Source: an uncultured Pelagibacteraceae bacterium (lineage in GTDB: Bacteria > Pseudomonadota > Alphaproteobacteria > Pelagibacterales > Pelagibacteraceae). Taken from it: a DNA stretch of 57,315 bases. Below are positions 1 to 57,315 of this stretch, one piece after another (the stretch's first letter is position 1; each line of letters starts with the position of its first letter). The stretch spans positions 1 through 57,315 of the forward strand of contig CABYXQ010000002.1 in assembly GCA_902522915.1 (NCBI GenBank), written 5' to 3'. The notes under the pieces were generated by a model. It did not search any database. It saw nothing but the letters and a program-made list of their open reading frames with translations, and had not been told where the DNA came from. The position numbers and the translations under genes were made by a program.

Positions 1-2124
1 ATTTTAACAAATGGTGAAACTTTTATAAATTTAGACTCAAAATATAAATTTAATTCAAAAAATATCGCCTTTCTTCAAGATGAAATGAGATTATATTCAT
101 CTCATAAAACTATAATTAGTGATAATAATTTTTCATTATACACTCTTAGTAGTTTTGATTATCAAATCGAAAAAGAATTATTAAAAGGAACGGATATATT
201 TATTATTGAAAATTCAAATTTACCAAAAGGTGAGAGTAATGAATATTTTTTTGCAAATGGATTTTTTGATTTAAATAATCAAAATTTTAAAACTGGTGAA
301 GCCAAAATTAAATTAAAAAAAAATATTTTTGGTAAAACTGATAATGACCCACGAATATATGGTGCATCTTTATCAAAAAAAGGTGGAATTTCATCAATTA
401 AAAAAGCTGTCTTTACTAGTTGCAAAAAAACAGATGGCTGTCCACCATGGAGACTAGAAGCATCGGAAATTAAGCATGATAAAAAAAAGAAACAACTTAT
501 TTACGATGATACTGTTTTAAAATTATATGATATCCCAGTATTTTACTTTCCTAAATTTTTTCATCCAGATCCAACAGTTAAAAGACAATCGGGTTTTTTA
601 CAACCCAGACTAAATAGCTCGAATATTTTAGGATCATCTTTAAGTATACCATATTTTCATGTTCTTGCAGAAAATAAAGATTTAACATTTAATCCAATTC
701 TTTTTTCTAAAGATATTAAAATGATACAAAATGAATATAGACAAAAAAATGAGAGATCTTCACTAATTTTAGACTTTGGAATAACAAATGGATTTAAATC
801 CTCCACAACACAAAAGAAAAAAAATATTAATCATTTATTTGCTAGGTTTGAAAAGGATCTCAAATTAGATAGTTTTTTCCAAAGTGATTTTAATATTTTT
901 GCTGAAAGAGTAACTAAGGATACTTATTTAAAGATATTTGGAGATAGCCTAGGTAAAAGTGATATTAAACCAAAAAATTTTGATATTTTAAATTCAGGCT
1001 TTAATATTTTTTTAGAAAATAAAAATTTCTCTCTTTCTGGAGGAACCAATATTTATGAAGACTTAACAAAAAATCATAGTGATAGATACCAATTTGTTTT
1101 ACCTTATTATAATTTTTCTAAATCTCCAATAAAAACTGATTATGGGTATTTAAATCTTTATTCAAAAGGCAATAACACTCTAGATAATACTAATAACATT
1201 AAGTCTAGAATTATTAACGATTTTAATTTTAAAATGAATGATAAAATTTTTGAAAACCTGGGTTTAAAAAATAATTTAAATATATACTTTAAAAATTTAA
1301 ATAGTGTAGGAAAAAATGTAAGTACATACAAATCAAGTCCGCAAGTTGAATTATTATCACTTATTGAGCTTAACTCTGAATTACCTCTCATCAAAACAAA
1401 TGAAAATCACAACAAAATTTTAATACCAAGATTGTCTCTAAGAGTAAATCCCAGTGATATGAAAAATTATTCTACAAGTGAAAGAAAAATAAACATGGAT
1501 AATATTTTTGATATTAATAGACTTGGAATTGATGATACTTTTGAAACAGGAAACTCTTTAACACTTGGAATAGATTTTAAAAAGGAAAACAAAAAAAATA
1601 AAGAAAATTATTTAGAACTTAAACTAGGTTCAGTTTTTAGAGACAATATTGAAAGTAATATACCTTCACAAACTACACTTAATAAAAAAAATTCAAATCT
1701 TTTTGGTTCAATCGATTATGCAGTATCTGAATTTTTAAATTTAGATTATAATTTTGCTATTGATAATAAAATTGAAAATTTTGAATTCAATTCAATAGGA
1801 CTTGATTTATCAATAAATAATTTTATAACAAAATTTAACTTTATTGAAGAAGACTCAGTGTTAGGTAATACCAATGTTTTTGAAAATATAAGTAAATACG
1901 ATTTTAATAAAGAAAATTCAATTTCTTTTAAAACAAGAAGAAACCGTGAAATTAATCTCACTGAATATTATGACCTAATTTATGAGTACAAAAACGATTG
2001 TTTAACTGCGGGAGTTAGATTTAATAAAACTTATTACGAAGATAGAGACCTAAAGCCAACAAAAAATCTGATGTTTACTGTAAGTTTTTTTCCTTTAACA
2101 TCAGTTGAGCAGTCACTAAAATAA
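1..2124 (+). CDS. lptD: LPS-assembly protein LptD (OstA/Imp), 5' end outside window
   Basis: Outer-membrane beta-barrel that inserts lipopolysaccharide into the outer leaflet, working with LptE and the Lpt bridge. The frame is open from base 1, so the signal peptide and the first part of the OstA-like jellyroll lie upstream of the window; the Met at 85 is internal. Counted from that Met, the segment around residues 113-119 holds two cysteines (SCKKTDGC), followed by the family hallmark HPDPTVKRQSGF at 160-171. The remaining 500 residues are the Asn/Lys-rich alternating strands of the barrel. It heads the lptD-surA-pdxA-rsmA run known from many proteobacteria; surA begins 8 bases downstream. 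Confidence 0.93.
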   Translation: MLTNGETFINLDSKYKFNSKNIAFLQDEMRLYSSHKTIISDNNFSLYTLSSFDYQIEKELLKGTDIFIIENSNLPKGESNEYFFANGFFDLNNQNFKTGEAKIKLKKNIFGKTDNDPRIYGASLSKKGGISSIKKAVFTSCKKTDGCPPWRLEASEIKHDKKKKQLIYDDTVLKLYDIPVFYFPKFFHPDPTVKRQSGFLQPRLNSSNILGSSLSIPYFHVLAENKDLTFNPILFSKDIKMIQNEYRQKNERSSLILDFGITNGFKSSTTQKKKNINHLFARFEKDLKLDSFFQSDFNIFAERVTKDTYLKIFGDSLGKSDIKPKNFDILNSGFNIFLENKNFSLSGGTNIYEDLTKNHSDRYQFVLPYYNFSKSPIKTDYGYLNLYSKGNNTLDNTNNIKSRIINDFNFKMNDKIFENLGLKNNLNIYFKNLNSVGKNVSTYKSSPQVELLSLIELNSELPLIKTNENHNKILIPRLSLRVNPSDMKNYSTSERKINMDNIFDINRLGIDDTFETGNSLTLGIDFKKENKKNKENYLELKLGSVFRDNIESNIPSQTTLNKKNSNLFGSIDYAVSEFLNLDYNFAIDNKIENFEFNSIGLDLSINNFITKFNFIEEDSVLGNTNVFENISKYDFNKENSISFKTRRNREINLTEYYDLIYEYKNDCLTAGVRFNKTYYEDRDLKPTKNLMFTVSFFPLTSVEQSLK

Positions 2125-2132
2125 TTTAATCA

Positions 2133-3074
2133 ATGGAAATCAAATATATTAAAATAGTCAAAACGTTACAATATATATTTTTTTTAACTTTTTTTTTTCA
2201 CTCTGTATCACTATCAATTGAAAATAAAATATTATTAAAAATTAATAATGAAATAATTACTAGCATTGATATCATTAACGAAACGATTTACCTCAAAACA
2301 TTAAATCCAAACCTTAAAAATTTAGATAATAATAAATTAATGCAGGTTGCAAAGGACTCTTTAATAAGAGAAAAAATTAAAAAAATAGAGATATCAAAAT
2401 TTAACAATAATAAGATTAGTGATAAATATTTAGATAATGTAATTAAAAATATCTACCAAAATATTGGTCTTAAAAATGAAGAAGAGTTTCTAAATTATAT
2501 AAATTCGAACAGTATAGACATACTAACAATTAGAAAAAAGCTAAGTTATGAAGCGTTTTGGAACCAAATAATTTATGAAAAGTTTTTCACAAAAATAAAA
2601 ATTGATAAAGAAAAAATAAAAAGAGAAATTCAAGAAAACAATCAAAAATTAGAATCTTATTTGCTGTATGAGATTGTATATAATGCTGATGAGTCTGTTC
2701 AGGCTAAACAAATATTTGAAAAAATAAAAAAAAGTATATCTAAAGATGGATTTCAGAATACAGCAGCTATATTTAGTATTGCTGAAAGTTCAAAATCTGG
2801 AGGTAAATTGGGTTGGATTAATGAAAGCTCAATGAATAAAAAAATTTATAATGAAGTATCAAAAATAAAAATAGGAGCTTATACAAATCCAATATTAATT
2901 CCTGGAGGTTTTCTGTTATTAGCTGTTATGGATAAAAAAGAAATTGATAAAGAAATTGATTTTGAAAAAGAATTAAGTACAAGAATAAGATCATTACAAA
3001 ATGAACAACTTAATCAATACTCAAATATATATTTTAAAAAAATTAAAAAAGATATTTTGATAGATGAAAAGTAA
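2133..3074 (+). CDS. surA: SurA-like periplasmic chaperone / peptidyl-prolyl isomerase
   Basis: Periplasmic chaperone that escorts outer-membrane proteins, LptD among them. A hydrophobic N-terminal signal (about residues 8-28) precedes a SurA_N-type chaperone segment opening with the typical 'KINNEIITSIDI'. A single parvulin domain follows at about 175-270, with 'SGGKLGWI' and 'IGAYTNPILIPGGF'. At 313 residues it is shorter than E. coli SurA and has one parvulin domain rather than two. It follows lptD by 8 bases and overlaps pdxA by 11, so the genes are probably translationally coupled. The family is clear from the motifs; the orthology call rests mostly on context. Confidence 0.85.
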   Translation: MEIKYIKIVKTLQYIFFLTFFFHSVSLSIENKILLKINNEIITSIDIINETIYLKTLNPNLKNLDNNKLMQVAKDSLIREKIKKIEISKFNNNKISDKYLDNVIKNIYQNIGLKNEEEFLNYINSNSIDILTIRKKLSYEAFWNQIIYEKFFTKIKIDKEKIKREIQENNQKLESYLLYEIVYNADESVQAKQIFEKIKKSISKDGFQNTAAIFSIAESSKSGGKLGWINESSMNKKIYNEVSKIKIGAYTNPILIPGGFLLLAVMDKKEIDKEIDFEKELSTRIRSLQNEQLNQYSNIYFKKIKKDILIDEK

Positions 3075-4029
3075 CCCAATAATAATTATTAATGGTGAAC
3101 CTAATAGTGTTTTTTTAGAAATTTTTTTTAAATCTTTTAAATATAATAAATATAATACACCATTAATATTAATCTCTTCATTAAAACTACTAAAGCTACA
3201 GATGAAAAAATTAAAATTTAAAGCTAATATAAAGTTAATTGATTATCAAAACATAGATAAATTTAAGTTAGAAAAAAATTGTATTAACTTAATTGATGTT
3301 AAGTATGAAACAAATAAGGCTTTTGAAAAAATTTCAAAAAAATCTAATTTATTTATAAAAAATTCGTTCAAAATCGCTTTAAAACTTATCAAGCAAGGTG
3401 TAAGTAATAAATTAATTAACGGACCAATCTCAAAAAAAAGTTTTTTAGGAAAAAAATATCTTGGTATTACAGAATATTTAGCAAATAAATCAAAGTCTAA
3501 ATCAACTGCTATGTTAATATATAATAAAAAATTATCTGTTTGTCCAATGACAACTCACCTTCCAATTAAAATGGTTGCAAGAAAAATTAAAAAAAAATTA
3601 CTTTTTGAAAAAATTTCTTTAATAAATGATTTTTATAAAAACAATAGAGGTTTTAAACCAAAAATTGGTGTATTAGGATTAAACCCTCACTGTGAAAGTG
3701 TTCATAAATTTAATGAAGATGAAAAAATTTTAAAACCTGCAATTAAATATTTATCAAAATTAGGTTATAAAATTTCAGGACCGTTTCCCTCAGATACAAT
3801 TTTTTTATCAAATAATAGAAATAAATTTGATGTCATCGTAGGAATGTATCATGATCAAGTACTAACACCTTTAAAAACACTTTATGAATATGACGCAATC
3901 AATATTACTTTAGGTCTTCCCTTTTTAAGAATATCACCAGATCATGGTCCTAATATAGCAATGGTTGGTAAGAATAGCTCAAACCCATTAAGCTTAATAA
4001 ATGCAATTAAATTCTTGGATAGAAATTGA
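3064..4029 (+). CDS. pdxA: 4-hydroxythreonine-4-phosphate dehydrogenase
   Basis: NAD-dependent oxidation of 4-phosphohydroxy-L-threonine in the DXP-dependent pyridoxal-phosphate pathway; cytoplasmic, divalent-metal dependent. The three metal-binding histidines are visible at H165 (TTHLPI), H209 (LNPHCES) and H263 (MYHDQ). A conserved C-terminal 'SPDHGPNIA' follows at 291-299. At 321 residues it is of normal length. The glycine-rich 'NPHAGEGG' loop usual in PdxA is here 'NPHCESVHKF', a noticeable but conservative departure. It overlaps surA by 11 bases, and its stop TGA shares bases with the TTG start of rsmA. Confidence 0.92.
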   Translation: MKSNPIIIINGEPNSVFLEIFFKSFKYNKYNTPLILISSLKLLKLQMKKLKFKANIKLIDYQNIDKFKLEKNCINLIDVKYETNKAFEKISKKSNLFIKNSFKIALKLIKQGVSNKLINGPISKKSFLGKKYLGITEYLANKSKSKSTAMLIYNKKLSVCPMTTHLPIKMVARKIKKKLLFEKISLINDFYKNNRGFKPKIGVLGLNPHCESVHKFNEDEKILKPAIKYLSKLGYKISGPFPSDTIFLSNNRNKFDVIVGMYHDQVLTPLKTLYEYDAINITLGLPFLRISPDHGPNIAMVGKNSSNPLSLINAIKFLDRN

Positions 4030-4811
4030 TTAAAGCTAAGAAAAGTTTAGGTCAAAACTTCCTAATTGATAGAAAAATTTTAGAGAAAATTGTTAGTGTG
4101 GCTCCTATAAAAAATAAGATTGTACTAGAAATAGGACCAGGAACAGGAAATTTAACTTCTTTTATTCTAAAAAAAAAACCGAAAAAACTAGTTGTTATTG
4201 AAAAAGATAAAGATTTAGTTTTGAAATTAACTAATATTTTTACTAATCAAATATCCATAATTAACGATGACGTTTTAAATGTGAATGAAAACTTGTTATT
4301 TAGTAAAAAAGTCGTGGTATTTGGTAACTTACCTTATAACATTTCAACAGAAATTTTAAGCAAATGGATCATAAATTCTAATAATAATTTTTGGTTTGAT
4401 CACCTTGTGCTAATGTTCCAAAAAGAAGTGGCTGATAGAATTATTGCAGAATATAATACTTCTTGCTATGGTAGATTATCAATTCTAGCAAATTGGAAAT
4501 TAAATATAAAAAAGATTTGTGATATTAGGCCCGAATCTTTCTCACCTAGACCTAAAATAAATAGTTCATTATTATTCTTTACCCCTAAAGAGAATTTTTC
4601 AAAAATTAAAAATCCAAAAAATTTGGAAAAAATTACAAGAATTTTTTTTAGCCACAGAAGAAAAATGCTTAAAAAACCATTTAATCAAATTTTTAATGGT
4701 AATCAAAAAATTTTAGATAAATTAAAAATTAATTTAAAATTAAGACCACAAAATCTAGATCTAAATACTTATTATAAGCTTACGAATGAATATGAAAATT
4801 TAAGATGTTAA
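4026..4811 (+). CDS. rsmA: 16S rRNA (adenine1518/1519-N6)-dimethyltransferase
   Basis: Dimethylates two adjacent adenines in the 3' hairpin of 16S rRNA (KsgA). The N-terminus starts with SLGQNFL at residues 7-13. The SAM-binding motif EIGPGTG lies at 35-41 and the catalytic NLPY at 101-104. At 261 residues it is full length. The start is a TTG overlapping the pdxA stop in the tetranucleotide TTGA. No ATG lies in a sensible place, since SLGQNFL must be included, so a rare start plus coupling to pdxA termination is the best reading. The 3' end overlaps convergent gmk by 12 bases. Confidence 0.94.
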
Positions 4812-5432
4812 TTTTTCAATATGATTTCTGACATATGTTGAATCATAATCTTTTGATCCGTTGGTCAATTCTGCTTGTATTAAATTTTCTATTTTAGTGT
4901 AACAATTGTCCAAATTATCATTTATAACTACATAATCATAATTGATCCAATGTAGAACATCTCTTTCAAATTGTTTCATTCTCTCTTCTACGATTAATTT
5001 ATCTTTCATGTCTCTATTGGATAGTCTTTTGAATAGAACTTCTTTGCTAGGAGGTAATATAAAAAAAGTGATTAGTTTATAATCTAATTTTTTATTTTTA
5101 ATTTGATCTGCTCCTTGCCAGTCAATATCAAATAAAACATTTTTTCCCTTATCAAGCTTATCTATTACTGGTGTTCTTGTAGTTCCATAAAAGTTATTAA
5201 AGACTTTTGCATATTCAAGAAATTCTTCATTATTAATCAATCTTCTAAATTCATCTTTATTTACAAAAAAATAATCTTTATCCGAAATTTCATTGGGTCT
5301 TGGTTTTCGAGTTGTGTGCGAAATGGATATCTCAAAGTTATCTAAATTAGATAACATTTTTGATAATGTAGTTTTTCCTGCTCCAGATGGAGAAGACAAA
5401 ACTATCATTACCCCATCTTTTTTTGAGGGCAT
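4800..5432 (-). CDS. gmk: Guanylate kinase
   Basis: ATP-dependent phosphorylation of GMP to GDP in the cytoplasm. The P-loop [10 protein letters not shown] lies at residues 13-22, and the GMP-binding segment follows with '[18 protein letters not shown]' and '[14 protein letters not shown]'. The lid segment carries '[10 protein letters not shown]'. The 210-residue length is usual for the family. It is the last gene of the leftward fabD-fabG-acpP-gmk run, starting 8 bases after acpP, and it overlaps the 3' end of rsmA by 12 bases with no room for a separate terminator. Confidence 0.96.
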
Positions 5433-5440
5433 TTAATTTA

Positions 5441-5680
5441 TTAATTAGCTTTTCCTTCGATAAATTTAACTGCATCACCTACAGTTAAAATTTTCTCAGC
5501 TTCACTATCTGATATTTCTGATCCGAATTCTTCCTCAAAAGCCATTACTAGTTCAACTGTGTCTAGGCTATCAGCACCTAAATCATCTATAAAACTAGAT
5601 TCTTCTGTTACTTTTGCTTCGTCAATTCCTAAGTGATCTGCTACAATTTTTTTAACTTTGCTTGAAACGTCTTCTGACAT
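5441..5680 (-). CDS. acpP: Acyl carrier protein
   Basis: Carries growing acyl chains on a 4'-phosphopantetheine arm. At 79 residues it is a typical acidic four-helix ACP. The attachment serine is S38 in the motif [10 protein letters not shown]. The gene lies downstream of fabD and fabG and upstream of gmk on the minus strand, the standard fatty-acid synthesis order except that fabF does not follow. An AAGGA-like ribosome-binding sequence sits just before the ATG. Confidence 0.97.
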
Positions 5681-5728
5681 ATTGATCCTTTTTGTTATAA
5701 ATTCTTATTAGTTTAAAAACCTATTTTG

Positions 5729-6466
5729 TCAAGCCATATACATGCCTCCATTAACATGCAAAGTCTCCCCATTTATATAGTTTGAAAGGTCGGATGTTAA
5801 GAAAAGCACTGCATTAGCAATATCATCTGGCTCTCCTAGACGAGCTGAAGGTATTTTAGATATGATAGCCTCTTTAAATTTTTCATCAATTTTATCAGTC
5901 ATTACTGTTTTAATGAAGCCTGGAGAAATACAATTAATATTAATATTTTTTTTAGCATATTCTATTGCGAGACTTTTTGACATTGCAACAATACCTGCTT
6001 TAGATGCTGTGTAGTTTGCTTGCCCTAAATTTCCAGTATGACCTACTACAGAAGTAATATTAACAATTTTACCTGATTTATTTTTTAACATTTTTTTTAT
6101 TGCAAATTTACTCATTAAAAATGTAGATGTTAAATTAATATTAATAACTTTTTGCCACTCTTCTAAACTCATTCTTATGGCTAGATTATCTTGGGTTATA
6201 CCTGCATTATTAACTATACAATCAAGATTCCCACCCAAATCTTTAGTTGCATTATCTATAAATTCTTCAATTTTTTCATTTTGAGAAATATCAAACCTTA
6301 AAATTTTAATTTTTTTATATTTTTTCTTAAGTTCTTCTAATTTTTCTATTTTTGTTCCAGAAGCTAAAATGTTAGCACCTGCTTCACTTAATTTATTAAT
6401 TATAGAATTTCCAATACCTCCAGATGCACCAGTGACTATTATATTTTTTTCATTTAGATCATTCAT
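5729..6466 (-). CDS. fabG: 3-oxoacyl-[acyl-carrier-protein] reductase
   Basis: NADPH-dependent reduction of 3-oxoacyl-ACP in type II fatty-acid synthesis. It is a classical SDR of 245 residues with the cofactor motif TGASGGIG at 12-19, NNAG at 86-89, catalytic S139, and Y152/K156 in 'NYTASKAG'. The C-terminal 'NGETLHVNGGMYMA' is typical of FabG. The gene overlaps fabD by 4 bases (ATGA) and precedes acpP, which sets it apart from the unrelated SDR at 41383-42141. Confidence 0.96.
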   Translation of the reverse strand: MNDLNEKNIIVTGASGGIGNSIINKLSEAGANILASGTKIEKLEELKKKYKKIKILRFDISQNEKIEEFIDNATKDLGGNLDCIVNNAGITQDNLAIRMSLEEWQKVININLTSTFLMSKFAIKKMLKNKSGKIVNITSVVGHTGNLGQANYTASKAGIVAMSKSLAIEYAKKNININCISPGFIKTVMTDKIDEKFKEAIISKIPSARLGEPDDIANAVLFLTSDLSNYINGETLHVNGGMYMA

Positions 6467-7389
6467 ATTTTAAGATTTTTTATATCCTCCTCATTATTTA
6501 TAGTATTTACAAACACATCTCTATTAATTCTTTTGATCAGACCAGATAATACTTTTCCTGGACCAATTTCAATAAAATGATTAACGTCATTCTTAATCAT
6601 TTTTATTATACTTTCTCTCCATCTAACCCTATTTTCTATTTGTTTTATTAATAAATTTTTTAAATCATCAATATTATTAATTTCATCAGCAGTAACATTT
6701 GAAATAAGTTTATTTTTTGAATTTGCAAAGCTTAACTTATTCAATTCTTCGGTCATTATTTTTGTTGCACTGTTCATTAAATTACAATGGAATGGTGCGC
6801 TTACAGGTAGTTTTATACTTTTAATTGAACTTTCTTTTAAAGCAGAAATTAATAATTTTAAATCATCATTCTTTCCACTTAAAACAATTTGACCTTCAGA
6901 ATTATCATTCGCAATATGTGCATTAAAATTATTTTTATTCTCATCTAATATTTTTTCAATTATTTCTACTGACGAGCCTAAAACTGCAACCATTCCTCCT
7001 TTTCCTGCTGGAATAGAATTCTGCATAGCATCGCCTCTTATTCTTAAAATTTTTAATGTATTAAAAAAATCTAAATATCCTGCACAAGACAAAGCCGAAT
7101 ATTCTCCTAATGAATGTCCCGCAAAATATTTAGCTTTATTTAAATTGATATTAAATTCATTTTTAACAACTTGAAATATAGAATAGCTAATTAAAAATAT
7201 TGCAGGTTGTGTATTTATTGTTAAGTCTAAATCTTCTTTTGGACCTTCTAGTATAAGTTTAGATAAAGAAAAATTAAGTGTGTCATCAGCTTTCTTAAAT
7301 AAGTCTTTCACAAGATCAAACTTTTCATGGAACTCCTTACCCATTCCTACAATTTGCGAACCTTGTCCTGGAAAAATTACTGAAAACAT
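6463..7389 (-). CDS. fabD: Malonyl-CoA:ACP transacylase
   Basis: Transfers malonyl groups from CoA to ACP. The N-terminal FPGQGSQ motif is at residues 6-12, the nucleophilic serine is S93 in GHSLGEYSAL, and the catalytic histidine is H201 in 'SAPFHCNLM'. The 308-residue length is standard. It is the first gene of the leftward fab run and diverges from rpsF across an 87-base gap, so promoters for both directions must lie there or run into coding sequence. Confidence 0.96.
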   Translation of the reverse strand: MFSVIFPGQGSQIVGMGKEFHEKFDLVKDLFKKADDTLNFSLSKLILEGPKEDLDLTINTQPAIFLISYSIFQVVKNEFNINLNKAKYFAGHSLGEYSALSCAGYLDFFNTLKILRIRGDAMQNSIPAGKGGMVAVLGSSVEIIEKILDENKNNFNAHIANDNSEGQIVLSGKNDDLKLLISALKESSIKSIKLPVSAPFHCNLMNSATKIMTEELNKLSFANSKNKLISNVTADEINNIDDLKNLLIKQIENRVRWRESIIKMIKNDVNHFIEIGPGKVLSGLIKRINRDVFVNTINNEEDIKNLKI

Positions 7390-7423
7390 ATAAAAAAAAC
7401 TAAAAATTTTGCCTTTTTAACTA

Positions 7424-7460
7424 TTGTAATTGAACATTTATAATAGTATATCCTCATTTT
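7424..7460 (+). promoter_or_regulatory. Candidate promoter for rpsF operon
   Basis: The 87-base divergent gap between fabD and rpsF contains a TATAAT hexamer at 7439-7444 in the rightward sense. The -35 side is only A/T rich (around 7414-7420), and TTGAAC at 7430 lies too close to pair with that -10. The remaining leader is about 25-30 bases, too short for the S6:S18 autoregulatory hairpin described in other bacteria. Confidence 0.35.
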
Positions 7461-7476
7461 TTATTAAAGAACTTAA

Positions 7477-7827
7477 ATGAATTTATACGAACATACCATT
7501 ATAGCAAAGCAGGATACATCTCCGAGTGAAATTAAGCAATTAACAGAGAAATACTCAAAAATTGTTGAAAAAAATGAAGGTGAAATTGTTAAAACAGAGA
7601 ACTGGGGATTACTGAACTTATCTTACCTAATAAAAAAAAATAAAAAAGGTAGCTATATTCATTTTAAAATTAAAGGCAATGGAACTGTTATTGATGAATT
7701 AGAAAAAAATGAATCAATTGATAAAAAATTACTAAGATACTTAACAATTAGAGTTAAAAAATTTGATTTAGATACTGAATATTTTGCAAGAAAAGAAGAT
7801 AACGATAAAAAAGAAAGTAATACATAA
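7477..7827 (+). CDS. rpsF: 30S ribosomal protein S6
   Basis: Small-subunit protein that pairs with S18 on the 16S rRNA platform. The 116 residues start with the family pattern '[13 protein letters not shown]', followed by '[20 protein letters not shown]' and 'LRYLTIRV'. A charged C-terminal tail rich in Lys/Glu/Asp follows. It heads the rpsF-rpsR-rplI run; rpsR begins 5 bases after the stop. Confidence 0.96.
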
Positions 7828-7832
7828 TAATT

Positions 7833-8105
7833 ATGCCAAAAAAACAAAGCGGAAATAGAAAAAATAAACAAAGTAATTTTGCAAAATTAAGTATTTTTCA
7901 ACCTAATAAATACAAATTTAAAAAAACTTGTCCACTTTCAATAAAAGGTGCCCCTGCTGTTGATTATAAAAATATTAAATTATTAAAAAAATATATGTCA
8001 GAGAATGGTAAAATATTGCCTTCAAGAATTACAAATGTCAGTCAAAAAAAACAAAGAGAGCTATCTCTATCCATTAAAAGAGCTAGAAATTTAGCATTAA
8101 TATAA
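7833..8105 (+). CDS. rpsR: 30S ribosomal protein S18
   Basis: At 90 residues it binds as a heterodimer with S6. The core '[19 protein letters not shown]' followed by '[20 protein letters not shown]' is diagnostic. The N-terminus is lysine/asparagine rich and slightly longer than in E. coli. It is separated by one base from rplI, in the conserved rpsF-rpsR-rplI order. Confidence 0.96.
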
Positions 8106-8106
8106 A

Positions 8107-8562
8107 ATGAGAATTATTTTGCTTGAAAATGTAAAAAGAGTTGGTTCTATTGGTGAGGTAATAGACGTAAAAAGAGGTTATGGTAGAAATTATTTAATAG
8201 CAAACAAGAAAGCATTATATGCTTCTAAAGAAAATATTTTACAAGTTGAAAAAATAAAATCTGATTTATCAAAAAAAGATAATGAGAAGAAAAAAGATGC
8301 AACACAAATATTGGAACAGATTAACGGCAAGGAATATAATGTAAAAAAACTAAGCACTGAAAATAATGAATTATATGGATCAGTGAAGCCAACAGAGATT
8401 TCTAAACTAATTTTAAATGAAAATAAGATTGATATAAAACCATCAATGATACAACCTATTAATGAAATTAAATCCTTAGGAAAATTTAAAGTAAAAATTT
8501 CTTTACACTCTGAAATTGAAGCTGAAATTACAGTAAGTGTAAAATCAGCTGATACTATTTAA
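8107..8562 (+). CDS. rplI: 50S ribosomal protein L9
   Basis: Large-subunit protein with two globular domains joined by a long helix. The N-terminal domain 'MRIILLENVKRVGSIGEVID' with 'VKRGYGRNYLI' is the family signature. The connecting helix is Lys/Glu rich (about 45-75), and the C-terminal domain ends in 'SLHSEIEAEITVSV'. The 151-residue length is normal. A 70-base A/T-rich gap separates it from dnaB and contains no convincing terminator. Confidence 0.96.
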   Translation: MRIILLENVKRVGSIGEVIDVKRGYGRNYLIANKKALYASKENILQVEKIKSDLSKKDNEKKKDATQILEQINGKEYNVKKLSTENNELYGSVKPTEISKLILNENKIDIKPSMIQPINEIKSLGKFKVKISLHSEIEAEITVSVKSADTI

Positions 8563-8632
8563 AAATTATACACTCTTTTCCCCAGCAATTATTATTAATT
8601 TTATTTTAAACTTAAATATATTAATTAGTTGT

Positions 8633-10051
8633 ATGGAAGGAAATTTAAGTATTGTTAAAGATCAATTCAAAGAATTACCAAATAATATTGAAGCAGAACA
8701 GTCTGTTATAGGTTCAATTTTAGTAAATAATGAAATCTTTGATGAGATAAATACAGTAATTTCCAGTATTAATTTTTATGACCCCATGCATCAAAAAATT
8801 TTTGGGGTAATTGAAAATTTAATTTACAAAGGGTTATTAGCAAACCCAATAACTTTAAAGAATTATTTTGAAGATGAAAAAGATGATTTAAATATAACTG
8901 AATACCTAGTTAAAATTACTAAATTTTCTACCTCTTCTAGACAATCAATTGAATATTCAAGAATAATTTATGATATGTTTGTTAGAAGGGAATTAATTAA
9001 AATTTCTGAACAAACGATTGATAGTGCAAAGTTAAATGATCTTGATACAAATGGTCAAAATATAATTGAAAATTCAGAAAGATTATTATTTGATCTAGCT
9101 GAAAAAGGTTCCTTTAATTCATCGCTTATTAAATTTGATGAAGCAATGAAACAAACCATTGAAATGGCTTCGGCAGCATTTAAAAATGAAGAAGGTATAG
9201 TGGGAGTGCCAACTGGTTTAAGAGATTTGGACGATAGATTAGGAGGTTTACATAAATCAGATTTAATAATTATTGCTGGACGTCCTTCAATGGGTAAAAC
9301 ATCTCTTGCAACTAACATAGCATTTAACGCTGCTGAAAAGTTACAAGATAGTGGAAGAAAATCTACAATAGCATTTTTTTCTCTAGAAATGTCTTCAGAA
9401 CAATTATCTACGAGAATTTTAGCTGAGCAGGCAAAAATTAGATCAAATGATATTAGAAGAGGAAGAATTTCTGATGAACAGTTTGATAAATTCTTGGAAA
9501 CCTCGAAGAATATTTCAGAGCTTCCACTCTATATAGACGAAACACCGGCTATTAGTATTGCGGCTATGAGTAATCGTGCAAGACGGATTAAAAGATTGTT
9601 TGGTCTTGATATGATCATTGTTGATTATATTCAATTGATGCGAGGTACCAGTTTTAATAAAGATGGAAGAGTTCAAGAAATTTCACAAATTACTCAAGGA
9701 TTAAAAGCAATAGCAAAAGAATTATCTATTCCTGTAGTAGCTCTATCTCAGCTTTCTAGACAAGTAGAGCAAAGAGATGACCATAAGCCTCAGTTATCTG
9801 ATTTAAGAGAGTCTGGCTCAATTGAACAAGACGCAGATGTTGTAATGTTTGTTTACAGAGAAGGATACTATTTACAAAGAAAAGAGCCGAGAGAAGCAAC
9901 AGTCGAACATGCTGAATGGCAAGCAAAAATGAATGAAGTGGCTCATTTAGCCGAGATAATTATTGGGAAACAAAGACATGGTCCTGTTGGTAAAGTAACA
10001 CTTGAATTTGAAGAACAATTTACGAAATTTAAGGATACTCAATTAAGTTAA
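8633..10051 (+). CDS. dnaB: Replicative DNA helicase DnaB
   Basis: Hexameric 5'-3' helicase of the replisome. The N-terminal DnaB domain (about 15-115) opens with 'LPNNIEAEQSVIGSIL'. The RecA-like C-terminal domain has Walker A GRPSMGKTS at 216-224, Walker B in 'LDMIIVDYIQLM', and 'VVALSQLSRQVEQR' then 'DLRESGSIEQDADV'. The 472-residue length is standard, and no intein interrupts Walker A, a common intein site in this family. The common neighbour alr/radA is absent and an RND-type exporter follows. Confidence 0.97.
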   Translation: MEGNLSIVKDQFKELPNNIEAEQSVIGSILVNNEIFDEINTVISSINFYDPMHQKIFGVIENLIYKGLLANPITLKNYFEDEKDDLNITEYLVKITKFSTSSRQSIEYSRIIYDMFVRRELIKISEQTIDSAKLNDLDTNGQNIIENSERLLFDLAEKGSFNSSLIKFDEAMKQTIEMASAAFKNEEGIVGVPTGLRDLDDRLGGLHKSDLIIIAGRPSMGKTSLATNIAFNAAEKLQDSGRKSTIAFFSLEMSSEQLSTRILAEQAKIRSNDIRRGRISDEQFDKFLETSKNISELPLYIDETPAISIAAMSNRARRIKRLFGLDMIIVDYIQLMRGTSFNKDGRVQEISQITQGLKAIAKELSIPVVALSQLSRQVEQRDDHKPQLSDLRESGSIEQDADVVMFVYREGYYLQRKEPREATVEHAEWQAKMNEVAHLAEIIIGKQRHGPVGKVTLEFEEQFTKFKDTQLS

Positions 10052-10072
10052 ATTCCAATATAAAGAGCTTGA

Positions 10073-12460
10073 ATGATGGCTCATTTATATCAAAATTTTA
10101 TACTTAAAAATCCAAAGGGAATATTCATAATACTTATTATAGCAATCTTAAGTTTCGGATATTTTTCTAAAGATTTTAGGTTGGATGCTTCATCAGAAAC
10201 TTTGCTAATCGAAGGTGATCCTGATTTAATTTACCTTAAAGAGGTATCTAAAAGATACGGCTCTAAGGACTTCTTAATAATCACTTATACACCTTATGAA
10301 GGCATGTCTACTGATACTTCAATAAACAACCTGCTAAGTTTAAAATATAAAATTCAAAGCCTTAGCTGGGTGCACAGTGTAATAACTTTGTTAGATATTC
10401 CTCTTTTAAATAACTCAGATACCTCGCTACAAGAAAGATTACAAAATTTTAAAACTTTAAAAGATGAAGATGTAGATAGAAATAGAGGTTTTAAGGAAAT
10501 TTTAAATAGTCCAGTTTTTAGAAATTTTGTTATTAGTGAAGATGGAAAAACAAGTGGTATAATTGTCAATATTAAAGAAAATAAAAAAATTGAAAGTAGT
10601 AAAAATAAATCAAAAAAAGAAATAGAAGATTACAAAGACCAGATTAAAAAACAAAATCATCAAAATATTTTAGAAATAAGAGATGTTATTAAGAGTTACG
10701 AAGATGTAGGAAAAATATATCTTGGCGGAATTCCCATGATTGCTGATGACATGATGTCTTTTATAAAAAGTGACATTATAGTTTTTGGTTTAGGAGTTCT
10801 TTTATTTATTATTATAACTTTATGGTATGTGTTCAGAAAACTAATATGGATTATTGTTCCTGTCAGTAGTTGTTTGTTTTCAGTAATAATCATGATGGGT
10901 ATATTGGGGCTTTTAGGATGGAAAGTAACGGTAATCTCTTCAAACTTTATAGCTTTAATGCTGATATTAACTATGGCAATGAATATCCATATGAGTACTC
11001 GGTTTATTCAGTTAAAAAATGATTTTCCAAAAAAAAATAATTTTGAAATTATATCTTTAACAACAAATAAAATGTTTTGGCCTATTCTTTATACAGTCTT
11101 AACAACAATATTCGCTTTTTTATCATTAATTTTTAGTGAAATTAAACCTATTATTGATTTTGGTTGGATGATGACATTTGGTTTGGTCACATCTTTTATT
11201 GTAACTTTTAGTCTATTACCAACTCTCTTAAATTTTACTTCTATTCAAAATATTTCAATAAAAAAAGAGCAAAACTCAAAAATTACAAATTTTTTAAGTT
11301 TGATTGCTTTAAATAATAAAAAAATAATTTTTATAGTTACTGGATTAATTATAATATTTAGTGTGTTTGGAATTAGTCGTCTTGAAGTCGAAAATAGTTT
11401 TATTAATTACTTCAAAAAAAATACTGAAATATATAAAGGAATGAAGCTTATTGACGAAAAATTAGGTGGCACCACACCTTTAGAGGTTATTTTAAAATTT
11501 CCAAAAATAAAAAAAAAAGACACTGCTGAAGATGATGAGTACGATGATTGGGAAAACGAGGAAGATGGTAATGATGAAAAATATTGGTTTACAAAAGATA
11601 AAATTGATAAAATAACATCAGTTCATAACTATTTGGATAGCCTTCCACAAATTGGAAAAGTTATATCTTTTTCATCTATTATCGATGTTGCAACACAGTT
11701 AAATAATAACAAATCACTTGGTACATTGGAAATGGGTGTTCTTTACTCAAAAATCCCAGAAAATATTAAAACGGAAATTATAGATCCTTATATCTCAATT
11801 GAAAATAATGAGGCTAGAATAAATTTAAGAATTATAGACTCTCAAGAAAATTTAAGAAGAAATGATTTAATCAATAAAATTAATTTTGATCTAAAAAATA
11901 AGATTGGATTAAAAGAAGATGAATATAAACTGGCTGGTGTTTTAATCTTATTTAATAATTTATTACAAAGTTTATTTAAATCTCAAATACTAACATTAGG
12001 ACTTGTTATGATTGGAATACTCTCAATGTTTTTAATTTTATTTAGAAATATTAAACTTTCTTTAATTGGAGTAATACCAAATTTTATTGCTGCATTTTTT
12101 ATATTAGGCATTATTGGATTGCTTGGAATTCCATTAGATATGATGACAATAACTATAGCTGCTATTACTATTGGCATAGCTGTGGACAATAGTATTCATT
12201 ATATTTACAGATTTAAAGAAGAATTTATGAAAATCAAAGATTACAATAAAACTTTAAAAATATGCCATTCAACAGTTGGTATTGCAATTTTAAATACTTC
12301 TATAACTATTATTTTTGGATTTTCTATTTTAGTTTTGTCTAAATTTATACCTACTATTTACTTTGGTGTATTTACAGGTCTTGCTATGTTACTTGCGATG
12401 ATATCTGTTTTGACGTTACTACCCTCTTTAATATTGATATTAAAACCTTTTAATAAATAA
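10073..12460 (+). CDS. RND-superfamily (MMPL/SSD-type) predicted exporter
   Basis: A large inner-membrane protein of 795 residues with the RND layout: one N-terminal helix (about 15-30), a periplasmic loop, a bundle of helices (about 235-390), a second helix near 418-436, another loop, and a second bundle (about 640-790). It resembles the 'predicted exporter of the RND superfamily' group, which includes hopanoid exporter HpnN, rather than AcrB-type pumps. The second loop holds a very acidic insert, residues about 481-512 (AEDDEYDDWENEEDGNDEK). No adaptor or outer-membrane gene is adjacent. The substrate is not evident; a lipid or sterol-like molecule is a guess from the family. Confidence 0.82.
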   Translation: MMAHLYQNFILKNPKGIFIILIIAILSFGYFSKDFRLDASSETLLIEGDPDLIYLKEVSKRYGSKDFLIITYTPYEGMSTDTSINNLLSLKYKIQSLSWVHSVITLLDIPLLNNSDTSLQERLQNFKTLKDEDVDRNRGFKEILNSPVFRNFVISEDGKTSGIIVNIKENKKIESSKNKSKKEIEDYKDQIKKQNHQNILEIRDVIKSYEDVGKIYLGGIPMIADDMMSFIKSDIIVFGLGVLLFIIITLWYVFRKLIWIIVPVSSCLFSVIIMMGILGLLGWKVTVISSNFIALMLILTMAMNIHMSTRFIQLKNDFPKKNNFEIISLTTNKMFWPILYTVLTTIFAFLSLIFSEIKPIIDFGWMMTFGLVTSFIVTFSLLPTLLNFTSIQNISIKKEQNSKITNFLSLIALNNKKIIFIVTGLIIIFSVFGISRLEVENSFINYFKKNTEIYKGMKLIDEKLGGTTPLEVILKFPKIKKKDTAEDDEYDDWENEEDGNDEKYWFTKDKIDKITSVHNYLDSLPQIGKVISFSSIIDVATQLNNNKSLGTLEMGVLYSKIPENIKTEIIDPYISIENNEARINLRIIDSQENLRRNDLINKINFDLKNKIGLKEDEYKLAGVLILFNNLLQSLFKSQILTLGLVMIGILSMFLILFRNIKLSLIGVIPNFIAAFFILGIIGLLGIPLDMMTITIAAITIGIAVDNSIHYIYRFKEEFMKIKDYNKTLKICHSTVGIAILNTSITIIFGFSILVLSKFIPTIYFGVFTGLAMLLAMISVLTLLPSLILILKPFNK

Positions 12461-12465
12461 ATCTT

Positions 12466-13011
12466 ATGATTGAAAATTTAAAAAGTTTTTATCAGATAAT
12501 TTCTTTTGTAGATATCTTGTACACAATAATAACAATTTTATCTTTAATAAAATGTTATAAAAATGGTTTTGTCTTAAGTATTCTTTCTATGGCAAAATGG
12601 TTATTGGCTTATGTAGTAACTTTAATTTTATTTCCAAAGATCAAACCATATGTAAAAGATATAATTGATAATGAATATGTGCTTGATATTGGTTTGGGTA
12701 TTACTATTTTTATTCTTGTTATATTCCTCGTTCTTTTGGTTAACAAAGGAATAAGCAAAGCTGTCAGCTACACAGGTATTGGTGGACTAGATACAACTTT
12801 TGGATTCTTTTTTGGCTTTATAAGAGCTTATATTATTTCGGTATGTATTTTTTCAGGAATTCATGTTGTGTATAATTACGATAAATGGCCAATAAATTTT
12901 GACCAATCATACATCTTTCCATACCTTGAAAAAGGTAGTAAATATCTCATTAAAGAATTTCCAAATGAAAAAACATATCAAGATTCCAAGAAGAAAATTG
13001 AAGACCTTTGA
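12466..13011 (+). CDS. cvpA: CvpA family membrane protein
   Basis: At 181 residues it has four to five predicted membrane helices (about 15-30, 38-60, 73-95, 105-130). The early 'FVDILYTIITILSLIKCYKNGF' region and 'FGFFFGFIRAYIIS' match the CvpA/colicin V production family. CvpA lies directly upstream of purF in many proteobacteria, as here. Its biochemical role is unsettled; cell-envelope roles have been reported in enteric bacteria. The 3' end overlaps the likely purF start by 47 bases. Confidence 0.85.
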   Translation: MIENLKSFYQIISFVDILYTIITILSLIKCYKNGFVLSILSMAKWLLAYVVTLILFPKIKPYVKDIIDNEYVLDIGLGITIFILVIFLVLLVNKGISKAVSYTGIGGLDTTFGFFFGFIRAYIISVCIFSGIHVVYNYDKWPINFDQSYIFPYLEKGSKYLIKEFPNEKTYQDSKKKIEDL

Positions 13012-14446
13012 TCCAAAATTAAAAGAGGAATGTGGTGTTTTTGGTATAAGTAACGCTGAAGAGGCATCTGCATTAACTGCTCTCGGCCTTCATGCTCTAC
13101 AACATCGAGGTCAAGAAGGTTGTGGAATAGTAACATTTGATGGTGAAAAATATTATTCAGAAAAGAGATTTGGCTTAGTTGGAGATAATTTTAACAAAGA
13201 AAAAGTTCTTAAAAATTTAAAAGGTAATTATGCAATTGGTCATAATAGATATAGCACAACCGGAAGCAATACTCTAAGAAATATACAGCCTTTTTTTGCT
13301 GATACAAATGCAGGAGGCATAGGTGTTTCACATAATGGGAATTTGACTAATTCAATATCTTTAAGAAATAAGCTAGTTGAAGAAGGTGCTATATTTTACA
13401 CAACATCAGATACTGAAACAATTGTTCAATTAATTGCTAAATCTAAAAGAACAAAAACAATCGATAAAATAGTAGATGCAATTTTTCAAATTCAGGGTGG
13501 TTATGCGCTAGTTATGTTAACTCAAAACTCGTTAGTAGGCGTAAGAGATCCATATGGAATAAGACCATTGGTGATTGGTAAACTAGGAAATAGTTATGTG
13601 TTAGCCTCTGAAACTTGTGCTTTAGATATTATTGGAGCAAAATATTTAAGAGATGTTGAGAATGGTGAAATTGTTTTAATAGAAAATAATAAGCTTACTA
13701 GCACAAAACCCTTTCCACCTAAAAAAATAAGACCTTGTGTTTTTGAATATATATATTTTTCAAGACCAGACAGTATTCTAGATAATAAAAGTGCTTACGA
13801 ACACAGAAAAAATATTGGAAAAGAACTAGCAAAAGAAAATGATATCAAAGCAGATATAGTTGTACCGGTGCCAGATTCTGGAAATGCTGTGGCCCTTGGA
13901 TTTGCACAACATCTTAAAATGAATTATGAACACGGACTTATTAGGAACCATTATGTTGGAAGAACATTTATTGAACCAAGTCAAAAAATTAGAAGTTTAG
14001 GAGTTAAATTAAAACTAAATTCAAATAAAACCACTATCAAAAATAAAAAAATTATTTTAATTGATGACTCTTTAGTAAGAGGAACTACTTCGTACAAGAT
14101 TGTTAAAATGTTATATGACTCCGGAGCTAAAGAAGTTCATGTAAAAATTGCTAGTCCTGAAATAAAATATCCAGATTTTTATGGAGTAGATACTCCTACT
14201 AAAAAAGAATTGTTAGCTGCAAATAAAACAAATCAAGAAATATGTGATTATATTGGAGCTAAGTCTTTAAAATTTTTATCTATAGATGGTTTGTATAGAG
14301 CTATTGGTTTTAAAAATAGAAATGAAACTTATCCTCAACTAACAGATCATTATTTTACAGGTGACTATCCAGTAGAACCTATTGATGAATTAGGTGATAG
14401 CAAAATTACTCAATTATCATTATTAAGTTCTGCATCAAACAATTAG
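12965..14446 (+). CDS. purF: Amidophosphoribosyltransferase
   Basis: Commits PRPP and glutamine to purine synthesis. The N-terminal nucleophile glutaminase domain begins at C23 in 'LKEECGVFGI', after a short propeptide that is probably removed. The PRTase domain has the PRPP loop 'IILIDDSLVRGTTS'. I chose the ATG at 12965; an upstream TTG at 12899 would add 22 residues unlike the family and lies deeper in cvpA. The four-cysteine iron-sulfur pattern of B. subtilis-type enzymes was not checked in detail. An HD-domain gene starts 3 bases later. Confidence 0.95.
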   Translation: MKKHIKIPRRKLKTFDPKLKEECGVFGISNAEEASALTALGLHALQHRGQEGCGIVTFDGEKYYSEKRFGLVGDNFNKEKVLKNLKGNYAIGHNRYSTTGSNTLRNIQPFFADTNAGGIGVSHNGNLTNSISLRNKLVEEGAIFYTTSDTETIVQLIAKSKRTKTIDKIVDAIFQIQGGYALVMLTQNSLVGVRDPYGIRPLVIGKLGNSYVLASETCALDIIGAKYLRDVENGEIVLIENNKLTSTKPFPPKKIRPCVFEYIYFSRPDSILDNKSAYEHRKNIGKELAKENDIKADIVVPVPDSGNAVALGFAQHLKMNYEHGLIRNHYVGRTFIEPSQKIRSLGVKLKLNSNKTTIKNKKIILIDDSLVRGTTSYKIVKMLYDSGAKEVHVKIASPEIKYPDFYGVDTPTKKELLAANKTNQEICDYIGAKSLKFLSIDGLYRAIGFKNRNETYPQLTDHYFTGDYPVEPIDELGDSKITQLSLLSSASNN

Positions 14447-14449
14447 TAT

Positions 14450-15007
14450 ATGAAAAAAGTGAATTTTACTCAGATGAAAGATGGTAATAAAGAAGATTAT
14501 CAACTTTTAGAAAAATATGAAAAGAATTTTGAGAGGAATACTGCAAAAAGAATTTTAAAATATCTTGCTTCACAAACTAGCACTCTTGAAGGATATAAAA
14601 TTACAAGATTAGAACATTCTTTACAAGCAGCCACGCGAGCATATAAAGCTGGAGAAAGTAAAGAGATGGTAGTAGCAACTCTTTTACATGATATAGGTGA
14701 CGATCTAGCTCCAATGAATCATTCGCAATATGCAGCATCCATACTTAGACCTTATGTATCTGAAAAAACTTATTGGATAATTAAACACCACGGTCTTTTT
14801 CAAACTTACTATAGCGCTCATCATTTAGGTGGAGATAGGAATGCAAGAGATAAATTTAAAGATCATAAATATTATAAGGCAACAGTAAATTTTTGTGAAA
14901 AATATGATCAAGCGTCATTTGATCCAAATTATAAAAGTATGAGTTTGCAAGACTTTTCTCCAATGGTTGAAAAGATTTTTGCAAAAACTCCTTATTATTT
15001 CCTTTAA
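14450..15007 (+). CDS. HD-domain protein resembling mixed-valent diiron oxygenases (PhnZ-like)
   Basis: A 185-residue single-domain HD protein. Candidate metal ligands are H56 (ITRLEHSLQAA), H80-D81 (LLHDIGDD), H91, H113/H114 (IIKHHG) and D153 or D158. Residues E47/Y49, seven to nine residues before H56, resemble the Tyr/Glu lid pattern recalled from PhnZ, a diiron oxygenase acting on hydroxyphosphonates, rather than the nucleotide-phosphohydrolase pattern. No phosphonate genes (phnY, phnW, phnX, C-P lyase) lie nearby. It sits between purF and gshA. The substrate is unknown; a nucleotide or phosphohydrolase role remains possible. Confidence 0.7.
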   Translation: MKKVNFTQMKDGNKEDYQLLEKYEKNFERNTAKRILKYLASQTSTLEGYKITRLEHSLQAATRAYKAGESKEMVVATLLHDIGDDLAPMNHSQYAASILRPYVSEKTYWIIKHHGLFQTYYSAHHLGGDRNARDKFKDHKYYKATVNFCEKYDQASFDPNYKSMSLQDFSPMVEKIFAKTPYYFL

Positions 15008-15036
15008 ATAATATAATAAATTACTATTAAACTATT

Positions 15037-16332
15037 ATGTTTCAAACAAAAGAACAAATAATTCAATATTTTAAATCTGGAATAAAAAAACAAGAAGATT
15101 TTAAAATTGGAATAGAACATGAAAAATTTCTTTTTAATAAAGTTAATAATAAAAGAGTAAATTACACCCAAATTAAAAAAATGTTTTCTGCCTTAATGGA
15201 ATTTGGTTGGAATCCTATTTATGAAAAAAAAAATATTATCGCTTTAAATAAAGGTGGAAAAAACATTACACTTGAGCCAGGTAATCAAATAGAGCTATCT
15301 GGAGATAAATTAAATCACATGCATGAAGCATGTGCTGAGTCACAAGATTATTTGTTTGAACTCGAACAAGTAACAAAGAAATTAAATATTAAAATTGTAA
15401 GCTCAGGTTTTGACCCTTTTTCTAAATTAGAAGAAATACCTAATAATCCCAAGGAAAGATATAAACTAATGACCAAAAGTATGCCTTTGGATGGTGAGTT
15501 AAGTTTAGATATGATGTACAGAACATGCGGAACACAATTAAATATAGATTATAAGTCTGAAAATGATTTTAAAAAAAAATTTCTAGTAATTAATTCAATA
15601 GTCCCTATTACCATAGCACTATTTGCTAATTCATCTATAGTTGAAAAAAAAAATAGCAATTATTTATCTTATAGATCAAAAGTATGGCAAAGCACATCTA
15701 GAGGAGGGCTACCAAAATTATTCTTTGAAAATTTAGATTTTGAAAAATATGCAGATTTCATTATGAATTTCCCGATTCTTTTTATCCAACATGAGAATAA
15801 ATATATATCTGGATCCAATTATACATTTAATGATTTTATGGATGGTAATATTAAAGAAATAGAAAATAGACTGCCTACAGAAAGTGATTTAGCTACTCAC
15901 TTAAGTACAATATTTACAGAAAATAGATTAAAAAAATATATTGAATTAAGATCTATGGATACTTGTGGGTGGGATTGTCTTTGTTCTGGACCAGCTTTTT
16001 TTATAGGAATGCTTTATGGTAATTTAGATGAAGCATATGATCTGATAGAAAAATGGGACAAAAATAAAATTATTAATGCATACTTAGAGGCTCCAAAAAA
16101 AGGTTTTAATACAGAATTGATGGGAAAAAATTTGCATTATTGGGCTAATACTATGTTAGATCTTTCACGGAAAGGTCTAAATAAAAGAGATATTTTAAGT
16201 AAAAAAGGGAAAAATGAAACTTTATTTTTAAATCATCTAAGAAAAGTTGTTTTTAATAAAACAACCAACGCAGATTATATGATCGATAAATTTTCAAATA
16301 ACGAAAATTTAGATGAATTATATGACCAATAA
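15037..16332 (+). CDS. gshA: Glutamate-cysteine ligase, proteobacterial/plant type (GCS2)
   Basis: First step of glutathione synthesis: ATP-dependent joining of glutamate and cysteine through the gamma-carboxyl. The 431 residues show IGIEHEKF at 24-31, 'MMYRTCGTQLNIDY' around 160-172 and 'YIELRSMDTCGWDC' near 301-314, the pattern of the alphaproteobacterial/plant enzymes rather than enteric GshA. The plant-type redox switch cysteines cannot be judged from sequence alone. It overlaps gshB at its 3' end, so both steps of the pathway are made together. Confidence 0.92.
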   Translation: MFQTKEQIIQYFKSGIKKQEDFKIGIEHEKFLFNKVNNKRVNYTQIKKMFSALMEFGWNPIYEKKNIIALNKGGKNITLEPGNQIELSGDKLNHMHEACAESQDYLFELEQVTKKLNIKIVSSGFDPFSKLEEIPNNPKERYKLMTKSMPLDGELSLDMMYRTCGTQLNIDYKSENDFKKKFLVINSIVPITIALFANSSIVEKKNSNYLSYRSKVWQSTSRGGLPKLFFENLDFEKYADFIMNFPILFIQHENKYISGSNYTFNDFMDGNIKEIENRLPTESDLATHLSTIFTENRLKKYIELRSMDTCGWDCLCSGPAFFIGMLYGNLDEAYDLIEKWDKNKIINAYLEAPKKGFNTELMGKNLHYWANTMLDLSRKGLNKRDILSKKGKNETLFLNHLRKVVFNKTTNADYMIDKFSNNENLDELYDQ

Positions 16333-17248
16333 AATTATTGCGATTCAAGGCAACCATCCTTCAAATCTAAATCCTCTAACTGATACTAGTATTTTTTTAG
16401 CACATGAAATTCAAAATAAAAAATATAAAATTTTCTATTATGAACCAAAAAATCTTTCTATTTTAAATTCAAAAGTAATTGCAAAAGGTTTTTTTATTAA
16501 ATTTAGTTATAAACAAAAAAAGTTTTTCAAAATATTAAAGAAACAAACTCTAGAACTTGTAAAATGTAAGTTTATTCTAATTCGCCAAGATCCACCATTT
16601 AATCTTGAATATATATCAACTACATTTATTTTAGATAGCATTAAAAATAAAGTTAAATTAATAAATAACCCAACTTCTATAAGAAATGTTTCAGAAAAAT
16701 TATATTCAGTAAAATATCAAAAATTCATGCCAAACACGATTTTTACTCAAGATTTAGGTGAAATTAAAAATTTTATCAATAAACATAACAAAATAATAAT
16801 TAAACCAATTCATAGCTTCAGTGGTAACGACATTCATTTATTAAAAAGTTTTGATTCAAAATTAATAAATAATTTTATTAGAAAACATGATCATATTATG
16901 TGCCAAAAATTTTTACCTAAGATAAGCAAAGGTGATAAAAGGGTTTTTATTATTAATGGAAAAGTATGTGGGGCAATTTCAAGAGTTCCAAAAAAAGGAT
17001 CTTTTTTAAGTAATATGAGCAAAGGTGCAAGACCAATTAATATCAAATTGACAAAGATAGAAAATAAAATTTCAAAATTAATTGCTAAAGATTTAAAAAA
17101 AGAAAATATTTTTTTTGCAGGAATTGATTTTATTGATCAAAAACTTAATGGAGATATAAATGTTACTTCTCCTACTGGACTAAAAACACTTTTTGATCTA
17201 TCGGGAAAAAATTTAGCTGAGACTTTTTGGAAAGAATTAAAAGTGTGA
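16322..17248 (+). CDS. gshB: Glutathione synthetase
   Basis: Adds glycine to gamma-glutamylcysteine using ATP. It has an ATP-grasp fold with the nucleotide-binding 'IIIKPIHSFSGNDIHLL' near residue 158, 'MSKGARP' and the C-terminal 'INVTSPTGL' near 279, which binds metal and phosphate. The likely start is ATG 16322 (MTNKIIAIQGN); an ATG at 16313 would add three residues. It overlaps gshA by 11 bases and the next gene by 4. The length of about 308 residues is normal. Confidence 0.92.
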   Translation: MTNKIIAIQGNHPSNLNPLTDTSIFLAHEIQNKKYKIFYYEPKNLSILNSKVIAKGFFIKFSYKQKKFFKILKKQTLELVKCKFILIRQDPPFNLEYISTTFILDSIKNKVKLINNPTSIRNVSEKLYSVKYQKFMPNTIFTQDLGEIKNFINKHNKIIIKPIHSFSGNDIHLLKSFDSKLINNFIRKHDHIMCQKFLPKISKGDKRVFIINGKVCGAISRVPKKGSFLSNMSKGARPINIKLTKIENKISKLIAKDLKKENIFFAGIDFIDQKLNGDINVTSPTGLKTLFDLSGKNLAETFWKELKV

Positions 17249-18105
17249 AAAATTTAACCAATCAATATAAAGGTTCTTTGTTGGCCTTTATAGCCGTAAT
17301 GCTTATTACTCCAGATACTCTATTAATAAGATTATCTAATATCGAAACTTGGGGCATGTTATTTTATAGAGGCGCTATTCCTTTTGTAATAGTTTTAATA
17401 GGATTGTTAATTTTTTATAATAAAAATTTTTTAAACGCCTTGTTTAATGTAGGTTATACAGGAATATTTTATACTATCAGTTTTGCTATTTGTAATATTA
17501 CTTTTCTTGTTTCCATTCAAAATACAAATGTAGCAAATACTTTGATTATGGTTGCTACAGCTCCCATGCTTTCTGCCATTTTAGGAGGTATTTTTTTAAA
17601 AGAGGTGCCAGATAGAAAAACTTGGATTGCAATAATAATCACTTTTCTTTCAGCTCTGTATATATTTTATGACTCTATTCAATTAGGTAACTTTTTTGGA
17701 GATTTTATGGGATTAATAACTGCGACTGGCCTCGCTGTTAATGCTGTATTAGTTAGATCCGCAAAAGATCGAGATCTACTTCCCGCAGCTGTTTCAGGTA
17801 AATTATGTGTAGCAATTTTTGCATTTTTCTTTGTTGATAGTTTTGATTTAGTTGGAAACGATATTATTTATGTCCCGCTAATGTGTGTTTTATGTGTTGC
17901 AATACCATTTGTTTTAGTAACTATAGCTCCTAGATTTATTCCTGCTGCAGAGGTAAATCTATTCTTTTTATTGGAGACTATTATAGGACCTATTTGGGTA
18001 TGGATGATAATCAAGGAACAGCCTAGCCTAGAGACTATCCAGGGGGGGATTGTAATTATATTAACAATTGCAATTCACTCATTTCTCAAACTTAAAAAAT
18101 CTTAG
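17245..18105 (+). CDS. DMT-superfamily (EamA) transporter
   Basis: Inner-membrane protein of about 286 residues with ten predicted helices in two EamA halves. The second half carries 'ATGLAVNAVLVRSAKDRD' and 'PRFIPAAEVNLFFLLETIIG'. The likely start is GTG at 17245, overlapping the gshB stop in GTGA; a TTG at 17227 is an alternative. Being coupled to gshAB it may move glutathione-related thiols or amino acids, but that is only context. Two other EamA genes occur at 32579 and 50421. Confidence 0.85.
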   Translation: MKNLTNQYKGSLLAFIAVMLITPDTLLIRLSNIETWGMLFYRGAIPFVIVLIGLLIFYNKNFLNALFNVGYTGIFYTISFAICNITFLVSIQNTNVANTLIMVATAPMLSAILGGIFLKEVPDRKTWIAIIITFLSALYIFYDSIQLGNFFGDFMGLITATGLAVNAVLVRSAKDRDLLPAAVSGKLCVAIFAFFFVDSFDLVGNDIIYVPLMCVLCVAIPFVLVTIAPRFIPAAEVNLFFLLETIIGPIWVWMIIKEQPSLETIQGGIVIILTIAIHSFLKLKKS

Positions 18106-18162
18106 ATCTTAAATTACTATTAACTTGATTTAGCCACAAATCAGAAATAGATAGCGACTAAT

Positions 18163-19464
18163 ATGAGTAAAATATTAAAGAATTCATGGGCATTATTTTT
18201 AGGTATGGGCTTAATTATGCTTTCGCATGGCTATCAAGGCTCACTTCTTGGTGTAAGAGCTGTTAAAGAAGAATTCAGTTTAACTGCGACAGGTTTTATG
18301 TTGTCAGGTTACTACATTGGATATTTTATTGGGGCAAGATCCATAACAAGTCTGATTTCAAGAGTAGGACATATAAGAGTTTTTGCAGCCTTTGCATCAA
18401 TAGCATCAATAGTAGTTCTTATGCACTCAATTTTTGTGAATCCATTTACTTGGTTCATATTAAGAATAGTAACAGGAATTAGTATGGTTTCTATATATAC
18501 CATTGCTGAAAGTTGGTTAAACGATAGATCATCTAACAAAAATAGAGGGAGTGTCTTATCTATTTATATGATCATACTTTATGGATCAATGGCTATAGGA
18601 ATGTTTTTTTTGAATTTTAGTTCGCCATTAGATTTTCAGCCATTTATTCTTATATCTTTATTTATGTCGTTAGCTCTTATTCCAATTTTACTAACCAAAA
18701 AAAAAGCACCTACATTTAAAAAAATTACAAGCATGAGCTTGAAAGAACTTTATAAAGTTTCACCATTAGGAATGGTGGGGTCAATTTTTTATGGGACAAC
18801 ACAGTCTGCTTTATTTTCTCTAATACCGGTTTATGCAGCCTCAATGAATTTTTCAATTTTAGAAATATCTATTGTAACTTTTTTAGTTGCAATCTCAGGT
18901 GCTTTATCTCAATGGCCAATTGGAAAATTTTCAGATACTTTTGATAGAAGAAAAGTAATAATTTACACAACTTTTGCAGCAGCTTTTTTTGCACTATGTT
19001 CGATTTTTGCAAGCGGAACTATGTTTTATGATGGTGTGCTAGGATCAAGTAAAAAATGGTTTTATTTTTTTATTGTATTATTTGCTTTTGCAAGCTTGCC
19101 AATGTTTGCAATTATTTTTGCTCATACAAATGATTATATTACAAAAGAAAAGTTTGTTGCAGCTGGCGCAGGATTACAGTTTGCATTTGGTTTAGGTGCT
19201 ATAAGTGGACCTTTTTTATGTTCATTATTGATGAATATAATAGGGCCAAATGGTTATTTCGTATTTTTGATTTTTTTTCACAGTATCATTGGTATTTTTG
19301 GAATTTACAGAATGAAAATTAGAGATACACAAGACAATCCAGACTCTCAATTTACTCCTTTACCACAAACTATAACTCCAATTGGTATGGAGCTTAACCC
19401 TACAACTGAACCCATTGAAGAGCCCATTAAAAGTGTACCGATTTCTGTTGAAAAAGAAAGCTAA
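18163..19464 (+). CDS. MFS transporter (YcaD-like)
   Basis: Twelve-helix major facilitator of 433 residues. The loop 2-3 motif region 'SLISRVGHIRVF' is near residue 65, and its second-half counterpart 'GKFSDTFDRRKVI' is near 253-265. 'GYQGSLLGVRAVKEEFS' at the first helix is typical of the YcaD/sugar-porter-like group. A soluble proline/threonine-rich tail (about 395-433) follows the last helix. The 57-base gap before it suggests its own promoter. It converges with the ABC operon on the other strand, 9 bases apart. The substrate is not evident. Confidence 0.85.
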   Translation: MSKILKNSWALFLGMGLIMLSHGYQGSLLGVRAVKEEFSLTATGFMLSGYYIGYFIGARSITSLISRVGHIRVFAAFASIASIVVLMHSIFVNPFTWFILRIVTGISMVSIYTIAESWLNDRSSNKNRGSVLSIYMIILYGSMAIGMFFLNFSSPLDFQPFILISLFMSLALIPILLTKKKAPTFKKITSMSLKELYKVSPLGMVGSIFYGTTQSALFSLIPVYAASMNFSILEISIVTFLVAISGALSQWPIGKFSDTFDRRKVIIYTTFAAAFFALCSIFASGTMFYDGVLGSSKKWFYFFIVLFAFASLPMFAIIFAHTNDYITKEKFVAAGAGLQFAFGLGAISGPFLCSLLMNIIGPNGYFVFLIFFHSIIGIFGIYRMKIRDTQDNPDSQFTPLPQTITPIGMELNPTTEPIEEPIKSVPISVEKES

Positions 19465-19473
19465 CCGCTATAT

Positions 19474-20262
19474 TTAATTTGCATCTAAAACAGCGTGAAG
19501 AAATTGTTTAGTCCTCTCATTTTGTGGATCACCAAATAACTGTTCGGGAGGGCCTTGTTCAAAAATCTTACCTTCATTAAAGAAACAAACTCTATCTGAA
19601 ATTTCTCTAGCAAATCCCATTTGGTGAGTAACCATAATCATTGTAAGATTATGTTCTTTATTAAGTGATCTAATTACGTTTAATACTTCACCAACGACTT
19701 CAGGGTCCAAAGCTGATGTAATTTCATCAAGAAGCATTACTTTGGGTCTCATTGCAAGTGCTCTTGCAATTGCTACACGTTGCTGTTGTCCTCCCGAAAG
19801 TCTGGATGGATGTTCGTCTTTTTTATCTGTCAAACCTACTAATTCTAATAGGTCCAAGGCTCTATGTTCGGCTTCATCTTTTTTCATACCCAAAACTTCT
19901 ACTGGAGCTTCAATACAATTTTGTAATGCAGTCATATGAGGAAAAAGATTAAATTGCTGAAATACCATTCCTATTTTTGATCTTCTTTCTCTAAGATATT
20001 TTTCGCTTGCCTCTACTAATTGGCCATTAGAATCCATGTGTGTTAAAGGTTCTCCATCCAAATGAATTACTCCTTGATTAATTTTTTCTAAAGTCATTAA
20101 AACTCTTAGAACCGTAGTTTTTCCTGAACCTGAAGGACCTATTATTGAAACCATTTCATTTTTTTGAATCTCCAGATTTAATTTATCTAATACAACCAGA
20201 TCACCATATTGTTTGGTAACATCTGTAAAATTAACAATAATTTCTGAAGATTTTTTAGACAT
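19474..20262 (-). CDS. ehuA: Polar amino acid / ectoine ABC transporter ATP-binding protein (EhuA-like)
   Basis: ATPase of a PAAT-family importer, 262 residues. It has Walker A GPSGSGKTT at 42-50, Q-loop 'FQQFNLFPHM', signature LSGGQQQR at 155-162 and Walker B VMLLDE at 175-180. It is the last gene of the leftward B-C-D-A unit, 1 base after the permease gene. The pattern fits ectoine/hydroxyectoine (Ehu) systems and general amino-acid systems alike; the Ehu name rests on the binding protein. Confidence 0.88.
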   Translation of the reverse strand: MSKKSSEIIVNFTDVTKQYGDLVVLDKLNLEIQKNEMVSIIGPSGSGKTTVLRVLMTLEKINQGVIHLDGEPLTHMDSNGQLVEASEKYLRERRSKIGMVFQQFNLFPHMTALQNCIEAPVEVLGMKKDEAEHRALDLLELVGLTDKKDEHPSRLSGGQQQRVAIARALAMRPKVMLLDEITSALDPEVVGEVLNVIRSLNKEHNLTMIMVTHQMGFAREISDRVCFFNEGKIFEQGPPEQLFGDPQNERTKQFLHAVLDAN

Positions 20263-20263
20263 A

Positions 20264-20950
20264 TTAAAGTTGTTCCTTTTTTATTTTTCCTTGGGCAAGA
20301 TTAACATTTCTCTCAATTTTTCTAATCCACATTGCAGCCGGAATAGATAAAGTTAAAAATATTAATCCTACTATAGTATATGGTTCTAAATATCGATAGT
20401 GGTAACCACCAACTGCTGTAGCTGCATGAAACAGTTCTGCAACACCAATTGTTGACAATAAAGGGGTATCTTTAAAAATTCCTACTAAATAATTACCCAT
20501 TCCAGGTATTGCTATAGGAAATGCTTGAGGTAAAACTATTTTTCTATACGTATAAAATGAGGAAAAATTTAAAGCTCTACATGCTTCCCACTGAGTTTTT
20601 GGTACACCTTCCAGTGCTCCTCTATAAACTTCAGACAAATAAGTTCCAAAATGAAGGCCGATTGTTATCATTCCACAAACCCAAGCTGATAAAGTAATAC
20701 CAAATTGGGGAAGTACAAAATAAACGAAAAATAACTGAATTAGAAGTGGTGTTGATCTAATAAATTCAACTATTTCTCTATTAACCATATTTACTATTTT
20801 AATTGGAGTTCTTTGACCTAATAAAAATAGCAAACCTACTACTGCAGCAATAGCATAACCAATTCCAGCTGCTAATATTGTATTTAAGGTCGCCCACAAC
20901 ATCTGTGGCAATATCTCAATTGCAAAATCCCATCTCCATTCTGCATTCAT
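20264..20950 (-). CDS. ehuD: ABC transporter permease (EhuD-like)
   Basis: A 228-residue inner-membrane permease with about five helices and the PAAT inner-membrane signature. The region 'EVYRGALEGVPKTQWEACRA' (about 117-136) is the EAA loop that docks on the ATPase. It pairs with the preceding permease to form a heterodimer. Start and stop are each 1 base from the neighbouring genes, so it is certainly part of the operon. Confidence 0.87.
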   Translation of the reverse strand: MNAEWRWDFAIEILPQMLWATLNTILAAGIGYAIAAVVGLLFLLGQRTPIKIVNMVNREIVEFIRSTPLLIQLFFVYFVLPQFGITLSAWVCGMITIGLHFGTYLSEVYRGALEGVPKTQWEACRALNFSSFYTYRKIVLPQAFPIAIPGMGNYLVGIFKDTPLLSTIGVAELFHAATAVGGYHYRYLEPYTIVGLIFLTLSIPAAMWIRKIERNVNLAQGKIKKEQL

Positions 20951-20951
20951 A

Positions 20952-21623
20952 TTAAATTTTCTCCTTTCCTACTTTTCTCGCAGCTAAAACTTCTAACCAT
21001 CGTAGAAAAGGAACAAGAAAAAATCTTGAAATAATATAATAAATTAAAAGAGCAGTTCCAAAACACTGAGCAGAAAGCCAGGTAATTGAATTAATTTGTT
21101 TTGCCTCAAAAGTTAAATCGACTACTGTAACTAAAGCAACTAATGCTGTTGCTTTTAAAAGTTCTACCGTAAGATTAGCGGCAGGTGGTAAAATAATTGG
21201 AAATATTTGAGGGATTATAATTTTTCTCATTCTTTTTGCTGGAGTAAAATTAAGTGCAAAGGCACCTTCCCATTGACCTTTAGGAACAGCTAAAACACCT
21301 CCTCTTACTATTTCTGCCCCATAAGCTCCAAAGTTCATACCTATCGCAACAACTCCTGCAGTAAAAGCTTCAAGTGTTATTCCAAAAAAAGGTAATACAT
21401 AATAAAACCAAAATAATTGAACTAATAATGAAGTTCCTCTAAAAAATTCTATATACGCTGTTGCCGTTCCTTGAATAATTGGATTTTTTGATAATCGCAT
21501 TAATCCAAAAATTAAAGAAATAATTACATAAAGAATAGTTGAACAAATTAATACTTTAATTGTAGTAACAGTCCCAAACAACATTGTTGGACCGTGTTCA
21601 GATAAAAATGAAAAATAGCTCAC
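20952..21623 (-). CDS. ehuC: ABC transporter permease (EhuC-like)
   Basis: Second membrane subunit, 223 residues, with the EAA loop 'EIVRGGVLAVPKGQWEGAFA' around residues 105-124. It is separated from the upstream binding-protein gene by 74 bases holding a strong hairpin with a T-run (see the terminator entry), whereas the distances to ehuD and ehuA are 1 base each. Confidence 0.87.
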   Translation of the reverse strand: MSYFSFLSEHGPTMLFGTVTTIKVLICSTILYVIISLIFGLMRLSKNPIIQGTATAYIEFFRGTSLLVQLFWFYYVLPFFGITLEAFTAGVVAIGMNFGAYGAEIVRGGVLAVPKGQWEGAFALNFTPAKRMRKIIIPQIFPIILPPAANLTVELLKATALVALVTVVDLTFEAKQINSITWLSAQCFGTALLIYYIISRFFLVPFLRWLEVLAARKVGKEKI

Positions 21624-21640
21624 TATAAAATCCTAGTTAT

Positions 21641-21678
21641 TAAAAAAAAATCAGGCGACAAAATTTAGTCGCCTGATT
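21641..21678 (-). terminator. Intercistronic hairpin/attenuator between ehuB and ehuC
   Basis: A perfect 11-bp inverted repeat, AATCAGGCGAC at 21649-21659 and GTCGCCTGATT at 21668-21678, has an 8-base loop. Read on the minus strand it is followed by a run of eight to nine T (21642-21650), the form of an intrinsic terminator. It lies after the binding-protein gene and before the permeases. Partial termination or 3'-end protection would give much more binding protein than permease, a common arrangement in ABC operons. Confidence 0.85.
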
Positions 21679-21697
21679 AAATTTAAATTTAATACCC

Positions 21698-22543
21698 TTA
21701 TTTAGTAGAACAAGCCCACTCTGTAGTCATTTCAGGGGGAGGTAATTGAGCTTTATCATAGCCATACTTACCAGCTCTTTCTAACATTTTGTCTGGGTTT
21801 GCCATAACTCTTGCTAGTGCTGCATTAAAGTTATCTCTAAATTCAGTATCTGTTTTTCTAAAACCAATTCCAACAACGTTTACAGTTTCCATAGGCATTA
21901 GCTTTGGATCAGTTACTTCAAATGCACCATTTGTTTTTTCTTCATGCTCTTTTGCACCAAAGAAAGTTTGAACAGCAACATCCGCTCTACCTGCTTTCAT
22001 CGCAGCAAGAATTCCAACTTCACCTTCAACTAATAACATTTGACTGTCTGGAACACCAAATTTTTTAGCAGCCTCAACAGTATTAAAACCAGCACCAGTT
22101 ACAAGTTTTGCACCTGTGCTAATTACATCTGCATAGTTGTTAATATTTTTTGGGTTACCTTTAGGTACTAACATTGCATCACCAAAAACACCTATTGGGT
22201 CTGAAAAATTGATGTTTGCACATCTACTTTTTAAAATATACATACCCCCTGTAATCATATCTGATCTGTTAGCATTAATTCCTGGAATTAATCCTGACCA
22301 TTCAAATACTTTTGTTTCATGCTCGGTAATTCCCATTTCCTCAAGAACTGTTAATGCAATCATATTAACAAAACCTAAGGCTTCACCATTATCTCCAGCG
22401 TAAGCCCATGGCACTGCAGTTCCAAAACCAAGTCTTAACTTGTGACCATCTTTTAGTCTGTCAGTTAATGTTGCTGCATTAACTGAAGAAATACTAAAAA
22501 GGATAACAAGAAAAACTGAAATTGACTTAATTAATTTTTTCAT
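21698..22543 (-). CDS. ehuB: ABC transporter substrate-binding protein (EhuB-like, ectoine/hydroxyectoine)
   Basis: Periplasmic binding protein of 281 residues with a signal peptide ending at VNA (residue 23). The SBP_bac_3 fold is shown by 'LRLGFGTAVPWAYAGDNGEA' and 'GITEHETKVFEWSGLIPGI'. The run 'WSGLIPGINANRSDMITGGM' is the part I associate with EhuB. Arginine, proline-betaine or another amino-acid-like ligand is possible. A good ribosome-binding site (AGAGGAGA) precedes the ATG. It is the first gene of the operon and the one protected by the downstream hairpin. Two cysteines (about 108 and 278) could form a disulfide. Confidence 0.82.
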   Translation of the reverse strand: MKKLIKSISVFLVILFSISSVNAATLTDRLKDGHKLRLGFGTAVPWAYAGDNGEALGFVNMIALTVLEEMGITEHETKVFEWSGLIPGINANRSDMITGGMYILKSRCANINFSDPIGVFGDAMLVPKGNPKNINNYADVISTGAKLVTGAGFNTVEAAKKFGVPDSQMLLVEGEVGILAAMKAGRADVAVQTFFGAKEHEEKTNGAFEVTDPKLMPMETVNVVGIGFRKTDTEFRDNFNAALARVMANPDKMLERAGKYGYDKAQLPPPEMTTEWACSTK

Positions 22544-22644
22544 TATCTCTCCTCTAATTGTTTAATAATATAAAATAAGTTAACAAGAATCTTTAATCCA
22601 TGCAAATTACTTAGAATAGAGATCAACTTGTAATTGAATCTTTG
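22544..22644. other. Intergenic region upstream of ehuB
   Basis: About 100 bases between the MOSC gene and ehuB, both leftward. It must hold the ehuB promoter. In the minus sense a TTGTTA and a TATATTATT stretch are visible but spaced badly, so no promoter is called. No stem-loop of note was seen. Confidence 0.3.
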
Positions 22645-23430
22645 TTATAAATCTATTAAATTTCCAAGACTTATACTGCCATCATCTAGTGCTGTTAAAT
22701 AAATACCCATATCAAAATGATTATATGTTTTTTTTAAAGACTGAAGTAAATTTAATGAATTATCATCAGTTTTTGGTTTTAAATTAATAGCTACACATCT
22801 TGGAATATTTTTTTCAACTTTAAAAGAAACATTATTAATTTTAATGATTTTACCAATCCATTCTCTTTCTTCCCAAGCTTTAATTCCATCCATACATATG
22901 TTTCCTCTAAATCTTGGTATTTCTATTTTTTTACCTATTTTTTTTTGAAAATCGTTAATACTATTTATGTTTAAAAGTGAAACCGAATTAACAAAACTAA
23001 CTTTATTTGAAATAGTTGTATCAAAAAAAGGACATTCTTCATTTTTTATTAAAAATATTGGTTTCTTTAAAGAGCTTTCTAATTCGATAATTTTTTCTGA
23101 TAGTAATTGACGTTCGCTTGTTTTATTAACATCAATTGTTAAAATTTTTTTTTCATTAGTAGTTAAAGTTAACTTTTCGTTTTCATATAAAAAATTATAT
23201 TTATTTAAAACTGGAGAATTTTTTAGAGTTAAAATTTTATTCCACTTACCTTCTCTATCTTCTGGACTTTTTTCAATTAATTTAGCTTGATCTAAATCTA
23301 ATCCTTTAGTAAATGCAAATATTCTATCTCCAGTAATTCCAATATTTTTTTTAATTTCACATTCATCAACACTTTGAAAAGATATAGATTTTACTGGGCA
23401 GTAATTTATTGAAGAAATAGTTGCGCTCAT
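22645..23430 (-). CDS. MOSC domain protein (YcbX/mARC-like)
   Basis: 261 residues with an N-terminal MOSC beta-barrel (about 1-110; opening 'ISSINYCPVKSISFQSVDE') and a C-terminal MOSC domain. The conserved cysteine lies in 'EKNIPRCVAINLKPKTDDN' and the end is 'HFDMGIYLTALDDGSISLGN'. Relatives bind molybdenum cofactor and reduce N-hydroxylated compounds (YcbX, mARC). No ferredoxin domain is attached, so an outside electron donor would be needed. The link to the moeA/mobA genes 10 kb away is functional inference. It diverges from the PhyH gene across 19 bases. Confidence 0.8.
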   Translation of the reverse strand: MSATISSINYCPVKSISFQSVDECEIKKNIGITGDRIFAFTKGLDLDQAKLIEKSPEDREGKWNKILTLKNSPVLNKYNFLYENEKLTLTTNEKKILTIDVNKTSERQLLSEKIIELESSLKKPIFLIKNEECPFFDTTISNKVSFVNSVSLLNINSINDFQKKIGKKIEIPRFRGNICMDGIKAWEEREWIGKIIKINNVSFKVEKNIPRCVAINLKPKTDDNSLNLLQSLKKTYNHFDMGIYLTALDDGSISLGNLIDL

Positions 23431-23449
23431 ATAAACTTTTTAAAATAAT

Positions 23450-24277
23450 ATGACTTATCTATCCTCAAATCAACTTAAACAATATGAAGATAAAGGATTT
23501 GTTTCACCCATTGATATTTTTTCAAAAGATAAGGCAAAAGAAATTAGAAATGAAATTGAATTAATTGAAAAAGAAATGCCTAATGAGTTAGAAAAATCAG
23601 GAAGATATAATGCTCATTTAATCTCACCTTTGCTAGATGAAGTTACGCACAATTCTGAAATTCTAGATGCTGTTCAAAGTTTAATTGGTAAAGATATTCT
23701 TGTATGCGGTACAACGCTATTTATAAAAAATCCTAATGTAAAAGGTTTTGTAAGTTACCATCAAGATGCAAAATATATAGGTTTAGAGCCACATAACTGG
23801 GTAACTGCCTGGGTAGCGATAACAGATTCTAATGAACATAATGGATGTATGAGAGTATGGTCTGGATCCCACAAAGATAATCTTAAAGATCATGACCAAA
23901 ATTTTAATGAAAGAAATCTTTTAACAAGAGGACAAACAATAAAAAATGTACCAAAGAAAAAAACTACACCTTTAATATTGAAAGCCGGTCAAATGTCTTT
24001 ACATCATCCAACCGTGGTGCATGGATCTGACTTAAATCATAGCAATGACAGAAGAATTGGTTTTGTAATCCAGAGCTATATTGGAACCAATGTTAAACAA
24101 GTTTTAGGTATAAATAGTGTTCAATTAGCTAGAGGTAAAGATAATTTTAACTTTCATAAAAAAATTGGAAGACCAAAATCTTTATTAGATAAAAATGATC
24201 TTAAAATTAAAAAAAGGGAAAATGACAATCTTCAAGAAATTTTTTATAAAGGTTCATCAAAAAAAGGTACTTACTAA
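23450..24277 (+). CDS. Phytanoyl-CoA dioxygenase (PhyH) family protein
   Basis: Fe(II)/2-oxoglutarate-dependent oxygenase of 275 residues. Likely iron ligands are H104 and D106 (VSYHQDAKYI) and H191 (VVHGSD); R201/R202 probably hold 2-oxoglutarate. The family covers ectoine hydroxylase and many small-molecule hydroxylases. Proximity to an Ehu-like transporter makes an osmolyte-type substrate thinkable, but other PhyH proteins act on quite different molecules. The start is 19 bases from the divergent MOSC gene, so the promoters overlap. Confidence 0.82.
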   Translation: MTYLSSNQLKQYEDKGFVSPIDIFSKDKAKEIRNEIELIEKEMPNELEKSGRYNAHLISPLLDEVTHNSEILDAVQSLIGKDILVCGTTLFIKNPNVKGFVSYHQDAKYIGLEPHNWVTAWVAITDSNEHNGCMRVWSGSHKDNLKDHDQNFNERNLLTRGQTIKNVPKKKTTPLILKAGQMSLHHPTVVHGSDLNHSNDRRIGFVIQSYIGTNVKQVLGINSVQLARGKDNFNFHKKIGRPKSLLDKNDLKIKKRENDNLQEIFYKGSSKKGTY

Positions 24278-24331
24278 ATTAATTAGTTCTAATTATGAAG
24301 AGCATATTTTTGGTGGATAAATTTTAAAGAA

Positions 24332-24841
24332 CTAGACCTTTTTCACAAAAGAAATAACAGCACCAATGGTCGTCAAAAATCCAGCCAACGGCAAGATTGC
24401 AACTGCATATTTCTTTGGCATATAATTCTCTTTGAACTCAATACCTTGGAAACTAATTTCAAAATACCACATTTCCCAATACTTCCCACGCATACCTTCT
24501 ACAAGTTCAACTCCATAAATTATCAGGACTATACCAATTAACATAATCATAATTTTCCAGAACTGACGTATATATAGCGACAGCCTATTTGGTAATTTTT
24601 CATAAATTAAATTTAAAGCTATATGTTCATTATCTCTGGCTGTTAGAGAAAGTGCTATAAACATCAACCAAATATTACTTAATACTGTTAGCAGATCACC
24701 CCAAACAGGAGGGTTATTAAAAACATATCGCATGGTAACGTTATAAATAGTGAAACCAACCATCGCAGCCAAAAAGAGTGAGCACATAGCTTCCAACATA
24801 CGATGGATGAAACGGTCAATATTGTTAAAAAATTTTAACAT
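24332..24841 (-). CDS. TRAP transporter small permease (DctQ-like)
   Basis: A 169-residue protein with four membrane helices (about 17-37, 47-66, 88-108, 145-165). It has the DctQ features 'YVFNNPPVWGDLLTVLSNIW' and 'ALSLTARDNEHIALNLIYEK'. It is the last gene of the leftward operon, 4 bases after the large permease. Codon use here is less AT-biased than in the surrounding genes, in keeping with the rest of the TRAP unit. Confidence 0.88.
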   Translation of the reverse strand: MLKFFNNIDRFIHRMLEAMCSLFLAAMVGFTIYNVTMRYVFNNPPVWGDLLTVLSNIWLMFIALSLTARDNEHIALNLIYEKLPNRLSLYIRQFWKIMIMLIGIVLIIYGVELVEGMRGKYWEMWYFEISFQGIEFKENYMPKKYAVAILPLAGFLTTIGAVISFVKKV

Positions 24842-24845
24842 ATCG

Positions 24846-26129
24846 CTAATTACTCATTAAGTTTGGAAGAAACATGGTCAACTCTGGAATAACGAGAATA
24901 AAAAATAAAAGTAAAAATAGCCCAACTAAATAAGGAATTAACGCAACAGCCACCTTTTCTAAACGTACTTGTGCAATTGTTGCAGCGGTAAAGTACGCAA
25001 CACCAACAGGTGGTGTAACTGATCCTATTAAGAAGCCAACTATTACAACTATAGCCGCTTGTACCTCAGGAAAGCCGGCTTGAGCCATAACATTAACTAG
25101 TACTGGGCCAACTATAATAATGTTTACCGCAGAGTCCATTACAGTTCCAAGAAGAAAAATGAATAGAATCACAGCTAAAATAAAAATAATAGGGGAATCC
25201 GTGAGGCTTAGAAGCCAGTTTTCAAGATCACCGATTGCACCTAAAGAGGTAAGTAGCCAACTGAAGGGTCCCGAAGCAGCTATGATAATAAAAACCATTG
25301 CTGAATTACGGAATGCCCGACGAAAAGCACCAGTGCATTCTTTCCATTTAATAGTTCGATATACGAATACACCTGTTAATAACGCAACCATTGCTGTGAT
25401 AGCTCCAGCCTCGACAACTGATGCCACGCCACCCATTACTGAACCCACTAAAACTAAAGGTATGAGAAGAGCAAACGAGGATCTATATAATTCTCTACCG
25501 GCTCGACGTACCGAAAATGGTTCATCGCTGCGCTCGAAGTTATATTTGATTGCGAAGTAATGATTGATTATCATTATCACAACTCCTATCAGCACGCCTG
25601 GAATAATCCCAGCTGCAAATAATGCTGCAATCGAAATCTCAGTTGAGTTAGCAAGTACAATCATCATGATACTGGGTGGAATTATCCCTCCTATGGTGGA
25701 GCTTACACCTGTAACCGCAGCTGAAAACGCAGCAGGATAGCCAGCTTTTTTCATAGCTGGTAATACTAATGCTCCTACTGTAGCTGTATCTGCTACTACG
25801 GAACCATTCATCCCTGCAAAAAACATGCTCACAAGAACGTTTACTTGGGCTAAACCGCCTCGTATACGTCCAATTAATGCCCTACTCAAAGCTACTAAAC
25901 GGTCTGTAATCGTGGCACTTGTCATTAACTCACCTGTCAGCATAAAGAATGCAATTGCAGTTAATGGAACCGAGTCAATAGCATTAAACATTTGACTAGG
26001 GATTAAAACAAGCGGTACAGCGTCGGTAAAAAGAATATAAACAAATGGTATCAGTATTAATATGAAACCAATGGGAGCACCCAACAGGATTAGGAAAAGT
26101 AGTACTACAAGTAGAATGATACTTTCCAT
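24846..26129 (-). CDS. TRAP transporter large permease (DctM-like)
   Basis: A 427-residue, 12-helix ion-coupled permease. Family motifs include 'SQMFNAIDSVPLTAIAFFML', 'GMNGSVVADTATVGALVLPAM' and 'GSVTPPVGVAYFTAA'. Arginine is often coded CGT/CGA/CGG (for example the AFRRAFRNS stretch near 25310-25335), while neighbouring genes use AGA. Hand counts give 23-27 G+C per 60 bases in several lines, against about 10 in a sampled line of the MOSC gene. This suggests horizontal acquisition. The order P-M-Q differs from the more usual P-Q-M. Confidence 0.9.
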   Translation of the reverse strand: MESIILLVVLLFLILLGAPIGFILILIPFVYILFTDAVPLVLIPSQMFNAIDSVPLTAIAFFMLTGELMTSATITDRLVALSRALIGRIRGGLAQVNVLVSMFFAGMNGSVVADTATVGALVLPAMKKAGYPAAFSAAVTGVSSTIGGIIPPSIMMIVLANSTEISIAALFAAGIIPGVLIGVVIMIINHYFAIKYNFERSDEPFSVRRAGRELYRSSFALLIPLVLVGSVMGGVASVVEAGAITAMVALLTGVFVYRTIKWKECTGAFRRAFRNSAMVFIIIAASGPFSWLLTSLGAIGDLENWLLSLTDSPIIFILAVILFIFLLGTVMDSAVNIIIVGPVLVNVMAQAGFPEVQAAIVVIVGFLIGSVTPPVGVAYFTAATIAQVRLEKVAVALIPYLVGLFLLLFFILVIPELTMFLPNLMSN

Positions 26130-26158
26130 AGTTACTTATATGTTATGATTTGTTTAAG

Positions 26159-26201
26159 GTAAAGATCATCTAGCTCTAAAATCGAGCTAAATGATCTTTA
26201 C
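26159..26201. other. Long imperfect hairpin between dctP and dctM
   Basis: An 11-bp perfect outer stem (GTAAAGATCAT / ATGATCTTTAC) and a 5-bp inner stem (AGCTC / GAGCT) are separated by a CT/AA internal loop and close on a 7-base loop. On the minus strand, the coding sense, no T-run follows, so it is better read as a 3'-end-stabilising or processing hairpin than a terminator. In the plus sense a T-run (26206-26214) does follow, so it could stop antisense transcripts. Confidence 0.75.
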
Positions 26202-26221
26202 GCAGTTTTTTTTTGAACGAT

Positions 26222-27271
26222 TTACAGAGCCCCAGCTTTTTCTAACTGAGCTACAAATCCATCCATTCCTTGTTCTAGAAGTACTCTTTTAGCTACCTCT
26301 GGTTCAAAAGTACCCTTGGCATCTAACCAAGCACCAATTGCACCCGCTCTCCACTTAGACATTTCAGCTTCAGATGGTACATACCACTCTTTAGCAGATG
26401 CTTTGATTGCATCTTCACCATTCTTAATCCAAGCGTTATCAAGCTCATTTACTTTTTCTCCATAAGCATCGGCTGCTTTATGTAACCATTTTCTCTGCTG
26501 ATCAGACAATGCATTATACTGCTTAGCATCCATCGCTAGAATGTTCCCTGACCACATTCCTCCAATCTCAGTGAAATACTTCGCAACTTCATGAAGCTTT
26601 GCTACGTGCTGCCATGGACTAGCAACATACTGACCTTCAACTACACCTGATTGTAGGCCTGAGTATAACTGGCTCCAGTCATAAGGTGTTGGAGTTGCAC
26701 CCCAGTTTTTAACTAGCATGAACTCAACTGGACTCTTGGTAGTACGCCATTTCAATCCCTTCATATCATCAGGAACATGTACTGGTTTAGTTGCATTTCC
26801 TAGCTGTCTAAATCCACCACTTGAATATACAGATAGGCAAATATGACCAGCATTTTCAAGGGCAAGTTTACATTGCCTTTCAGCTAACCATTCATCTGAT
26901 ATTCTTTTCGCATCTTCTAATGATTTAAAGATGAAAGGCAAATCGAAAATTGCTAACTCAGGTCCAAAATTACCATAGTTTGCAGTAGAACTAGTCCATA
27001 GAGCTATAAGCCCTTGATTGGCTTGTTCACCACATTTTTGTTCTGCACATAAGCTTTTTTGATAATGTGGTTCGATTTTCATCTTACCGCCAGAAGCTTT
27101 TGCCAAAGCTGGTATCAATGCTTGATCTATTGCATCACCGATCGGCATACCTAATCTACCAGTAGTACCAAGCTTAAGAGTTACCTCTGCATAAGCCGCT
27201 TGTGCAAATAAAGCAATTGCAAAAACTTTGAGTAGTGTTCTACAAATTGTTTTAATATTTATTATTTTCAT
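26222..27271 (-). CDS. TRAP transporter substrate-binding protein (DctP-like)
   Basis: Periplasmic binding protein of 349 residues with a signal peptide ending AYA (residue 28). It has the TRAP-specific pattern of a ligand-binding arginine region near 'GLKWRTTKSPVEFMLVKNWG' and 'GVVEGQYVASPW'. Cysteines C75 and C80 ('SLCAEQKCGEQ') are probably disulfide-bonded in the periplasm. The upstream ribosome-binding site is AGGAGATATA. The ligand is unknown; organic acids are typical and the adjacent aldehyde dehydrogenase gives no firm clue. Confidence 0.88.
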   Translation of the reverse strand: MKIINIKTICRTLLKVFAIALFAQAAYAEVTLKLGTTGRLGMPIGDAIDQALIPALAKASGGKMKIEPHYQKSLCAEQKCGEQANQGLIALWTSSTANYGNFGPELAIFDLPFIFKSLEDAKRISDEWLAERQCKLALENAGHICLSVYSSGGFRQLGNATKPVHVPDDMKGLKWRTTKSPVEFMLVKNWGATPTPYDWSQLYSGLQSGVVEGQYVASPWQHVAKLHEVAKYFTEIGGMWSGNILAMDAKQYNALSDQQRKWLHKAADAYGEKVNELDNAWIKNGEDAIKASAKEWYVPSEAEMSKWRAGAIGAWLDAKGTFEPEVAKRVLLEQGMDGFVAQLEKAGAL

Positions 27272-27395
27272 TATATCTCCTAATTAATTTATAAATTTAA
27301 GTCTATCGCGAATGATTTAAGTGAGTCAAAGGAAATAGATGCCCATTTTGGGTTAACTGATATGCAAAATGTCCCCTAAACTTATTTAGTAGTTT

Positions 27396-28877
27396 TTAAG
27401 AATGACTAATCCAAATTGTTTTAGTTTGAAGAAATGAATTAAGTGCTTCTGTACCCTGATCTCTCGATAAGGATCCAGATTGTTTATAACCTCCGAAAGG
27501 AGTTTTGATATCTCCTTCTGAAAAAGTGTTAACTGATACAGTTCCACAAGGTAGGCTTTTAGCTAAATGAAAAGCACGGTTTATATCTTGAGTAAATACA
27601 CTTGCATGTAATCCATATTTTGAATTACTCGCAACTTTTAGAGCTTCTTCGTCATTTTTAACAGTCAATACTCCTAAAACAGGTCCAAAGATTTCTTCTT
27701 TTGCAATAGTCATATTTTCTTTTAAACCATCAAACAAAGTTGGTTTTGCATAAAAACCTTTTTGTTTAATATCTGAAATACCGCCTGACAAAAGTTTTGC
27801 ACCTTCATCTATTCCCTTTTGAATATAGCCATTAACTGTTTGTAAATGTCCCTTTGATATCATTGAACCCATATTAGATTTTAAATCTAGAGGATCGCCC
27901 ACTTTTATTCTTTTTACTTTTTTAATTACCTTATCTAGAAATTCGTCTTTAACTTTCTTGTGAACTATCTGTCTCATATTTGCTGAACAGTTTTGACCAC
28001 CATTCCAAAAAGCAGAATTTATTGCATTATCAATTAAGTCATCATTAATTTTAGCATCTTCTAAAACTATAAAGGGACTTTTACCACCCATCTCTAACGC
28101 AACAGGTTTTAAATTACTTTCACTTGAATACTTTAAAAAATAACCACCTACTTCCGTTGAACCCGTAAAAGAAACCGCATCAACATCTTTATGTCGACCA
28201 AGAGCTTCACCAACATCCCCATATCCTGGAAGCACGTTTAATACACCATCTGGAATTCCAGCTTCTTGAGCTATTTTTGCAACTCTAATTGCTGTTAACG
28301 GAGTATCTTCAGCAGGTTTAATAATAACTGAGCAGCCCGCTGCAAGAGCTGGTGCCATTTTCCAAACAGCCATCATTAAAGGGAAGTTCCAAGGAACAAT
28401 TCCTGCAACGACACCTATTGGTTCTTTAACGATTAAACTTGTAATGGATGGCTCTGTAGGACCAACTTTTCCAAATACTTTATCAATCAATTCTCCATAC
28501 CATTGAAAATGCATTGGGGCATCATTTGCAACTTCATTAATGCAATCTGTCACTAACTTTCCAGTATCAACACATTCTAAAACCGAATTTTCGTCTCCAT
28601 GTTTTCTAAGCAATTCTGCAAATTTTAATAAAACCTCTTTTCTATGCTCTGGTGAACTTCTCGACCAAACACCACTATTAAAAGCTTTCCTTGAAACTTT
28701 TACCGCTAAATTAACATCTTTATGATTACACTTAGCAACTGTACAAAGCATTTCTCCAGTAGCAGGATTTATGGTTTCAAATTTTTTACCATCAATAGCA
28801 TTAACATACTTTCCATTTATAAAAGCACGACCTTCAAATTTTAATTTTTTTGCAATTGATTTGTAATTAACTGTCAT
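27396..28877 (-). CDS. NAD(P)-dependent aldehyde dehydrogenase
   Basis: 493 residues, full-length ALDH superfamily. Catalytic E262 lies in 'ALEMGGKSP' and nucleophile C297 in 'NGGQNCSAN'. 'VPWNFPLMMAVWKMAPALAA' and 'SFTGSTEVG' mark the cofactor-binding region. The closest remembered relatives are gamma-glutamyl-gamma-aminobutyraldehyde or 4-aminobutyraldehyde dehydrogenases (PuuC-like), but substrate cannot be fixed from sequence. It lies upstream of the TRAP genes on the same strand with a 124-base gap, and its codon use is that of the host genome, unlike the TRAP genes. Confidence 0.88.
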   Translation of the reverse strand: MTVNYKSIAKKLKFEGRAFINGKYVNAIDGKKFETINPATGEMLCTVAKCNHKDVNLAVKVSRKAFNSGVWSRSSPEHRKEVLLKFAELLRKHGDENSVLECVDTGKLVTDCINEVANDAPMHFQWYGELIDKVFGKVGPTEPSITSLIVKEPIGVVAGIVPWNFPLMMAVWKMAPALAAGCSVIIKPAEDTPLTAIRVAKIAQEAGIPDGVLNVLPGYGDVGEALGRHKDVDAVSFTGSTEVGGYFLKYSSESNLKPVALEMGGKSPFIVLEDAKINDDLIDNAINSAFWNGGQNCSANMRQIVHKKVKDEFLDKVIKKVKRIKVGDPLDLKSNMGSMISKGHLQTVNGYIQKGIDEGAKLLSGGISDIKQKGFYAKPTLFDGLKENMTIAKEEIFGPVLGVLTVKNDEEALKVASNSKYGLHASVFTQDINRAFHLAKSLPCGTVSVNTFSEGDIKTPFGGYKQSGSLSRDQGTEALNSFLQTKTIWISHS

Positions 28878-29008
28878 GAAAAAATTAAGTTATTATTAAT
28901 AATTCAAATTATCAAGAATATTAATTAAACTTTAAAGACTTATAAATTTAATTTATAAGCTAGTATCCAAACCTGAACATATTGAGATGTAGCAAGGTCT
29001 AAAATAAT

Positions 29009-29173
29009 ATGAATAAAGAAAATGCAAGTAAACTCTGGAAAATTATTCAGGAAGCTGGCGATTATTTACGGCGTTAGAGGAACAACTTAATCCACATTAA
29101 CCTACCTGAAACTACACTAGTTATGTGTACTATTTAACTTTCACTAAAAAATTATTCGCTTAAAGACTCATCA
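29009..29173 (+). pseudogene. Decayed copy of the small gene at 30148-30375
   Basis: ATG at 29009 reads 22 codons (MNKENASKLWKIIQEAGDYL, then RR) to a TAG at 29075. This matches the start of the intact gene (MTEENRRKLWTLIKEAGDYL). After a frame change, faint similarity continues (QLNPH, then VYYLTFTKKLF against VALAVKEKF) through two further stops. The upstream 34 bases (28975-29008) also resemble the intact copy's leader (GAACTTTTGGAGATG, CAAGGT). It is therefore a duplicated, inactivated paralogue; the 22-residue peptide may still be translated. Confidence 0.78.
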
Positions 29174-29188
29174 ATTTTACAGTCAAAC

Positions 29189-29216
29189 TAGAACCACAAC
29201 TAGAACTTTTTGAGAT
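29189..29216 (+). repeat. 28-bp direct repeat, copy 1
   Basis: Begins TAGAACCACAACTAGAAC and ends TTTTTGAGAT. It differs from copy 2 (30100-30127) at two of 28 positions by hand alignment. The core is three AGAACY-like hexamers in tandem followed by a T-run and GAGAT. The two copies bracket the divergent lipoprotein genes, 911 bases apart. Confidence 0.85.
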
Positions 29217-29254
29217 AAATCAAACTAGAATTATATTAGGTCGAGTTATATTTC

Positions 29255-29482
29255 TTACCAACAATTAGTATAATACGCTTTAGCCCAAGAGTTGTAAGTA
29301 GTGGTACATCTTTTTGGAGTACTTGGTTGAATATACACCGGTCGTTGTTGATACGATTGACCATATGAAGTACCATTATAGCCATTCAAAGCATTATTAA
29401 GTGCTCTAATATCCGCCTCTGTACATCCATTTAAAATTAGCAGTGTTGATATTAAAAGTGCTATTTTAGTTATAACTTTCAT
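29255..29482 (-). CDS. Small predicted lipoprotein with C-terminal cysteine pair
   Basis: 75 residues. N-terminal signal 'MKVITKIALLISTLLILNGC' ends in a lipobox (LNGC), so C20 should be lipidated. The mature part is short and rich in Asn/Tyr/Gln. It ends with 'RCTTTYNSWAKAYYTNCW', two cysteines 13 residues apart that could form a disulfide. The divergent neighbour ends similarly (RC...C plus aromatic). No known family is recognised. The inferred site is the periplasmic face of a membrane. Confidence 0.7.
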   Translation of the reverse strand: MKVITKIALLISTLLILNGCTEADIRALNNALNGYNGTSYGQSYQQRPVYIQPSTPKRCTTTYNSWAKAYYTNCW

Positions 29483-29526
29483 TATTAACCTTAGACTGAT
29501 TCAAGTATAATTCAAAGCTTTATTTA

Positions 29527-29555
29527 TTGTTTATTTTAATGGTTTTTAATATGAT
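29527..29555 (+). promoter_or_regulatory. Candidate promoter for the 29568 lipoprotein gene
   Basis: TTGTTT at 29527-29532 and TATGAT at 29550-29555 are separated by 17 bases. The implied transcription start, about 29562, leaves a leader of only about 6 bases before ATG 29568, so translation would be nearly leaderless. Confidence 0.42.
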
Positions 29556-29567
29556 AATTTTAATAAA

Positions 29568-30086
29568 ATGAAAGTATTTAAGAATCTAGCCATACTCATA
29601 ATGCTTTCTAGCTGTTATGCAGACACAGCAATTATTGAATATAGTCAAAAGAAACATATGGTTGAATTGGGAGATACAATTAATAAAGCCTTACCAATTT
29701 TAGAAAATATGCATAGAACTGTTCCTGCAAATTGGCTTAGGTCTGCTGACCAATATTATGAGGGAGGAAAAAATTATTACATTCATTATCAAAGAACTGG
29801 TCATACTGAAGATGGTGTTATGACTGATGACGAATTTACACCTTATGTTTTTGCGGATAATAAGCTTGTGTCTATTGGATGGGCTGTTTTAGGAGGCCCA
29901 AGAAGCTATGGTAATGCATCTGTTGCAGCAGAAAATCAGAGAAGACGTTCTCAAGCACTAATGAATTTAAGTAACGCATTAATTCAACCTCAACCAACCT
30001 ATAATTACAATCCACTAGGCTTTAATTCTACAACAAGATGTGTGGCAACTAATACTGGATTTAATACAATTGTTAGATGTTACTAA
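29568..30086 (+). CDS. Predicted lipoprotein, 172 aa
   Basis: N-terminal 'MKVFKNLAILIMLSSC' has a short lipobox-like end (LSSC), making C16 the probable lipid site. The middle part 'NYYIHYQRTGHTEDGVMTDDEFTPYVFADNKLVSIGW' resembles, from memory, small outer-membrane lipoproteins of the SmpA/BamE-like or DUF3192 type that share 'DGxxTDDE(F/L)TP'. This is a loose impression. The tail has 'TRCVATNTGFNTIVRCY', again two cysteines and an aromatic end as in the divergent gene. No enzymatic motif was seen. Confidence 0.72.
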   Translation: MKVFKNLAILIMLSSCYADTAIIEYSQKKHMVELGDTINKALPILENMHRTVPANWLRSADQYYEGGKNYYIHYQRTGHTEDGVMTDDEFTPYVFADNKLVSIGWAVLGGPRSYGNASVAAENQRRRSQALMNLSNALIQPQPTYNYNPLGFNSTTRCVATNTGFNTIVRCY

Positions 30087-30099
30087 AGTTTATTGATAA

Positions 30100-30127
30100 T
30101 AGAACCAGAACTAGAACTTTTGGAGAT
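30100..30127 (+). repeat. 28-bp direct repeat, copy 2
   Basis: Begins TAGAACCAGAACTAGAAC and ends TTTTGGAGAT. It lies 20 bases before the ATG at 30148, and a weaker relative precedes the pseudogene at 28975. It may be part of the leader of this small gene family or a scar of duplication. A GGAG within it is too far from the start to serve as the ribosome site; AGAGGTT, just before the ATG, is nearer. Confidence 0.85.
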
Positions 30128-30147
30128 GTTACAAGGTTTTAGAGGTT

Positions 30148-30375
30148 ATGACAGAAGAAAATCGGCGTAAACTCTGGACTTTGATTAAGGAAGCTGGCGA
30201 TTATTTACGGGGCCAATTACCTGAACATCCAAATCATCCTAAAGGTCGTAACCCTTACGCACATGTTGCACTAGCTGTCAAAGAAAAATTTAATATAACT
30301 TATAAAGATATTCCTGATAATAAATTGGATGAAGTTATAAAATATATTGAATTTTTAAAAGAAAATCCAAGCTAA
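30148..30375 (+). CDS. Small cytoplasmic protein, ORF6C-like C-terminal motif
   Basis: 75 residues, no signal or membrane helix. An N-terminal helix (MTEENRRKLWTLIKEAGDYL) is followed by a Pro/His-rich linker 'GQLPEHPNHPKGRNPYAHV' and a C-terminal part 'KEKFNITYKDIPDNKLDEV', then 'IKYIEF'. The pattern 'YKDIP....(L/F)(D/E)E.I.YI' resembles the ORF6C-type module at the C-terminus of some phage antirepressors, as I recall them. If so, this may be a domesticated phage-derived nucleic-acid-associated piece; that is inference. A decayed paralogue lies at 29009. It converges with the threonine aldolase gene 1 base away. Confidence 0.72.
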   Translation: MTEENRRKLWTLIKEAGDYLRGQLPEHPNHPKGRNPYAHVALAVKEKFNITYKDIPDNKLDEVIKYIEFLKENPS

Positions 30376-30376
30376 A

Positions 30377-31423
30377 TTAAGACTTAATATAATTTAAAAA
30401 AGTTTCGATATCAGATGGATTGGTATTCCACGCTGTAACCAATCTAACTGCATTACCATCCCATTCATCATCATTAATTGTGTAACCTTCTGAATTTAGT
30501 TTATCAATTATTTCTTTTGGTATTTTTACAAATATTTCATTTGCGTCAGTTGGATAAGCAAGCTCAATATTTTTATGTATATTTAAACCTTGACTTAATT
30601 TTTGACCCATAGCGTTTGCATGTTTTGCGTTTTTCAACCAAACTTCATTGGAAAGATAGGCATATAATTGTGCTGATACAAAACTCATTTTTGAAAGTAA
30701 ATGCCCAGCCCTTTTCATCAAAAAAGGTAAGTTTCCGATTAATTCTGGTTTAAAAAAAATTATTGCTTCTGCTGCTAAACATCCATTTTTCGTTGCTCCA
30801 AATGAAAGTACATCAATACCAGATTTCCACGTCATTTCTGCAGGACTACAATTTAATGAAATCAATGCATTAGCAAATCTAGCCCCATCCATATGCATAT
30901 TAAGTTTATGTTTATGTGCAATCTCAGAGATTTTTTTTATTTCATCCAATTTATAAGCTTCTCCAGTTTCACAAAGCTGTGTAATGCTTATTGAAGAAGG
31001 TTGGGTATGATGGACTATACCCTTTCCAACTATTGATTTATCTAGTTCTTCAGCTGTAATTTTTCCATTAACTCCATTTAGAGTTACTAATTTTGCACCT
31101 CCAGTATAAAATTCAGGTGCTCCACATTCATCTACATTAATATGAGAAAGCTTATGGCAATAAATATTGCCAAATGATGGTGTCATTGTTGATAAAGCTA
31201 ATGCATTTGCTGCAGTTCCAGAAGATGTTGGAAAAACAACTACGTCCTTTTCAAATATGTCTGAAAATTTATCTTGCAAACTTTTTGAAATTTCATCATT
31301 ACCATATGGTGTTCTATCTCCATCGTTAGCTTTTAAAATAGCATCTAACACTTCGGGACAAGCACCAGTAACATTATCTGAAGCAAATTTTATTCTTTCT
31401 CTTTTTGTTTTAATTTTAGCCAT
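30377..31423 (-). CDS. ltaE: Low-specificity L-threonine aldolase
   Basis: PLP enzyme cleaving threonine (or allo-threonine) to glycine and acetaldehyde. About 348 residues: 'FASDNVTGACPEVLDA' at the N-terminus, 'MHMDGARFANAL' holding the PLP-contacting Asp, and the Schiff-base lysine K212 in 'LSFGATKNGC'. ATG at 31423 is preferred; a GTG at 31429 would overlap the upstream stop as GTGA. It directly follows the amidinotransferase gene, so a glycine-producing and a glycine-using enzyme are probably co-expressed. Confidence 0.87.
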   Translation of the reverse strand: MAKIKTKRERIKFASDNVTGACPEVLDAILKANDGDRTPYGNDEISKSLQDKFSDIFEKDVVVFPTSSGTAANALALSTMTPSFGNIYCHKLSHINVDECGAPEFYTGGAKLVTLNGVNGKITAEELDKSIVGKGIVHHTQPSSISITQLCETGEAYKLDEIKKISEIAHKHKLNMHMDGARFANALISLNCSPAEMTWKSGIDVLSFGATKNGCLAAEAIIFFKPELIGNLPFLMKRAGHLLSKMSFVSAQLYAYLSNEVWLKNAKHANAMGQKLSQGLNIHKNIELAYPTDANEIFVKIPKEIIDKLNSEGYTINDDEWDGNAVRLVTAWNTNPSDIETFLNYIKS

Positions 31424-31425
31424 AT

Positions 31426-32541
31426 TCACTGTTTAGGAAAATAGTCTTTCAATTCGCCTTCTCGATAAACATCAGCTGTACAACAGTGTAACCCTCCACC
31501 AAACGCATACGCATCTCTTAAATCAACTGGCACAACTTCCATGCCTATTTTATCTAGTTGTTCAGCTTGGTATACTTCACTTTTTTCTACACAAACAGTT
31601 TTTGGATCTAATACTAAGACATTCATCGATAGCCATGTAGAAGAATAACATAAAGGTGGTGGTTCATTATGCGCGGGCTGTGCAGAGTCAATTATCTCCC
31701 AACCATTATCTTCAAATAGTTTTCTTTGATCTACTGGTAATCTTCTTTGAGGATTATTTATAATTAATCCCTCTTTAATAGGGGTAAATGTTGCATCAAT
31801 ATGAATTGGATAAGGATCTCCAGGAAAATTCACTGCATGTACTCTATGATCTTTGTAATGTCTTTTTAACCAGTCAATCCCCTTTAGGTTAGTAGTAAAC
31901 CCATGCTGCACCACTAAATCTTTTCCAAATCTTAAAACATCAGCAGCATCAAATAAAGGCTCTTCCTCTGTTGTCACAAAGAATTTATCTTCAGTCCATT
32001 TCAGTCTTTTTTGAATTCCAATTTTGTCTGATAAATAATCTTTTCGATAATCGGCATCAGTTAATCTTGGTTTAGGAGCGGACTCGTGTCTCATATTTGG
32101 GTCAGAATTATAATATTCTTTTAATAATGGTCGATAACAAAGATATTCAAACCATCTACATCTATAACTCATAGTTGCTTCCAAAATCTCGTTACCAACA
32201 GTCAACAAAACATCTCTCGGAGGCATGCAGCCAAACATAGTTTCTGCTTCCCAATCTGGTGTTGAGGTTTTTTGATTAAAGTTTATTGGTGTAGGTCGGT
32301 CTACTTTAACCCCTCTTTTAACTAGCATATTAGCAAAATCATCTAAAAGTTGATTAGCTTTATCAACAGTGTCTTTAGTTCTAGGTCCAAACTGACCTCT
32401 CATGTCCGAGTCTTCTGGAACTTTTGCGTCAAGTGCTGGTTCAGGTGCTGGAATACAGGTTCCATCAGCTTTTCCGACTATGACATGTCTAAGAGGGTCC
32501 CATTCATTCCAGCTATTAACAATAACTTTTTTATTAGTCAT
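31426..32541 (-). CDS. Glycine amidinotransferase-like enzyme (AGAT family)
   Basis: 371 residues of the guanidino-modifying superfamily, closest by eye to L-arginine:glycine amidinotransferase. The opening 'NSWNEWDPLRHVIVG' is AGAT-like. The catalytic triad is visible: aspartate in 'LFDAADVLRFG' (D198/D201), H247 in 'PIHIDATF', and C353 in 'GGGLHCCTADV', where vertebrate AGAT has GGGFHCWTCDV. The expected reaction is arginine plus glycine (or another amine) to a guanidino compound and ornithine. It lies in a leftward run between a DMT transporter and threonine aldolase. The acceptor amine is not certain. Confidence 0.85.
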   Translation of the reverse strand: MTNKKVIVNSWNEWDPLRHVIVGKADGTCIPAPEPALDAKVPEDSDMRGQFGPRTKDTVDKANQLLDDFANMLVKRGVKVDRPTPINFNQKTSTPDWEAETMFGCMPPRDVLLTVGNEILEATMSYRCRWFEYLCYRPLLKEYYNSDPNMRHESAPKPRLTDADYRKDYLSDKIGIQKRLKWTEDKFFVTTEEEPLFDAADVLRFGKDLVVQHGFTTNLKGIDWLKRHYKDHRVHAVNFPGDPYPIHIDATFTPIKEGLIINNPQRRLPVDQRKLFEDNGWEIIDSAQPAHNEPPPLCYSSTWLSMNVLVLDPKTVCVEKSEVYQAEQLDKIGMEVVPVDLRDAYAFGGGLHCCTADVYREGELKDYFPKQ

Positions 32542-32578
32542 AATTTTTACAATAAAATTTAATGGTCATTCTATAGGA

Positions 32579-33484
32579 TTAATTTAATCCAATATATCTT
32601 TTATTCCATCTCATTACTAAGCTGTAATAAGTAAGTGATATAAAAAGAAAAAACCCACCAATAATTGTATTGGTTGATGGGATTTCATTAATTCCAAATA
32701 AAGGAAGCCACACCCAGAAAATTCCTCCAATGATCTCTGTTAATGATAAAAGAGTAAGCTCTGCAGCAGGAATTGCTTTAGAACCAATTGAATATAAAAT
32801 CAACCCAAAACAAACTAAAGTACCATGTAATGAAAATAATGCACTATTATAACTTGTCGAAAAGAAAACTAAATCATTATTAAAAATCATCATAGAAGAA
32901 AATATAAAACAAAAAAAACCTGCAAAAGCAATTGTTGTAAACTTGGGTGTTTCCTTTCTCCATCTTAGTGTCACAGAAAATACTGAAAAACCCAAAGATG
33001 AAGTTAATCCAAAAATAAATCCAATTAGAGTATTCTGCTCTTCGCTTCCTATTGCCATAATTATTATTCCAACAGCAGCAATAATTATTGAAATCCAAAC
33101 ATTTAATGAAATTTTTTCTTTTAAAAATAAAAAAGCCAGTAAAGCAGTAAAAAAGGGCATTGCAGCCAAACATAATAAAGAAATTGCAACGCTAGTATTT
33201 GTAATTGAAAATATAAAAGTAATTATAGCAACCGCAAGTCCTGATCCACCAACTAAGCCAGAGATACCCATTTTAAAATAATTTTTGTAAAAGATTTTTC
33301 CTTCTTCAAAAAACAAATACAAATTTAATAAAATAAAGATCGTCAAACCTCTTCCAAAGATATATTGCCACTTTATTATTTGAGGATCGTCCAAATTTCT
33401 CACAACTAAGGGTCCAAAAGACCAAATTATACCAGCTAATAAAACTAGAGGCACAGCTATTCTTGGGTTCTTTAATTCTAACAT
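32579..33484 (-). CDS. DMT-superfamily (EamA) transporter
   Basis: A 301-residue, ten-helix inner-membrane protein with two EamA repeats. 'PRIAVPLVLLAGIIWSFGPL' opens the first repeat and 'AIPAAELTLLSLTEIIGGIF' lies in the second. It sits 37 bases upstream of the amidinotransferase gene on the same strand and 51 bases downstream of moeA. Export or import of a guanidino compound or amino acid is a plausible guess from context only. Confidence 0.84.
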   Translation of the reverse strand: MLELKNPRIAVPLVLLAGIIWSFGPLVVRNLDDPQIIKWQYIFGRGLTIFILLNLYLFFEEGKIFYKNYFKMGISGLVGGSGLAVAIITFIFSITNTSVAISLLCLAAMPFFTALLAFLFLKEKISLNVWISIIIAAVGIIIMAIGSEEQNTLIGFIFGLTSSLGFSVFSVTLRWRKETPKFTTIAFAGFFCFIFSSMMIFNNDLVFFSTSYNSALFSLHGTLVCFGLILYSIGSKAIPAAELTLLSLTEIIGGIFWVWLPLFGINEIPSTNTIIGGFFLFISLTYYSLVMRWNKRYIGLN

Positions 33485-33535
33485 AATCGAATTTTTAATT
33501 GTAAATAGAATTAACTACAACAAAAATGAGGTTCT

Positions 33536-34789
33536 TTATATTAATGTTTGATTTGCATTATTTGAAAAAAAACAATCAACAATTTCACCTTTTTTAAACT
33601 TAGATTTTCCTGAGGGTAACAAAGCCCAGATATTTGATTTTATAAAGGATTTTATTCTAAAAGATTCTTGTCCTTTTAAAATTTCAACTTTAATTTTTCC
33701 ATTTTTAGTTGTACTTAATTTGCTTTTAGCAAACCTTGTAAAGTTTTTCTTTTTAATAAAATTATTTTTTAAAATTGCCTTAATTGGTTTTTCTTCACTA
33801 AGTCCTAATACATTAGAGATATAAGGATATACAAAAAATCTAAAACAAGCCGCAGAAGACATTGGATTACCAGGAAGTCCAAAAACAGCTTTTTGTTTAC
33901 CTTTAATTTTAGCAAATAAAATAGGTTTACCTGGCCTTATTGCTACACTTTTAAAATAATTTGATAGATTAAAAGTTTTTATAACATTTGGAATAAAATC
34001 ATATTTTCCCGCAGAAACAGCTCCTGATGTAACGATTATATCAATTTTAGAATTTAACATTTTATTTAATTTCATTTTAAAAATTTTTTTATGGTTATCT
34101 TTTAAAATTCCACCATTCTTAAAATCAAAAAAGAAGTTTCCCTCTAAATTTTTAATATAATGACTATTTGAATTTCTCACTTTCCAATTAGGGATTGTAT
34201 CACTATTTGATATTTCATTACCTGTAGAAAAGAAAAGAATATTAATTTTTTTTTTCACTTTAATCTTTTTGATACCCAAGGTTTTTAATGCCAATATATG
34301 ATTTGGTAAAATAATATTATTTTTCTTAATAACTAATTCTTTTTTTTTATAATCTGAGCCTGCAAATCTTACATGGTTATACTTACCTACTCTCTTGTTT
34401 ATTAAGATGAATTTTGGGTTTTTTTTATTTGGATAGAAAATTATTTTTTCAATTGGAATAATAGTATCAAAACCTTTAGGGATAATACCACCTGTCATTA
34501 TTTCTACAGCTTCAAATTTTTTTATTTTCTTTTTAAAAGGTTGTCTTCCAGCAGCAATAGACCCAACTATTTTAAATGCTTTAGATTTATTTTTATCAAG
34601 ATTTTTAGTATCTTTTGAATTTATTGCATAACCATCAAAAGCTGCATTATCACCTGATGGATAATTAAATTTAGAATAAATATTTGATGAAGAAATTCTA
34701 TTTAAAGAATTAATACTTAAGATAGTTTCATTTTTAATTTTAATAGCAGCTTTTTTTAAAATTCTTTTTGAATTTTGATAACTAATCAT
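33536..34789 (-). CDS. moeA: Molybdopterin molybdotransferase
   Basis: Inserts molybdate into adenylylated molybdopterin. 417 residues with 'GDNAAFDGYAI' (a variant of the usual PxxxxSAMDGYA), 'VEIMTGGIIPKGFDTIIPIE', the MPT-binding 'TSGAVSAGKYDF' and 'VFGLPGNPMSSAACF'. In the first motif the usual 'SAMDG' reads 'AAFDG'. It overlaps the upstream mobA by 8 bases. The gene is unusually lysine/asparagine rich, as expected for this genome. Confidence 0.92.
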   Translation of the reverse strand: MISYQNSKRILKKAAIKIKNETILSINSLNRISSSNIYSKFNYPSGDNAAFDGYAINSKDTKNLDKNKSKAFKIVGSIAAGRQPFKKKIKKFEAVEIMTGGIIPKGFDTIIPIEKIIFYPNKKNPKFILINKRVGKYNHVRFAGSDYKKKELVIKKNNIILPNHILALKTLGIKKIKVKKKINILFFSTGNEISNSDTIPNWKVRNSNSHYIKNLEGNFFFDFKNGGILKDNHKKIFKMKLNKMLNSKIDIIVTSGAVSAGKYDFIPNVIKTFNLSNYFKSVAIRPGKPILFAKIKGKQKAVFGLPGNPMSSAACFRFFVYPYISNVLGLSEEKPIKAILKNNFIKKKNFTRFAKSKLSTTKNGKIKVEILKGQESFRIKSFIKSNIWALLPSGKSKFKKGEIVDCFFSNNANQTLI

Positions 34790-35387
34790 TTTTTATTTTT
34801 TTTGCTTTTTCTAAATCCTCTTTTGAATTAATATTAAAAAAAGGATCTTCATTTAAAAATTCCATATCTATTACTTTTACACCAACGCTATTGGCCCACA
34901 ATTCTACTTTTCTCTCACCATTGTTTAAATCTTCTTCTAATTTATCCATTAAATCAATTGACCAAACTCCAAATATATTATGTCGAGTATTATTAGATTT
35001 AATAAAAAAAAGTTTACCTTCCTCAAAATTTATTTCACTTAAAAAATTTTGTAAAATCTCTTTTTTAAAAAAAGGTGTATCTACAGGAAAAGTTGAAATC
35101 CATTTGTAGTCTTTATTACTCTTTTTAACCCATTTCATTGCACTCAAAACTCCCCCCAAAGGACCTTGATCTTTTTTCAAATCACTAACCATTGAAATCT
35201 TATCTGAATGTTTAAAATTTATTTGATTATTGGAAACAATCAGGATTTCTTTGAATTCATTAATTATCTCATTCAAAATATGGTCAATGAGTAGTTTGCC
35301 ATCTAATTTTACTTGAGATTTATCCTCTCCAAACCTTTGTGACTTTCCGCCTGCTAGCACAGTCCCTAAAATATTGTTATGATCCAT
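34782..35387 (-). CDS. mobA: Molybdenum cofactor guanylyltransferase
   Basis: Adds GMP to Mo-molybdopterin to form the MGD cofactor. 201 residues. The nucleotidyltransferase loop 'LAGGKSQRFGEDKSQVKLDG' is at about 11-30, and 'DQGPLGGVLSAMKWV' and 'FPVDTPFF' are the GTP and metal-binding segments. It is the first gene of the leftward run mobA-moeA-DMT-AGAT-ltaE and diverges from an IscU-like gene across 43 bases. The early Moco genes (moaABC, moeB) are not in the window. Confidence 0.9.
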   Translation of the reverse strand: MDHNNILGTVLAGGKSQRFGEDKSQVKLDGKLLIDHILNEIINEFKEILIVSNNQINFKHSDKISMVSDLKKDQGPLGGVLSAMKWVKKSNKDYKWISTFPVDTPFFKKEILQNFLSEINFEEGKLFFIKSNNTRHNIFGVWSIDLMDKLEEDLNNGERKVELWANSVGVKVIDMEFLNEDPFFNINSKEDLEKAKKIKND

Positions 35388-35430
35388 TTATCAAAATATA
35401 AAACATTAAAACTTGAATTAAAGAAATATA

Positions 35431-35829
35431 ATGGACTTAAGAATTTTAGAAATAGCCTCTCATACTGAGAATAATAAAGTTATCAAAAATTTCACTCATA
35501 AATCAAAAAATAAGAATCCATTATGTGGTGATGAAATGGAAATAAGCTTAATTATAAAAAACGATGTTGTTAATGACGTAGGATATCAATCCAAATCTTG
35601 TATTTATTGCCAAGCATCAGTAAGCTTATTATCAAGAAAAATTAAAAATAAAAAAATAAATGAAATAAAAAAATTTATTTATAATGGAGAAAAATTATTT
35701 AATGATGTTAAAACAAAATTAGATAAACATTGGAAAGATTTTAATATAATTTTAAATAAAAAATACCTATCAAGAAAGGAATGTTTGCTTTTACCATTAA
35801 AAACTATTTTAAAAGCATTAAAAGTTTAA
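35431..35829 (+). CDS. IscU/SufU-type (NifU N-terminal) iron-sulfur scaffold-like protein
   Basis: 132 residues. The three scaffold cysteines and the aspartate are present: C32 and D34 (NPLCGDEM), C57 (SKSCIYCQAS) and C118 (RKECLLLP). An additional cysteine, C60, replaces the serine usual in 'CAISQAS'. No cysteine desulfurase or other suf/isc gene is nearby. It could be a sulfur-transfer or Fe-S delivery protein for a neighbouring enzyme rather than the housekeeping scaffold. It abuts the HPP gene with no gap. Confidence 0.82.
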   Translation: MDLRILEIASHTENNKVIKNFTHKSKNKNPLCGDEMEISLIIKNDVVNDVGYQSKSCIYCQASVSLLSRKIKNKKINEIKKFIYNGEKLFNDVKTKLDKHWKDFNIILNKKYLSRKECLLLPLKTILKALKV

Positions 35830-36309
35830 ATGATAAAAATAAATAAATCAATTTTACAAAAAGCAATAATTGGTACTTTTTTTTCTGCTTTTACAATTGG
35901 AGTTTTAACTATTCTGACCTACAAAACTGAATTTGGATTATTTTTATTAGCCTCTTTTGGATCTTCAATGGTTTTGCTATATGGATATCCTGAAAGTCCA
36001 TTTGCTCAGCCAAAAAATGTTTTTTTTGGACATTTGCTAACGGCAGTTGTTGGATTATTTTTTTTATATTTCATACCACTTCCAATTTACATAACAATTC
36101 CATTGGCTGTTGGGTTTGGTGTAGGCTTAATGATTTTATTTAATGTTACTCACCCTCCCGCAGGTGGAAATCCAATAATAGTTATTATTGGAAGTGTTTC
36201 TTTTGATTATTTGTTCAGTCCGGTCATGACAGGATCTATAATAATTATTGCAAATGCAATAATTATTAATCGTTTTATTTTAAAAAAATCCTACCCAACT
36301 ATCAAATAA
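35830..36309 (+). CDS. HPP family integral membrane protein
   Basis: 159 residues with four to five helices. The name-giving motif is H108-P109-P110 in 'NVTHPPAGGNPI', and 'SFGSSMVLLYGYPESPFAQP' is also family-typical. Some cyanobacterial and plant HPP proteins have been linked to nitrite transport, but most are uncharacterised. It directly follows the IscU-like gene (no gap) and is separated by 78 bases from formate dehydrogenase. The cargo is unknown. Confidence 0.83.
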   Translation: MIKINKSILQKAIIGTFFSAFTIGVLTILTYKTEFGLFLLASFGSSMVLLYGYPESPFAQPKNVFFGHLLTAVVGLFFLYFIPLPIYITIPLAVGFGVGLMILFNVTHPPAGGNPIIVIIGSVSFDYLFSPVMTGSIIIIANAIIINRFILKKSYPTIK

Positions 36310-36387
36310 TTCATTTGATTGAGCCTTAAAAATAATGTTAGATGCCTAGAAAATTAATACTTTAAATTAAACTATATAGGAGAGTAA

Positions 36388-37587
36388 ATGAAGATATTGT
36401 GTGTATTATATGATGATCCTAAGGGAGGTATGCCAAAATCATATCCTTTGGGAGATCTTCCAAAATTAGAAAAGTATCCTGATGGTATGACTTTACCTTC
36501 GCCTAAAGGTAGAGATTTTACACCTGGTGAATTATTAGGATGTGTTTCAGGTGGGTTAGGTTTAAGAAAATTTTTAGAAAGTAATGGTCATGAATTTATC
36601 GTAACAAATAGTAAAGATGGCGATGGATGTGAAGCAGATAAACATATAGTTGATGCTGATATTGTTATTTCACAACCATTTTTTCCATACTATTTAACCA
36701 AAGAAAGAATTGCTAAAGCCAAAAATTTAAAAATGGCAATCACGGCTGGAATAGGTTCAGACCATGTTGATTTGCAAGCTGCTATGGATAACAAAATAGA
36801 TGTTGTTGAAGTAACTTTTTGTAATTCAAGATCAGTTGCGGAGCATATTGTTATGATGATTGTTTCAATGGTAAGAGATTACCATAATCAACATAGAATT
36901 GTTAATGATGGTGGTTGGAATATTGCTGATGCAGTACAAAGATCATATGATGTTGAAGGAATGCATATTGGAACAGTTGCTGCGGGACGTATTGGACTAG
37001 ATGCACTTAGAAAGATGAAACCTTTTGATGTTCATTTACATTACTTTGATAGACATAAATTGCCAGAGAGTGTCGAAAAAGAGCTTAACTTAACTTTTCA
37101 TGATTCAGTAGAATCAATGGTAAAAGTTTGTGATGTCGTAACAATCAATTGTCCTCTTCATCCAGAAACTGAAAACTTATTCGATGATGCAATGATAAGT
37201 AAAATGAAAAAAGGTGCTTATATTGTAAATACTGCTAGAGGAAAAATTTGCAATCGTGAAGCAATTGCAAAAGCACTTGAAAGCGGTCAATTAAGTGGTT
37301 ATGCAGGTGATGTATGGTTCCCACAACCTGCTCCAAATGATCATGTATGGAGAAGTATGCCTAATCATGGAATGACACCTCACACTTCAGGAACATCTTT
37401 ATCAGCGCAGGCAAGATACGCTGATGGAGTTAGAGAAATTTTAGAATGTTTCTTTGAAGGTAAAGAGATCAGAAATCAATATTTAATTGTTCAGAATGGC
37501 CAATTGGCTGGAATGGGTGCTCACTCATATAGTAAAGGTTCTGCAACAGGAGGTTCTGAAGAAGCAGCCAAATATAAGAAAAAATAA
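36388..37587 (+). CDS. fdh: NAD-dependent formate dehydrogenase (metal-free D-2-hydroxyacid dehydrogenase type)
   Basis: Oxidises formate to CO2 while reducing NAD. 399 residues. The NAD-binding loop is near 197-204 (VAAGRIG, usually GAGRIG). Catalytic R284 (NTARGK) and H332 (MTPHTSGTSL) sit at the same numbers as in the Pseudomonas enzyme, as I recall it. The C-terminus carries 'GAHSYSKGSATGGSEEAAK', diagnostic for FDH. A good ribosome site (AGGAGAG) precedes the ATG and a strong terminator follows. It would use formate from one-carbon metabolism, in line with the glycine-cleavage genes further on. Confidence 0.95.
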   Translation: MKILCVLYDDPKGGMPKSYPLGDLPKLEKYPDGMTLPSPKGRDFTPGELLGCVSGGLGLRKFLESNGHEFIVTNSKDGDGCEADKHIVDADIVISQPFFPYYLTKERIAKAKNLKMAITAGIGSDHVDLQAAMDNKIDVVEVTFCNSRSVAEHIVMMIVSMVRDYHNQHRIVNDGGWNIADAVQRSYDVEGMHIGTVAAGRIGLDALRKMKPFDVHLHYFDRHKLPESVEKELNLTFHDSVESMVKVCDVVTINCPLHPETENLFDDAMISKMKKGAYIVNTARGKICNREAIAKALESGQLSGYAGDVWFPQPAPNDHVWRSMPNHGMTPHTSGTSLSAQARYADGVREILECFFEGKEIRNQYLIVQNGQLAGMGAHSYSKGSATGGSEEAAKYKKK

Positions 37588-37604
37588 AAATTAAAATTTA
37601 AATA

Positions 37605-37639
37605 AAAGCGGTTTATATTGATATAAATCGCTTTTTTTT
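37605..37639 (+). terminator. Intrinsic terminator after formate dehydrogenase
   Basis: Stem AAAGCGGTTTATAT (37605-37618) pairs with ATATAAATCGCTTT (37621-37634) with one G-T wobble and a very short loop. It is followed by a T-run up to 37639. The start codon of selO (37640) follows the last T directly, so hairpin and T-run fill the whole place where a selO ribosome site should be. Confidence 0.88.
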
Positions 37640-39088
37640 ATGAATAAAATAAATTGGAATTTTGATAACACATATTCAAAATTATCTAATACTTTTAAGC
37701 AAGATATTAAACCCACACCAGTTCATGATCCTGAATTAGTTGTTTTAAATGAAAAATTAGCGAAAGATTTAAAATTAGATTTTTCAAAAATAAATAAAAA
37801 TGATCTAGCAAAAATTTTTTCAGGAAATTCTTTACCTAAGGGATCAAATACAATTGCTCAAGCTTATGCAGGTCATCAATTTGGTCATTTTACAATGCTT
37901 GGAGATGGAAGAGCTATTCTTTTAGGGGAACATTTGGTCAATAAAGACAAGCGTTTTGATATACAATTTAAAGGGTCTGGAAGAACTTCCTTTTCAAGAG
38001 GTGGTGATGGTAGAGCTGCTCTAGGACCAATGTTAAGAGAATATATTATTAGTGAGGCAATTCATTCTCTAAATATTCCAACTACAAGAAGTCTTGCCGT
38101 GGTTAGTACTGGTGAAAAAGTGGAAAGAGAGAATCTTTTACCAGGAGCCATTTTAACTAGAGTTGCTTCGAGTCACATACGTGTTGGCACTTTTCAATAC
38201 TTAGCTGCAAAGCAAAATATTAATGATTTAAATATTCTTATAGATTACTCAATTGATAGACATTACCCAGAAATTAAAGCATCTAGAAACAAGGCAATAG
38301 ATATATTAAATCTTGTTATGGAAAAACAATGCCAGCTAATTGTTAATTGGATGCGTGTAGGATTTATCCATGGAGTTATGAATACAGATAACATGGCAAT
38401 CTCAGGTGAAACTATCGACTATGGTCCTTGTGCTTTTATGGATCAATATGATCCTAAAACAGTTTTCAGTTCCATAGATAGGTATGGAAGATATTCTTAT
38501 TTTAACCAACCACGTATTGCAAAATGGAATTTAGCTAGATTTGCGGAATGCTTCATTCCACTTATTGATGAAGATGAAGAAAAATCCCTCAAAATAGCAA
38601 CTGAAATAATTGATAATTTTCAAAATATTTATGAGGAAAAATGGTTAAATATGATGAGAGACAAGCTAGGTTTATTTGGTAATGATATGAATGATAAAGT
38701 TTTAATTGATGATTTGCTAGATTGGATGGAAAAAAATAAAGCTGATTACACTAATACTTTCTGTTATTTGATGAATATAAAAATTAATAATGACGAGATT
38801 TATAATAATAAAGATTATATTAGTTGGTCAAATAGATGGCAAAAAAGAATATTAATTAATAATAATTCAAAAGATAAATCTTTAAATCTTATGAAAAAAT
38901 CAAATCCAACTGTTATTCCTAGAAATCATAAAGTTGAAGAAGCTTTAAAAGCTGCAAATGAAAACAATATAGAACCTATGAATAAGTTATTATCGATTTT
39001 GAGTAAGCCTTATGAAAATCAAAAAAATATTGAACACTTTCAATCTCCTTCAAATGATAAGGAATATCAAACCTTTTGTGGAACATAG
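37640..39088 (+). CDS. selO: SelO-family protein adenylyltransferase (YdiU)
   Basis: Pseudokinase-fold enzyme that transfers AMP to proteins, linked to redox control in E. coli. 482 residues. The N-terminal 'FDNTYSKLSNTF' and 'QAYAGHQFGHFTMLGDGRAI' are typical. 'DIQFKGSGRTSFSRGGDGRA' and 'HGVMNTDNMAISGETIDYGP' are the nucleotide/metal-binding motifs, and the protein ends in the family's 'TFCGT'. The N-terminal match fixes the start at 37640, right behind the fdh terminator T-run with no Shine-Dalgarno. Confidence 0.93.
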   Translation: MNKINWNFDNTYSKLSNTFKQDIKPTPVHDPELVVLNEKLAKDLKLDFSKINKNDLAKIFSGNSLPKGSNTIAQAYAGHQFGHFTMLGDGRAILLGEHLVNKDKRFDIQFKGSGRTSFSRGGDGRAALGPMLREYIISEAIHSLNIPTTRSLAVVSTGEKVERENLLPGAILTRVASSHIRVGTFQYLAAKQNINDLNILIDYSIDRHYPEIKASRNKAIDILNLVMEKQCQLIVNWMRVGFIHGVMNTDNMAISGETIDYGPCAFMDQYDPKTVFSSIDRYGRYSYFNQPRIAKWNLARFAECFIPLIDEDEEKSLKIATEIIDNFQNIYEEKWLNMMRDKLGLFGNDMNDKVLIDDLLDWMEKNKADYTNTFCYLMNIKINNDEIYNNKDYISWSNRWQKRILINNNSKDKSLNLMKKSNPTVIPRNHKVEEALKAANENNIEPMNKLLSILSKPYENQKNIEHFQSPSNDKEYQTFCGT

Positions 39089-39103
39089 TGTTCAAACTTT
39101 ATA

Positions 39104-39784
39104 ATGTTTAAATTTTTTAAAAAGCTAAAAAGAAAAAAGTATCATGAAGTTTTGAAACTTATAAAAAAAGGTGACTTATATTTTGATATTGGTGCTCACT
39201 TAGGTGAAAAATCTAAACCTTTTATTGAAAAAAAAATTAAAACAGTGATGGTTGAGCCACTTCCAATATGTGTGAAGAACCTTAAAAAATTATATTCAAA
39301 AAATTCTATTGTACATATTGTCCCAAAAGGTTTGGGCTCTAAAAATACAAAAAAAATATTATCAATAAATAAACAAATGCCAACTATATCAACTATGGCA
39401 AAACATTGGAAATCTGGCAGATTCTCAAGTTTAAAATGGAGTGGTAAAATTCAAATTCAAATAACTACATTAGATAATTTAATAAAAAAATTTGGTAATC
39501 CTCAATATATTAAAATAGATGTAGAAGGCTATGAGCTGAATGTATTAAAAGGTTTAACCCAAAAAAGTGGTATTATCTCATTTGAAATTACTTCAGAATT
39601 TCTTTCTGAGGCAATCAAATGTTTGTATTATTTAAAAAAACTCTCTTATAATAATTTTACTTTTTCTATAGGAGAAAGGAAAAAATTTTTTTGTGAATGG
39701 AGCGATCATAAAACGATTATAAATTTAATAAAAAAAGAAATAAAAAAAGATAAACTTTTTTGGGCTGATATTTATTGCAAATAA
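39104..39784 (+). CDS. FkbM-family SAM-dependent methyltransferase
   Basis: 226 residues of the Methyltransf_21 group. The SAM-binding motif I is 'YFDIGAHLGEKSKPF' with 'VMVEPLPICVKNL' following. The FkbM hallmark 'IKIDVEGYELNVLKGL' is present. The family methylates sugars, polyketides and other small molecules, but no carbohydrate cluster is present. It follows selO by 15 bases and abuts the convergent DAO gene. The substrate is unknown. Confidence 0.83.
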   Translation: MFKFFKKLKRKKYHEVLKLIKKGDLYFDIGAHLGEKSKPFIEKKIKTVMVEPLPICVKNLKKLYSKNSIVHIVPKGLGSKNTKKILSINKQMPTISTMAKHWKSGRFSSLKWSGKIQIQITTLDNLIKKFGNPQYIKIDVEGYELNVLKGLTQKSGIISFEITSEFLSEAIKCLYYLKKLSYNNFTFSIGERKKFFCEWSDHKTIINLIKKEIKKDKLFWADIYCK

Positions 39785-40888
39785 TCACAAAACATACGGT
39801 TCTGGTCTAGCACTATTTCCAAGCACTCTTTCAACTGAAAAATCACTAATATCAATAGTTTGATATGAGCCTGTTGTTATTAATTCAGTTAAAGCTCTAC
39901 CAATTCCTGGCGCTTGCATTAAACCTCTACCAGTGAAACCAGACGCCATATAAACATTATCAAATTTTGGATGTTTACCAACGACTGCATTATTGTCTAA
40001 TTTGTTACAATCGTAATAACCTGCCCACCCACCTGTTAATTTTAATTCTTCAAATGCTGGAATTCTTTTTGCTAGAGCTGGCCAAACTAACTCTTCAAAA
40101 TCATTCCAAGCTGGTTCTAAATCTGTTGCATCGAATACTGAATTAGGAGATCCTGCTAAATATTCTCCACCTTCGGGTCGCCAATACACACCTGTTGTTA
40201 AGTCACCAGTTAATGGCATTTCTTTCATATATTTAGGACATTTAACCCTAAAAACTGTATGTTTTTGAGGAACAACAGGTATATCTTCTAGCAATTCTTT
40301 AGTCCAACAACCTGCAGCAGATATTATTGTTTTAGCTTTAATTTCTGAAATACTTTTTATATCTCCTTTGATAAATTCTGCGCCTAGCTCAATAGCTTTA
40401 CTTTTTAAAGCTCCATGAAACATAAATGGATCTATCCATCCTTCACTTTGATTGTCAGTATAAGTTGCTGTCTCAATACCTGCAGTGTTAATATACGGAA
40501 AGATTTTTGATAATTCAGATCCCTTAATATTTTTTGTTCCAGCATCACAATCTTTGTGATTTTCTAAAGCTTTGTACTGTTCTTCAGCATGTTCTGGTCC
40601 AAACATTAGCAGATATCCGTTAGCGACCATGCTTGCAGTGGGGTTTGGATTTTTTTCAGTCTTTAACAATTCTGGTATTTGGAAAATAAACTCTCTTGCA
40701 AATTTTCCAAGCAAAATATTTTCTTTTTGAAAAAATTGTCTTCTAAAGCCACCTAAAGATAATGGGAAAGAAGCAGTTTTATAAGTAGGGTCTCTTTCTA
40801 TTACTTTAACTTTTCTGCCTTCTTTAGATAAAAAATAAGCAGTTGCAGTTCCAATAATTCCACCACCTATTATTACAACATCATCCAT
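39785..40888 (-). CDS. FAD-dependent oxidoreductase, DAO family (sarcosine-oxidase/DadA-like)
   Basis: 367 residues. Dinucleotide-binding motif 'VVIIGGGIIGTATAYFLSKE' at 4-23. 'LGGFRRQFFQKEN' near 45-57 and the C-terminal 'YMASGFTGRGLMQAPGIGRA' are typical of sarcosine/dimethylglycine oxidase beta-like proteins. It would oxidise a secondary or D-amine with FAD. The covalent-flavin cysteine was not identified. It abuts the convergent fkbM gene and is 2 bases from tspO on the same strand. Confidence 0.85.
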   Translation of the reverse strand: MDDVVIIGGGIIGTATAYFLSKEGRKVKVIERDPTYKTASFPLSLGGFRRQFFQKENILLGKFAREFIFQIPELLKTEKNPNPTASMVANGYLLMFGPEHAEEQYKALENHKDCDAGTKNIKGSELSKIFPYINTAGIETATYTDNQSEGWIDPFMFHGALKSKAIELGAEFIKGDIKSISEIKAKTIISAAGCWTKELLEDIPVVPQKHTVFRVKCPKYMKEMPLTGDLTTGVYWRPEGGEYLAGSPNSVFDATDLEPAWNDFEELVWPALAKRIPAFEELKLTGGWAGYYDCNKLDNNAVVGKHPKFDNVYMASGFTGRGLMQAPGIGRALTELITTGSYQTIDISDFSVERVLGNSARPEPYVL

Positions 40889-40890
40889 TA

Positions 40891-41358
40891 TTAATTCAGT
40901 ACTATTAAATTAAAGTTGAGAATTAGTGCAAAGAAACACCAAAGTAAATAAGGAATCATCATATAAAAACTTAACATATTGACACGTCTAAATCTAAACA
41001 TGAGATTTATTATTAACAAAATTAAAAAAATAAGAACAATTAAAGCTAAAACTAAATTATGAAAAACAAAGAAAATAATACTCCAGGTTGTATTAAAAAT
41101 TAAATGAATAAAAAATATATATACAGTCGTCATGTCACGGCCCTTGCTGTGCCAAAAAATCCATATAGCTATTGTCATCATCAAATATAATGTCGTCCAC
41201 ACTGGGGCAAATATCCAATCAGGGGGATTGAATACTGGTTTGTTCAACAATGAATACCAGGGTTCTTTAAATTTAATAGTAGCCAAACCACCAATAAGTG
41301 ATGCTGAGTAAGTAACAATAAAAAAGAGGATAAAAGTTAAAAATTTATTTTTAAACAT
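40891..41358 (-). CDS. tspO: TspO/MBR (translocator protein) family
   Basis: Five-helix membrane protein of about 155 residues. The family signature is seen in 'KFKEPWYSLLNKPVFNPPDW' and 'FAPVWTTLYLMMTIAIW', which line the tetrapyrrole/lipid-binding pocket. The final helices carry the 'RVNMLSFYMMIPYLLWCFFA' sequence. ATG 41358 (MFKNKFLT) is preferred over 41376. In Rhodobacter TspO tunes pigment and stress gene expression with oxygen; here it diverges from an SDR gene across 24 bases and precedes the DAO oxidase. Confidence 0.88.
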   Translation of the reverse strand: MFKNKFLTFILFFIVTYSASLIGGLATIKFKEPWYSLLNKPVFNPPDWIFAPVWTTLYLMMTIAIWIFWHSKGRDMTTVYIFFIHLIFNTTWSIIFFVFHNLVLALIVLIFLILLIINLMFRFRRVNMLSFYMMIPYLLWCFFALILNFNLIVLN

Positions 41359-41382
41359 GTTAATAATATACAACAAATTAAA

Positions 41383-42141
41383 ATGAATAAAAAAACTATT
41401 TGGATTACAGGTGGTAGCACTGGTATAGGCAAAGCTCTAGCAATAAAATTTTCTAATGAAGGTTGGAATGTTGCTATATCGGCTAGACGTGAAGAATTGT
41501 TAAATGAGCTTTCAGATAAATATGATAATATAACTGCATTTCCTCTTGACGTTACCGATAAAGAAAAATGTATCGAGGTATTTGCTAAGATTAAAAATAA
41601 ATTCAATGATATTGATATTTGTTTTTTTTCAACAGGTACATGGAATCCAAAAAAAGAAAAAGATATAGATGTTGAACAAATAAAAGAGGTTTTTAAAGTA
41701 AATTTTTTCGGAACAGTTAATACCATTAAATCTGTAGAGCAATTTTTCAAAGACAAAAAAAGTGGCATAATTACTATTGTTTCTTCGATAGCAGGTTATA
41801 GAGGTCTTCCAAATTCAACTGGCTATGGTCCTTCAAAATCTGCATTAAATAATTTAGCAGAAAGTTTATATTTTGACTTTAAAAGATCCAATGTTCGAAT
41901 TTGTTTAGTGTCTCCTGGATTTATAAAAACACCAATGACTGATAAGAATAATTTTAAAATGCCATTTTTAAAAACACCAGAATATGCAGCAGAAAAAATA
42001 TATGATGGTTTAGTTAATAAAAATGTTTTTGAAATTCATTTTCCAAAAGAACTTACTTTAATTTTAAAACTTCTTAGTTTTCTACCAAGTAAAATTTATT
42101 TTGGTCTCGTAGGTAAGTTAACAAAATATCAAAAAAAATAA
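41383..42141 (+). CDS. Short-chain dehydrogenase/reductase
   Basis: 252 residues, classical SDR. Cofactor motif 'TGGSTGIGKAL' near 8-18, 'VVSSIAG' serine, and the catalytic 'YGPSKSAL' Tyr/Lys. The C-terminal extension (about 225-252) is hydrophobic and could anchor the protein to a membrane. In other alphaproteobacteria, SDRs of this sort sit in lipid-modification loci together with TspO-, DUF3833-, Cfa- and DUF1365-type genes, all of which are next door. The substrate is unknown, perhaps an acyl lipid. It abuts the convergent DUF3833 gene. Confidence 0.85.
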   Translation: MNKKTIWITGGSTGIGKALAIKFSNEGWNVAISARREELLNELSDKYDNITAFPLDVTDKEKCIEVFAKIKNKFNDIDICFFSTGTWNPKKEKDIDVEQIKEVFKVNFFGTVNTIKSVEQFFKDKKSGIITIVSSIAGYRGLPNSTGYGPSKSALNNLAESLYFDFKRSNVRICLVSPGFIKTPMTDKNNFKMPFLKTPEYAAEKIYDGLVNKNVFEIHFPKELTLILKLLSFLPSKIYFGLVGKLTKYQKK

Positions 42142-42690
42142 TTAATCTTTAACAAACACAACCGTTAACTCTGCAACTTTAATACCAAACTTTGTCATTG
42201 TGGCTCTATTAATTGCAACTCTATCATCTTGTTTAAAGATCCAATCATCAAAAGTAATTTTCATTTCTTTACCCTTAACAGGAACTAATAATACATATTC
42301 AAATTTAAATGTAGGTCCATAAGAATAACCTGCTGCCTTACCCACTACGTCACCGGCTGTTCCTTCGTAATTATTTTCGTCAATTTTATTAATAGTCCAT
42401 TCTCTATTTTGAACTTCTCCGTCATCCCAATTAAATTTTTCTTTTAGAATTAATTGTTTACCATCCCATGATCCATTTAAATCTGCAGAAAATTGTCTTG
42501 TGACTTTACCTGACCTGTTTTGTAAAATGCCCCAAGCCTTTACATTGCCAGTTAAGTATTCCTCTATGATTAATCTTGGTTTTTTGTTTTTAAAATCTTC
42601 TGGTTTCATTGCACTATTGTTTGAACAACTTGTAATTAAGAATATTAAAATTATCAATAAAATTGATCTAAAAATTTTTATATGTCGCAT
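42142..42690 (-). CDS. DUF3833-family predicted lipoprotein
   Basis: 182 residues. Signal sequence ending 'LIFLITSC' marks a lipobox at about residue 22. The mature protein has the DUF3833 features 'WGILQNRSGKVTRQFSADLN', 'FNWDDGEVQNREWTI' and 'DDWIFKQDDRVAINRATMTK'. It is a lipocalin-like family of unknown function, often found beside Cfa-like methyltransferases. It is the last gene of the leftward COG2907-DUF1365-cfa run, 20 bases after cfa. Confidence 0.83.
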   Translation of the reverse strand: MRHIKIFRSILLIILIFLITSCSNNSAMKPEDFKNKKPRLIIEEYLTGNVKAWGILQNRSGKVTRQFSADLNGSWDGKQLILKEKFNWDDGEVQNREWTINKIDENNYEGTAGDVVGKAAGYSYGPTFKFEYVLLVPVKGKEMKITFDDWIFKQDDRVAINRATMTKFGIKVAELTVVFVKD

Positions 42691-42710
42691 TATACTCTCC
42701 CTTTTGGTTT

Positions 42711-43889
42711 TTATTTATTTTGAAGTAAAAATTGTATTAGATCTATATTTTTGGATTTAAATCCCGCCTCACAATAAGAAAGGTAAAATTCCCACATTCT
42801 TTTAAATGTTAAGTCAAAACCTTGATTTTTAATTAAATCCCATTTTTTATTAAATTCATCTCTCCAAATTCTTAATGTATTTGCATAATGGTCTGCATAA
42901 GAAATGTAAGAATTTATAGTCAATCCATTATCTGAAACATATTTATTAATACTATTTTTATTAGGAAGAAAACCTCCTGGAAAAATATACTTTTGGATAA
43001 AATCTTGTTTATTTTTATATCTATCAAATAAACTGTCGTCTATAGTGATTGCTTGGATAGCTGCTTTACCGCCATCAGAAAGATTACCTTTAATTGTTCT
43101 AAAATAACTTTCTAAATAATTTTGCCCGACAGCTTCAATCATTTCAATAGATGCAATAGAGTTATATGTGCCTTTGAGATCTCGATAATCTTTAATCTCA
43201 ATATTAACCTTTTCATTTAATCCACAATTATGAATTCTTTCTTTTGTATAATCGAACTGTTTTTTTGAAATTGTTATACAATCAAGTTTAACATCATATT
43301 TTTTACCAATATATTCAGCGAAACCTCCCCAACCACATCCTATCTCCAAAACTTTATCACCATTGTTGGGTTTAATTAAATCAATTAATTTCTGATATTT
43401 ATTATTTTGTGCTTCGGATAAATTCTTTGTTTCTTTACCAAAAATTGCACTTGAATAAGTTAAAGTATCATCCAACCAAAGCGAAAAAAAATCATTTCCT
43501 AAATCATAGTGTTTTGAAATATTCTGTTTACTTCGGGCCTTTGTATTTTTAATTATTTTATTTTTTATAAAATTAATTATTGGTAAATCAAGTAAACCTG
43601 AAAACTTATAGATAACTTTAATATTTCTTGCAGTTAATTCTATTAAATTTGAAAGGTTATCAGTTTCAAATTCTCCACGCATATAGCATTCTGCAAATCC
43701 AATACTGCCACCTCTAATAAGATTGTAAGTAAAGTTTGGTTTTTTTATAATTAAACTTGTTTTTAAATCATGTTCTGGATTACCAAATTTTAGTATATCT
43801 CCATCAAAGGAAGTGATTTCTAAATAGCCATAATTAATACTTTTTAAAATATTAAAAACTAATTTATCTGATGCTTTATAAACAAACAT
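42711..43889 (-). CDS. cfa: Cyclopropane-fatty-acyl-phospholipid synthase-like methyltransferase
   Basis: 392 residues, CFA synthase family. Hallmark 'SKHYDLGNDFFSLWLDDTLTY' region, then SAM motif 'VLEIGCGWGGFAEYIGKKYD', 'IASIEMIEAVGQNYL' and the C-terminal 'FKRMWEFYLSYCEAGF'. It acts on unsaturated acyl chains in the membrane, making cyclopropane or methylated fatty acids. Adjacent DUF1365 and COG2907 genes suggest the methyl-branched/furan-type pathway known in Rhodobacter as an alternative to plain cyclopropanation. It overlaps DUF1365 by 1 base. Confidence 0.9.
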   Translation of the reverse strand: MFVYKASDKLVFNILKSINYGYLEITSFDGDILKFGNPEHDLKTSLIIKKPNFTYNLIRGGSIGFAECYMRGEFETDNLSNLIELTARNIKVIYKFSGLLDLPIINFIKNKIIKNTKARSKQNISKHYDLGNDFFSLWLDDTLTYSSAIFGKETKNLSEAQNNKYQKLIDLIKPNNGDKVLEIGCGWGGFAEYIGKKYDVKLDCITISKKQFDYTKERIHNCGLNEKVNIEIKDYRDLKGTYNSIASIEMIEAVGQNYLESYFRTIKGNLSDGGKAAIQAITIDDSLFDRYKNKQDFIQKYIFPGGFLPNKNSINKYVSDNGLTINSYISYADHYANTLRIWRDEFNKKWDLIKNQGFDLTFKRMWEFYLSYCEAGFKSKNIDLIQFLLQNK

Positions 43890-44656
43890 TAATTTTCTAC
43901 AGTTATATTGTTTTTTATTTTAAATCTTTTTTTAATGAATCTAATACCCTTACCCCATAACTTAAATGCCTCAAAATGTATCGCTAATATAATCTTAAAA
44001 GTCATTAAAGGGTGTTTTAAGTAAGATTTTATCATATTTGAGTTGGTTATTTCACTTTTTACTCCATCTTGAGATGCGTATAAAATTTTTCCTTCGTTGT
44101 CATTTTGATCAATAATTACAGAAATTTTATTACCAGGTTTTAATAATCTAAAAAAATAAACACAATCCATTTCTATAAAAGGAGATACATGAAATTTTTT
44201 CTTACACATATGCTGGACTAGATTACTATTAATATTAGTTTTAAAGATATAAGTGTGTTGTTCTCCAAAAGTATTTTTAACCTCATATAAAATGGATATT
44301 AAATTTGAGTTTTTATCATAAATATAAAAAACACTTAATGGATTAAAAACATAACCAAATATTCTTGGATAGCATAAAAGCTTTATTTGAATATCATTTG
44401 TATCAATGTTATTTTTTTTAAGATTATCTTTTACCCAACTTTCAACTAAACTACCATCTCTTGCTCCATGGTCCTTATCATAAAAGCTAATTATATTGAA
44501 TTTGTTGTATGAAAATATTTTTAACTCTTTATCTAATAAATGTATTTCAGATAAATCAATTAATAACGAAAATACTTTATATTTGAAAAAATGTATTTTA
44601 GGTTTAAATCTTTTATGAACTACATTTCCAGTATAAATGAAAGAATTCTTAATCAT
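43889..44656 (-). CDS. DUF1365 family protein
   Basis: 255 residues. Typical elements: 'YTGNVVHKRFKPKIHFFKYK', 'KLLCYPRIFGYVFNPLSVFY' and 'KKFHVSPFIEMDCVYFF'. The function is not established; it nearly always sits between a COG2907 flavoprotein and a Cfa-like methyltransferase, as here, with an 8-base overlap upstream and a 1-base overlap downstream. This tight coupling implies a shared membrane-lipid task. Confidence 0.88.
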   Translation of the reverse strand: MIKNSFIYTGNVVHKRFKPKIHFFKYKVFSLLIDLSEIHLLDKELKIFSYNKFNIISFYDKDHGARDGSLVESWVKDNLKKNNIDTNDIQIKLLCYPRIFGYVFNPLSVFYIYDKNSNLISILYEVKNTFGEQHTYIFKTNINSNLVQHMCKKKFHVSPFIEMDCVYFFRLLKPGNKISVIIDQNDNEGKILYASQDGVKSEITNSNMIKSYLKHPLMTFKIILAIHFEAFKLWGKGIRFIKKRFKIKNNITVEN

Positions 44657-45893
44657 TGAGTGAGTTTAACATATCAATTGAAGACTTTATTCCGTCTTCA
44701 TGAAATCCGTAACCAAAATAACTTCCACAAAATAAAATGTTTTCTTTATTCTGAATTTTAACTAAATTTATTTGGTTACTTAATGCATTATTGTCATAAT
44801 AAGGATGAGTAAATGCCACTTTTTTAAATATTTTATCCTCAGGTATTTTTAAGAAAGGATTTATTGTTAAAAAAATATTTCTATTTATTCGTAAATTTTG
44901 TAATTGATTTAACCAATAAGTAACTGATGTTTTTTCTAAATTATCCTTGTTTATTGAAGCATTCCAGGAACACCATGCTTTCTTATTTTTTGGCATAACA
45001 GTTTCATCAAAATGTATTACCGCTGTATTTTCCCTATAATTAAAATTTTTTAAGATTTTTTTTTCTTCTTCTGTTGGATTGTGAATAATCTTTAAAGCAT
45101 CATCAGCATGTGTTGCTATTACTACTTTATCATAATCAAAAAATTCATTATCACCACCATAAAAAATTTTAACTCCATAATCATTTCTTTCAACTCTATT
45201 TATATTGTAATTTTTAAAATGTTCTCCACTTATTTGATCAATAATTTTATTAACATAAGTCTTGCTTCGGTTTTCAACAGTATACCATTGTGGTCTATTT
45301 TTTAATTTAAATAAACCATGATTTTTAAAGAAGCTTAAAAAAAAAGTTAACGGCATCTGTGAAGCCTCATAGGGTGGCATTGACCAAATAGCTGATACCA
45401 TTGGTATAATATGATAATTAATAAAATATTTCGAAATTTTTATCTCTTTTAAATATTCTCCAAGCATTTTTTTATCATCTTTATTAATTTCTAATTTTTC
45501 ACAACTTTGATAAAAACTAATTATCTCAAAAAACATTTTAATAAATTTAATATTAAACAAGTTTTTTTTATTTGAAAAAATACCTCCAATTCCTTTGCCA
45601 CAATATTCAACACCATCATTAGTTTCAGATACTGAAAATGACATGTCACTTTTTTCAATTTTCACATTATTTTCTAAAAAAAAATTAATTAAATTTGGAT
45701 ATGTTTTTTTATTAAAAACCATAAATCCAATATCTACATTAATTTCTTTATTTAAATCGTATTGTACTTTTAGTGTATTTGCATGGCCTCCGAATTGATT
45801 TTCTTTTTCAAACAGATCTACTTTATGTTTTTTTGATAAATAATATGCTGCACTTAATCCAGATATTCCTGATCCTACTACTGCTATTTTCAT
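44649..45893 (-). CDS. FAD-dependent amine-oxidase-type protein (COG2907)
   Basis: 414 residues. N-terminal 'AVVGSGISGLSAAYYLSKKH' with 'DLFEKENQFGGHANTLKVQY' binds FAD; the C-terminal 'LFCGSYFGYGFHEDGIKSS' closes the flavin site. It is in the amine oxidase/phytoene-desaturase-like group. In lipid-modification loci such proteins are candidates for acyl-chain desaturation or oxidation. It is first in the run with DUF1365, cfa and DUF3833, and follows gcvP by only 10 bases, so read-through from the gcv operon is possible. Confidence 0.85.
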   Translation of the reverse strand: MKIAVVGSGISGLSAAYYLSKKHKVDLFEKENQFGGHANTLKVQYDLNKEINVDIGFMVFNKKTYPNLINFFLENNVKIEKSDMSFSVSETNDGVEYCGKGIGGIFSNKKNLFNIKFIKMFFEIISFYQSCEKLEINKDDKKMLGEYLKEIKISKYFINYHIIPMVSAIWSMPPYEASQMPLTFFLSFFKNHGLFKLKNRPQWYTVENRSKTYVNKIIDQISGEHFKNYNINRVERNDYGVKIFYGGDNEFFDYDKVVIATHADDALKIIHNPTEEEKKILKNFNYRENTAVIHFDETVMPKNKKAWCSWNASINKDNLEKTSVTYWLNQLQNLRINRNIFLTINPFLKIPEDKIFKKVAFTHPYYDNNALSNQINLVKIQNKENILFCGSYFGYGFHEDGIKSSIDMLNSLND

Positions 45894-45903
45894 TTAATGG
45901 TTT

Positions 45904-48762
45904 TTAAGCTGCAGTATCTTCGTACTCATCAATGGATGGACATGTGCAAAATAAATTTTTATCACCATAAACATTGTCTACTCTTCCAACTGGTGGCCAA
46001 TATTTGGCTGTTCTTAAAAATTCAGATGGATACGCTGCTTCTTCTCTTTCATATTTATGATCCCATTTGTCTGATGTTAATGCAAGATGAGTATGTGGCG
46101 CATTCTTAAGTGGATTGTCAATTTTATCATATTTATCAGCCTGAATTTTATCGATTTCTGTTTTAATTTTTTCAAGTGTAGAGCAAAATCTCTTTATTTC
46201 ACTTAAACTTTCACTTTCTGTGGGCTCAATCATCATTGTTCCTGCAACTGGCCAAGACATAGTTGGTGCGTGATATCCAAAATCTATTAGTCTTTTTGCT
46301 ATATCTTCCTCTGTTATGCCTGTTTCTGCTTTGATTTTCCTAATATCTATAATGCACTCATGAGCTACGTTTCCACTTTTTCCTTTGTATAAGATTGGAA
46401 ATGAGTCTTTCAATTTATGTGCTATATAATTTGCATTCAATATAGCAACTTGCGAGGCTTTTTTTAAACCTTCAGATCCCATCATTTTAATGTACATCCA
46501 AGAAATTGATAAAATACTTGCGCTACCCCATGGTGCTGCAGATACAGCTCCAATACCTGTAGCTGGTCCACAGTCTTTAATTACCGAATGCTTAGGTAAA
46601 AAACTTTCTAAATGCTTTTTACATGCTATAGGTCCCATTCCTGGACCACCACCTCCATGAGGTATACAAAATGTTTTATGAAGATTTATATGACAGACAT
46701 CTGGTCCAAACTTACCAGGTTTTGCAATTCCTACTAAGGCATTTAAATTGGCACCATCCATATAAACCTGCCCACCATGCTTATGAACAAGTTCACAAAT
46801 ATCTGTTATCTTTTCTTCAAATACCCCATGCGTTGATGGATAAGTAACCATTAATGCAGCAAGATTGTTTGAATTTTCTTCCGTTTTTTTCTTTAAATCT
46901 TCAAAATCTACATTTCCATGTTGATCACATTTAACAACAACAACTTTCATTCCCACCATTTGTGCACTTGCAGGATTTGTGCCATGAGCTGAACTAGGTA
47001 TTAAACAAACATTTCGATTATCTTCACGATTTTTTTCATGGAATTTACGAATTACCATTAAACCAGCAAACTCTCCTTGTGCTCCAGCATTTGGTTGTAA
47101 TGATACACCTGAAAAACCTGTAATTGATCGTAGCCAATTTTTTAAATCTGTAAATAATTCTCTATAACCATCCATTTGCTCTACTGGAGAAAAAGGATGT
47201 GGTTGTGAAAATTCTTTCCATGTAACTGGTATCATTTCAGAAACAGCATTTAATTTCATTGTGCATGAACCCAGCGCAATCATTGATTTATTTAATGCTA
47301 TATCTGAGTCTTCCAATCTTTTTAAATATCTCAACATTTCTGTTTCAGAATGATAACTATTAAAAACTGGATGATCTAAATAAGTTGAAGTTCTTAATAA
47401 ATTTTTTGGTAAATTAGACAAACTCTCATTCATTGTTTCTTTTATAGTTTCTGAACAATTAAAAATTTTTAGTAATTGATTTGCTCTATAAAGATTTTTT
47501 CTTTCATCAAAAGAAACTGCTAACATTTCAGAATTTACTTTTCTGATATTAACCCCTTGATCTAATGCATTTTTATAAATTTTATCTGTCTTATCTAATG
47601 TTTTAACAGTTACAGTATCAAAAAAATAATCTGAATAAAGTTCGTAACCTGATTGTTTTAATTTATCTGCAAAATTTTTTGTTAATTGTGAAACACTCTC
47701 TGATATTTTTTTAATTCCTTGTGGACCGTGATAAACTGCATAAGCTGCCGAAACTATTGCTAATAAAGCTTGAGCTGTGCAAATATTGCTTGTAGCTTTA
47801 TCTCTTCTAATGTGTTGCTCTCTAGTTTGAAGTGCAAGCCTATAAGCTTTTTTACCATGTTTATCTAGAGAAACGCCCACTATTCTTCCTGGCATTGATC
47901 TTTTGTACTCATCTTTACTAGCAAAAAATGCTGCATGTGGACCACCATATCCCATGGGTATGCCAAATCTTTGAGAGCTTCCCACCGCAATATCTGCGCC
48001 CAATTCTGCTGGTGTTTTTAATTTTGCTAAAGCTAATAAGTCACAAACTAGTACTGCTTTACCATTATGTTTATGAATTTTACTTATAGCCTCACTTGGA
48101 TCTTTAATATCACCTAAAGTTCCTGGGTATTGAATAACGCCACAAATAATTTCCTCTTTAATATCTGCATCTTCATCTCCAACTATTATTTCCAGTCCTA
48201 AAGGTTTTGCTCTCGTTTTAACAACATCAATAGTTTGTGGATGACAATTTTTAGAAACAAAAACTTTTTTGGTTTTAGATTTAGAAACTCTATAACTTAA
48301 ACTAATAGCTTCAGCCGCTGCAGTACCTTCATCTAATAAAGAAGCATTAGCAATATCCATACCTGTCAAATCAATTACCATTTGTTGAAAGTTTAATAAC
48401 ATCTCAAGTCTTCCTTGAGCCACCTCTGGTTGATATGGTGTATAAGATGTATACCACCCAGGGTTTTCTAGTATGTTTCTTAATATTACATATGGAGTAT
48501 AAGTTCCGTAGTATCCCATACCAATAAAACTTGAGTATACTTTATTTTTTTTTGAAATATCTTTTAGTTTTCTGAGAGCTTTATACTCTGAATTAGGTTC
48601 GCCAATACCTAGATCATCTTTGAAAAGGATTTTTTCTGGTACTGTGCTTTTAATTAACTCATCTAAATTTTTAAATCCTAATTCTTGAAGCATTATATTT
48701 TGCTCTTCTTCTGAAGGGCCAATATGTCTTTGAATAAAATCTTTTTGTGCGTTTTTTAACAT
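45904..48762 (-). CDS. gcvP: Glycine dehydrogenase (decarboxylating), P-protein
   Basis: 952 residues, the fused single-chain form of the glycine-cleavage P-protein. PLP lysine K696 lies in 'HINLHKTFCIPHGGGGPGMG', and the N-terminal half starts 'FIQRHIGPSEEEQNIML'. It decarboxylates glycine and passes the aminomethyl group to lipoyl-GcvH. The start follows gcvH directly (0-base gap). It is controlled with gcvT and gcvH by the upstream glycine riboswitch. Confidence 0.97.
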   Translation of the reverse strand: MLKNAQKDFIQRHIGPSEEEQNIMLQELGFKNLDELIKSTVPEKILFKDDLGIGEPNSEYKALRKLKDISKKNKVYSSFIGMGYYGTYTPYVILRNILENPGWYTSYTPYQPEVAQGRLEMLLNFQQMVIDLTGMDIANASLLDEGTAAAEAISLSYRVSKSKTKKVFVSKNCHPQTIDVVKTRAKPLGLEIIVGDEDADIKEEIICGVIQYPGTLGDIKDPSEAISKIHKHNGKAVLVCDLLALAKLKTPAELGADIAVGSSQRFGIPMGYGGPHAAFFASKDEYKRSMPGRIVGVSLDKHGKKAYRLALQTREQHIRRDKATSNICTAQALLAIVSAAYAVYHGPQGIKKISESVSQLTKNFADKLKQSGYELYSDYFFDTVTVKTLDKTDKIYKNALDQGVNIRKVNSEMLAVSFDERKNLYRANQLLKIFNCSETIKETMNESLSNLPKNLLRTSTYLDHPVFNSYHSETEMLRYLKRLEDSDIALNKSMIALGSCTMKLNAVSEMIPVTWKEFSQPHPFSPVEQMDGYRELFTDLKNWLRSITGFSGVSLQPNAGAQGEFAGLMVIRKFHEKNREDNRNVCLIPSSAHGTNPASAQMVGMKVVVVKCDQHGNVDFEDLKKKTEENSNNLAALMVTYPSTHGVFEEKITDICELVHKHGGQVYMDGANLNALVGIAKPGKFGPDVCHINLHKTFCIPHGGGGPGMGPIACKKHLESFLPKHSVIKDCGPATGIGAVSAAPWGSASILSISWMYIKMMGSEGLKKASQVAILNANYIAHKLKDSFPILYKGKSGNVAHECIIDIRKIKAETGITEEDIAKRLIDFGYHAPTMSWPVAGTMMIEPTESESLSEIKRFCSTLEKIKTEIDKIQADKYDKIDNPLKNAPHTHLALTSDKWDHKYEREEAAYPSEFLRTAKYWPPVGRVDNVYGDKNLFCTCPSIDEYEDTAA

Positions 48763-49143
48763 TTAACTGTTACCTTCTTTTGAAAATTTTTCATATTCCT
48801 CTCTATTCATTAAAGAGTCCATTTCAGAACTATCTTTAATTTTTAATTTAAAAAACCAAGCTGCACTTTCTGGATCAGAATTTACTTTTGAAGGATCATC
48901 TGCTATTGATTGATTATTCTCAATTACTTCTCCTGAGACGGGTGTATAAATATCGCTCGCTGCTTTCGTAGATTCTACTACACCAGCATTTCCATCTTTT
49001 TCGACTGATGAACCAACATCTGGCAATTCTACAAAAACTATATCTCCTAACATTTCAGTTGCATGTTGAGTAATTCCTACTGTTCCGATATTTCCATCTA
49101 ATTTAATCCACTCATGTTCTTTAGAAAATTTAACTTCAGACAT
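48763..49143 (-). CDS. gcvH: Glycine cleavage system H protein
   Basis: Lipoyl carrier of about 126 residues. The lipoylation lysine is K60 in '[12 protein letters not shown]'. ATG 49143 ([13 protein letters not shown]) is preferred over ATG 49161, because an AAGGAGG ribosome-binding sequence lies inside the six-codon extension, just ahead of the second ATG. It overlaps the gcvT stop by 8 bases. Confidence 0.96.
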
Positions 49144-50242
49144 TTGTTCCTCCTTTGGCATAGTTTTTTTTATAAAATGGTAAATTACAAATACTTGCAG
49201 GTATTTTTTTTCCTCTAATCTCTAGGAATATTTTTGTATTTAATGATGAATAAATATTGTCAACATATCCCATTGCAATAGAGCAATCTACGCTAGGTCC
49301 AAAAGTTCCGCTTGTAATTTTTCCTATTTCTTTACTTTCTCCGTTGAAAATTTTAGTGTCTCCTCTAGCTATTACTCTAGTTTCAGGTTTTATTCCTACC
49401 CTTAATTTTTTAACTCCTTTTTGAATTTGATTTTTAATAATACTTGAGCCAGGATAATTGTCTTCAATTCTACTTTTTGATATTGCCCACTTAAGATTAG
49501 CTTCGATTGGGCTTGTTTTTTGATCTATATCATTTCCATATAAACAAAGACCTGCTTCAAGTCTTAGAGTATCTCTTGCTCCAAGTCCTATTAATTTTGA
49601 TCCATTTTCAATAAGTAATTCTACAAATTTTTCTACTTTTTCATTTTTAATTGAAATCTCAAATCCATCTTCTCCAGTATATCCTGAACGAGTAATATAA
49701 ATTTCAGTTTCTTTAAAATAGAATTTATCTCCATTCATAAATCTAAGTTTATTTGAATTTGGTATTATTTTTTCCAATACATTTTTTGCATCTGGACCCT
49801 GTATCGCAATTAAAGATAAGCTTTCATCCAAATTCATTGCATATTTTTTTTCTAATTTTTCTTCTATAATTTTATAATCTTGATTTTTGCAAGCAGCATT
49901 TAATATAATTAGATAACCTTTTTGAATTTTAGTTATTATTAAATCATCATAAATGCCTCCTTCTTTATTCATCAAAAATGAATATTTACTTTGATTTAAA
50001 TTTAATTTTTTTAAATCAATTGGAAAAATATTTTCTAAATCTTCTGTAAGATTATCATCTCCAAAAATAAACAATTGACCCATATGAGAAACGTCAAAAA
50101 TGCCTGAATTTGATCTTGTAAATTTATGTTCTTGAATAATTCCATCTTTATATTGAATTGGCATTTGATAGTCTGCAAATTCAACAAATTTTGCACCATA
50201 CTTTTGATGAAGATTAAATAATGAAGTTTTTTTTGTTTCCAT
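49136..50242 (-). CDS. gcvT: Glycine cleavage system T protein (aminomethyltransferase)
   Basis: 368 residues. Moves the methylene group from aminomethyl-lipoyl-GcvH to tetrahydrofolate. Early '[18 protein letters not shown]', 'FDVSHMGQ', '[11 protein letters not shown]' and '[17 protein letters not shown]' are the family motifs. It is the first gene of gcvT-gcvH-gcvP and lies directly behind the tandem glycine riboswitch, with 15 bases between the second aptamer and the ATG. Confidence 0.96.
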
Positions 50243-50257
50243 ATTAACTCTTTTTAA

Positions 50258-50402
50258 CCCCCTCTGTCTTTTTGCCTGAGAGATTTGCTCCTTCGGCGAG
50301 AATAATTCTCTTTCCAGAGTTAATATGTACGGTCCTTTTGCCTGAGAGTTTCCGGGGTGGTTGCTCCTTCGGCGCTACTCGTAAGTAGTCTCTCCCGTAG
50401 GA
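50258..50402 (-). ncRNA. Tandem glycine riboswitch (gcvT element)
   Basis: Read on the minus strand, two aptamers follow each other. Each carries the conserved core CCGAAGGAGCAA and then CTCTCAGGCAAAA. The first spans about 50402-50333 and includes ACCACCCCGGAAACTCTCAG; the second spans about 50331-50258 and ends with CAGAGGGGG. The classical cooperative two-aptamer form is therefore complete. The P1 stem of aptamer 2 ends at a GAGGGGG stretch close to the gcvT ATG (50242), and no terminator hairpin fits in between, so control of translation start is the likely mechanism. Confidence 0.95.
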
Positions 50403-50410
50403 AATTTATA
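50399..50410 (-). promoter_or_regulatory. Candidate -10 box for the riboswitch transcript
   Basis: In the minus sense GTGATATAAATTTCC gives a TATAAA hexamer at 50410-50405, and a start about 7 bases on would coincide with the first bases of aptamer 1. The -35 region would fall on A/T-rich sequence at the 3' end of the upstream DMT gene and shows no clear TTGACA match. Confidence 0.42.
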
Positions 50411-50420
50411 TCACAAATAA

Positions 50421-51299
50421 TTAAATTATTTTAGCTTTTTTTGCTTTTTCCAACAAAGAGAAAAACTGAATTAAAACAGCAATTATTATGATGGTCCCTC
50501 CTATTAATACAATAAATTGTGGAGTTTCCTCTAAAAACATCCAAGCCCAAAAAGGACCAAAGACTGCTTCGGTCATCATTAATATTCCTACCATTGCCGA
50601 CAAAGTTTTTTTTGCTCCTATAGTTATAAAAACAAAACCAAGTCCAACTTGAAAAAAACCAGCTATAAAAGCTAATAGAATATCATGTGAAGATATATTT
50701 ATTTTTGTAGAAACAAAATAGCCAATTAACATTGCTACAATACCTGCAAAAAGTTGTAATGGTACCATGTCTACTTTTGGATATTTTCTTACTATTATTA
50801 TTAAAACTGCAAAAGAAATTGGCATTATAAAAGCAACAAGATTACCAGATAGTTGTCCTGGAGATAAAGAATTGCCTACCATTAATATTATTCCTGTAAT
50901 TGCAAGTATTATAGAAAGTAGAGTTAATTTAGATATTTTTTCCTTAAGAAATAAATAGCCAAAGATTGCTAAAAAAATTGCTTGAGTTTGAATAATAAAA
51001 TTAGTGTTAGCGACTGTTGTTTTATACATAGCAAAAACATAAGCACTAAAACCACAACCAAGTATTATACCACCAATAAAACCTGGTAAACCCGACTCAT
51101 ATAATGTAACAAAAAATTTTTTTTTATAAGTGAATAATAAAAAGATACTAACCAAAATTACAAAAAATAATTGTCTCCAGAATAATATTTGCCAAAGTGT
51201 AGCACCTTCAAAAGATTTAACTATTAATCCACCAAAACTTAGACAAAATGCACCTAAAAATATTAATAATGGACCTGGTAATTTTTGAATTATATTCAC
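50421..51299 (-). CDS. DMT-superfamily (EamA) transporter
   Basis: 292 residues, ten helices in two EamA repeats. 'LPGPLLIFLGAFCLSFGGL' opens the first and 'AMVGILMMTEAVFGPFWAWM' lies in the second. The start overlaps the pxpC stop by 1 base and the stop is only about 20 bases upstream of the glycine riboswitch. It is therefore in a leftward unit with the 5-oxoprolinase genes. A role in amino-acid or pyroglutamate movement is a guess. Confidence 0.84.
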   Translation of the reverse strand: MNIIQKLPGPLLIFLGAFCLSFGGLIVKSFEGATLWQILFWRQLFFVILVSIFLLFTYKKKFFVTLYESGLPGFIGGIILGCGFSAYVFAMYKTTVANTNFIIQTQAIFLAIFGYLFLKEKISKLTLLSIILAITGIILMVGNSLSPGQLSGNLVAFIMPISFAVLIIIVRKYPKVDMVPLQLFAGIVAMLIGYFVSTKINISSHDILLAFIAGFFQVGLGFVFITIGAKKTLSAMVGILMMTEAVFGPFWAWMFLEETPQFIVLIGGTIIIIAVLIQFFSLLEKAKKAKII

Positions 51300-52243
51300 T
51301 ATATTTGGGAAATTAAATTTTGAGTTTCCATCTCATATAGCTTAAATAAAGTTACTGCATCTGAAAGTTCAATTTCTTTGAATTTAATTTTTGAACCAGA
51401 GGATATTTGTACTAACCTGTCATAATCTGCACTTACCACAACACCAATCTTTGGATAACCTCCTATTGTACCATGATCAGAAAGCATAATAATTGGATTA
51501 CCATCAGGAGGAACTTGAATTACTCCTTTTAATAAACCTTCTGATTTAATATTGGGACTAACAATATTTTCTATTTTTGGTCCTTCTAATCTCATCCCCA
51601 TTCTGTCAGATAATTTTGAAACAGTAAATTCTTTTTCAAAAAAGTTTTTTATTCCTTCTTCAGAAAAATAGTTAAAATTAGTTCCTTTAATTACTCTTAT
51701 ATTTTCTACTTTCGAATTAAAATAATTAATTTTCTTTTTTTCTTGATTTAAATTTAACTTAGAAATATTTATTTTTTGACCTTCATCTAATTTTTTACCT
51801 TCGTTTGAACCAATATTGGCTTTTGTGTTTATTGAACAACTTCCCCATTGTAATTTTAGATTAAACTCACCACTAACTGCAAAATAACCATAAACAGATT
51901 TATTTGTTGATAGAATATCAATCTCATCTCCGTTTTCTAATTGATAACTTTCATAACAATTACCTTCAATTTTATTATCTTTTTTTCTTATTTCAAAAAT
52001 AACATCTCCAGTAATTGCAATATTAATTTTATCGCCACTATATTTTAGTAGAGGACCTTGATAAGCAAACTCTATTACAGGTAAATCTAATTTATTGCCA
52101 ACTAATTTATTAGCTAGCAAGTAATTCCTGTTATCCATAGAACCACTAAAAGGAATGCCTATGTGATACAAATTATTTCTTCCTTTATCTTGAAAAGTTG
52201 TATTAACTCCTGCTCTTATTATTTCAAAATAATTATTACTCAT
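51299..52243 (-). CDS. pxpC: 5-oxoprolinase subunit C (KipA / biotin-dependent carboxylase-like)
   Basis: 314 residues. N-terminal 'FEIIRAGVNTTFQDKGRNNL' and 'GIPFSGSMDNRNYLLANKLV' and the C-terminal 'IIMLSDHGTIGGYPKIGVV' mark the KipA/AHS2 domain. Together with PxpA and PxpB it hydrolyses 5-oxo-L-proline to glutamate with ATP. It overlaps pxpB by 8 bases. Confidence 0.91.
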   Translation of the reverse strand: MSNNYFEIIRAGVNTTFQDKGRNNLYHIGIPFSGSMDNRNYLLANKLVGNKLDLPVIEFAYQGPLLKYSGDKINIAITGDVIFEIRKKDNKIEGNCYESYQLENGDEIDILSTNKSVYGYFAVSGEFNLKLQWGSCSINTKANIGSNEGKKLDEGQKINISKLNLNQEKKKINYFNSKVENIRVIKGTNFNYFSEEGIKNFFEKEFTVSKLSDRMGMRLEGPKIENIVSPNIKSEGLLKGVIQVPPDGNPIIMLSDHGTIGGYPKIGVVVSADYDRLVQISSGSKIKFKEIELSDAVTLFKLYEMETQNLISQI

Positions 52244-52910
52244 TAAAATTCTTATACTCTTCTATTGCTATTTGTTTAAAGATAACTGTATCCCCCGGAT
52301 TAATTAAATTTGGCTCTTTTTCTTTTGAGCTATCAAATACTTCTAAAGGTGTGTTGCCAATAATATTCCATCCTCCAGGACTTTCAAAAGTATAAATATC
52401 TGCAAATTGTTCTGTTATTCCAACAGATCCTTTTGGAACTTTTACTCTTGGGGTTTCTAATCTTTGAACTCTCATATTTTTATCTAAATCACCCAAGAAA
52501 GGCATGCCAGCTATAAAACCTGTCATATAACAGAAATATTCTTTATCGAAAAAATTTCCTATAATTTTTTCTTTACTTAAATTTAATTTTTCTTTCAATC
52601 TTTCCATATCTAAGGATAATGAATCATCACAACAAACTGGTATTTCTATTTTCTTATTAACAATTTTTTGAGTTTCTTTAATCTCAAGATTTTCAACTTT
52701 ATCTTTAATTTCTTTAAAATTTGTTAATTTAAGGTCATAAGAAATAATTAATTTATTATAAGAAGGAGTTAGATTGTTTATTCCTTTAATATTTTTTTCT
52801 TTAATAGTATTAAAATATTTTATTACATCAGAATTAATCGTTTTATTAACTTCACCTCCAAAATCGCAATATAATGCTGCGTCACCAAGATTTGATATAT
52901 TTTTTATCAT
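52236..52910 (-). CDS. pxpB: 5-oxoprolinase subunit B (KipI / AHS1 domain)
   Basis: 224 residues. 'LTPSYNKLIISYD', 'CYMTGFIAGMPFLGDLD', 'TPRVKVPKGSVGI' and 'TFESPGGWNIIGNTPLEVFD' are characteristic of the KipI/AHS1 fold. It is coupled to pxpC and divergent from pxpA across only 28 bases. Confidence 0.91.
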   Translation of the reverse strand: MIKNISNLGDAALYCDFGGEVNKTINSDVIKYFNTIKEKNIKGINNLTPSYNKLIISYDLKLTNFKEIKDKVENLEIKETQKIVNKKIEIPVCCDDSLSLDMERLKEKLNLSKEKIIGNFFDKEYFCYMTGFIAGMPFLGDLDKNMRVQRLETPRVKVPKGSVGITEQFADIYTFESPGGWNIIGNTPLEVFDSSKEKEPNLINPGDTVIFKQIAIEEYKNFNE

Positions 52911-52914
52911 GCCA

Positions 52915-52923
52915 TGTTATACT
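52915..52923 (+). promoter_or_regulatory. Candidate extended -10 for pxpA
   Basis: TGTTATACT in the 28-base divergent gap fits the extended -10 form TGnTATAAT with one change. The complementary strand reads TATAAC at 52921-52916, so a pxpB -10 could overlap it. The leader to pxpA (52939) would be about 9 bases. Confidence 0.35.
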
Positions 52924-52938
52924 TCAACAATTAAGACT

Positions 52939-53712
52939 ATGGAAATTAATATCAATTGTGATTTAGGGGAAAAATCAAAACACCATTCTAATAAGAATGA
53001 TCCAGATTTACTTGATATAGTGAATTCTGCTAATGTCGCATGCGGCTTTCATGCAGGTGATGTTGAGACAATGCATCAGGTTGTTCAAATTTCCAAAAAA
53101 AATGGTGTGAGTGTTGGGGCTCATCCTTCTTTTAATGATCCTGAAAATTTTGGAAGAGAAAGAATGAATTTATCATCTTTAGAAATTAAAAAGTTAATTT
53201 TTGATCAGTATGATATTTTGCAGAAGATCTCAGTACAATATGGAAGAAATGTAACGCATATAAAACCTCATGGTGCTTTAAATAATATGGCTTGTGAAGA
53301 TATAGAGCTAGCAACTACTTTAGCTAGTGCAATAAATGACATCAGTAAAGATTTAATTTATTTAGTACCAACTGGTTCAAAAATGGAAATAGCCGCTAAG
53401 AAATTTAATATGAAAATAGCATGCGAAATTTTCGCAGATAGAAATTATGAAGATGACGGAAATTTAGTATCTAGAAAAAAACCTCATGCATTAATAATTG
53501 ATCCTGAGCAGGCCAAAAAACATGTATTAAGTATGGTAAAAAATCAGTCACTTAATTGTCACAGTGGAAAGCAAATACCTTGTGAAATTGACTCTGTATG
53601 CATACATGGTGATAATGAAAGTTCATTAGCTACCGCAAAATCTATTAGAGATAATTTGGCAAATAATGGACTAAAATTAAAACCTTTAAACTTAATGGAG
53701 AAATTTATCTAA
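52939..53712 (+). CDS. pxpA: 5-oxoprolinase subunit A (LamB/YcsF family)
   Basis: 257 residues. Opening 'MEININCDLGEKSKHHSN' and 'NVACGFHAGDVETMHQVV', 'VGAHPSFNDPENFGRERM' and 'VTHIKPHGALNNMA' are diagnostic. The ATG at 52939 is used; longer reading frames to 52774 would run antisense through pxpB and add sequence foreign to the family. It partners with pxpB/pxpC in ATP-driven cleavage of 5-oxoproline. Its stop TAA shares a base with the next ATG. Confidence 0.94.
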   Translation: MEININCDLGEKSKHHSNKNDPDLLDIVNSANVACGFHAGDVETMHQVVQISKKNGVSVGAHPSFNDPENFGRERMNLSSLEIKKLIFDQYDILQKISVQYGRNVTHIKPHGALNNMACEDIELATTLASAINDISKDLIYLVPTGSKMEIAAKKFNMKIACEIFADRNYEDDGNLVSRKKPHALIIDPEQAKKHVLSMVKNQSLNCHSGKQIPCEIDSVCIHGDNESSLATAKSIRDNLANNGLKLKPLNLMEKFI

Positions 53713-54203
53713 TGATAAAAAAATATTTAATTACATCTTTTTTAATTATGTTGTTTTCTGTGCAGTCCAATGCTGCTGGTACAAGTGATAGCGGTTCGTC
53801 AAAAGTTAAATCTAATTATGATAAAGCTGTTGTGCTTATTAAATCTGCAAAAAAATATGAAAAAAAAGGAAAAACTGAGAAAGCAATTAAAAGATATAAA
53901 AAAGCACAAAAATTATTAATTGTTTCAAATAAAAAAAAACCACTACAGGCTGACACTCTAAATTATTTAGGTTTTACAACTAGAAAACTTGGTGATTATG
54001 AGAATGGTGAAAAATATTATTTACTTGGATTAGAAATTGAACCAAAACATATTGGAATAAATGAATATTTGGGTGAATTATATGTAGCTACTAATAGAAT
54101 AGATCTTGCAAAAGAAAGATTAAAAATATTAGAAAACTGTAAATGTGAAGAGTACAATGAATTAAAAGAAATTATTGCAGGAACAAAAAAATCTAAATAT
54201 TAA
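53712..54203 (+). CDS. Periplasmic TPR-repeat protein
   Basis: 163 residues. Signal peptide ends around 'VQSNAAGT' (residue 21). The rest forms helical pairs of tetratricopeptide type, for example '[20 protein letters not shown]' and '[20 protein letters not shown]'. A conserved two-cysteine 'CKCEE' lies near residue 147. It is placed between pxpA and the DUF1445 gene with a 1-base overlap on one side and a 5-base gap on the other. Its link with 5-oxoproline metabolism is only positional. Confidence 0.78.
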
Positions 54204-54208
54204 ATCAT

Positions 54209-54994
54209 ATGCTTGATATCCAAGATCCAAATGAAGCAAGAAAGGTCATAAGAGAAAATAAATATAAAGATCAAACAGCTGGATCTTCTAATAAGTACGT
54301 TCAAGGTAACCTTTGTATTCTTCCAAGTAAATATGCAATGGATTTTGCATCTTTTTGTCAAAAAAATCCTAAACCTTGTCCACTTATTGGTTTTGGCACT
54401 AAAGGTGATCCATCACTAAAAGACTTAGGTGATATAGATATAAGAACTGATGTGCCCCAGTATAGAGTTTGGGAAAAAGGAAAACTAGTAGATGAACCAT
54501 ATGACATCAAAAAATATTGGAATGATGATTTAACAACATTTGTTTTGGGATGCTCTATGTCATTTGAACTACCCTTAATAGAAGCTGGGATACCAATTCA
54601 ACATATAGAAAATAATACCATTGTACCAATGTATCAAACTTCAATCGATTGCGAGCCAGCTGGTCAGTTTTCAGGAAAACTCGTTGTATCAATGAGACCT
54701 CTAAATTCAAAAGATGCAATTAAATCAATACAAATTAGTTCTAGGTTTCCAGCTGTTCATGGGGCACCCATTCATTTAGGGGATCCTAGTGAAATTGGAA
54801 TTAAAGATATAATGAAACCTGAATATGGAGACGCTCCAAGAATATTAAAGAACGATGAAATACCAGTTTTTTGGGCTTGTGGAGTAACACCTCAATCTGT
54901 TCTTGAAAATTCAAAACCAGATTTTTGTATTACGCATAGTCCAGGTAAAATGCTTATAACAGATAAGTTAAATAACGAATTAGCAGCTATATAA
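54209..54994 (+). CDS. DUF1445 family protein (YcsI-like; putative D-glutamate cyclase/hydro-lyase)
   Basis: 261 residues. '[20 protein letters not shown]' and '[20 protein letters not shown]' are the YcsI/DUF1445 signature; '[20 protein letters not shown]' and '[20 protein letters not shown]' follow. Mammalian relatives convert D-glutamate to 5-oxo-D-proline. In B. subtilis the homologue ycsI is clustered with ycsF and kipIA, the same families as here, so the association is old. The stop is flush with the convergent livF stop. Confidence 0.88.
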
Positions 54995-55705
54995 TTAATT
55001 TCCCAAAAAAACTTTTGTAACTTTTTCATTATCAATTAAATCTTTAGATTTGCCATCAATAACTAATCTACCACTTTCGAGCACATACCCTCTATCAGCC
55101 ATACTTAAAGCTAATCTAACATTTTGTTCTACAAATAGAATTGATATACCCTCATTAACTATATTTTTAAAAATCTTAATTAGATCTTTCATTACTAAAG
55201 GTGAAAGACCCAAAAAAGGTTCATCAACCATTAAAAGTTTTGGAAGGCCCATCATGCCTCTTGCAATTGCTAACATTTGTTGTTCACCACCTGACATTGT
55301 TCGAGCAAGTTGGCTTGATCTGCTCTCTAATTTAGGAAATATTTTATAAATTTTATCTAAAGAAGTAGACAATTGTTCTTTTGCTTGAGGATGCCACGCA
55401 CCTAATAAAAGATTTTGCATAACAGTTAAATGAGGAAATACTCTTCTTCTTTCAAGAACATGTGAAATTCCAAGTTGAGTTCTTTTAAATGTTGGTATCT
55501 CAGAAATTGAGTTATTATTAAAATAAATACTTCCTTTTCTATGATGAACTAAGTTACTAATCGTATTTAAAATAGTACTTTTTCCAGAACCATTAGGTCC
55601 TAAAAGAGCGACCATTTCAGCTTTTTTTACGTTAATTGAAACGTCCCAAATCACTTGAAAATCATCATATAAAACATCAATATTTTTTACATCAAGCAGC
55701 ATCAA
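54995..55705 (-). CDS. livF: Branched-chain amino acid ABC transporter ATP-binding protein LivF
   Basis: 236 residues. Walker A 'GPNGSGKST', signature 'TMSGGEQQMLAIARGMM' and Walker B 'LLMVDEPFLGLSP'. The 'RRVFPHLTVMQNLLLGAW' stretch is typical of LivF, which pairs with LivG as the ATPase heterodimer. It overlaps livG by 14 bases. The true ligand of HAAT systems in this lineage may not be leucine; urea, amides and other amino acids are known for the family. Confidence 0.9.
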   Translation of the reverse strand: MMLLDVKNIDVLYDDFQVIWDVSINVKKAEMVALLGPNGSGKSTILNTISNLVHHRKGSIYFNNNSISEIPTFKRTQLGISHVLERRRVFPHLTVMQNLLLGAWHPQAKEQLSTSLDKIYKIFPKLESRSSQLARTMSGGEQQMLAIARGMMGLPKLLMVDEPFLGLSPLVMKDLIKIFKNIVNEGISILFVEQNVRLALSMADRGYVLESGRLVIDGKSKDLIDNEKVTKVFLGN

Positions 55706-56414
55706 AAGTTCCTAGGTATGAGTCTATTACTTGTTTATTATTTTGAATTTCTTTAGGTGAACCAAATGCAATTCTTTGTCCTTGATCTAAAGCTAGAACG
55801 CTATCTGAAATTTCCATTATAATATTAATATTGTGTTCAATTGTAACAATAGTTACTCCAGATTTTCTAAGTTTTTTTATTAGTTCCACTAAACCAGGTA
55901 TAGTTTTTTGATCAACTCCTCCAGTTACCTCATCCATTAAAAGTAATTTTGGTTCAATAGCCATTGCTCTTGCCATTTCCAATCTTTTTCTTTGTCCTGT
56001 AGATAGCTCTCTTGCAAAATGATGTCGTTTTTCAACCAAATCAACAAAATCAATTATTTCTAAAGCTTTGTCTCTTGCTTTTTTGATATTTTTTTCTTTT
56101 ACAAAAGAACCGATCATAACATTTTCAAGTAAAGTTTGATCTGCAAATGGCTTTAATTTTTGAAAAGTTCTTCCTACGCCTAGGCTACTTATTTTATCGG
56201 GACTTAACCCAAAAATATCTTTATTAAAAAATTTCACATTACCTTGATCTGCTTTTGTGTAGCCCGTAATTAAATCAAATAACGTTGACTTTCCTGCTCC
56301 ATTTGGTCCAATAACTCCTAGAATAGTACCCTCATCTACCTTAAATGAAATATTATCATTTGCTTTAATTCCACCAAAGGATCTACTTAAATTTTCAACT
56401 GACAATATCGTCAT
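55692..56414 (-). CDS. livG: Branched-chain amino acid ABC transporter ATP-binding protein LivG
   Basis: 240 residues. 'SRSFGGIKANDNISFKVDEG', Walker A 'GPNGAGKST', 'GVGRTFQKLKPF', signature 'LSTGQRKRLEMARAM' and Walker B 'LLLMDEVTGGVDQ'. The Walker B context here is DEVTGG where most LivG proteins read DEPAAG, a small departure. It overlaps livM by 4 bases and livF by 14. Confidence 0.9.
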   Translation of the reverse strand: MTILSVENLSRSFGGIKANDNISFKVDEGTILGVIGPNGAGKSTLFDLITGYTKADQGNVKFFNKDIFGLSPDKISSLGVGRTFQKLKPFADQTLLENVMIGSFVKEKNIKKARDKALEIIDFVDLVEKRHHFARELSTGQRKRLEMARAMAIEPKLLLMDEVTGGVDQKTIPGLVELIKKLRKSGVTIVTIEHNINIIMEISDSVLALDQGQRIAFGSPKEIQNNKQVIDSYLGTFDAA

Positions 56415-57315
56415 CTATGTTTTTTCCTTTCTAAAATATCTTTTGGAACAAACGATATGAGTCCATCCGGTCTGAAAATACAAATTATCATTAAAATTAA
56501 TCCATAGAGAATTAAGTCAACAGCGCCTCCTGTGCCTCCTAAATAAATTCTTGAATATTCAGAAATAGGAATAAGAATTGCTGCACCTATGATTGGTCCC
56601 CAAACATTTCCTATTCCACCAAGTACAGTAATCAATAAAACTATTATTGATATCTCAATATTAAAAACTCTATCTGGATCAATAATTAAAATATATTGGG
56701 CAAATAAACTTCCCATTGGGGTCATTATCATGGCTGATATCACATAAGCTATAATTTTATAATTTGAAACATTTATACACAAACTTGAGGCTGCTTGTGG
56801 ATCATCTCTTACTGCCCTTAACCTATATCCTAACTTTGATCTACTTAAGATCCATACTAAAAAAAATGTAATTATAAAAAAAACTAAAAAAATATAATAG
56901 TAAGGAACTTTACTACTATGAAATTGTAAAGCTAACCATGAGTCTTTTGAGGTCATTGGTACCCAAAGACCAGATGCTGCACCCACTAAATCCCACCTCT
57001 GAAAAACTACCTGAAAACTAATACCTATTAATAGAGTTGCAATTGCAAAATAATGTCCACTTAACCTCAACATTGGTACTCCAATTAAAATTGCAAATAT
57101 TCCTGAAATTAAAATTCCAAATGGCATGCTAACCCAAGGAGAAATTCCATATTGAATATAAAAAAATGATGTTGCATAAGCTCCTATTCCAAAAAAAGCT
57201 CCGTGACCTAAGCTAATTTGTCCAGAAAATCCTGCTATTACATTCCATGACTGAGCCATAACAGCATGCATAAAAATCATTATAAATAAATGAAGATAAA
57301 AAGAATTTAGTCCAA
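56411..57315 (-). CDS. livM: Branched-chain amino acid ABC transporter permease LivM, 5' end outside window
   Basis: The frame is still open at base 57315, where the residues read GLNSFYLHLFIMIF before the internal Met at 57280, so the true start lies outside. 'QSWNVIAGFSGQISLGHGAF' and 'LGYRLRAVRDDPQAASSLCI' are the LivM signatures; the rest is six to eight helices ending in 'RPDGLISFVPKD'. livH and the binding protein, if present, should lie to the right of the window. Confidence 0.9.
   Translation of the reverse strand, partial: GLNSFYLHLFIMIFMHAVMAQSWNVIAGFSGQISLGHGAFFGIGAYATSFFYIQYGISPWVSMPFGILISGIFAILIGVPMLRLSGHYFAIATLLIGISFQVVFQRWDLVGAASGLWVPMTSKDSWLALQFHSSKVPYYYIFLVFFIITFFLVWILSRSKLGYRLRAVRDDPQAASSLCINVSNYKIIAYVISAMIMTPMGSLFAQYILIIDPDRVFNIEISIIVLLITVLGGIGNVWGPIIGAAILIPISEYSRIYLGGTGGAVDLILYGLILMIICIFRPDGLISFVPKDILERKKHR

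Follow-up and report, generated by a model that had tools for sequence, protein, structure and literature searches.

Integrons gather small cassettes in tandem at one chromosomal site, with the integrase encoded outside the cassette. Tycheposons are said to come originally from Prochlorococcus. In the accessible text of PMC10872708, they are cargo-carrying elements of streamlined aquatic bacteria, 4 to 200 kbp long and associated with tyrosine recombinases and tRNA genes. CIMEs, as presented in the accessible part of PMC5704250, carry no integration genes, retain both attL and attR, occur in tandem, and are decay products of ICEs or IMEs. The nearest described case found is that of the ssrA islands of Dehalococcoides, which, in the accessible text, lie in tandem at one gene, have direct repeats of a portion of it at their ends, and carry variable cargo; an integration module is often absent (16 islands have one and 15 do not), and the 15 module-less islands have been suggested to be cis-mobilisable elements (PMC3146451). 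These islands use a serine recombinase, the 3' end of the tmRNA gene, and a 20-bp repeat (PMC3146451).

The locus described here lies in a window of 57,315 nucleotides from an uncultured Pelagibacteraceae (SAR11) bacterium. It very probably represents a 1,139-bp cassette without an integrase (29070 to 30208, plus strand, core to core), inserted site-specifically into the 5' end of a 75-aa protein gene, termed g75 here; such cassettes are most likely moved in trans by satellite elements of about 9 kb. In contrast to the Dehalococcoides islands, the SAR11 cassettes are small, have arms of the tyrosine integrase type, and occupy a protein-coding gene at its 5' end, with the integrase on the separate ~9-kb elements; the window contains no tmRNA (ARAGORN), and the linked integrase belongs to PF00589/phrog_1. 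They differ from tycheposons in their target (a protein gene, with no tRNA gene in the window), in their size of 0.2 to 6.8 kb, and in the absence of a recombinase inside. Like integron cassettes, they are small, stand in tandem at one site, and do not encode the integrase; unlike those, they end in arm-type sites, and each cassette restores the target gene. A PF00589 search finds no recombinase at the locus; the same genome (assembly 73% complete) yields a single tyrosine recombinase, a protein of ~325 aa, which is encoded on another contig, C34, and not as an IntI beside the array.

Comparison of the window with itself reveals a 111-nt direct repeat (28961 to 29071 and 30100 to 30210, 74% identical) that spans the leader and the first 21 codons of g75 and contains, near its end, an identical 22-mer (29050 to 29071 and 30189 to 30210, plus strand). 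The intact g75 occupies positions 30148 to 30375, whereas the copy starting at 29009 meets an in-frame TAG after 22 codons. A 28-nt repeat at 29189 to 29216 and 30100 to 30127 is identical at 26 of 28 positions (93%), with a third, weaker copy (71%) at 28961 to 28988. A search of the genome's 58 contigs (1.01 Mb, assembly 73% complete) with positions 28940 to 29250 returns only one other place, at an E value of 1.1e-15, and no third match, so that the repeat is not due to chance. Between the repeats lie two divergent lipoprotein-like ORFs, the only ones of at least 60 aa in the insert. One (29255 to 29482, minus strand, 75 aa, LNGC motif) has no Pfam match; the other (29568 to 30086, plus strand, 172 aa, LSSC motif) shows weak similarity to DUF3192, at 24.3 bits against a cut-off of 26.9. 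To the left of the first lies a 377-nt gap between ORFs (28878 to 29254). An earlier note, made from the letters of this DNA, had pointed out the repeated gene start and leader, the 26/28 match, the divergent lipoprotein pair, the 377-base stretch, and the absence of a transposase or integrase, and in these observations it was accurate.

The meaning of the repeats becomes clear from a near-identical relative without the insert, a contig of the single cell AG-390-P19 (L112). In this relative, the same aldehyde dehydrogenase gene is followed by 131 nt and then by one intact g75. Its 400-nt left flank agrees at 394 of 400 positions with that of the truncated copy in the window and at 130 of 400 with the region upstream of the intact gene; likewise, the first 63 nt of its g75 agree with the truncated copy at 61 positions and with the intact gene at 49. 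The remainder of the gene shows the reverse, with 165 of 165 identities to the intact gene and 43 of 165 to the sequence past the truncated copy, and the downstream region agrees at 357 of 372 positions. These reciprocal identities indicate that the truncated copy is the old start of the gene, that the intact gene combines the old body with an imported start, and that 1,139 bp came in between. The arrangement is the attL/attR pair that a site-specific integration should leave when its core lies within the first 21 codons. The older leader, on the attB side of attL, is then 28878 to 29008 (plus strand), and attL is 29009 to 29077 (plus strand), with old codons 1 to 20 followed by element sequence and the in-frame TAG; in the restored g75 (30148 to 30375, plus strand), the 5' end comes from the element (attR), codons 22 to 75 being pre-existing. 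Strand exchange is placed within the common 22-mer, where the exact crossover is not fixed.

The earlier note had viewed the locus as a duplicated gene with one dead copy, suggesting a recently mobile or amplifying module and perhaps an integration or duplication event. Mobility is borne out by the insert-free relative and by a copy number that varies among relatives, which is what the proposed comparison of the locus was to look for; the outcome named as speaking against it, the same two copies in all close relatives, did not occur. The reciprocal identities with L112 show integration and not gene duplication. The dead-copy reading has the mechanism wrong: the left fragment is the old 5' end, and the intact gene joins the old body to the 5' end of the insert. 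Amplification is not seen, as the genome (assembly 73% complete) has no further match to the repeat region.

The leader in L112 has, like that of the window (28959 to 28988), a degenerate pair of arm-like sites at positions -50 and -38 relative to the ATG. L112 lacks the present insert, yet its site is not pristine: the pair probably marks where an older insertion had its right end, and this accounts for the weak third occurrence of the 28-nt repeat at 28961. Two other single cells (L158 and L164, 7774 to 8922) share the aldehyde dehydrogenase flank and have a hydrolase-like gene before g75, presumably of the epoxide-hydrolase-like family; the right arms are kept there, and the left copy was not found.

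Six further pairs of loci with and without an insert were found in the same genus. Their left flanks are 94 to 99.75% identical over ~400 nt (99.75% over 400 nt in the pair G047/G031), the inserts measure 1,199 to 5,182 bp, and in every pair the identity switches reciprocally inside the core. Four loci supply the insert-free members of these pairs. In L044, no arms precede the gene; L040, L050, and L052 have a degenerate arm-like pair each, which may be the trace of an older insertion. A rival reading, in which homologous recombination, ordinary or illegitimate, duplicated the gene start and something unrelated was inserted in between, would fit the different divergence of the two copies and the Xer-like size of the only tyrosine recombinase found in the genome. 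It is already contradicted by the reciprocal flank identities with L112, by the identity switch at this core in the six further pairs, and by the fixed offsets and matching of the arms described below, and is most improbable.

The gene itself is widespread. Protein searches find g75 in 68 of 101 relatives and in 17 of the 22 more complete ones; such searches miss most partial copies (one match each in G024 and G031, despite extra copies there) and say little on relatives lacking a second match. The 38-nt core, with at most three mismatches, is present in 215 of 399 same-genus genomes (0 for a reversed-pattern control). At least two core matches, by hand count of the table, occur in 55 of the 399, with a maximum of four; in three of the 55 (G151, G211, and G332) the copies are on different contigs. 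The window scores only one core match, as its intact copy has more than three mismatches. Two or more copies are present in 26 of 80 named loci, some of which come from the same genomes as those given G numbers here. In the sister family, an att profile detects none or one copy per locus (nine loci). Of 40 truncated copies, which include three attP copies, that of the window, and one at a second locus (L098), 36 stop after 22 codons, the stop coming from the insert. Near position 6778 of L098 (G191:C23:74000-87000), arms stand ahead of a core copy that lacks a g75 body; it is on a contig other than that of the array of the same genome and is a possible secondary attachment site.

Altogether, 57 distinct inserted units were compared (63 minus six identical inserts), mostly from loci picked for two or more copies and hence not a random sample. 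They range from 0.2 to 6.8 kb, the first 33 of them from 749 to 6,847 bp. A left-end block is matched at 22 or more of 31 positions in 52 of the 57 units, against 5 of 1,858 interior control windows, and a right-end box at 17 or more of 22 positions in 40 units, against 3 of 1,858 control windows; both occur together in 39 units. Words of the form ACTnnnnnn stand at fixed distances from the start codon: at +177 in 45 and +189 in 44 of the 57 units, and at -50/-49 in 49 and -38 in 50. The words vary between units and are alike at the two ends of one unit. Fifty units have arm pairs at both ends, and in 44 of these the pairs agree at 8 or more of 9 positions; the observed mean agreement was reached in none of 20,000 permutations. 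In the first set of units, the arms match in 30 of 33. The six units with unlike ends, such as those in L034, L094, and L095, would be expected if a deletion had fused two cassettes. None of the 57 units encodes a relative of the three satellite integrases described below (tblastn, E value of at most 1e-3).

In the window, the left-end block (29149 to 29179, plus strand) matches at 28 of 31 positions, the left arm-type sites (29187 to 29232, plus strand) begin at 29187, 29199, and 29224, that is, at +178, +190, and +215 from the left ATG, and the right ones (30098 to 30118, plus strand) begin at 30098 and 30110, at -50 and -38. The 28-bp repeats are paired arm-type sites at both ends of the insert and not a separate duplication. 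The word at +215 is found in the window alone among the 57 units (L120 has one at +217). At the right end, the conserved box matches at only 14 of 22 positions and the outer arm (30098) is degenerate, with AAT in place of ACT; therefore, this copy may no longer move.

The integration model itself is well supported. The attachment site is the start of g75, and the element brings a leader and the first ~20 codons. Integration leaves the old 5' fragment upstream as attL, closed by the in-frame stop of the element, and attR gives g75 a new leader, start codon, and N terminus with the reading frame whole. The paired 9-bp arms, which keep constant distances from the core on either side, would be bound by a lambda-type, heterobivalent tyrosine integrase. 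Lambda-type integrases have an arm-binding domain, and XerCD are not known to have one. A lambda-type enzyme is suggested by the paired arms together with the large integrase that lies beside the same site in the satellites. Insertion by host Xer recombinases at a dif-like site, as in an IMEX-type element, would account for cassettes without an integrase of their own, and 8 of 10 genomes searched have a single PF00589 protein of ~311 to 325 aa, Xer-like by size; but a pair of arms at each side calls for an arm-binding domain in the recombinase, and the ~9-kb elements, which have the same site, encode a large integrase themselves, which makes an Xer-mediated insertion improbable.

These virus-like elements are known from three IMG/VR records of 8,983 to 9,070 bp (L073, L074, and L198, the last being the record of L111). 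Their exact terminal repeats of 29, 98, and 81 nt, respectively, indicate that they are probably circular. All three carry the leader and 20 codons of g75 as attP, with an intact tyrosine integrase ORF 65 to 105 nt past it (581 aa in L073, 575 aa in L074, and 571 aa in L198). Besides the integrase (the PF00589/phrog_1 protein mentioned above), scans of L073 proteins (ten by Pfam, nine by PHROGs) recognize an AEP primase/DUF5906 protein and a RusA-like resolvase, and none of the scanned proteins matches a virion structural gene. As far as the accessible descriptions go, PICI, PICMI, and VEIME satellites likewise combine an integrase with a primase-helicase, L073 being like them in the lack of a structural match; the ~9-kb elements are distinguished by their site, the 5' end of g75. 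Searches against known phages gave no protein match and one irrelevant DNA match (E value of 0.3). The arm words of the three satellites stand at -50 or -49, -38, +178, +190, and +215, and the left arms of the window fall on the same positions, so that its insert joins a cassette-type end block with a satellite-like arm set. Non-autonomous cassettes would be moved in trans by such satellites, with their integrase of 571 to 581 aa and primase-helicase; excision by the same enzyme and carriage in particles may be part of the process. A close homologue of the satellite integrases is found in only 1 of 399 genomes (G198), where it is broken, and four others are 28 to 38% alike; hence, cassette and helper are not observed together in one cell.

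The cassettes might instead be decayed satellites that lost their integrase by deletion and kept the att ends and cargo, with no movement in trans. In favor of such decay, the arms of the satellites fall in almost the same register, the +215 word that corresponds to their third arm is unique to the window among 57 units, and G198 contains a broken integrase. In addition, the frame at 29185 to 29241 reads KLEPQLELFEINQTRIILG, resembling KLDIKLELGEIKQTRTKRK, which lies close to where the L073 integrase begins, but this KLxxxLE reading is for the most part a consequence of the arm repeats. The left-end block, present in 52 of 57 units, reaches at best 16 to 17 of 31 matches in the satellites, in the same place, and the right box 12 of 22; with end blocks so weak in the satellites, the cassettes appear to form a separate family. 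Several cassettes are, moreover, far more alike than the host flanks. Among the 10 pairs with a comparable flank, one has cassettes 96.5% identical over 1,669 nt with flanks at 84.5%, and others show 99.7% (314 nt) versus 84.5% and 97.9% (280 nt) versus 74.2%; in 3 of the 10, the cassettes are less alike than the flanks (70.0 versus 81.0%, 71.8 versus 90.0%, and 76.5 versus 79.8%). Decay is the less likely reading; it is kept as a rival because three results speak against current movement: a close integrase relative occurs in only 1 of 399 genomes and is broken there, no free cassettes were found (exact IUPAC patterns of the left and right ends gave 0 matches each in viral contigs), and the right end of the window is degenerate.

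The same question bears on the relation to CIMEs, which the SAR11 cassettes resemble in lacking integration genes, in being flanked by attL and attR, and in their tandem arrangement (accessible part of PMC5704250). No integrase is found inside, nor are transfer genes, as judged from the 25 of 92 Pfam families listed for 94 of the 115 cargo ORFs. The cassettes differ in having common end blocks, which are absent from the three autonomous elements; for an origin by gene loss, the third arm of the window at +215 and these blocks point in opposite directions.

On the preferred reading, cassettes moved in trans, the mapped recurring entry point, matched ends, restriction-modification cargo, and candidate helper offer a concrete route of gene gain in SAR11, and the att reaction at g75 is directly testable. 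The available portions of two SAR11 genomics papers (PMC7318151, PMC12416821) mention genomic islands and, next to one operon, tyrosine recombinases together with tRNA genes, and in these portions the g75 integration site is not mentioned; no description of it was found in the literature searched, a body largely outside subscription journals. A wider proposal, tentative and given slightly less than an even chance, is that SAR11 has an integrase-free cassette platform, integron-like but with lambda-type chemistry, on which small restriction-modification, defense-like, and metabolic cassettes would stack at the g75 start and swap its leader, start codon, and N terminus, the arms serving as "barcodes" for a recombinase private to each class and supplied in trans by the ~9-kb satellites.

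The sequence of g75 is consistent with repeated replacement of its start. Over 79 distinct genes, the synonymous difference is 0.170 in codons 4 to 20 and 0.349 in codons 23 to 75. The N-terminal types MNKENASKLWK, MTEENRRKLWT, and MTPENSQKLWK seem, from the alignment alone, to be mixed among gene bodies, as would be expected if elements replace the start. Mobile elements may thus exchange the leader and N terminus of a conserved gene, and strain comparisons should treat the two parts of g75 separately. The strong nucleotide conservation of codons 4 to 20 could also reflect a regulatory RNA or leader peptide, retained and copied for its own function; this is highly improbable, as Rfam searches of 28000 to 31500 give four weak matches, all far below the gathering score and none over the repeat, and the copies lie at insert ends and, as attP, in the ~9-kb elements. 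The synonymous difference is also low near the 3' end (0.26 to 0.29 in codons 47 to 70, with 0.264 in codons 54 to 70, versus ~0.41 in mid-gene), which would fit a second att site; selection or such a site may contribute to the low values. A fourth record (L075/G441) contains an intact g75 with satellite-like arms before it. Here, the 3' part of g75 and ~30 nt past it are repeated, with 134 of 135 identities, at 393 to 500 of L196 (G441:C1:1-8000) and 3008 to 3232 of L197, adjoining a different integrase that is 28 to 31% identical. As the repeat bounds a satellite-like element on either side, the 3' end looks like a second att site, and integration would seem to target g75 at its 5' as well as its 3' end. 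In the chromosome, none of the 144 loci with a match (150 searched) had more than one 3' fragment. The g75 protein itself gives only weak leads (DUF2281, 14.1 bits; ORF6C, 13 bits; phrog_463 antirepressor, E value of 0.0075). Its AlphaFold2 model (pLDDT of 89.2) consists of three helices and has no PDB match at an E value of 0.001 or below (the best is 1.8), and no function is therefore named for it.

The cargo of the window is rare. Among 297 genomes of the order, three, its own included, have homologues of the 172-aa lipoprotein, and the 75-aa lipoprotein is found only in its own genome among 201 of the same genus. In the other cassettes, scans of 94 of the 115 ORFs of at least 95 aa (the cargo of the window was scanned separately) identify type I, II, and IIG restriction-modification systems, the defense candidates Mko and HEC-05, trypsin-like peptidases, and other enzymes, including a T5orf172 match that is presumably a GIY-YIG-type enzyme. 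PADLOC matches were obtained for 7 of 10 large cargo proteins, which were chosen for size, so that this fraction overstates the share of defense cargo. A 95-aa ORF at 3756 to 4040 of L093, also present in units of L059, L076, and L078, lies just past the left end; its DNA is 97.7 to 99.7% identical over 307 to 331 nt in otherwise different cassettes, and two matches to DUF1330 indicate that the protein probably belongs to that family.
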